A program made the position numbers and the translations under genes. Positions 1 to 45,469 of a DNA stretch of 45,469 nt are shown here, piece after piece; positions within the stretch are counted from its first letter, which is position 1, and each line of letters starts with the position of its first letter. The notes under the pieces are model-generated. The model saw only the letters and a list, made by a program, of their open reading frames with translations. It was not told where the DNA came from and did not search any database. Source of the DNA: Spirogloea muscicola (taxonomy: Eukaryota > Streptophyta > Zygnematophyceae > Spirogloeales > Spirogloeaceae); assembly GCA_009602725.1 (NCBI GenBank), contig WELB01000152.1, positions 53,233 to 98,701 of the forward strand, written 5' to 3'.

Positions 1-2284
1 GCCGCTGCCCGGCGTGGCACTCATGGCCGGCGCCGCGGGGGCGGCGGCGGCGGGGGCGGCGGCGTGCGCAGCGCCGGAGAATGCGGCGTAATTTCCGGGA
101 GGGCTGGGGGGGCTGCTGTTGGGCGCAGCTGGTGAGCCGCCGACGCCGGGGAGTCCGAGCGTCACCCGTCACAGCCCTCGTCACCGTCATCTCCACCACC
201 CACCACACATGATCTCAACTGGGCTGCGGCCTTAGTATACTCGTCGGCTTCGGGAAGAAGACCTCGGAAAGCTTAACCTGTGCTAGATGGAAATGTCTGA
301 TGCTGTCTATAACAGTGTGAGGGGGGTGTCCTGTGAAGCCACTGGGTGGCGCAGCGGCGAGACTGGCATACCAGGAGCAACGCATCACAGTGCTGGACGG
401 ACCCATGTGCGCGAGTGACCCGATCAACCACCTGGAGTCCTAAGACTGGGCACCTGATTGCAAATGCCTTTCTATTGTGACCTACACTCCAAAGTGTGGC
501 AATGCCCCCCTACTGGTCGCATGTCCGTCCGCGGGCAACCTGTGGCATGACAGGAGGGAGGACGGAGATGCTCTGCAGGGGCAGTGGCTGTGGGATGGCT
601 GGCCAGAGCAATGAGACCGAAAGCAGGAAACGGACGGGTCAGATATGGCAAGCTGAGATAGCACTAGCGAAGGAAAACAGAACCGACTCAGCCACTAATG
701 TATGTTGGCAAACTTCTGCCAAGGCAGACGACACAGCAGTAAGTGTAGCAGAGGTTGGGGTTGCATGGCTGCCATGAAAAGTGCCCGCCCAGGTGAGCCC
801 CAAGATGAGGGGCAGTGGAAGCTCCTTGATGACGTATTGTGGGTCAGACAATTGGAAAGTCAATGTTCTCACGTAAAGCATTAGAAAGCTGATGGAGATC
901 ATCATTGAGCTCAACTTGGCCCCCATTGATATCCTGGTAACTCGTTGGGTACTTCAGAGTCGCCTCCAAAGCATGCAAGCATTGAGTACTATGTAGGGCC
1001 TCCTCTCCCTATTGCAGCTAAGCTGGGCTGCGATGTGGACCCTGGACGTCCAGGGATGGCTGGAGTCAGCATCTTCCAGCTTCCTCATGATGGTCGCGCG
1101 CCTAAGCCACCAATGTAGCTGTTGCATCTCTACAAGTGCGCACTTGCATGGCTTGTTTCCCAGGCTCAAGCTCTTAGAGCCTCCAACAGCAGTTGCTCCA
1201 TCGCTGCCACGTCCTTGGCATTGCCATGGCCAGATTGTGTGCTAGGATGCCATCACCTGCCATCAGTGGCTGGATCTTTTCATCAGCAGGTCCAAGCGCA
1301 CTTCTCCACTGCTCATGTGTCAGCTTCAGCTTCAGCTGAGCTGTGTCAGCAAGCTCAGCAAGAATGCCTTGTGACTAGGATGCCTTGTTGTGGTAAACTC
1401 CATTTGCCACCGTCCTGCACAAAGTGCATGACATGGACATACCACGGGAGGCTATTGCCACTGCTGCAACAACTGTAAGTGGATGCTAAGGACTTGCGAA
1501 TGCTGAGCAAGGACTGTACCAAGCCATCAAGTTGGGTCAAGGACTTCCGCCTTGGACTCAAGCTCAAAGAGCAACCAGAGTTTGCTTCTGTCTCACCTTC
1601 TCAAGAGGCTTGACATCAAGCCAACGCCTGGCTTGACACAGTTGTAGAAGTCACAAGTGAGGACTTTAGCCGGATGATTATCCTGCTTGAGCCCGAAGCA
1701 TGGTAACTTCTTACCAGGTCCTCATCTGTTGTTGCACCAGGCAGCAGTAAGTATCATCGATATCCAGCAACGCACAATCATTGCAACTGTTCAGAAGACT
1801 TACTGCTAAATGTAATATGTAATAGGTGCTTGTGGTCACTATGCACACATCTAGTGATCTACGGGCAAGAAAATGTTGCGGCTGTGGTCTTGAAGTCAAA
1901 AGAGCTGACAGTCACGAAGTCATGTCGAGCATCCTAGACATCCTGCTTACAATGTGGGGTGAAGGGCAAGCTCACCAGGAAAAGCTGCTACACCCAAGAT
2001 GACAGGTGAGGGCTTGAGGACAGATTCATGCTCCTCTAGCTGCCGCACCTGCAGGCAACCAGCACTTGTGTACCGGAAATTTAAGGTCTGATCTGAAGTT
2101 GTGCAGGGTGAGCATCCCGGCAAACAGCAGCTGCCTCTGTATTACTGGCGTGCTTAGGAAGAGCGTGAAGCACTATTTCTAATGACAGCAGCAGCGCACA
2201 CGATGATGTACCAAAAACAGCGTGCATGATAGACTGGCTAGCAGAACTTGTACATTACCTTATCCAAAAAGTGTATAAGTAATG
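1..2284. other. Gene-poor left edge
   Basis: The first 150 bases are a GC-rich, GGC-repeat stretch that reads as low-complexity Ala/Gly/Pro on both strands, so it may be the edge of a gene lying outside the window. The rest has moderate GC and many stops in all frames. Apart from the weak exon at 339-443 I see no exon with recognisable protein similarity, no RNA gene and no clear repeat. The COP10 3' UTR would lie just below 2285. Confidence 0.5.
339..443 (+). CDS. Possible last exon of an unknown gene (partial)
   Basis: After a possible acceptor (GTGAAG) there is an open frame of about 34 codons ending in TAA at 441-443. It reads like an ordinary protein tail (…RLAYQEQRITVLDGPMC…DPINHLES). 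I do not recognise the family. The acceptor has a poor pyrimidine tract and I could not place an upstream exon, so it may be a chance reading. Confidence 0.2.
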   Translation, partial: PLGGAAARLAYQEQRITVLDGPMCASDPINHLES

Positions 2285-3546
<1,262 letters not shown>

Positions 3547-4607
3547 GGCGCCTCTCCGGAGTGCCCCAAGCTAGCCTTTGAGCTGTGGAGTGAAAGCGTT
3601 GGAAACAAATATCTACCACTATCTTCAATGCTGTTAGTCTGTCTTCGTCTATATGGCAGCGTGGTGTGGCATTGACCCTGGACCCTTAACCCGAAGACGT
3701 AAACCTAAAGCCTAAACCTTTGAACCCGAAACCCTTTTCTTGTTAGTCAGCTCACGAGTCGATGAACGAGACAGCCGAGGGGTTTCGCTTGAGCCAGACT
3801 CAACTCCTTGGCTTCAAGCATCTGCTTAGCGGTAAGGACTGCACAAGATCGGCCTCAGCAAAAAGTCTTCAGAGGAACCAATGACTGCAGAAGGCCAGCC
3901 CTTAACCCCAAACATAGGGCTATTGTCAGAGCTTGGACAAGATCCCCTCAGCGATTTTGTCCAAATTCTTATGGCTGGCCATTCACAGCCGTCGTTCGCT
4001 TTTGACAGAGCTTCTCCTTCTTTTGCATTGGACAAGATCCTGCCCTGCAAGGCCCATCGAATTTGATCAGGTGGTACTGGGTAACGGTCCTTGTAGAAGA
4101 GCAATAGGACAGCTGAATCCCCTTGCAAGAAGTCTCGCGGATGATGTCTTGTTGGCTTGTGCTAGCAAGCTTCCGCTGCGTGGTGGGGTTCCTTGGGCTT
4201 GTTAACATGGTAACACGGTCTAGTACATGCAAGTCATCAGAATTGAGATCAATATCTTCACTGTGCTGCTCATGATCAGGTGTGCGAGCACTCTTAGCAA
4301 CACCACTGGCCTGTACACAGCAGCCGTTTACATCACGCCATCTGAATTGAAGGCTGTATGACGGTCCTCTTCATTGGAATGGGACAGCCCCACTGCTATT
4401 TTCTGAAGCTGCAGGAGGTTGACCAAATGTATGCCAAACTGTCATTCGGAGCAGCAAAGCTTGCTGACAACTCGGACAGACATATTGAGAAATTTACACG
4501 GCCCTTGAGCAGGCACTCCACCTAATTCTATGGACTTGCAAATGAGTGCTAGGAACTGAAGCAGGCAAGGTCCCTCACGGAAGCAGCATCCACGTGGTTG
4601 GGCATGT
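3547..4607. other. Intergenic, COP10 upstream side and MIP3 3' side
   Basis: This holds the presumed COP10 promoter and the 3' flank of the MIP3-like gene. It includes a degenerate telomere-like tract near 3672-3735. About 3890-4060 has weak copies of the GGCTGG…CAGCC repeat family, mostly reverse orientation (for example GGCTGGCCATTCACAGCC near 3973). No exon is recognised. Confidence 0.45.
3672..3735. repeat. Degenerate telomere-like tract
   Basis: Successive variants of CCCTAAA / ACCCTTAA / AACCTAAAG / GAACCCGAAACCC run for about 60 bases just upstream of the COP10 start. It resembles plant-type TTTAGGG telomere sequence that has decayed. Confidence 0.5.
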
Positions 4608-7600
4608 CTATGTGAAATCAGTCACAAGACCAAGAATCTCGTCACCATACAGCAGCGTAGAGCCTCCAAGCAAGAGGTCCACTTCCGATTTCCTTCTTTT
4701 CATAAGCCCCTGGAGCTCACTTACCTGCAAAAGCACAGCACAGCTGTTAAACATAGTGACCTTCGTGCCAGTTGCGTACAAACCTGCTGAGCCTCGGGAA
4801 AGTGCCTCTTCCTTGCAGCATGCAACATGAAGCCCAATGAATACTCTGCTTGCCTACAAAAATCTGTGATGCTAGGTCCAGCTGTTAGACCCAGCATCTC
4901 GCACCTCCAGTATGGAGATGCCACCGACAACAAACAGCAGTACAGTGGTACAATCTCCTGGCTTCGCCTTTGCCTACAACAGCGGTGGGAAATGCCGTCA
5001 GAAGGATGAGCACTGATACCAAGGCAAAAAGCGTGCTGTAAATGAAATGACTTCTCAGGTTGCCAAATATTCACCAAGCTGACAATGTTGACATTCTTTT
5101 CGAACTCTCTGTCCTGCAGGCGGCATACACATTCGACCATGCATGAGCATCCACCCTGCCATCACCTGCTGACTCAAACCAAGGCGGCCAAGGCCGCTCT
5201 TTAGGAAACCCCCTACTCCAAAATCAGAAACGTGTTGGAGGCCAGGAAAGTGTCCATTGGTAAGTATGCTGTCAGCTAGCTGGTGAAGGAGCGGGCGGGA
5301 CAGTGGCCTCTCTTCCACCAAATCACCAGCTCTTGACTGCATAGCCCCAATACTACTGAAGCGCTGCAAGGCCAGCCAAGTACGCAATCACTGTCCCTGG
5401 CTTCCACACAAGAAGGCCTTTCCTCTCATCTTTCCTGCATACGTTTGCTAGTCGACATCACCAATGCTTCCTTTGTCACCTGACCAGTACTGCTTCATGC
5501 TGGCTTTCCAGAGGCTGGCAGGAGGCCTCACCTGGAAGAGCTCCTCCACTCTATCTCTGAGCTCCAGCTTGGCTTGGACAGCTGGGTAAGTAGCATCGCC
5601 GTCGGACTGATCCTTCTTGAGCCAGCCCCTTTCCAGCAAGCTCTCCGATCCTGCAAGAAGGATGAGGGGCCGAGCAGGAGGTACCAACATGATTGCATCC
5701 ACCAGGGCCTCCTTGAGCTCATACTCGTCCTTTAACGTTGATGACTGCTGCTGAGAAACATGATCGCTGACAGGGAAAGTGCTGTCACAGCTGAACAACG
5801 TCACTCCCAGCGCCTCCCGCAGCCCAATGAGGGACTGGCCCCTCTGCCTCGCACTCCTTAGCACAATGTCCTTCAGCTGCACAGCAGAAGCGTAGCCCAA
5901 GGAGATCGTCAGCAACTGCACAAGCGTGCATGGCTGGGTCATGGGCAACCGAGGCAAGCTTTGAAGTCCTTGAAGTAGATTGACAAGAGGTCAATAAAGA
6001 CTTTAGTGTAGCTTCAGGCAAAGCAAGATGACCAGTATAAAATAACTGCTATAGAGCATCGTCACCTGTAATGGAAGACTCTGGCCTGGAAGCGCAGCAC
6101 TGACAGAGAGGATCCTCTCCGCCCCTTGAAGCGCCTCCCATCTGGGCCCAGCAGGAGGCTGCAAGAGTCAGCACAAGCAACAGGGATATATCACTCTCTG
6201 TAGCTCTAGTAAGACACGCTAATGGAGCAGAAATTGGCAACTTTGCATCAGCCTCAAAGCATGCCACTGCAGAGTCCAGTTTCCAGTTCCAACGACAAGA
6301 CCCCCTACCTCCAGGGCAACGGCTGCCGCAGCTGCCAGCTGGATCACAGCACGGTGACGCAGGGCCACCTTCAGCTGGGAGGTCAGCAGATCCACAAGAG
6401 CAAGCAGGTCCTTGGCGCTTGGCGGCCCGAGCCGGAGCTGGTCAGAGGGGATCGCCACCTGTGCTCACAAGAGTCGACGAGTCGACGAGTACAAAGGAAA
6501 GTAACCTGCTTAGATTTGTGAAATCAGGATCTGTAATGCTCGTTTTGGTAGGTCAATGAGCCTACTTACTGGAGATAGCTTAAGCAACTCTTATGCTCAC
6601 TGCCTCACCTTCTCTGCCCTCAAGGCCTCCTCCAGCCATTGCCGGAGGAGAAGAAGACCTTCCTTCATGCCCATCCCCAAAAGTGCCTGCAGCTTCTCCT
6701 TCACGCTCTCGTCGCCCTCGAGTGCGAGGGATCCTCCCATCAGGTGGCTTTCGCTGCTGCTCTTCCCCCCGCTGGCTGAGGGTGCTGGCGGCATGAGAGG
6801 CTCCAGTGGGAAGACCTTGAGGGGCACTTTGACGCAACTGGGCTGGACAATGTCAGACTAGTCGGTCTTCAGCCACGGAGCCTATGTATGTGTATCCACA
6901 ATCTCCTAAACAAAAAGATTAACGACAAATGCAAGAGGGCATGCCAGATGAGCAAGTGTTAACATGCTTGCCCACAGTGATAGAGTTGCTTTGATGCGTA
7001 CATTTCTGGGGAGGATGTTGCCTTCCTCAAGCGCTCTCTGAGGCTGGCCAGAAATAGACTGCTGGCTCTTACCGTGCAGGCCGTCAAAGACCCGTGCTAC
7101 GAAGCTGCAAAAGTGGGGACAATATGATCTTATAAAAGGCCAAGCTGGCCAGCCGGGTCAGACTTGAACGAGGCTCTACATCATGGCCATATGATGCATG
7201 ATGACTGCAATGCTTCAATAGCCGGGAAGAGTTGAATATCAGCTCCAATGTTGCACACAAGCATCAATGAAACATACACAAGAGATGGCAAGCGAGCAGC
7301 CTACTTGTCAGCATGTGTGCAGGGTGTCGTCAAGTCCAATGTCCTATCAACAAGGACCACAGCCACACTGCAGAGAGGGTCGAGAAGAACTGCTTCAACG
7401 AAAGTGGCATGATTGAAGCCCTGCGTATGCAGCACAGTGCACATACAAGTAGGGTGCCACACAAATCCCTGACATGCACAGGGGTGTATGAGCAGCTTTG
7501 ATCCCAAGGCTTGCCTGGCCTTTGACGTGGTGAGGGATTGGAGGGGCGGATTGAGGACAGCCATGAGTTGCGCGACTGCATGCGATGTAGCCCCAAGGGC

Positions 7601-9473
7601 AAAAATGTCGGGCTTCAGCGAAAGCTGCCACGGCAATATGGGTGTCATTCGTGTTGCAGGTAATCTTTATTGGGTCCCTGCAATTGCATCTCATGCATGT
7701 GTTACGTCGTACTACAAGAGAGCGCCAGGGCTCTAAGAGTGCCCACCTCGCTCAGTAGCTCGAAGATGGCATGGGCCAGAAGCGGGATGCCCGAAGGAAC
7801 GTTGTCATCACTCAGAGCCAAGGGCATGGATGTGGCGGGTGGCAGCCCTGGGCCAATGTAGCCAGCAGCGTCCTTGCGAGCCAGTGGAGCTCCTGTCAAG
7901 GTATGCACGAAACATCATTTCGCTGGTCCAGATTACCCAGCATTGCAGACATCCAACTGGCAAGAGGGTGGCGCCTGTGCCCCGTGCCGGCACAGCAGAT
8001 GCTATAGCCTTATATATTTGTTAATTTTAGTCGCTGGAATAGAACAATCACGTCTTGGTAGGGGCGATGGCAGTCGCTTTCAGAAGCTACACATCAGTAT
8101 CACTTTAGCAGCACAAAGCCTTCTGCTACGCAATTAGGAGGAGGAGGGCTTTGCCGACCCTGCAAATGAAGGACGAGGGCAGCAGTTGCAGACCAGCGAC
8201 GTGACCAGCGGAAGGGAAGACGAACGTGGACCGCGAGAGGCAGCACACGAGGCTCGGCAGATGCCGTACGTGGACCTCGATGGACGATGGCGGCTCGCTT
8301 GCCTCGCCCTCGACGTCCTGCCCGTCTTCTGGGGAATTGCCGGTCCGTCCATGGGCGCCCACCTCGGCCGGCCTTGGAAACCGGCTGACATTACGGCTGA
8401 ACAAGTTGATCCCGCCAAGCTTCCTGCCGATGCGGGCGCTGGCAGGCCCTGCACCAGTTGCTGGCTGGCGCGCGCCCTCTGGAGTGTCAGTGGAGGCGGA
8501 CGAGGCTTGGCGGAAGCCAGCGACGTCTTGTGCGAGGAGACTGGCGTACTCCTGGTAGGCGTCGGAGCCCAGCGGCGTCTCCGGGTCGCTCGCATGCGCA
8601 TCCTGCCGCCAAGAAGGCAAAGGCCCCAGATCGGCGTCAGTGCGGAGGTTCTACCTCGCTTTTGCCAGGCCTCAAGCATATAAAGCTTGAGCAGCAAATC
8701 AAGTGCTGTCTGAATTAGCACGGCAGCGAGAAGGGACGTTTGAGATCAACTGCAAACACACACCAATATCTGGGATATCAGGAAATAAACCCAATCATGC
8801 AAAAGCACGGGAGCAGACGCTAAGCCCTTCAAACGCTGCGATTCTGGCCTTAGCTTTGAACAGGTCGCCAATGGCGTGCACGCAGTTGGCACGCAACCAG
8901 GCACGAAATCCAGGGCTCTGTCCTATATTCACGATTTTGGAAAAAGGGTTTGGCACTGGGCATGGCTGCTCGACTGCGAGGGACTCCACAGAGCGTCACC
9001 TCACCTCTGACACGGCCGTGAAGATGGTGCAGCAACGGACGGCGGAGGCGCCACCGGCGGCGCGCACCGCGCGCAGGACGTGGCGGTGGGCGTCGCTCAG
9101 CCGGCGGGCGGTGACAACGGCGAGCTTCGACGGGGGCGGGCTGTGGACGCCGCCGTCCGACGCCAGGAGGCGGGCGTCGGCGGGCGAGGCGCGCTCGAGC
9201 TCGCAGACGGCGCGGGCGCCCATGGCGTAGAGGTCCGAGAGGCCGAGGCTGGCAGCCGCAGCCTCCGCCGCGCCGGCGTCGAGGTACACCAGCGCCCCTG
9301 CGACGGCGAAGGCCACCTGCGCCGCTGCCGCCGCCGCCTCGAGCTCCCCGGGCGAGCTCTCGGGGTTCAGGGCTCAAGGTTTTAGGGCAAGGGCGCGCTG
9401 AGCTCACCTCCGGGTCGCGCAGCGCGCGCTGCGCGGCGGCCGCGAGGTCCGTGCCGCTGCCGCCGCGCGCCAT
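4608..9473 (-). CDS. MIP3: Sec1/Munc18-family protein, SCFD2 / MIP3-like
   Basis: A long multi-exon gene. The first exons keep frame: 9473-9408, 9316-9005, 8602-8194, 7892-7747, then one starting near 7635. Exon 2 has the family's conserved N-terminal part (VYLDAG, ARAVCELE, VVTARRLSDAHRHVLRAV, CTIFTAVSE). Exon 3 has LGSDAYQEYASLLAQDV and HVRHLPSLVCCLSRSTFVFPSA. The SM-protein signature VDRTLDL lies at about 7351-7331. The C-terminal exons carry FLKSGLGRLGLSQQ (near 5200), LLFVVGGISILEVRD (4940-4898) and DLLLGGSTLLYGDEI, with stop at 4610-4608. Borders between about 7500 and 5000 are only approximate. In plants MIP3 is the SM subunit of the MAG2 (Dsl1-like) tethering complex for Golgi-to-ER vesicles; SCFD2 is the animal relative. 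One intron contains a short telomere-like tract at 9362-9393. Confidence 0.82.
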
Positions 9474-9479
9474 GGCTGC

Positions 9480-10030
9480 CACGGGGCTTTCGGGCGTCTA
9501 GGGTTCCGGGCTTTCGGAAAGTGAACACCGTCAATGTGAGACGTTGGCCTCACATTGTGAGAGGCCAGCCCAAAAAAAGTGTGAAGCTCGTTCCAAAAGG
9601 GGCGGGGGCTGTGGATGGCCAGTCCAGGAACGAACAAGGTCCGAACGGCCGAGAGGCGCCTAAACTGCACAGCTATGCAAGAGAGAAGGCGCGCGGGGCG
9701 CATGAAATGATATGGAGGCCAATTCAAGCCGATACTTGTTCAGGCAGAGTCTAGGGCAAACTAAACAGGGCTACATACTACGGAAAGAAGAAGAAAGTGC
9801 TCGCCCATTGAGAATAGGGGCTGGAACAACCAGCCCGAAAAAGAATGAACAGAGTACGAGAAGGGGGCCAGGAAAAGCGCTAAGTAACAGAAACAAAGCT
9901 GCTACGAGACACTCAGTAACCCCTGCTAAGCAGCCGCAGATCAGAGATGCTGGGCTCCTGGAAGTGGGTCCCACGGAAAACGAAACCAAGGTGCCTAAAG
10001 GTGACATCAGTACCCACGGGTGAGCACAAA
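9480..10030 (+). repeat. Hairpin-module repeats, forward orientation
   Basis: Three or more copies of the dispersed module lie here: GTGAGAGGCCAGCCC (about 9559-9573), GGGCTGTGGATGGCCAGTCC (9608-9627) and the longest form, CGCCCATTGAGAATAG followed by GGGGCTGGAACAACCAGCCC (about 9801-9838). Each is followed by variants of GAATG.ACAAGGTCCGAAGGGGCC, ACAGCTATGCAAG, CTCAGTAACCCC and AGCAGCCGC. The stretch from about 9798 to 9975 is nearly identical to 44623-44868 apart from an insertion there. Confidence 0.75.
9681..9746 (+). mobile_element. 66-bp mobile-like unit, copy 1
   Basis: Begins GAGAGAAGGCGCGCGG and ends TTGTTCAGGCA. The same unit recurs at 44155-44221 and 44668-44734 with a few substitutions and one single-base length difference. 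No coding capacity and no obvious terminal inverted repeats. No clear target duplication at this copy. Confidence 0.6.
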
Positions 10031-10058
10031 CAAATCCGACAAGCTAGCTTGGGGAGCT

Positions 10059-10240
10059 TCAACGTCGCCGGGTCCCTCGCTCAACTCTTCCGAATGCGTT
10101 TTGGCCATCTCGATGCAGCGGTCCCTTGCCTTCGCGGTTCACTTGCGCGCAGGCCGAGCTTTGGTGGCGGCCTCCGGCTTCCGTCAGGGCGACGTCTGTC
10201 CGCGCTTCCTCTCGCCGGCTAGCTACTAAGACTTGCATCT
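10059..10240 (-). pseudogene. Decayed transposon-type coding relic (copy 1 of 3)
   Basis: On the minus strand the reading PEAATKARPARK-stop-TAKARD can be aligned with relics at 31.0-31.2 kb (PEAAVKARPARKCTATA) and 44.88-45.0 kb (PEAAARALPARRCSARA). The copies share the protein-level pattern more than the DNA. This copy has an internal stop. The family is unknown to me; it may be the tail of a transposon polyprotein. Confidence 0.45.
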
Positions 10241-10337
10241 CCTGACTAGAGGTTACTGAGCGTTCCCTGGCTGATGTCTTAATCCTAGTCCTTCGTACTC
10301 CGGCTCCTTCATGCCTTGTCCATTCCTTTGGGCTGTT

Positions 10338-10415
10338 CATTCTTTTTCGGGCTGGTTGTTCCAGCCCCTATTCTCAATGGGCGAGCACTTTCTTTGGGCT
10401 GGCCTTTCCCAGCAA
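10338..10415 (-). repeat. Hairpin module, reverse orientation
   Basis: The reverse complement of the long module at about 9798-9850 (CATTCTTTTTCGGGCTGG … CAATGGGCGAGCAC), about 500 bp away, so the two form an inverted pair. A second, shorter reverse copy (TTTGGGCTGGCCTTTCCCAGC) follows directly. Confidence 0.75.
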
Positions 10416-10712
10416 CCAGTCGATCTGGCCGCGCTTCCTGCTTTCGTGGCGGCGGGCCGCTGCACGCCGCGCAAGGCGGTGAAGCAAGTCAAGCCATTTC
10501 GTGCCAAAGGCTCCGTGCACGTCGACTGCCAGTGGAACAAACTCGTTGCCCACCGGGTGGTCCGAGTGTTTCCGTTCCTTTGCGCCACGAAAGCCGGAGG
10601 TGGCTGGGGGAGCTTCGCAACCCCGAGTCAGCAGCCGCAAGTCGGAGAAACTTGCAGACTGGAGAAAGGTAACGAACTCTTCCAGTAGAAGTGGCTCTCC
10701 CAACGGGGGCAA
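10374..10712 (-). pseudogene. Retroelement-like ORF relic
   Basis: A 112-codon open stretch includes NEFVPLAVDVHGAFGTKWLD followed by LLHRLARRAAARR. I recall this type of pattern (F-P-L-hydrophobic-V-H-G-F…LH…A.RAAAR) from the C-terminal part of reverse-transcriptase polyproteins in plants and algae, but I cannot confirm it. It overlaps hairpin modules at both ends and has no plausible gene context. I infer a fragment of a dead non-LTR-type element. Confidence 0.4.
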
Positions 10713-11058
10713 GGGCTGTGATGAGAAGCCAGCCCGAAAAGAAATGACAAAGGTTCGAAGGGGCCAAATGACGGAGGGGCCGAAAGCGCTAAGCAGCTAC
10801 GGAGGGGCCTGAGGATGCAAGGTCAGAACGGGGGGGGAGAGTACAGGGCGACAGCTGGGCATGGGCAGCCCCAGCGACATAGCTCGAAGCGAAAAAGAGG
10901 CACCCCGACGAGTTTCGAACCGCGCTATTATTCAGAAGGAATGGCCTGAAACGGGGGCGTAGCATTCTTTCCATCCATGGCCTCCCCGACAAGTGGCAGT
11001 ACGGCGCCGCCGCCGCTTGGTAGACGGCGGCCGCCCCACGAACGCCGCGCCTGGGGTG

Positions 11059-11111
11059 CCACGTGGCGAAGGTCCTGTCTTCATCGCGGCGGCCTCCTGC
11101 ATGCCACGTGG
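11059..11111. promoter_or_regulatory. Two CCACGTGG (G-box) palindromes
   Basis: Identical TGCCACGTGGC cores at 11058-11068 and 11103-11113, 45 bp apart. CACGTG with GC flanks is the plant bZIP/bHLH G-box. They lie about 2.1 kb upstream of beta-helix gene A, so a regulatory role is only suggested. Confidence 0.35.
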
Positions 11112-11267
11112 CAGCAGCATCCGTGACAGCAGCCTCGACATCTTCCCCGCTTGACGCCTACCCCAGAAGCGACAAATGTTTGCGGCGCGCAGGGGATGCT
11201 GATTTTTGTCCGGGCCCGCAAGTTGTCGATTCCACGGCCGCAGACGCATTTCCATCAAGGGCGCCGT

Positions 11268-11304
11268 GGGGCGGTCAACGGGTAGCCAGGGGCGGTCAAC
11301 GGGC
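11268..11304. repeat. 15-bp direct repeat GGGGCGGTCAACGGG
   Basis: Two perfect copies at 11268-11282 and 11290-11304, 22 bp apart centre to centre. On the minus strand each contains TTGACC, a W-box-like core. Function unknown. Confidence 0.45.
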
Positions 11305-12179
11305 CGGCCGGCGCTGTGACGCAAGTCCATTAGGCCCCTAACGGATTTCCCTCAGCGGCGCGGTGGGCCGGCGGGCGGGGGGCGAGGCCCGGCCGGGCGC
11401 GACGTGGGCTGCCACCAACCGGCCGACCGGCCGAGTGCCTGCCAGGCCGCCATGGCTGCAGAAATGGGAGAAATGGGGCGGCGTGGCGCAGCTGAGACGC
11501 CGCTTGAGTATCTCGGTCGTTCCCATCGCCGCACAACGACGGCAAGCACATCTCACGGCGTACACTACCCACTACTGGACGAGACTGTCAGTAGAGGGGC
11601 GATGGCTGCGACTAAAGAGAAGTGGCACTCCCAATGGGGGCAAGGGCTGCGAAAAGCCAGCCCAAAAAGAATTGACAAAGGTTCGGAGGGGCCTACAAGC
11701 GTTTAGCAGCTACAAAGGGGCCTGAAGATGCTGTTTAGCCAACCCAGAGAAAGAACGATCAAAGGCTATGTTCCCCTCTCTCGTTCCTGCTTCTCCGGCC
11801 CCTTCGACACTTCGTCCATTCCCCTTGGAGCCTTGTCCTTTGGGCCGGCCTTTCTCAGCTCTCACCGACTTCGGATTGACCTCTGTTCCAAATTGTATTT
11901 CGATCCTTATTGTCCCCATACAGCCGTTGTCACCTCGTGCTGCTACTTCTTCTGAGCAGCGATGAGGCATCCTTGATTCCGTGGCAACCTTAGAAGTGCT
12001 GGTCTAATGGGAAGGGAAAATGGGTCACCTTGCTAACATAGTGTGGTGGAGCCACTGCCGCTTGCGGCTTCGCTTTGGATGAGCACACCCTGCAGGCTTC
12101 TGAGCACGGCAACGGTGCCCCAGGGAGTTGCGCTCCGCTCGGGCCCGCAGTCGGCCGATGCGCAGCTGCAGCAGCGTCT

Positions 12180-12480
12180 GTGTAGAGAAGCTCTCCCAGA
12201 AGGGGGCTCAGACTGTGCGAGGCCAGCACAACATCAACGGATCTGGCCTGTGATGACTGACAGAAGGTCCGAGGACCAAGCCAGCGACTCAAATGGATCA
12301 GAATGCAGCGAGGCAGAAACAGCTCTTGCAATGTAAGGCCATGGCTGTGAGAGGGCAGCCCTCAAATAAAAAAGAAGGATCTTCCAGCAGATGGCGATGG
12401 CTGTGACTGGCAAGCCCAGAGAAAGAATGACCAAAGATCTAAGGGGCCAGAAAAGCGCTAACGCCAGCCCGGAAGAAGGA
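12180..12480 (+). repeat. Three diverged hairpin modules
   Basis: GGCTCAGACTGTGCGAGGCCAG (near 12202), ATGGCTGTGAGAGGGCAGCCC (12342-12362) and GATGGCTGTGACTGGCAAGCCC with AGAATGACCAAAGATCTAAG (12396-12445) are degraded, direct-orientation members of the family. Confidence 0.6.
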
Positions 12481-12639
12481 ATTAACGAAGGATCGAACAT
12501 GGGGGCGAAGCCAGAAGGCCGTTGAGCGAGACGGGGGCGAGCTGGCGATCCAGCCGAGGTGGGTGAGAGGACGGGCGGGCGGCGCTGCCACGAAGGCGCC
12601 GGCGGTCGGGGGGGCGCGCCTGGTCAACGCTGGGAGGAG

Positions 12640-12895
12640 CGAGGGGGGAGGGGGGGAGGGAGAGAGAGAGAGGAGGGAGGGGGGAGGGGTGGAGGTCAGG
12701 CCAGCAGGTGGAGTTGGCAGGCGGGGCAGGCAGCTTGTAGTGTGTACATCGCATCTCCCACAGCCGCCACCTCGCTTCCCATCTCCCTCTCCACCGCCAG
12801 CCTCCGCCTCTCTCTCTATCTCTCTCTTACTCTCTCACAGCCAGCGCCCTCTACTGGAAAAGTGTCTCTCCCTCTCTCTCTCTCTCGCCCCATCT
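12640..12895. repeat. GA/CT-rich low-complexity tracts upstream of beta-helix gene A
   Basis: A purine tract (GGGAGGGAGAGAGAGAGAGG, about 12645-12690) is followed by CT-repeat tracts (about 12800-12890). Similar CT/CA tracts precede the GT61 gene at 33.1-33.2 kb, so they may be core-promoter microsatellites. Confidence 0.6.
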
Positions 12896-13213
12896 CTCAG
12901 CCAGCCCATTTGCTGCAACGCCTGCCTGCGACCAGGACCCAGCTGCTTGCTCGGAGCTCGCGGCCTCTGAGAGGAACCTGCATTGCCCCAGATCCGCCGC
13001 CGGCGGATCCAGCGGACGCCGGAGGCCAGCGGCCTCTGACATTGGTCGGATCCATAGACCGTAGGACTCGGGCTGGTGTGACAGAGGCAGCAGCCATGCG
13101 GCGCGGCTCCTGCACCATCGGAGGCTCACGGTCTGGGCCGGGGCTGCAGTAGCCAGCGCAGAACAGTATTATCAGCCGCAGCCCAAGTGGAGCTCGGACC
13201 TTCAGCATAAGCC

Positions 13214-16200
13214 ATGGTCGCCGCCATCCTGGCCCAGCTGGGCTCCTGCTCGATTTGGCGACGCTGCGCCATGCTCGTCCTGCTGCTCGCCGTCGTCGCG
13301 AAGGATCTGCAAGGTACTGCCTGGCCCCCTCATGGGCGCCGTCAGCTCGTTGCCTTTCCTTGGGAGCTGCACCCGAGGGCTTGGGTGCGTCCAGATGTCT
13401 GGCATTGTACCTCTCAGCTGCCACGTCAAGCACGCCGCGATGGTTAGTGGACGCGTCACATCTGAGCGAGCTCTGCTACTTGCTGCTGCCGAGCTCGCAG
13501 AGGACTGCGAGGCTGTGGTGCTTGCTGTGTTGCCTGCGGCAGCCTGAGCCGACCCCATGCACGCTTGGTCCACCCGCGCCGCCTGGGAAGTGGATGCAGA
13601 GGGTCAGGGCTTAACGCTTCCGCAAGCGAGTGGCTGTCTCAGCCTCGCGGTTGACACAGCTGCAAGGAGCGGGACTGTGACATTGCTCAGATACGGCAGG
13701 ACAGGAGGCTGCCTGTCAGCATGTCGGCGGGACTGTCCTTGGAGTCTCGGCATTACCATGACACGTGATCTCATGCCTGGTGTCAGTCTGCCGGCTCACA
13801 CGTCCCCATGCAGGAAGTGAGGCTGCCAACGGTCAAGGTGGCAATCACCCTCCAGGGGTGGGCATGCATCCGGCCGGCGTCGGCCACCACGCCAAGGGTG
13901 GCCACAATGCAGGTCTGTCAGCTGCTGTACGATGCCTCGGCCTGCTTCTGTCTTTCACGGGGCTTTGTGGCGACGGAGATGAACTTCCTCAAGCAGCCGG
14001 CCTGCTTGCCGTGCAACTTATTGCCACTCAGTAACCTGGCCTGATCGAATGTGCAGGCTGCATTTACACGGGCATCTCGATCAACGTCTTCACAGCTGCC
14101 GATCTGCAGAAGAGGCTGAGTTACCGGAGCACGCGCGCCATCACCCTCGTGTTGCAGAATGACATTGTGCTGACAACCCCCCTGTACATGAACCGTGACT
14201 GGTCTTGCACCGTCTTCTTGTCCCGCCCGGTACAAGACCATCTGAGCTTGGCTTGAGAGCAGGCTGCACTTTTTTGCAAGTATGGAGAGCGTATGCTGAG
14301 CATACGCATGCCTGGCATAAAATACGGGATAAACTCTCGCTGGAGGTTGCGCGGACTCCTTATCTTTCACAGTTTGGTGCTTTTGGCAGTCGCATGGTGT
14401 TACAGTTTCCTCGCCATCCGTCACGATGCCCCTACTCAGAATCGACAGCGCAAAGAACATTCTGATGAACAAGGTCAGCTGGAGCCTGCCCCTCAACGCG
14501 GACTCGCCAAACTGCACAGCAGACTTGTTTGGACCGGAGGTCAACAAGCTCCTCGAGCCTTATCTTTGCCCGGCCGTGGTCATCACGTACTCTTATGCAA
14601 TCCAACTGACCCAGGTGCAAACCACCTCTCCATCTTGCAATTCGGCAGCGGGAACTGTGTATCCAGTCAATTTTGCAAAGATTTCATGAAGCAGGCCAGT
14701 AAGGGAGCCCGATGACTGGCCGTCTTGACATAGCCTTCTTGTGCTTGCTCTCGCAGGCCACTATTAATGGACGAGTGGAGATGCTGGGCGTCACCCATTC
14801 CCGGCTCGACGCTCTGGTGCTAAGGACTCTCAAGCGTGAGGACTATAATGTCCGTATCCGAGCCGGTGGAATGGCCAGCAAGCTGCTGAACTCGGGCAAT
14901 GTGGTTTCGAACAGCGACATCGGTGGTGCAGCGCTTGGTATCATACTGGAGTTTGGCTGCGTAGGCACTACCGTCATCAACAATTACTTCCACGACTTTT
15001 TCTTTGCTGGTGTCCAGGTTGGACACGGAGTGCACAATGTTGCAGACGGTAAGCAGCATCATGCGACTGTCTGGCAAGTTGGAATCTGTGAGCATGACTG
15101 CAACTGTGGTGCTCCTTAAGTACTGCTTGGACAGCGTTCACAGTAGGAGAGATTTGCTGAAGCAGCATGGGATGTGGCACTGTGCTTGTTCAGCTGTCCA
15201 GAACAATGTGAGCTACAACTATGTCTACTCCGCGCCAGGGCAAGTGAACAAAATTGATTCAACTGGCATTTACCTTGATCTTCACTGGATCAATCCTGGT
15301 GAGCCCACACGTGTTCCTCAGCTCCAATGGCACTGCACGATTGACTGGTGCTCTTTCTCTCGTTACATGTTAGGCAGCAGATTTTAGACAGCCACACCCA
15401 TTCAGCTGCCTTGAGGCCGTTCTAAATGTCAACTAACGATCATATCTGGAAACGATGTCTCCAAAGCCCACTGGGTGTACAGCTTGTGAGATTTGTCACT
15501 TGCACTGTATCAAGCACTGCACTAATATCACATTCCCACTTTTGTGATCAGGCAATTTGTTGACCTGCAACTACATCATCGGTGGCGAGCACTGCCTCTA
15601 CCTTGACTACGCGAGCTCCGGGGTCACAGTCGACGGCCTCGTGTGTGTCAACAACATGAACGGCCTCAAGGAGAACAATGGGAAGCACAACACCGTGACG
15701 GGCATGCTGCTGGTCGGCAACAAGCAGGGCAGCACGCTGAGCTGCCAACTCTACTACCTCAACAACTGCGCCAACGACCCCGGGAGCTTCTGGGAGGCCG
15801 GCCGCATCATGAAGCTGGACGCCCCAGCGGTCAAAGTGGTGAAGACTGCCTCTTTGAAACCCCAGTTCTTGGACCTAGGATCCTACTATATCTCTTATTT
15901 TTGTAAAAATTTTAATCTCACCAAGTATATAGATCTTATATATCTCTCCTATATGTAAATCCTACTACTGCCTCGCTCATCCTTGGTCCTCATTCTCAAC
16001 CACATGCCAAGGGGAATGTAAGGTCAAGTCAGCATCTCTGAGATGGTCAAGCTCCTCGAGCGCCTGTGCAGCGCTACCCGTGGATGAGCCAGATCTGCGT
16101 GGAGACATCCATCAACGGCGTGGCTTGCAACCCGCCTGCGCAGGCTAATGCCACGGCCTCCACAACGTCCAAGTGCAGCGGGATCCCAACCAACAACGTT

Positions 16201-16773
16201 GTCCAGGTAGCCATGCCGCCTCTCGCTTGTTGCTTATATCTGCTCAAGGAGACAGTGACAAGCAATGCAACACACTGACTTTGGAAGTTGTGAAGCAAAC
16301 AATCTGCAAAAGCAATCACCTCAACCCTAAGCCTCACTTACATCTTAAACCCCAAACCCTGAACATTCAATCGCTGAGTACATTCCTTGAGGGAACGTGC
16401 GGCATCTAAAATTGTGCCCTCTGTCTTGTAGGCTGCATTCGTGGCTTCCCCTTTCCCGCTGGCAATACCTGGCGGTATTTGGTCGGGGTGCCAAAACATC
16501 TCCAACGTGCCCACTCTCAACACTTTCACACCCAAAGTGTACCCCGGCGCTGACCCCATTGCAGCGGCAGTCGGTTTTGCTGACCCTGCCAATGGCGATT
16601 TCGGCCTTCTCCCGACCTCGCCAATCCTGGCAGATTTTGCCTCCTTCCGCTCCTGCCCACGTGCTATGGTGGGGCCGCAGGCTGCCCCCACTGATCCACT
16701 TACATTTTACCTCAAGGGCTTCAATGTCACCGGGGCAGTAGCGAATGGTGGTGACACAACCTGGTTTTATTGA
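13214..16773 (+). CDS. Secreted right-handed parallel beta-helix protein, copy A
   Basis: Nine exons keep one frame and give 584 residues: 13214-13313, 13814-13912, 14057-14229, 14390-14614, 14757-15048, 15194-15298, 15552-15835, 16072-16206 and 16432-16773. The N-terminus has a basic stretch then a hydrophobic core (CSIWRRCAMLVLLLAVVA), a signal peptide or anchor. Exon 2 encodes a Gly/His-rich linker. The middle has repeated short hydrophobic turns with Asn ladders (GNVVSNSDIGG, VINNYFHDFFFAGVQVG, NNVSYNYVY, LTCNYIIGG…LYLDYASSGVTVDG) typical of pectin-lyase-like beta-helices. Many Cys and N-x-S/T sites fit secretion. The C-terminus has FADPANGDFGL…SP…FRSCP. It is a paralogue of the gene at 38671-41398 (-). 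No catalytic residues are recognised; a role in cell-wall polysaccharide binding or cleavage is only a guess. Confidence 0.8.
16322..16370. repeat. Telomere-like tract in intron 8 of beta-helix gene A
   Basis: CAACCCTAAGCC…TTAAACCCCAAACCCTGAAC lies between exons 8 and 9. It is a decayed CCCTAAA-type tract. Confidence 0.5.
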
Positions 16774-17540
16774 AGATTTGTTGAGAGTTATAGTTGCACA
16801 CTAGGCCACAGTGTCATGCATAATGTTCTCGAGACGCTAGGCTGCCTCATGTGCTTATCTTGCTTATCTAGCTGGTCCTGAACAGCTATTGCACCCCTAG
16901 TCACACATTGTGGCCGCGGAGGTGCTGAGACATTAGAACTATCAACTTTTGTTATTTTTGACTTGCGAGTCATGCTTTGAGGGTTGTTTTGACATCCTCT
17001 ACCATGTAAGCCAATGGCCCACCACATTCTTGCCACGCTCAAGCTTGTCGGCAGTTGTCAGCTTACTTACTGAGATTGCAGCGTTGCTGGCAGCTTTGTG
17101 TGATTATCTCACATAGAGGCCTCCCACCAAGCAACTTAACAAGCATAATTGCCAATACATTCATAGTCCTTGCATGCACGCCTTTGTGAACTATGCAATA
17201 ATCTCATCCCCTCGGCCTGCCACAGTGAGACCGTCATTGCTGTGTCCAATCAGGAAGGTCTTCGACACCTGCAAGGAAGGCACGCTGGACAATGAGCAGC
17301 CACACTCTAACTGCTCAAGTGAAGGTTCAAAGGAAGGTTTTGTCAGCACAAAATGATGACTGCATGTGGCCTGTTAATTGACAACAACTGCCTGGCCTAA
17401 CTTTTTAAGGTGTTAGCCTTCCCAAATCTTTACGAGACGAATGAAGACAAGCAATGAGGGTATTAGAGGCTCATATGAGGTCAGAAATGCAAATGTATCC
17501 GTCTTGCCAAACCCGAAGGACACTGTTCAGTGCTTCTCGG
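16774..17540. other. Convergent 3' intergenic region, nothing recognised
   Basis: This separates beta-helix gene A (+) from the LRR gene (-), so it holds both 3' UTRs. No exon, repeat-family member or RNA gene is seen. The final LRR exon could extend into its right end. Confidence 0.4.
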
Positions 17541-17594
17541 AGCATCCCACAAAGACCAGGGCCAAGGCCAAGGCTACTGCAGAAGTGCTTGAGG

Positions 17595-20500
17595 CTAGCA
17601 GCAAGGAAGATTGTGCCTGCGGACCTGTGAGCAGCCAAAAAGGCTGAGGCGATGGAGCAGGGGACAGCTGTCCGCAAGCAGGCCAAGCGCTTGGTCTGAC
17701 ACATCGCGGCACCACGACAGGTCCAAATTCTCCAGGGAGTCCTTTGCATGCGTCGCTAGTGCCACAAGTGTGAGGTCCGACGCCTGGCAAGGGACATGCC
17801 ATCCAAAGTTGAGCAAGTTTCACCGTGAGCACTCCGCATTCCAGCAGCAGGAGGAGTGAAAGTGCTTAAGCTGATTATAATGCTGTCAGCACCTGAAGTT
17901 GGCACAGACACCGTACCTGCCGGCAGCTGTTTAGCGATAGGTCCCGCAGATGCCCGCCTGATGCAGTGACAAATGCCGCAATGGCCTCATCCGAGAAGCG
18001 GCAGCGCTTAGCAGAGAAGGCTTTGAGGTGCCGACACCCATCTGCGATGCTCCGCAGGGCCTCGTCCGAGAGCAGCGTGAGGTGGTCGAGCTGCAAGCTG
18101 GCCAGGCTCGAGCAGCCGTTGCCAATTGCCATGATTGCTCGATCTGTCAGCTGGCTGGAAAACAATGACGAATCCCATGGCCCAGCTCCCCAGGCAGATG
18201 GGTGTTAGCTGCGAGCAGCAAAGCAAATAGTAGTAATAATTACAGCTGAATTGTGGTGAACAAGGTGAAGTCCAGCTAACGTATTTGATTCATGCAGGGG
18301 CTGTACAATGGGCTGCACCTTAGGATTTAGGACATAGGCTGTCAGATTTCCGCTCAAGGGGCAGTGTGAAACCCACCTGCAATTGGCAAGCTTCAAGTCC
18401 TCGAGAGAGGGCCCCAACGCGCCAACAATGGCCTCAACAATGGCGTCGGACACGTTGGCGACCCCAGAGAGTGCCAGCCGACGCAGCTTGGGCAGCCGAA
18501 CAAGCGCGTCCACCAGCTTAGTGCCATCCAGCTGCCCGCATTCCTCAAGCGAGAGATTCACAAGTCCATCACCGGCATTCTCTGCCGTCGAGTGGCAGAA
18601 TTGCAAGGATCACAAATTGAAGCAGCCAGACTGCAAAGAGGCATCAACAAGCACGCGGCTGCTAACAAATTGAAGGAGCGAGGCCAAGGTCGTTAACCTG
18701 CAATGAGGTCAATGCCGGCCTCAGTGACGAGCGAGCACTGTCGGAGCTCGACAGATTCCAGACATGGGGCTGCTCGGAGGATACTGAGCAGGCCCACATC
18801 GGAGATCCGGTAGCCGCCGCGAAGGGATAGGGAGGCCAGTCGAGGCATGGACCCTGGGGCGGCGCAGATTGTGGCAGCAAGGCCTTGGTCTGAGAGGCAG
18901 CGCCCACACATACCAAGCTCCAATACCTGCGGGGGGCAGCGATTGAGGGCGAGCAAGTGTCAGTAATAAAACCTTCCGCCATAGCAAACAGGGCTTATTG
19001 TGCTACATATGCTACACTACGTGGATGCAATTTAATCAGACAACCGAAGACAGTTTCAGGTGCGGCACCTCCAGCTGGTCTGTGGAGCACTGCGCCATGG
19101 CGTGCGTGAGCTCCACCTCGCTGACAAACGAGCAGTCGGGAATGGCAACCTCTGTAGGCGCACCCTCAAACAGCAGCGCCAGTGACTTGGGACCCATCTT
19201 ACGCCGCGAGCACAGTGCCGCCGCCCATCTGCACGCAGGCCGCTGCTGCCGCTCTGTCACTCGCTTCCAACGATGACGAAGCTGCCAAGGGGCGCCTGCA
19301 TCAACGACGGCAGGCAGACTTGGGTCCAACCAACCTTCGACGGACGGCATCAGGGACGCCACGCATGCTCTCCACGTAGTCCACATTTGTGACTAGCAGC
19401 GCCATGCACATCTCGAAGAGTGGCCGCAGTGCGCCTGCAGTTGCAGCTCGTTGGAGTTGGCTCGCAAGCAATGGCGTTAGACTTGCGAACGGCGCATACA
19501 GGCGATCATGCCCTTGACCTGGAATAAAAACTTGCAGTTATTCTGCAGACCTGGCGGCTGTCGCGGCAAGTCAGCAAGGCCGCGAGTCGGAGCCCAGGGC
19601 ACGACCGGCCGCTTTTTCGTCTCCTGGCCATCTCTGCCTGCGCGCAGAACAGACAACCAGCTCGCACGGCGAGGAAGCATCAAGGTAGTTCACAAGCAGC
19701 GCAATTACTGGCAGAGACAGAGACAGACTGATTTTGATGGCCAGCAGCCACATGATCTCTTGCACCCTGATGGACTGTCAACTCAAGCTAATACTCTGTT
19801 GGCCGTCGACTTTGAGGTTGGTTTCTACAATTCATTTGACAATCATTCTTCTTCTGCTGAAATAAGGCACAACAGCGCAGCACCTGCCAGCGCTGCATCT
19901 TCACGAGCGGCCGCAGCGGCGGCGCGGCCTTCCACCAGCCGCCGGGCGGTCGAGAAGGGGCCAGGCCACTCCTCGCGCTCCTCCGAGGCCGGTGCCGCGC
20001 CCCTCGTGGCGCCTGCCTCGTCGCGACCTCCAGCCTCGCCCCCGTCGCCCGTGAAGTGCGCAAAGTGGGAGGCGCGCCGCCGGGCGATCTCCAAAAACCT
20101 GGCGGCGCCAGTAAGTCAGCAGCAATGCACATTCAAGACAAGCAATGGCATCGCTGACTGGCCACGCTCTGGCGGTGTGCGAGGCGTTGCCCGCCGAAGG
20201 TGAGACAGTGAGCTGCTGGGCCAAGGCCAGACCTCGCCCGAGCAAGCTCGCCAGCGTCTGCCTCCTCCGTCGGCGCCCCGCCCGCTGCTACATTGCGGCA
20301 GGTCGCATGAATGCCAGTCAGCCGGCGCCAGCCACTATGGAGAGCGAGACTGGTCCCAGTGTGTCCAGCGGCACAAGACGGCCAGCTGGAGATCAGCAGA
20401 GCTACCAGGGCGAGCCGCCGCCGCCGGGTGGCCGCCGTCGGGCGCAGCATCGCGGGCCGCCCGGCGCGCCGGCCTGCACGGCGCTGCGAGCCGGACGATG

Positions 20501-20922
20501 AGCCGCGGTGGCGAGACTTGCACGCCCTGGGGATCCAATCCAAGACCTGTACCCCGCAGAGCGCAGTCTTCGCCGGCAGCAGCTGCGCACTCGTAGCTGC
20601 TGGCGGCAGTTGCCACGCTGCGGAGGTGGAGACAGTCCTACCTCAGCTCCGAGTCCGGGGCCGGCACTCCGCCGTCGGCCGCCGCCAGACCCCCTCCTCC
20701 TCGCAGCCTGCAGAGCCGGAGCCGCCGCAGGACCACCGAGTCAGCGCCACGCGGCGCGAAGATTGGCCGTGGCGCTGGCCACTGTGACGACGACACCGCG
20801 CGTGGCGGGCGACAGAGGCGAGGCGACCTCGCGGACCGCCGGCCTCCCTGGCCGTCGCCGGCGGCAGCATCCTCGTCGGCCGCGGCGGCGGCCCTCCGCT
20901 TGCTCCTCCGGCTCGCGACCAT
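17595..20922 (-). CDS. RAD7/AMN1-type leucine-rich-repeat protein
   Basis: Recognised exon cores, in transcript order: about 20094-19860 (ARRRASHFAHF … EEREEWPGPFSTARRLVEGR), 19520-19310 (LRPLFEMCMALLVTNVDYVE), 19230-19040 (CSRRKMGPKSLALLFEG), 18930-18710, 18590-18377, 18165-17940 and 17816-17630. The last four hold cysteine-type LRRs such as LVNLSLEECGQLDG, LEDLKLANCRW, LRDLSLNSCRQ and LENLDLSWCRDVSD. The W-P-G-P-F-S-T-A block and the LLVTNVD.VE block are what I recall from plant RAD7-like/F-box-like LRR proteins. Yeast RAD7 acts in global nucleotide-excision repair and as a cullin-ligase adaptor; AMN1 is a mitotic-exit regulator. The start is uncertain: 20922 (MVASRRSKRR, then RRSARSPRL) is a candidate. 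I could not place the stop or the last exon. Confidence 0.7.
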
Positions 20923-21488
20923 GCCGGCGGCGATCGCGGCGGCGATCGCGGCGGCTATGGCGGGGAGGACCTGCTGAGCAGAAGTGGCGGGAACGCTAGG
21001 CGGGCGAGGAGCCTGGTAAGGCACTGGGCGCGGGGCGGAGAGGGAGGAGAAGGGGTGCCCGGAGCGAGGGGGCTGGTAAGCGGATGAGCGGCGGCGAGAG
21101 GAGGGAGGGGGCGGGCCCCGTCGCTGCCCAGCGGGCAGCCCTCGCCACATCAGGAGGCGCCGCCACTTTTAGAGTCGCGGAGAGCGGGGGCCCCGCATGA
21201 CGCCGGCACCAGCGCTTCACAAAGAGAAAGAGCACCGGGTACTGACGTCCCAGCTCACCTCGAAGGAAAGCCGCGGGGTCGTCCGGGCCAACTTTGGCCC
21301 CGCCGCTAAACTCCAGGACGCTTTTCGGGACCTGCCCGCACCCCTCCCCGCTCGCCGCTCCTGGTCACAAGGTGCGCCCCTCGCCTGGACCCGCGCTCCC
21401 TCCCTCCCCCTCCCCCCGGGGCCAGCCCAGGCCCTGCTGCGGGGCTTGTCACAGTCGGGCCCCCCGGCCGCGCTCGCCGCCGCCGGCC
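20923..21488. promoter_or_regulatory. Probable divergent promoter of LRR and ARID genes
   Basis: The LRR gene (-) and the ARID gene (+) start back to back with about 560 bp between candidate start codons. The interval is very GC-rich with purine- and pyrimidine-rich runs and no TATA-like element that I can point to. Open frames here are low-complexity. Confidence 0.4.
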
Positions 21489-23947
21489 ATGGTGGCCAAG
21501 GGCGCTTCCTCCGGTCCGCCCTCCGCCGCATTCGCCGCCGCCGCCGCCGCCGTCGTCCGAGGCACTGCGAGACGTCCGCTTGACCGTCGGGCCGCCGCCG
21601 CTGCCGTCTCAGGAGTCGGAGGAGGCCGCTGCCCGGCGCCGGCGCAGGACCGCGAGGCCTTCCTGCGCGGCCTGCACTCGTCCTTCGCTGCGCGCAGCGC
21701 CGAGCTCCGCACGCCCAAGTTCTACGGCGTCGAAGTCGACCTCTTCAAGTAAAGCCCGCCGTTAATCATCCGCTGTCGTAAACCACTTCTACAAGAGCGA
21801 GCTCCCTGCATTGTGGGTTTGCGGTTCAATTCTCCTCTCCTCCCTCCCTCCACATTTCCGAGGGCTCCCAGCTTCCCTCACCGTTAGCTGAGCCGCCCCC
21901 GCACCTGCCATCCTGCAGGCTGTGGAACGTCGTGTCCGACCTCGGCGGCTGGGAGCAGGTGGGCGCCCCTTGCGCAGCTTGCGCCAGCAGCTTCAGTAGC
22001 AAGTGAGTCCTCGTCGCACGTGGTCGAGAGCAGCCGGGGAGGGCGGCGGCAGCGGCGTTGACGGCAGCCCGCGACGGCGGCGGCCACTGCCCACAGGTCA
22101 CCCAGAAGAAGCTCTGGCGCGTCGTCGGCGACAATTTTGATCCGCCCAAGTGCGCCACCGTCCCCCTTCTTCTCTCCCTCCTCCGTCATACACGCTCTCC
22201 CCTCTCCTCTGGTCCCCCCTGAAGCCAGCAATCCTCCTGCGTAGTCACCATCGCCGCCGTATTTGCGAACCCATTGCTCGTATCATTCCGCCTTCTGAAC
22301 GGTGCCATCGTGATGCAGGTCCTGCACCACAGTCTCGTGGTCTTTCCGGGGCTTCTATGAGAAGGTGAGAGATCGCCTCGAATCGCCGCCGGGCGAGACG
22401 GCTTACCAACTGACCTGCCGGAGCTCACCATCCTTCGCCTGCTCGCCGATGTGGCCCAGTCGCTGCTCAACTATGAGCGGGAGACGGCGGCGAGCACTGC
22501 AGCGGCAATGTCAGGCCGGCCTGAAGGAGCCCAGGTGCTCGGCTGCCTCCTCCCTTTTCCCTCCTCCTCTCTCCTCCCTCCTCCTCAGCGCTCGACCCCA
22601 ATGACCATGTTCCTGAAGCTCGCTTCGCCTGCAGGCCAAGGGCGGGGGCGGAGGCAAGCGGCCAGCGGCGGGGCTGCGGGATGGCTTGCAGTCCCCTTCC
22701 CCAGGAGGAGGGCGGAAGGCCAGTGGCGGCAAGCGGGCCAAGAAGGAGGAAGAGGACGGCAACGACGGTGGCGAGCTGTGCTCGCGCGCCGAGGAGCCTG
22801 CGCCGCCTGCGCACAACGAGGCCTTGCCCAACGGGCTGGCCAACGGGGGTCGGCCGCCGCTGTTGCCAGCTGCCGTTGGGTCGACGGACGAGGACAGCCA
22901 GCCCGGCATACTTGATCAGCCCGGTCGTCCCGCAATGCCCCCTTTGCCGGCCGCGGCAGCGGCTGCGGCAGCTGCGACCAACGGCGGCGGCCTCCAGGAG
23001 GGAGCGGCGCTGGTCAGCGACGAGGTTGGCGCCGCTGACTGGGTGAAGATCAACGTGCGCAAGACGGTGAGCCCTCCTTCGTTTGCCTTCTCCAGGAGAC
23101 TGCCCACTTCTCGGCCTCTAGAAAGGCGGGGCTTGCAAGTGGGAGGTGGGAGGAAGTAGCGAGATGATCAATTGGCCTCATGCGAAGGCTGCCACTAGAG
23201 TAGGAGGGAGGAAGGAGGCATGAAGGCCAGAGTTGAGATGGGAGGAGCAGGACATGACGCTCTCCGCCTGAGTACGGTGTCTGCAGCCAGAATGCTTCGA
23301 GATATATGCGCTCGTCCCCGGCCTCCTGCGCGAGGAGGTGCCCTTCGCTCTGCCCTGCTCTCCCTCCCTCCTCTGCTTTGTGCGCCAGCAGCTTGGGCAA
23401 CTGTAGCTGCAGCCAGTACTAGAGTTGCTCGTTGCAGCACGCCCAACTCCGACGGCCTGTCACCGACCAGCGGCACCGGCAGTGGCGGCCGCCCATCGCT
23501 TGCACAGGTGCGGGTGGAGTGCGAGGTCGGAGGCCGGCTGGTGATTGCCGGGGAACCAGAGCACCCCAACAACCCGTGGGGCGTGACCGCCTTCCGCAAG
23601 GTCGGCCTCCATGACTATGGGCCCTCGTCACTGGACAACCCTCTGCCCTCGCCAGCTGCCGCTATGTACTGACGCATGCAAGACCTGGTGATGTGCCGCA
23701 GGTCATCCTCCTGCCATGCCCAATCGACGCCCAGGCCACGTCGGCAGTTGTCACACTGCACGGGCAGCTCTATGTCCGCGCACCCATCACTGGTGTGCAG
23801 ACGACGAAGCCGCCGCCGTCACCAGCAGGGAACTCAGAGCCACTGCCCTCCTCTGCCTCCGCCCTCTTCCCAACTGCTCCCGAGTTGCCCCCCTCTCCTC
23901 CGCAGCCTCACACTCCAGCTGCCACAGCGATCGCAGATACAGGCTAG
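21489..23947 (+). CDS. ARID DNA-binding protein with C-terminal alpha-crystallin domain
   Basis: Nine exons in one frame give 431 residues: 21489-21748, 21919-21958, 22097-22149, 22319-22364, 22460-22534, 22635-23066, 23287-23337, 23508-23600 and 23702-23947. The ARID/BRIGHT domain spans roughly residues 55-150: EAFLRGLHSSF, KFYGVEVDLFKLWNVVSDLG, GWEQVTQKKLWRVVGDNF, TTVSWSFRGFYEK, SLLNYE. It is cut by four introns. A charged and Ala-rich linker with KRAKKEEE, a possible nuclear signal, follows. The small-heat-shock (HSP20-like) domain is at about 293-375: DWVKINVRKT, CFEIYALVPGLLREEVRV, GRLVIAGEPE, NPWGVTAFRK, TSAVVTLHGQLYVR. The architecture matches plant ARID3/5/6-type proteins, nuclear chromatin factors. 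The start at 21489 is chosen by position; an extra N-terminal intron is possible because another frame also looks protein-like at 21560-21620. Confidence 0.88.
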
Positions 23948-24502
23948 CCTTTAACGCCCTGAGGCACTGCCAATGCTGGTCGACTTCCTGGCAGCACACT
24001 TGCGGCTCGGAGATTTTGACGATTGCTGGTACAGTGCCTTCGCCCAGGCCGGCGCAGCCAGCGCTCCTGCCACCTAGGCCCACTAGCCAGCGACTGTGAG
24101 CTCGCTATAAGCCGAATCAGCACCGAAGCTGGGCTGTCTGCGGCACTCTGACAGGTCCTTGTCAGAGGCCTGTTGCATAGGAGCCAAATGAAGCCTTGGC
24201 CTTGGCGAGTCAGCCACAGCAAATAAGTGCTTCCAACGAGTAATGTGCTCAATCACAACAGCTCGATTGTCGCATCCGCTGGTAGCTGCCGTCCCAGTGC
24301 ATTTGGCTCAGCCCGGGCTTCAGGGGCAATGGCAGCAGCTGCTGGTCTCTCAGGACGTCCAAATGTCCGTGCAAATGGTCGGCGCCAAGGTGGTGTATTC
24401 CACTGCCGGCGATTGGTGCCAGTGTGCAGCTGCCATCCCAAGGCCAACAAGTGCCTGCCAGAGAGGCCATGGTTGCAATAACCCCAGCTTTGGCTGGCCA
24501 TT
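23948..24502. other. Convergent 3' intergenic region
   Basis: This lies between the stops of the ARID gene (+) and ARL1 (-). It holds only 3' UTR-type sequence; no repeat-family copy or exon is recognised. Confidence 0.45.
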
Positions 24503-26179
<1,677 letters not shown>

Positions 26180-26181
26180 GC

Positions 26182-26914
26182 NNNNNNNNNNNNNNNNNNN
26201 NNNNNNNNNNNNNNNNNNNNNNNNNNNNNNNNNNNNNNNNNNNNNNNNNNNNNNNNNNNNNNNNNNNNNNNNNNNNNNNNNNNNNNNNNNNNNNNNNNNN
26301 NNNNNNNNNNNNNNNNNNNNNNNNNNNNNNNNNNNNNNNNNNNNNNNNNNNNNNNNNNNNNNNNNNNNNNNNNNNNNNNNNNNNNNNNNNNNNNNNNNNN
26401 NNNNNNNNNNNNNNNNNNNNNNNNNNNNNNNNNNNNNNNNNNNNNNNNNNNNNNNNNNNNNNNNNNNNNNNNNNNNNNNNNNNNNNNNNNNNNNNNNNNN
26501 NNNNNNNNNNNNNNNNNNNNNNNNNNNNNNNNNNNNNNNNNNNNNNNNNNNNNNNNNNNNNNNNNNNNNNNNNNNNNNNNNNNNNNNNNNNNNNNNNNNN
26601 NNNNNNNNNNNNNNNNNNNNNNNNNNNNNNNNNNNNNNNNNNNNNNNNNNNNNNNNNNNNNNNNNNNNNNNNNNNNNNNNNNNNNNNNNNNNNNNNNNNN
26701 NNNNNNNNNNNNNNNNNNNNNNNNNNNNNNNNNNNNNNNNNNNNNNNNNNNNNNNNNNNNNNNNNNNNNNNNNNNNNNNNNNNNNNNNNNNNNNNNNNNN
26801 NNNNNNNNNNNNNNNNNNNNNNNNNNNNNNNNNNNNNNNNNNNNNNNNNNNNNNNNNNNNNNNNNNNNNNNNNNNNNNNNNNNNNNNNNNNNNNNNNNNN
26901 NNNNNNNNNNNNNN
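26182..26914. other. Assembly gap (733 N)
   Basis: A run of N between ARL1 (-) and COX11 (+). It must contain the shared divergent promoter and the N-terminal (mitochondrial targeting) part of COX11. Long open frames that cross it are artefacts. Confidence 0.99.
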
Positions 26915-28656
26915 GGCAGCGGCGGCCGGCGCCGCAGCGGCGGCAGGCCGCTCGCGGGCCACGCTGGCGTACCTCGGCGCGCTGGCCGTCGCCATGGTGG
27001 GTGCCACGTACGCCGCAGTGCCGCTCTACCGCATGTTCTGCGTCGCCACCGGCTACGGCGGCACCACGCAGAAGCGCGAGGTGCGCCCCGCAAGTGCTTA
27101 CCCTAACACCCCAACCCCAAACCCTAAACTCTACCCTAACTCCTAAACCCCTGAACCCTAAGCCCGCCCCCTGCTGCTGCTTCCCAGATGATATCTAGCT
27201 ACATCGATTTCTTATATGCTATTCAGCTCAACCAATGTATACGCTGTCTTTTAAGTAAGCTCTGAGCGCTGAACCCTGAACGCTGCTGGCTATGGCTCTG
27301 ATAGCCGCACTCTACGCTGCCCTTCACGTAGACGGTGGAGGAGAGAATTGCTCGCCACGGGGCCCCGGACGGCGAAGCTGCAAGGTCAGCTTGCGAAGAC
27401 CTACGTACGCCTTACATGCTCGTTGCGCACTTCTGTCCCTATTTATCATCAACTGAGATTTTGCGGCACTTGTGGGTGACGCTGAGTTATGGCCACAAAT
27501 GGCAGCCGGCGAGAGCTCGTGGTGCACTTCAACGCCGATGTCGCCGACGGCATGCCCTGGCGCTTCCACCCCAGCCAGCGCGAGGTGAGGGCGGCTCTCT
27601 TGCTGCAGACGCTGCCAATGTTGCTGCCAACATATGACTGGTGACGAGGTTGCTGGCTGAATGTGGGACTGATGCCTGCTCACTTGGCGCAGCCGTCCAG
27701 GTGAGAGTGCGGCCTGGCGAGAGCACGCTGGCCTTCTTCACCGCTCACAATCTCAGCAATGAACCCATCACGGGCGTCTCGACGTATAATGTCTCGCCTG
27801 GCAAGGTGGGGATAGGCTCAGCCAAACCCTGGCCCTCACTGTATCTTGTAGTTGTAATTCTTTCATATCCATGCTAACTCGATGCTCTCTTATAGTGCGT
27901 CAACCTCTCTACTCTGTATACCCCATCTGAAGTACCTTATGGAAGTCCAGCTGGTCAATGAATTTGTGATCAGAAGCTGAGGCAGCTTGACTTAGTCATC
28001 TCATGCAATTTGACAATCTTTCAACACATTGAGCTGCTGTTGATAGCCCCTTCCTTTACCTCCTGACATTAGTATTCACATCCTCAGAATGCTGCTTGCG
28101 CTGCCACTGAGTGTGCCAGGCGGGCCTCTATTTCAACAAGATCCAGTGCTTCTGTTTCGAGGAGCAGCGCCTCCGGGCAGGCGAGAAGGTTGACATGCCT
28201 GTAAGTGGGCCCCGCTGTGGCAGCTGTGCCTGTCCAACTCTCTCTATGTTGGCCCAACCGGGACCTCGTTGTAGATACCCCAGTCTTGGCAATGAGCAAT
28301 CTGTGGGCATTTGCTTCTGTATTGCGTGGTTGGAATGCAGGGTGATGCACTCATTGCTCAGTTTGCAGAGCTGGGAGCACAAATCCAGGAGTCAGAGGTC
28401 AACACACAATCATAATTGCTGTCCGTTGCGCTGTCTAACAGAGGAAGCGCATGCCAATGGCTTGCTCCTCCCATCTTCTCCCGCCTATTCGCAGGTCTTC
28501 TTCTACATTGACCCCGAGTACTTGGCCGACTCGAAGCTGGACAAAGTTGACCACCTCACACTCTCGTACACGTTCTTCAGGGTCGATGACGATGACGACG
28601 ATGACGACGACGACCACAAGACCAGCAACCGCTCCACTATTGGCGTCAAGGCATAA
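26915..28656 (+). CDS. COX11: COX11 copper chaperone for cytochrome c oxidase (5' end in gap)
   Basis: Visible exons: 26915-27080, 27332-27384, 27506-27584, 27701-27805, 28120-28200 and 28495-28656; all junctions keep frame. The first visible exon has an Ala-rich stretch then the membrane helix [20 protein letters not shown] and [14 protein letters not shown]. Then follow the conserved [30 protein letters not shown] and [20 protein letters not shown] is the copper-binding motif. The domain ends FFYIDPE…[14 protein letters not shown]11 is anchored in the mitochondrial inner membrane and delivers copper to the CuB site of COX1. An unusual C-terminal tail has ten consecutive Asp codons followed by a short polar end, beyond the family's usual ending. 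The targeting peptide and start are lost in the gap. Confidence 0.95.
27098..27165. repeat. Telomere-like tract in COX11 intron
   Basis: Variants of CCCTAAA, CCCCAAACCCTAAACTC, CCTAAACCCCTGAACCCTAA run for about 65 bases shortly after the exon ending at 27080. This is the second-best preserved telomere-like tract in the window. Confidence 0.65.
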
Positions 28657-29405
28657 GCTTGCTGTGGCCGATTGACGCCCCTGGCACACATTGTGTCTCT
28701 CCAATGGACACCCCTGGCACGTATTGTGTCAATTCAGCTTGGGCGGCGCAGCTGCTTTTCCTTTCTGGGGGCTCTTTTTGACGATGCAGACCGTGCAGAA
28801 TAATGGAGCCCTACAAACAATTTCACACTTGTCTGCTGGCATTGTGTATCAAGTGCATTAACTGGCTGCTTTCCATGTAGTGCGCACACAGTCAAAGTCT
28901 TGTTTGCAGCTGATATTCATGTGGCAGGTCAAAGTGGTAACTTCAAGTCGGGCCATGTCGCTGTTCTTGTGCTACTGACAGGTTTCACGCTGCAGCTATC
29001 AAAGTCAAGCATTAGCTGCAAAGCGTTTGAGCATGAGACTGGCAATACGGGACTTTTCTGCGCTGCAATGCAGACTGGGCAGCGGAAGCAACGAGAGCAG
29101 CGTGGTACCTTTCAATGTCAGACGCCCAGGACTCCAAAGGAGTAGTAGCTGGATACACTTGCCTTGTAAGCTTTGGGAGGGAAAGCGGCTGCTGGCATCT
29201 GTAAGAGGCGGCAGCGGCGTAGGTGGTAGAGAGCAACACAGAGCAGATCGCAGAGATGCGACACACCTTGTAGCACTGCCAATGCTGCGGCATGATTAGG
29301 GTTCAATCCCAAACCCAAACTCTGCCTTCCGGCTGCTGACTCGGGGTTACTAGGCTCCATGCGCTGCAGTCTCTTGCAGAAAAGAAGTGAGGTCCTCTAA
29401 AGGGA
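28657..29405. other. COX11 downstream region
   Basis: 3' flank. It contains a short imperfect direct repeat (CCCCTGGCACACATTGTGTC at about 28677 and CCCCTGGCACGTATTGTGTC at about 28711), one telomere-like fragment near 29296-29320, and no recognisable exon. Confidence 0.4.
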
Positions 29406-29720
29406 AGGAAAAACGCTCCCACTAGAGGACGATGGCCGTGAGAGGCCAGCCCAGGGAAAGGAATGAACGATTTCGCAGGGGCCAGAGAAATGCGCAAGAC
29501 TTTCTCAGTAAAGGCCGATAATGTGATTGGCCAGCCCAGAGAAGGGGATGAAAATGACCGAAGGAGCTCTTGCATAGCTGTGAGATTTCTGGCGCTTTCC
29601 GGTCCTTCGGCCCTTGTCCACTCCTTTGAGCTGGCCTCTCACAGCCACTGGCTATCAATTTGGAAGAGCTGTTTCGTGTCTTATTCCTTCTAGGCTGGCT
29701 TTTCACAGCCCCCGCCCCCT
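29405..29720. repeat. Hairpin modules in both orientations
   Basis: Forward copies: GATGGCCGTGAGAGGCCAGCCC with GAATGAACGATTTCGCAGGGGCC (29431-29480) and GTGATTGGCCAGCCC (29522-29536). Reverse copies: GAGCTGGCCTCTCACAGCC (29628-29646) and GGCTGGCTTTTCACAGCC (29693-29710). Confidence 0.7.
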
Positions 29721-30290
29721 CTGGAACGACGAGTTTCGGCCTGTTTGCAGCGTGCTCAGGCTAGTGCCTTGCACCAGAAAGCTGGGCGAGCTCTAGTTGG
29801 TGGCAGAAGGGCTTCGTTTCTGGCATCTAGTAATCATGCATCAATTGGTGACCTTTGTGTTTTGACCTGTAGTTACTGAGCGGGTCAATCTGCTGTAGAT
29901 TATGTAGATCTTCAGATGTGCTTGCCTCTGTACTTGGCCATTTGGCCTACGTTTGTTTCAGATACACGAAATTCCCTCTAGAAGAGTTCACACATGCTCT
30001 CCTAATTATTGCGGTGGTCGCCGGGCAGCTACTTCCAGCCCACCTGCCACACCAGGAACCCAAGAAGAAGACCCAGGCGCCTCCTTGCGCATCTGGCAAC
30101 CACAGCTCTTCTTTTCTAAGAGCGCTTTCGGCGCCTGGAGGCCCTGGCGGCCTGAGGCTTCGGCGTAAGCGACACCGCAACCGTCGTGTGCTCACCTGGC
30201 CCCCGCCAGATGTGCGCTGCCGGCTGCCTCCAGGCCCCCCCTGGATTCGCTCAGGTACCCTGCAGCCGAGCACGTCGTCACTCCAGGGAA
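29721..30290. other. Spacer, no gene recognised
   Basis: A 150-codon open stretch (from 29918, +) starts with a hydrophobic segment, but its end runs into the hairpin repeat and it resembles nothing I know. I do not call it a gene. Confidence 0.35.
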
Positions 30291-30740
30291 AGGGCTCGCC
30301 TATTGAGAATAGGGGCTGGAACAGCCAGCCCAAAAAACACACTCAAACCCCCCTTGCCCTCCCCCACTGACCTGACCTGATCCCGGCTAACCCTTAACTG
30401 AAGTGTCCCCAACCCCTACCTCCCCTTTCTTCTTCTCCTTTCCCCGACCCGACCCTGGTGTGAGCCTTTCCAGTACACTCCTTTGGGCTGGCCTCTCACA
30501 GCCACTGCCGTAGAGCTGTTTCTTTCCAGTACAAGCCACTCTAAGTTGCAGCTATTCACTAGGAGTGAGGGGCCCCCCCTTAGTAGCCACTTGCGAAGCT
30601 GTTTTTCTGGACTCTTCGACCCTTTCGTACATTGTCCAGGCCTTTTTGGGGTGGCCTTCTACAGCACCATCCCCTCTTGAAAAATCTCCTCTCCACCATT
30701 GTTCCAAGCGTGGATGCCGAGTAGCATGGCGAGCCCACAT
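30290..30740. repeat. Hairpin modules, forward then reverse
   Basis: The forward long form CTCGCCTATTGAGAATAGGG followed by GCTGGAACAGCCAGCCC is at about 30295-30331. Reverse copies are at about 30483-30503 (TTTGGGCTGGCCTCTCACAGCC) and 30640-30680. In between are pyrimidine-rich tracts. Confidence 0.7.
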
Positions 30741-30948
30741 GCGCCACTTAGGTGTGCCGACCTCGTCAGCACCATGCCTGGAGGGAGCCCCGTCTCATTG
30801 TGGAGACGTAATCAAAATACCATCAACCCACGAACTTTACCAAATAAGCGGAGGAGGCGGGCAAGAGGTCGGCAAGCTGCGGGCTCCAATGAGCGACATC
30901 ATAAGCACAACCCTGCTGAGGAGATTCTGTTGCAATGACCATTGACGT

Positions 30949-31182
30949 TCACGGGGCATTCAAGAGTGAGCGGCTAGACCATCTCTGACCACTTGCAGAG
31001 CGAGCGATCACTTGACGCCAAGGCCAGCAAGGTGAGCAGCCCGGCTTCAATGCTGCTGGGTCGCTCTCTCCGGTGTTTGGCATGCCCCTAACAGTCTCGC
31101 TCCAGCTTTTCCAGGCAGTTGCAGTGCACTTGCGGGCAGGCCGGGCTTTGACTGCTGCTTCTGGGTATCGCCATGGTGACAC
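30949..31182 (-). pseudogene. Transposon-type coding relic (copy 2 of 3, most intact)
   Basis: The minus strand reads WRYPEAAVKARPARKC, then ETVRGMPNTGESDPAALKPG, in one open frame of about 77 codons. Similar segments occur at 10.1 kb and 44.9 kb. Family not recognised. It has no neighbouring exons. Confidence 0.45.
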
Positions 31183-31229
31183 TTTTCCGGCTGCCAGCTA
31201 CTCTGACATGTGGTTACTGAAGGGTGTTT

Positions 31230-31560
31230 GAGTACCCAACACTCAGGCTGGGCCTTTCACAGCCATCAAAACCTTAATGAAGAACATTCCTTTCCTGCCG
31301 TCGCTGGCGACTTGTCCAGTTGGTCTCACTTGGAGCTGGTGCCCCTGCTCCTGTATCGCCCTTACTCTGACTTGGGCTGCTAGGCATTAGTGAGCATCCA
31401 TTCTCAGTAGACACTTGCGTAGCTGTGTGGTAGAGCACTTTCCGGCCCCTTCGGACCTTGTCCATTCCAAATTGGGCTGGCCTTTTACAGCCAGCGCCCC
31501 TTCTGGAGTATTCTCTTTTCCTGCGCTCGCCAGTGACTTGCTTAGTCGGTCTCATTGGGA
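31230..31560 (-). repeat. Reverse-orientation hairpin modules
   Basis: GGCTGGGCCTTTCACAGCC (31247-31265) and ATTGGGCTGGCCTTTTACAG followed by CCAGCGCCCCTTCTGG (31470-31505), with the linked elements in reverse order (GGTTACTGA, GTAGCTGTGT, CGGCCCCTTCGGACCTTGTC). Confidence 0.7.
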
Positions 31561-31867
31561 GCTCTTGCCCCTAGTGAACGCAAAGGGTGCCCATGCAAAC
31601 AGAACGAACAAGTCTGCGACTTGCTCTACTTGGACGTCTTTGCATGCCCGGCCGCAGCGATAGCAAGTACCGAAGGAAGAGGAGGAAGGCGGGCCTGAGG
31701 GGCTGACGCTCGTGCTGATGCTGCTCGCCCGCTTTGTGCCCGCTCTGTAATGTGAGCTGCATTCTTCAGAGATTATTCAGCATTGGTCAAAATACATGAC
31801 TAAGAATGTTTCGGAGAAGTGCAGCAATTGTGTGACAGACAGGCTCTCAATGCTCCCCCAGCGCCTC

Positions 31868-32303
31868 CTAAGTGGCTGTGCGGCTTGGGACGGAGCTAGG
31901 CGTCCCTGGTGGCGTCGTTGCTGGAAGAGCGCCTGAGGCCCGAAGCGTCAAGGGCGAGGACTTGTGGAACGGCAGTTCCTTGCTCGTGTCAAGCTCCTGT
32001 ACAACCCTGCGGTAGTGCCTTTTGCCCCCTAATATTAGAGGCAGGAGGTCGATGAGACTTGACTGGCCTTGTGAAAGCCTGCACAGCTCCGTCGTGTGAT
32101 TGCCAGTCTTGCGCAGCTTGGTGAGAGGAGGAAAAGGTTGAGGTTTGGAGATGGTTGACTTGGGAATTGAGAAGCTCAAATTCTAGAATGTAACGATGTA
32201 GGAACAGGGGGGTGATGGACGGCAGGAACTTTTCCAGGACTGTTTTGGCCGTGGATGTTCCACGGGGGGGGGCGGTGGGGGGGTGCTGTGCCCTTTGAGC
32301 CAA
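31868..32303 (-). pseudogene. Frameshifted ORF of unknown family
   Basis: On the minus strand one frame reads FLHRYILEFELLNSQVNHLQ and then a second, overlapping frame continues LTKLRKTGNHTTELCRLSQG…SLIDLLPLILGG…RRVVQELDTSKELPF. Both look protein-like and suggest one ORF broken by a frameshift. The left part of the window at 31561-31867 holds nothing recognised. Flanking repeats suggest a dead element, but the family is unknown. Confidence 0.3.
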
Positions 32304-32382
32304 TTCCTTCGGAAGCTGTTCATTCTTTCTGGCTGGCCATTCGGAGCTCGTTGAGGGCTGGCAGTACCGCAGACCTCCCCCC

Positions 32383-32417
32383 CAGCTAGGCTAGCTACCC
32401 CCTAGCTAGCCTAGCTG
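32383..32417. repeat. Perfect 15-bp inverted repeat with 5-base loop
   Basis: Arms CAGCTAGGCTAGCTA (32383-32397) and TAGCTAGCCTAGCTG (32403-32417) are exact reverse complements around CCCCC. It can form a strong hairpin. There is no T-run after it. Confidence 0.9.
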
Positions 32418-32439
32418 TGTGTTTGCATTCTTTTCGGCA

Positions 32440-32800
32440 CCTGTTGTAGCTCTTTGGATTTTGTCTTTTTGGCTGGCTTCTGCCAGCCCCTCTCTTCTAT
32501 GGGCGAGCTCTTTTCTTCTTTCCCCCCCCCCCCCTCTGGAAAAAGAAGAGCTGCTTGAATTCACAGATCGACAAAACAGAGAACTCTCTGCTACAACACC
32601 ACCCACCTCCCCAGTCAACGGCTGCACGTCGGCGGTCAATGGCAGGCGGTCGCTGGAAAGTGGCTCTCCCGCTTGGCAATTGCTCGCCCCAAGAGGGTAG
32701 GGGCTGGGAAAGGCCAGCCCAAAAAGAATGGACAAGGTCCAAAGCGCCAAAAGGTGGCCGGGAAACCACACAGCTAGACACGACACGACCGCAGATGGAA
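32440..32800. repeat. Inverted pair of long hairpin modules
   Basis: A reverse copy (TTTGGCTGGCTTCTGCCAGC…CTATGGGCGAGCTC, 32469-32509) and a forward copy (GCTCGCCCCAAGAGGGTAGG then GGCTGGGAAAGGCCAGCCC, with GAATGGACAAGGTCC, about 32684-32740) face each other about 180 bp apart. Confidence 0.75.
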
Positions 32801-33087
32801 GCTCAGTACCCACAAGTGAGCAGCAGCAATTCCGAGGAACTCGCAGCTGGGAAAGAGACGTTGGAGGAGACGGGGCGATCCTTTTTCTTCTTTCTGTTCT
32901 ATCGTGGTCTGCAGATGCAGAATCACGGGGGTTTGTCGGGGCGCAGCCAGGGGGCTGGCCCGCCCTGGCCAGGGCACCTCAGGTGGCGCCTCTGCTCCAG
33001 GGGGTCCCAACAGCCCGCCCGCTACCTGCCCCACTACTCCCTCCACAGCCCACAATCCCGCCTCTCTACCTCCCTCTCCCTCGCCGC

Positions 33088-33107
33088 CCCCCCCCCCCCC
33101 CCCCCCN

Positions 33108-33160
<53 letters not shown>

Positions 33161-33207
33161 TCACTCTCTCTCACACACACACACCCTCTCTCTCTCTCTA
33201 CTGTGTC
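33088..33207. repeat. Poly-C / (CA)n / CT microsatellite
   Basis: A poly-C run ends at a single N (33107), followed by about 25 CA repeats and then mixed CT/CA repeats. Length is probably not reliable in the assembly. It lies about 280 bp upstream of the GT61 start. Confidence 0.9.
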
Positions 33208-33483
33208 TGTGTCTGTGTCCCTGACTCTTCAACCCTCCTTCACCCTCTTCATCCTGCGAGCCACTGGGCTCCGGCGAGGCCCAGCGCCGCCTCCTCTCCA
33301 CAGGAGGCGTTGCAGCAACACCTCAGTGCAAGCCGGCTTCGCTGCCCGCTACGCGCTACCGCAAGCCCAGGAAGCTACCAGTCCAGCCACAGCTTCGAAG
33401 CAGCTGCTGTGACGCCAACGCATTAACCACCATTGACAACCACCGCCGAAGAGGTCTGAGTCGACAGGAGCGCTGCCGCAAGG

Positions 33484-34423
33484 ATGAGGCCGTCCATGGC
33501 GCGCGCCTGCCTGCCGCCACAGCCGCCATTGTCGGGCTGGGACGCCGGCGCGCCGAGCCCCAAGGACGACCGCGCCAAGGCGGCAGCACAGCAGGCGGCG
33601 CATTTGCGGCTGGCGATGGCGCGGGGGCCCGCCGCCGGGATCAGCGCTGGATCGAGCGGCAGCTCGAGTGACGGCGTCAATGGAGGTGGAAGCGGTGGCA
33701 GCAGTGGCTTAGGTAGCGGCAGCTCATGTTGTCAACAGGCCGCCAGCGGGCGGGCCTGGACGGCGCTGGCCGCCGTCGCCGCGCTGGCCGTGCTCGCCCT
33801 CCTCAGCACCGGCGTGACGATGGCCGGCCACTTCACAATAAGCAGCCCAGGTTTGCCACACCCCGCCCAAACCCAGAATGGAAGCCGTATGGGAAATGCC
33901 ACAGTCAGGACATGAAGGTGCTAGCAGCTACCCACAGCTTATTATCGGAAATTCTTGAGCATGACTGATGTGAGTGAGATTGCAGCGCTCCAGGATTGGC
34001 TGGCTGTAATAGAATGACCCCTGAAGGGCTTGTGATGATTGTCGGAAACCATTCTCTGGGTATACGTGACAGATATAAACATTTTCTTTGAAGAATGAGA
34101 ACCCCCGAGCTGGCAGCGCTCTTAAGTGCTGCTCGCTCGCCCACACCATGTTTGCGCATGCCACAGCTTACAGAGGGGGCCTCCTGTCGAGGAACTTCTA
34201 CCAAGCGGCGCTCGAAGATGCGGAGGCGCTGCGCACGGCGCTCTCCTTGGCGGGCCAGCCTGGGCTGGGCAAGCGCACGCGCCGCGTGCTGGACGGGGAA
34301 GGAAGCAGTGCGGTAGCGCCAGCAGCAACAGAGATGGCGGCAGCTGCACCGGCTGCGGCAGAGGAGCTGCACAGCCTCAAGGCCAAGGTCGCGCAGCTGG
34401 AAAGCGAGTTGAGACAGGCCGCT

Positions 34424-34459
<36 letters not shown>

Positions 34460-37400
34460 GTCCCTGCGGCAGCCGCCGTGACGGCAGCTGCAGCTGATGA
34501 TTCTGCAGATGCCACCGGGAGCAATGCGGTAAGCCGGCCCTGCCGCCGTTGCGCCAGCTGGCAGCCGCATCCCGTCACTGACATGGGCAATCCTGGGGGC
34601 TGAGCGGCTATGCTCCAGCTGACAGCGGGTGCGCTGGTGCGGCTGCATGCAGACCGTGCATGTGGAGCTGCGCACAATCCTCAGCTTAGGAATTACAGAC
34701 TGGGAGTCCACGGTTGCGGAAGAACCACTGAAGCTAAACACGCCGCCGCCGATCACACTGCCTTCTGTATGGAGCATGTACCGCGTGGAAAACAAGGTAC
34801 ACAGACATTCGCAGCCTGAAAGATCGATCACTTCTTTCAACTTGCCTATAGGCACGGGCACTGATTGCTGCCACCTGCCACCCGCGTCGCAGTTCTGCTG
34901 CCTGCAGCTCCTGGCGGTGGTCGACACGATGTGCTTCAACGGCACGCATGCGCTGACAATGGACGAGGAGTGCGCCAATGACGACAGTGCCGGTGCGGGC
35001 TGCACGACCGCAAGCGCAGGGCTCGCCTAGCTGCCGCTGCAATGTCGTCGCCACACCTCGCCTAGCTGTTGCCAGCATAACAAGCAATGCTGATGGGCAG
35101 CTCGCCTCTCTGTTGTTCTTTGCTCCTACAGTAGCACCAGGCGGGCCGCTGGAGCTGCTGCGCTGCAGCTTATCTAAGTACAAGTCCTGGAAGAAGCACG
35201 TGAGTGATCATCTGCGGCTGGCATCCCTCGGCCACATGTGCCGTGTAACTCTTGCCAGCCGAGCGCTGACGCGATTGCTTGCACTGTGGTCGCTGCCGCC
35301 GCTGTCGCCGCTGCCGCAGCTGAAGAAGGAGACTGAGATGCAATTTGGGGGACGGCCGCAGTCTTGGCTTGCCAGGTAAGTCACCACAGTAGGGGACTTT
35401 TGGACCAAGCAGATCCGCGGGCAAACGCATCGCCCGGCAGGCTGATGCAGGCCCCTGACATGGCTTGCCGCGCCATTTCCCAGCCGGGCGGCCATCACAT
35501 GGCGGCGCGGCACGACGTACCTGCAGTACATGGACAAGAGCAATACGAATGTGGCGCACATCTTCGGCAAGCTCGCGCAGATGCTCCTGGTCAACAACGC
35601 CACCGGTCAGAACCGCATAGCCTCAACAATTGCCACCCCCAACGAGCAGCAGTTTGTGCAGCCAGTGCGCAGCTTGCGAGGTCCGGTGGACATTATTGAC
35701 AGGCTTGCTCTTGCCAAGTTTGCTACTGAGAAGTTGGGAAACTACTGTGGCAGCATTGTGCTGTGCCGTGCCTCACTTGCGGCACAATTCTCGGTGCCTA
35801 TCGCTTTTCTATGCAGAGCCGGCGCTGGCTCTGCCCGTCCACCGCGTGGCCCTCCCGCGTGCTCACGACACGCTGATGAGGTGCCCTCCTGTTGCGCAAG
35901 CTGGTGGACATGGCCACTGGCCTCTCTTCTAAAGCACCGGTTCTGAGTCCTGTGACTAACGATGCTGTACACTAAGTCAAGCTGATCTCAGCTGCCATAT
36001 GCCTTTGTTCTCATGCTCGACTCACCCCTCTGACCTACCGGAAGCTGGGGTCTTCAGGCTGCGCCATTTGGGGACTACAGGGTTTCACGCAACGTTCATA
36101 CGGCAGCTCGCCATCCTTGTGATGCGCCAGCAGTTAGGCACTCGATTCGAGTGGCACTCTGAGATGGAGCCACACCTCGTGCTCGGCGACAAGTGAGCAT
36201 CGCTCCTCGTTATTCTTCCCCAGAGCTGCAGCTTGACTGACCCTGTGACTTGGAGGACAATCAGACTCGTCAAAAGAGCACATAACAGACCCTCTTGTCT
36301 GTGGCAGAAGATGCAAGCACTGTCTATAGAGTACTGCTAGAGCGGCAGAGACGCACACAGCTCAGGTGCCAGTTTTACGAAGGAGAAAAGCATCATGAAG
36401 GCCGCCTAAGTGCCACAGTCAATAGCTGTTGGACGTCGCAGGCATGGCATCCCTCAGCCAGATGCCAAAGCTCACTCCCCACAGCTGTGCACAGACCGAT
36501 GGCATGGAACACGGTGGAATTCGAGGAGGCCTTTGATGCAGCAACCGAAGATCAGCCGCTGTGCTTCGAGCGTGTCATCATGCCTGGGGTATTGAAGGTG
36601 AGAAAGCCCATGGCAAGTGTCGTGCGGAAGGTTACTGCCTTGCAATGGCCACGCTGTTGGGTGAACGGCCATGTCAAGCAGAAGCGGGCTTCAGATATAT
36701 CAGCAGTAAAGCTTATGCTCTTGGTTTAATGGGTGCCTGGCGTGCAGGCCACAGTGTACCCTGGTGGCCCGAAGGTGGCCAAGAAGTTCCAGCGCGAGCT
36801 GCGGCGGAGTCTCACCCCCCAGCCGCAGATCGCCATCGGCGAGATCACGGTGCTGTATATCACGCGGCTGGACCAGAAGGTGACGACCGGGAGGCGCATG
36901 TTCACCGGGGAGAGCCACGAGGCGCTGCTGGGGCTCTTTGCCAAGCTGGGCTTCCGGGTCCGCATGGTCGAGTTCCAGGTGCGCAAAGCACGAGTGTCAA
37001 TCAAGACCTGAAACCTAAGCCTGAATCCTTAAACCCGTAACTCTAACCCTAAGTCCTAAACCCTAAGCCCTAAACCCTCCTGCGCTGACATTGCTCAAAG
37101 TCTCGCTGTCAGTGATAAGCTGGGACCTTAGTGAGGTCTCCAGCGTCCTCATCAACATGTGCGGCTCTGGGTGGCAACAGGGTATGCCGTTCATGGCCCA
37201 GTTCCGGGCGGTGCAGGAGGCGGACATCATCGTCTCACTGCATGGCGCGGGGCTGCTCAACCCAGCAGCGCTCGCGCGCGCCGCGAGCGTGCTGCTCGAA
37301 ATCGAGCCTTACAACACGCTGCACCAGACATACCACTACATGGCCGTCAACACCGGTCTGACGTACATGATGCACCAGTGCCGTGCCGGCGAGACGCGCG

Positions 37401-37750
37401 CTGGCGATGCACAGTATGCCCACCTGAGCGTCCAGAACTGCACCCGGGACACGGACTGCAAGAGCTACTTCACACATAATCGGCAGATCGAGCTGACCAA
37501 GCCGGACCTCCAAAGCCTGGAGCGCATGCTGGCGCTTGCCGCCGAGATTGTCGAGGCCGCCAAAGTAGATGAGCAGATGGCCGGTGCAAGGTTGCGCGGT
37601 AAGTACCCTGACATCTGCCAGTCCGAGGACATCAACTATGGCTGCCGTAACAGCTTCATGCAGTCCTACCTGGCAGATGTCAAGAGGATCTGCATCCTCG
37701 AGCAAGATGGCTGCTCAGCCATAGCACCTAACACATCCTTGTCTTTGTAG
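33484..37750 (+). CDS. GT61-family (DUF563) Golgi glycosyltransferase
   Basis: Twelve exons in one frame give about 833 residues: 33484-33850, 34167-34528, 34653-34796, 34908-34992, 35132-35199, 35320-35375, 35484-35757, 35819-35880, 36058-36192, 36495-36597, 36748-36978 and 37136-37750. The junction before the last exon (acceptor GTGAG|GTCTCC) is the least certain. A Ser/Gly-rich cytoplasmic tail is followed by a single membrane helix at about 91-112 (AWTALAAVAALAVLALLSTG), as in a type II Golgi enzyme. An Ala-rich coiled-coil-like stem (SLKAKVAQLESELRQAAADA) comes next. The C-terminal part has the family core: IGEITVLYITRLDQKVTTGR, RAVQEADIIVSLHGAGLLNP and VLLEIEPYNTLHQTYHYMA. GT61 enzymes add xylose, arabinose or GlcNAc to glycans; the acceptor here is unknown. 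The protein is longer than most GT61s because of its N-terminal region and insertions. Confidence 0.85.
37004..37079. repeat. Telomere-like tract in last GT61 intron
   Basis: CCTGAAACCTAAGCCTGAAT, TAACCCTAAGTCCTAAACC and CTAAGCCCTAAACCCTCC: about ten tandem CCCTAAA variants. It is the longest such tract in the window. Confidence 0.7.
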
Positions 37751-38670
37751 AATCTCCAGCACCAAGCTGATAATTATTCAACAAATGTGTCCACACCCCA
37801 ATCATCCCTAGTATTCAACCTTTCATTTGATACTTATAGGCGACTAACTCAGAAGTGGCATTCAATGCCTGTACAAAATTGGACATCACCCATCCGCCGA
37901 GTAACTCCAAGGGCCTCCACTCAGAGCCCTGGACACTTCCACAATCAGCCCCCCCCGATCAAGCAACAGGTGGAGAAGGCTATGTGGGAATAGTGTGTAC
38001 CATCAGATATCGAAGTGTTAATCATCATGTCTACCTCGTCCATCAAACAAAGCTAAGCAGTAGTACCAGCATACATGAGAATCCACCTCACCGCCGTTAT
38101 CAACAGTGCAATTGCTACTGCTTCATCTGCTGCATTTTGGGCACTTCATCCGCGACACTACCAGCTGTCTGCCTCCCTTTTCAGGGGTTTTGACCTGACC
38201 ATGTGTCAAAACGTAGTGATAGCACCAGGACTCAACGTACAAAGCCCCGACAGCACTGGACAACGCACTCCTCAAGGAGAAACAAATTTCTCGGACAAAA
38301 TCAGATGGACTCCCCGGCATGTGCATTCCTTTGGGGTCCTGTCGAATGTGCAGGAGTTGTGCCGAAAGGGAGGGGCATGCCTCGGGCCACTCGCAACATT
38401 GCTACACGCAGTCAGCGCACGACTTCATAGCAGAAGTCATCTGGGTAACTCCCTTGCCTACCTGAAGGAGGCCCGAACGCTAGTTGCAAAAACAGCTGGC
38501 TAAATAAAGTCTACACCAACATACCTGAGCCCAAGCTATACCTGGACCCTAGCAAGTCAGTGCTCACCAGTCCCAACAGTGGCAAAGCCACAGAAGGATG
38601 GGGTTGTGGGGTTTGATAGCGAAGCTCTTGTCTTCGCCAAATCGTACAAAACGAAAGCTGCGCCAGATAC
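37751..38670. other. Convergent intergenic region
   Basis: This lies between the GT61 stop and the beta-helix B stop. A 142-codon open stretch on + (38075-38503) shows no recognisable motif. No hairpin-family copy is seen. Confidence 0.4.
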
Positions 38671-41398
38671 TCAGGAGTTTGCGAAGAAGGTGCTGTGGAA
38701 TTGAGCTGGGCTTATGAGCTGGGGGCCGCAGTTGGCCCTCGGGCAGGATCTGAAGCCTGGCCGCCCGGACGTGATCATGGAGTTGTTGTAGATGCCATAG
38801 TCGCCGTTGGCCGAGTCGTAAAAGCGGAGGCTGTTGGTCTTCTCTGCAACCTCCACGGAGGAGCCGTAGTAGGTCCTTGCATAGATCTCATTGATGAGCG
38901 GGACCGCAGGCAGATTGTCGGTGTTCAAGTAGGTCGAGGGAAGTGAACCCCTTGGTGCCACCACTACCACCTGCATGCACCATCATACACTAGGCATGAG
39001 TATATCACTTCCTAAGAAGTCAAGGTGCTGAGAATATTTCCAATCTGGAAAATCACAGAAGCAGGCCCCACAAAAGACATCTTCATTAACTTTGCCGGCA
39101 AGTCGTCCAGTTTAACTTCATTCAGTTCCCTTGTTTAGCTGCATCAAGCTAGCGTTCTCAGAAGCTGACCTCCCAGCTGTTCTCTGTTGGGACGCCGCTG
39201 CACCCGCCAGTCACAGAAGCATCATAGCCACCTGGCAAGTTGCACGAGACCTGACTCCCTTGCACGGTCACCGTCGTCTCGCTGCAGATAGTCGATAGCT
39301 CAGGGTAGGCCTGCCAGTAGAGGGTTGGCCAGGTTGAGCCTTAGCCTGTGAGATTAGCTTGCAAGTATGCTATGTCCGATGTTTGTACATCACCAGTGAC
39401 CGGTTAGACAGGGCTTGAGAATAATGTGGAATGAGGCTTCTTCATATGAGGATTTCTTATGTATGCTAGAGAACCCTGAAAGCAGGACATTGAATGTTGC
39501 CAGCTTACGTTATTGAAGCTGCTGGAGCTGAGCAGACTGAGGTAGTGTTGCTGCCAGAGTGAACCCAATGATCCAGGGGTGCAGCTGTAAGAGAGCTGGT
39601 TGGCGATGAAACCACCACCGCTAGATGGGTTGACAACCACCATCCCTGCGACTGAGTTGATGTGCCCAGTGTTGAGCTTCAGGCCGCGGGCGTTGTTCAC
39701 GCACACAGCACCATCGACCTTCACAAGCGCCGTAGCGTAGTCCAGGAAAATGCAGTTTGTGACTGGCCCAACAACGTAGTTGCAGGTCAAGTAGTTGTCT
39801 GTTGCAGAGAGCAGTAGAAAGACACATCAGTCAAGCAGTGGTATAATAGATGTATTTGTCCTGCTCTGCTAGAAGCAACCAAGGCTACTTCTGTATATGC
39901 TTAGGAAGAATGCTAACATTCACACAAGGAAGCTCGCTGTATTAAGCTCCAACATTCAAGATCATGTAAGGGTCGAACATAAAATAGTGGCAGGAGGTCA
40001 AAAGGCTGCCCACTGCACTTCAGTAGGGAGAGGCGAAGAGGCCATGATCAAAGTACCTGGATTGAAGTAGTGGCCGATGATGTAGATGCCAGCTGTCTCG
40101 GGTGCCAGGTTAGTGGCAGCATCTGGTATGTATATATAATTGTGAGAAATCATATTGAGCATGGCATTCCCAACAGGGACGGCGCCCTCGCCCAATTGGA
40201 TACCAGCAAACACAAAAGCCGTAATGTAGTTGTTCTTCACAGTCACGCCAATTGCACCCTGTAGAGACAATAGATTTCTGTCGTTAGCGACAGGGCAGAC
40301 AGCGCCAGAGACGATACGCAAGCATGACCTAAGTGTTAAAGGAAATTTACCGCCCTTAATACTAATCAACCATCAAGCGCAACATGTAGACCACAATCAG
40401 CCTGCCGTGCATACCCTGTGGAGGAGGATGCCGACGGTCCCGCCGCTGACGGTGTTGGATGCCACGACCACATTGCCAGTGGTCGGCGCGACCGTGCCGG
40501 TGCGGCCAATGCGGATGCCCTTGTCAAAGGCCTCGACTGAGACCACTAGCGAGTTGAGCTCAGACATGGTGCAGTTGTACATGTCCACGCGGCCGCCCAT
40601 GACACTTGCGCCCACGAATTGCACGTTGCGGCTGTTGTAGATGCCCACGGCCGGGCACAGCCCGTCTCCAGTCACCCTGTCCACGGCGCTGCACGACATA
40701 GTCGTTCATACAAGAGCATGTCAGCTTCCATGGACTCACCACCTCATAGCGGCCGCGCAAGGACCTGCTAGTGAACGCTACAAACGAGCAACCAGTGAGC
40801 AGCACGAGTGAGTGGCTGGCAAGCGGCCAGGCAGTCCCTACTTACTTGCAAGGGCTGGGCGAGAGAGCTGTGCGAGTCGTGGCAATGCTGACGCCCTGCA
40901 CGAGCAGGCTGGAGACGCCGTCGACCTTGAGCGCGGGTTGGCCATCGAAGGGCGCCGTGAGCGTGACGTCGGGGGCCGCGGACAGGATTGTGCAGTCGAA
41001 CGCTGGGCCGAGGACGAGGGTGGCGCTCAGCGTGAGGCTGCGCTGCAGGACGAGTGTGACAGCGGATGTTGATGGGTATCCCTTTCGCAGAGCCAGGTCG
41101 TCCACGCTGTTGACCTGGATCACGTAATTCGATGCCTCGCACGCGGCTGCGGACGAGGACAAGCAACGGCCGAACTTCAGCTGGATAATCCCACGCAGAA
41201 CAAGTTGCATGCATGTAATTGTCATGAGCAGGCTGCACAGAGCCCAGGCTAGCCAGGCTGCCGAAGCTGCTACCCCGCCGTCCTTCGGGAATGTCGTTGT
41301 GCAGGGCGATGCTCACCATCTGCAGCGCCAGCCTGGGTGGCAATGAGGAAGGCCACCGAGAGCAGGGCAGCCGCCCAGCGCAGCATCGGGGCCGCCAT
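38671..41398 (-). CDS. Secreted right-handed parallel beta-helix protein, copy B
   Basis: Seven exons in one frame give 529 residues: 41398-41317, 41146-40846, 40688-40415, 40258-40057, 39798-39509, 39310-39170 and 38970-38671. A clear signal peptide (MAAPMLRWAAALLSVAFLIA, then TQAGA|AD). The body aligns throughout with copy A: STSAVTLVLQ with STRAITLVLQ, LTCNYVVG…IFLDYATALVKVDGAVCVNN with LTCNYIIG…LYLDYASSGVTVDGLVCVNN, and SANGDYGIY…FRSCPRANCGPQ with PANGDFGLL…FRSCPRAMVGPQ. Repeating IGVTVKNNYITAFVFAGIQLG-type turns indicate a beta-helix. Its introns fall at the same places as in copy A, but copy A has two more introns. I recognise no catalytic residues. A cell-wall or extracellular glycan role is a guess. 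Confidence 0.8.
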
Positions 41399-41904
41399 GG
41401 CGAAGGTTCTGAGCTTCAGAACCGCTGCCGAGAGTGGCTGCACGGGAGCAGCAGCAGTGACTGTGGTGGCGGCGGGTTCCTCTGGTCACGAGCTAAGCCA
41501 GCGCGTGCTTGTCCTGCTGGATGGTTGCCGGGTGAGAGGTGGGCGCCAGGCAGCCCCGACGAGGCGAAGAGAAAGCCGGTGTATGGATGGAGCACAGAAA
41601 CGATGGTGTATCCGCCAACAGCGCAAGCTGGGTGTCTGGACAAGGTGGCCGAAGTGGGGCGAGACGAGGGCTGGAGAGCGTGGCGCCGAGCTGCCGAGCT
41701 TGCTGCAAGGGCTGCCGCTGCCTGCCTGAGCGTGCCTGCCAGCTGAGGGCCGAGCTGGGACTGGAGAAGAGGATTGAAGTGGGTCAGACTGGAGCTGAGG
41801 AGGGGAGGGAGGGCGGAGTAGATGTGGGTCAGGGGCGGAGGGAGGGAGGGGCAGGGAGGAGGGGCGGGGAGAGGGGGAGGGGGCCGGGAGGGAGAAACAG
41901 CACT
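41399..41904. other. Upstream region of beta-helix gene B
   Basis: Presumed promoter and 5' UTR of copy B. The outer half is purine-rich on the + strand (GGGAGGG tracts near 41790-41890), reminiscent of the purine/pyrimidine tracts upstream of copy A. Long open frames here are low-complexity. Confidence 0.4.
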
Positions 41905-42130
41905 CCCAATGTAGGGAGTTGAAGGCCAGCCCAAAGGAATGTGCGAGGTCTGATAGTGCCGAAAGGACCAAAAAGCAGGGATTGAGTTCTGCAAGTGGCG
42001 CTCGATGGCGAAACTGCTCTTCCAATGTAAGGCAATGTCCGTTGAGAGGCCAGCCCATGAGAATGATACAGTCTGAAAAGGTCTTGAAGGGCCGGTAGGA
42101 CCAGAAAGAATGAACAGATTGGATGATGGA
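41905..42130 (+). repeat. Two hairpin modules
   Basis: Degenerate copies: CTCCCAATGTAGGGAGTTGA, AGGCCAGCCCAAAGGAATG (41902-41941), and CTTCCAATGTAAGGCAATGT, GAGAGGCCAGCCCATGAGAA (42021-42063), each followed by GGTCTGA-type sequence. Confidence 0.65.
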
Positions 42131-42139
42131 TTGATTGAT

Positions 42140-42930
42140 TCTCATGCTCCACGACTTCTCAAACGGAGGGGAGGGAGGGAGGGGGGGGTGACGTCCCCAC
42201 CGACCGTTTCATGGGGCGTGCAGCAGAGAGCACCTGACCGCTCGCGCCCGCGGCCCTGATCTCACCATCTGACGGCAGCAGCCTCGGAAACGACAAGCAC
42301 GTGCTGGTACATGGCGCGCTCAGGCGTGCCACGTGGCCGCGGCCGACGTCGCAGGCCTGTCGCGTAGCAGGGCCCCGCCCCGCGGGACGGGCGTCGTCGC
42401 CGGCCGCACGTGCGCCTCGACGCCAACCCCCTTCCTTACGCTGTCAACCTTAATCCGTCCCCTCTTTCGGCGACGGATTTAGTTAGCGGCCTCTTCGTGC
42501 TAACTTGTGCTTACTCGGCAGGCCAGCTTAGTTAGCGCCAGGTGATGTGCGGCTGTCAACGTGCTTGCATCTGTAATTGGCCAATCAGGTCCTCCACCTC
42601 CCAACATTCACTCTCATTTCCCCTCAGCATTGGGCTTGGTGGACCACTTTTCGTAGCCCCAATTTTTGCATGAGCTTTTACCTGAGCAGTGCATTGGCTT
42701 AAAGGAACAGCGCTTCCAAGTTGACAGCAATGGGCCTCCCGTTCGTTTCTCGCGCACCGCGCGACTTCAAATATGAATGCGGCTGCTGATATTGAAAGAG
42801 CGGCTCTCATCCCCGTGGCAGCGTTTTATGGTCCACCGGATTTCTTATTCCGAAAGAAGCGGCTCTATATCAGCGAGACTTCCCCAGGGTGCGAGGGTAG
42901 CGGAGGACTAGCTTACAAGAATGACTAGGC
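42140..42930. promoter_or_regulatory. Unique stretch with G-box and CCAAT-type motifs
   Basis: No gene. CCACGTGG at 42329-42336 shares GTGCCACGTGGC with the two boxes upstream of copy A. ATTGGCCAATCA (near 42577) is a CCAAT box in both orientations. Both are known plant factor-binding cores; any link to copy B, 0.9 kb away, is inference. Confidence 0.3.
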
Positions 42931-44154
42931 CCAGAGGAAAAGAACAGCGCTTCCAGATTGACAGCGGTGGCTGTGAGAGGCCAGCCAAAGGAATGGACAA
43001 GGTCTGGAAGGGCCGGATGGCGCGAGAAGCAATATACTAATTGTTAAGACGACAGCAAGTAGGCTCTCAGTAACCAAAGAAGAAGAGAGCTCTTCCAAAG
43101 GGTGCTGTGAAATGCCAGCCCAGAGAGAATGGACAAGGTCCAAAGGGCTGAAAGGCGCCAGATTTACACAGCTGTGCACAAGACTACGGCAAATGGGAGC
43201 TTAGTAATCACGAGACAGCAGCCGCAAGTTGGAGTAGCTTGCAGCTGGAAGAGCAAATTACACAGCAAACACAAATGGCTACTGCAGAATTGCCACTCGT
43301 AACCCCTATGCAACAGCTGCAATCGGATAAGACCATTATGGAAGAGCACGAAGGCAAGTCTCTCAGCAGCAAATGGCTGCGATGATAGCCACTCAGTAAC
43401 CCCTAGGCAACATCCTGAAGTGGACAGAAGAAGCTCTTTCAAGGGGAGCGAGGGCTGCCTAGGTAGACATGGCACAGCTCTTCCAACTTACGGCAATGGC
43501 TGTGAGAGGCCAGCCCAAAGGCATGTACGAGGTCTGGAAGGACCGGATGGAGAGATACTAGTCTTCAAGACGTCAGCAAGAGGCGCTCAATAACCTTGAG
43601 TCCGCAATTGCCAAGTGGCCAGAAAGAGACGAGAAGCAGCTCGGCAAAGGGCGAGGGAGAAGCAGCTCTTCAACCATTTTTCTGGGAAGGCCAATAACAG
43701 CCATTGCCCTCTACTGCAAGCGTCCTCCTGTCTTCCGAAGGGGCCGAGGGCTGTGGAAGAGAAAAGGCTCGCCCATTGAAGATAGGGGCTGGACAAGCCA
43801 GACCCAAAAAGAAAGAAAGAAAGAATGTGGAAAAGCAGCCCACGTATAAGTTAACAAGGTCCGAAGTAGAAAGACGAAAGCTTTTGGTCAAGAACTGGCC
43901 ATGCATAACTGTGAATAGAAACAGCTCTTCCAATGCAAGGTAATGGTAGTTTAAGGCCAGCCCATATGAGAGCGGACAATGAAACCAGAATGGAGCCGAA
44001 AAGAAGGAGAATAAGCTCTTCCAATGGGCGAGGGCTGTGAAAGAAGTGGCTCTAACAATGCTAAACCACAGCTATGCAAGTACGAGGGATGGTCAGCAGA
44101 TGGTCGGTCAGTGACCCCTAATGAGCAGCCGCAAGTTAGAAAGCAATGGACAAG

Positions 44155-44221
44155 GAGAGAAGGCGCGCGGGGCGCATGAACTGAAAGGGAGGCCAATTCA
44201 AGCCAATACATTGTTCAGGCA
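44155..44221 (+). mobile_element. 67-bp mobile-like unit, copy 2
   Basis: GAGAGAAGGCGCGCGGGGCG … TTGTTCAGGCA, nearly identical to copies at 9681 and 44668. It is flanked by AAG on the left, and AAG follows if the unit ends at ...CAGGC, so a 3-bp duplication is possible. Confidence 0.6.
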
Positions 44222-44667
44222 AGGGAGAGAGGAAGAGGTGCAGACGAAAGTAAGCTCTTTCAAATGGGAGCGAGGGCTGTGAGATGGCCAGTCCGAACAC
44301 ACAAGAAAAGGGGGCTCTTCCAAAGGGGGCGAGGGCTGTAAAGAATTGTGGCGGCTTCTCTTGCGACGGGGGCAAGGGCTGTGATAAGCCAGCCCGAAAA
44401 GCATGACAAGTGCTCGCCCATTGAGAATAGGGGCTGGAAAAGCCAGCCCAAAAAAGAATTAACAAAGGACGAGAAGGGGGCCAGGGGAAGCGCTAAGTAA
44501 AACAAGCACACAAAGAAACAAAGCAGCGACGGATCACTCAGTAACCCCTGCTAAGCAGCCTTAGGTTAGAGACACTAGGCTCCTGGAAGTGGGTCCCATG
44601 ACAAGGCCTGTGAAAAGAAGAAAGTGCTCGCCCATTGAGAATAGGGGCTGGAACAACCAGCCCGAAA

Positions 44668-44734
44668 GAGAGAAGGCGCGCGGTGCGCATGAAATTAAAG
44701 CGAGGCCAATTCAAGCCATTACATTGTTCAGGCA
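44668..44734 (+). mobile_element. 67-bp mobile-like unit, copy 3, nested in a hairpin module
   Basis: The unit interrupts a long hairpin module that is continuous at 9798-9850. The uninterrupted form reads CCAGCCCGAAAAAGAATG. Here it reads CCAGCCCGAAA, then the 67-bp unit, then GAAAAAGAATG. GAAA (44664-44667 and 44735-44738) is therefore duplicated, as expected for insertion with a 4-bp staggered cut. Confidence 0.75.
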
Positions 44735-44879
44735 GAAAAAGAATGAACAGAGTACGAGAAGGGGGCCAGGGGAAGCGCTAAGTAACAGAAACAAAGCTGC
44801 AACGAGACACTCAGTAACCCCTGCTAAGCAGCCGCAGATCAGAGATGCTGGGCTCCTGGAAGTGGGTCCCCTGGCCAGA

Positions 44880-45000
44880 GCCAGAGGCAGCAGCGAGGGC
44901 TCTGCCGGCACGAAGGTGCAGCGCCCGGGCCATGGACCTCTGCAGCGAGACGGCCAGGCGCATTCGATACAATTGCGCCAGCGACCCGGCTGCAGGGAAG
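44880..45000 (+). pseudogene. Transposon-type coding relic (copy 3 of 3)
   Basis: The + strand reads PEAAARALPARRCSARAMDL, then CSETARRIRYNCASDPAAGK, similar to the 10.1- and 31.1-kb relics. It directly follows the GCTCCTGGAAGTGGGTCCC end of the repeat, as the 10.1-kb copy also lies near that sequence but in opposite orientation. Confidence 0.45.
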
Positions 45001-45469
45001 TCAACCGGCTCCCCATGGAAGCGCCGGGCGATGGTGTGGTGAAAAGCCAGCCCAAGAAGCATGGACAAGGTGGATGCTGGGAAAGGGCCGCTTAACGACG
45101 AGCTTCGTCCCCCCCAAGGCGACGCCACCTGGCGCTTGGAAGCGCCCGGCGGCGGCTGCTGCTGGAGGCCAGGCCACGTGGCGGGGGCCTGCCCACGTGG
45201 CGGGCAGGAGGGGGGCGGGGGTGGAGGGGGAGCGGAAAAGGGCGAGTCGGCCGGTCATCCATTGAGGAGCTCGCGGGGAGAGGGAGGAGGGGGGGAGGGG
45301 ATGGAGGAGGAAGGTTGGCCCCCCCCCCCGTAGGAGCGCGGAAAACCCCGCCGTGAGAGCTGACCCCGCGCCGTCGCCGGCGCCGGCACTTGCGGCGACC
45401 ATCGCAGCGGCCATCGCGGCGGCAGCGGCGGCGGCGGCGGTGGAGGCGGCGGCGTCGGCGGCAGCCATC
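45001..45469. other. GC-rich right edge
   Basis: One last hairpin-family fragment (GAAAAGCCAGCCCAAGAAGC, 45041-45060, with ATGGACAAGG) is followed by a very GC-rich stretch with two CCACGTGG boxes (45174-45181, 45193-45200). On the minus strand the edge opens with an Ala-rich low-complexity reading (MAAADAAASTAAAA…) from 45468. This could be the N-terminal exon of a gene, or just GCC repeats. Confidence 0.35.

Follow-up and report, generated by a model that had tools for sequence, protein, structure and literature searches.

A 67-bp mobile unit nested in an abundant repeat of Spirogloea muscicola is a candidate for a very short retroposon

Among short mobile sequences, rodent ID elements are simple SINEs with a tRNA-derived body of ~75 bp and an A-rich tail, and introners are short and numerous and insert into many places. 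SINE lengths are given as 100–700 bp (PMC10886601). Green-algal SINEs are described from Chlamydomonas reinhardtii as SINEX-1 to -6; the 3′ repeat of SINEX-2_CR is (CTTT)n, and the RNA origin of SINEX-1, -2 and -4 is listed as unknown (PMC3747384). The tailless retropseudogenes of mammals have no oligo(A), their insertion being primed by 2–18 bases complementary to the RNA end, and the screen described for them covered inserts from 30 nt with target duplications of 8–35 nt (PMC5322556). Among the papers turned up by a literature search that was far from exhaustive, none, judged by title and abstract opening, describes a retroposon of the kind considered here at less than 100 bp. We analysed a window of 45,469 nucleotides from Spirogloea muscicola (GCA_009602725.1, contig WELB01000152.1, positions 53,233 to 98,701), in which a 67-bp unit has inserted into one copy of a more frequent repeat, below called the module (Table 1).

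The initial annotation had described a 67-bp insertion between two GAAA where the empty site has only one, and the alignment bears this out. With the unit and one GAAA taken out, the host module aligned without gaps to the empty module at 9788–9972 over all 185 bases of each, with 3 substitutions. A module profile built from 32 matches, minus the three unit-bearing loci, scored the joined host flanks as one full-length match of 79.1 bits, versus 51.8 and 22.0 bits for the separate halves. This score, together with the gap-free alignment, identifies the difference as an insertion, with a net size of 71 bp at the 44668 site. The 71 bp were split as 67 + 4 bp because the other copies set the 67-bp limits; the split rests on limits common to three unit copies with differing flanks.

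Two other histories were weighed, namely loss of the unit by deletion from the 9.8-kb site and segmental duplication of a longer block, and beyond the shared module nothing favours either. The insertion site (profile positions 40–58) was spanned in one piece by 29 of the 41 module matches in the whole window, so that a deletion at 9.8 kb is unlikely. Two of these 29 matches (44730 and 10210) each represent the downstream half of an interrupted copy. No spanning match exceeds its own profile stretch by more than 16 bases, and none carries the insert in one piece. GAAA stands once in the empty site and twice in the filled one. Shared extended flanks were looked for and were absent: similarity among the three unit copies ends within a few bases of the unit limits, beyond which the flanks are unlike, and segmental duplication is for this reason a poor fit. 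We give deletion or duplication next to no probability. The data support insertion of the unit at 44668, and with it the past mobility that had been claimed for the unit.

The unit is dispersed in the window as four copies in non-coding sequence with unlike flanks, as is usual for SINEs. A 40-base consensus stretch, with up to 3 mismatches allowed, was present in exactly 3 copies (chance expectation 0.00, 100 shuffles), and a profile of these three retrieved the diverged fourth copy well ahead of the next best match (E = 0.3). The copies at 44155 and 9681, which had been annotated as standing alone, are indeed present but do not simply stand alone, a module match ending 14 bases away from the former and a module copy adjoining the latter. 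The two module copies of the filled and empty sites differ at 3 of 185 bases; between the inserted unit and the copy closest to it in the window the count is 5 of 67. Small as these numbers are, they hint that the inserted copy may have come from a source outside the window. Both ends are fixed in the three close copies, and since no truncated unit copy occurs in the window, 5′ truncation is not demonstrable for the unit. The constancy of the ends bears on whether the unit is an end fragment or an internally deleted derivative of some larger retroelement not seen here. The fourth copy, at 89 bp, has ~27 extra bases and may hint at such a larger form, and fragments do insert, as the 44-bp and 56-bp end pieces of the module demonstrate; truncated copies, however, would be ragged on one side, whereas the three close copies begin and end at the same bases. 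We regard a fragment as decidedly improbable.

Table 1. Positions of the unit, its target duplication and selected module copies in the window.
Feature	Positions	Strand	Flanks or basis
67-bp unit, filled site	44668–44734	− (inferred sense; initial annotation used +)	Copy comparison, profile, alignment
GAAA target duplication, left copy	44664–44667	none	
GAAA target duplication, right copy	44735–44738	none	
Module of subfamily M2 hosting the unit	44613–44873	−	No duplication found around this module itself
Empty M2 module, 186 bp	9787–9972	−	ACGGAAA at 9780–9786 and 9973–9979
Second unit copy	44155–44221	−	5/67 bases unlike 44668 copy; 14 bases past module match end
Third unit copy, 66 bp	9681–9746	−	Directly after profile position ~107 of a module copy
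Fourth unit copy, diverged, inverted	42680–42768	+	nhmmer, E = 3.7e-7 with profile of three copies
M2 module, 186 bp	44411–44596	−	CATGACAAG at 44402–44410 and 44597–44605; directly follows a module end piece
M2 end piece, 56 bp, inside another module	10336–10391	+	CAGCCCAAAG at 10326–10335 and 10392–10401
Module end piece, 44 bp	30478–30521	+	TGTACTGGAAAG at 30466–30477 and 30522–30533
Module piece, 82 bp	3946–4027	+	GGATCTTGTCCAA at 3933–3945 and 4028–4040
Double module piece, 188 bp, inside oppositely oriented module	29379–29566	−	TGCAAGAG at 29371–29378 and 29567–29574
Near full-length module, outside M2	43088–43250	−	Profile match

Among the unit copies, only the one at 44668 has a 4-bp repeat exactly at the unit limits; looser repeats of 4–7 bp also occur beside the copies at 44155 and 9681, though in ambiguous form, overlapping the purine-rich ends of the unit. 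In a direct-repeat scan the best scores of the four copies were 4.5, 6.2, 3.6 and 3.2, compared with a median of 3.3 and a 95th percentile of 5.5 at random places in repeat-rich stretches, and only the copy at 44155 exceeded the 95th percentile. Across these four copies the repeats that flank the unit are not conspicuous against the controls, most lying within the control range. Because the scan scores are so near the controls, it is the alignment with the empty site, and not the scan, that supports the duplication at 44668.

A duplication of 4 bp is short for retroposition. Its clean appearance at 44668, together with ends that are constant in three copies, would suit a very small DNA transposon derivative, either a MITE or another cut-and-paste relative, that duplicates 4 bp of its target. 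Against such an element, no 4-bp repeat coincides exactly with these limits in the other copies, and the best 8-base match near the two ends agrees at only 4 of 8 positions. The unit is not classed as a MITE because it has no terminal inverted repeats. We consider an origin as a DNA transposon quite unlikely, and a short retroposon fits the unit better than a MITE does.

What had been called a hairpin module does host the unit, but it is itself one copy of an abundant repeat family with signs of mobility of its own (41 profile matches at E ≤ 0.01 in the window). One end of the family is fixed, 29 of the 41 matches beginning at profile position 8 or before; the other is ragged, with ends spread over profile positions 36 to 174 and only 9/41 matches reaching position 165 or beyond. 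Direct repeats flanking module matches were scanned with hand-set limits and then, for all 41 matches, with automatic limits, the controls being the same intervals shifted by 60–600 bases (60 sets). Repeats of at least 9 bp flanked 5/41 matches (control mean 1.07, maximum 3) and were not found at the other 36/41; one of the five is of low complexity (12832, AG repeats). Repeats of at least 7 bp flanked 12/41 matches versus a control mean of 6.28 and a maximum of 11, so that a lone 7-bp repeat means little; the ACGGAAA at the empty module is such a weak case, of a length that is common in the controls. Convincing duplications of 8, 9, 10, 12 and 13 bp were found at five module insertions, besides the weaker one of 7 bp; the 8-bp duplication (TGCAAGAG), which belongs to an interrupted module copy, was identified by manual inspection. 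The remaining module matches, the host of the unit included, showed no convincing flanking repeat. The 44-bp module end piece, which has an exact 12-bp duplication, is shorter than the 67-bp unit.

The fixed end, the ragged end and the duplications of variable length together place the 3′ end of the module at the start of the profile. Target-primed reverse transcription characteristically leaves this pattern, the sense here being opposite to the strand used in the initial annotation. Near the 3′ end in this sense lies a conserved stem, GGGCTG...CAGCCC, in which standard pairs occupied 163/196 cells over 33 copies, compared with 25 to 103 when the partners were slid by 1–2 columns; since the pairs scarcely vary, the stem reflects conservation and not covariation. 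The module is best read as a SINE-like element of ~185 bp with a stem-loop and a pyrimidine-rich 3′ end. Terminal inverted repeats of the module, GCTCTTCCA...TGGAAGAGC, were considered and rejected, as other full-length copies end differently. At 44253–44411, two to three module end pieces lie head to tail just ahead of a full M2 module.

Three module copies are interrupted: one by the unit at 44668, and two by module pieces, at 10336–10391 and 29379–29566. The insertion at 10336–10391 occupies nearly the same module position as the unit at 44668, and its locus is also an empty site for the unit. The insertion at 29379–29566 sits in TATGCAAGAG; the unit at 9681 stands directly after TATGCAA of a module copy, and the places that the unit at 9681 and the module at 29566 occupy in their host modules agree to within 3 bases. 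On the far side of the 9681 unit, module sequence continues for just 7 bases (46.5 versus 43.8 bits), and because the continuation is so short we call the nesting there probable. Of the three unit copies, at least two adjoin a module copy or lie within one. Nine left junctions, of three units and six modules, were read by eye on the profile strand, and 8 of them have AA within the 3 bases that precede the element, the background being 880/6100 positions in two repeat-rich stretches; as the module stretches are A-rich and the limits at 9681 ambiguous, this is only a hint of a preference for A-rich targets. At 42680–42768, the 27 middle bases of the fourth unit copy resemble the module end by eye, perhaps as a very short module insertion inside the unit. 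The filled and empty sites in the window give the relative order of insertions.

Such a patchwork of nested module pieces might also arise by DNA repair, the unit then being a filler copied from elsewhere into a double-strand break of the module by template switching, and not an element itself. The clean junction, which duplicates only 4 bp, and the flanking repeats of the unit, which mostly lie within the control range, would agree with a filler. Random patches, however, would not share both ends nearly to the base as the three unit copies do, and the repeats of 8–13 bp at module insertions also speak against repair. We consider a filler unlikely.

On balance, we think it slightly more likely than not that we are dealing with a non-autonomous SINE-like retroposon of very small size, itself probably carried by the LINE-encoded machinery of the module. 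The unit RNA would have the sense of the minus strand and run TGCCTGAAC...GCGC-loop-GCGC into a C/T-rich end, CTTCTCTC. Reverse transcription of this RNA would take place where A-rich target DNA has been nicked, C/T-rich tails perhaps base-pairing with the A/G-rich 3′ ends at such nicks, and a short target duplication would be produced on insertion. The same unseen LINE-encoded machinery would spread both unit and module, which are alike in their inferred sense in having a 3′ stem followed by a C/T-rich tail. The RNA intermediate, the strand of the unit and the shared machinery are inferred.

Searches for a parent RNA in the window returned 0 tRNAs and 0 Rfam families at gathering score; in the stretch 42.6–44.9 kb, which covers the copies other than the one at 9681, no Rfam family matched at the unit with E ≤ 5. 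No reverse transcriptase was found in the 59 distinct open reading frames scanned, which are a part of the 446 or more stop-free stretches that reach 60 amino acids. Folding of the unit was not significantly better than that of shuffles on either strand (fourth copy, antisense strand only). In scans of IMG/VR and GTDB contigs, exact patterns longer than 16 bases, whether of the unit or of the module, had no match. The only matches came from the two patterns of 16 bases, with 11 and 6 stretches; as homologues of the unit from outside these were rejected as chance, the similarity mostly extending over 16–20 bases and once over 32 bases at 78%.

A more specific reading, which we hold only tentatively and rate as somewhat unlikely, takes the unit for a complete retroposon family of ~65–67 bp with fixed ends, a 3′ stem and a pyrimidine tail, below the published size range of SINEs, co-mobilised with the larger SINE by one LINE and preferring the A-rich spots of that SINE. 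If this is true, target-primed reverse transcription can amplify as a family an RNA as short as the unit, which would mark a lower limit of size for such templates; it would show how little RNA template a LINE needs and would locate the recognition signal in the 3′ stem and tail. If the unit is instead a fragment or a filler, the locus is routine repeat nesting. In kind the element is ordinary; its small size is unusual.

Elsewhere in the window, a gene for COX11 (cytochrome c oxidase assembly) with short exons lies at 27015–28653. Its Pfam match has E = 0.001, below the cut-off, at 27015–27086 and E = 4e-20 in the last open reading frame; the middle exons and their GT-AG introns were read by eye. 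A run of 733 N (26182–26914) lies just upstream of this gene, and an exon of an ARF/ARL1-like GTPase lies on the minus strand at 25192–25317 (Pfam E = 3.2e-14, with PDB matches). The COX11 gene and this exon mark the window as eukaryotic. Degenerate telomere-like CCCTAAACCC tracts occur at 27097–27165, inside the COX11 gene, and at 37045–37078, at the start of an open reading frame with a sub-threshold match to glycosyltransferase 61.

Compared with described systems, rodent ID elements are like the unit in size, but neither a tRNA origin nor an A-rich tail was found for the unit here. GT...AG ends, which would point to an introner, are absent from the unit on both strands (GAGAGAAGG...GGCA on the plus strand, TGCC...TCTC on the minus strand), so that the unit is no introner; nor was any copy seen inside a coding gene in this window. 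That 67 bp is far below typical SINEs, as the initial annotation had remarked, agrees with the published range (PMC10886601). Tailless retropseudogenes resemble the unit as short pieces of RNA origin with target duplications, if the unit is read as a retroposon; as described, they are truncated and derive from known parent RNAs, whereas the ends of the unit are fixed, its duplication measures 4 bp and no parent RNA was found for it (PMC5322556). The SINEX elements, likened here by description and not by sequence, compare with a module of ~185 bp and a unit of 67 bp; like both of these as read here they are short retroposons, and the (CTTT)n of SINEX-2_CR comes near the C/T-rich 3′ end proposed for unit and module (PMC3747384).
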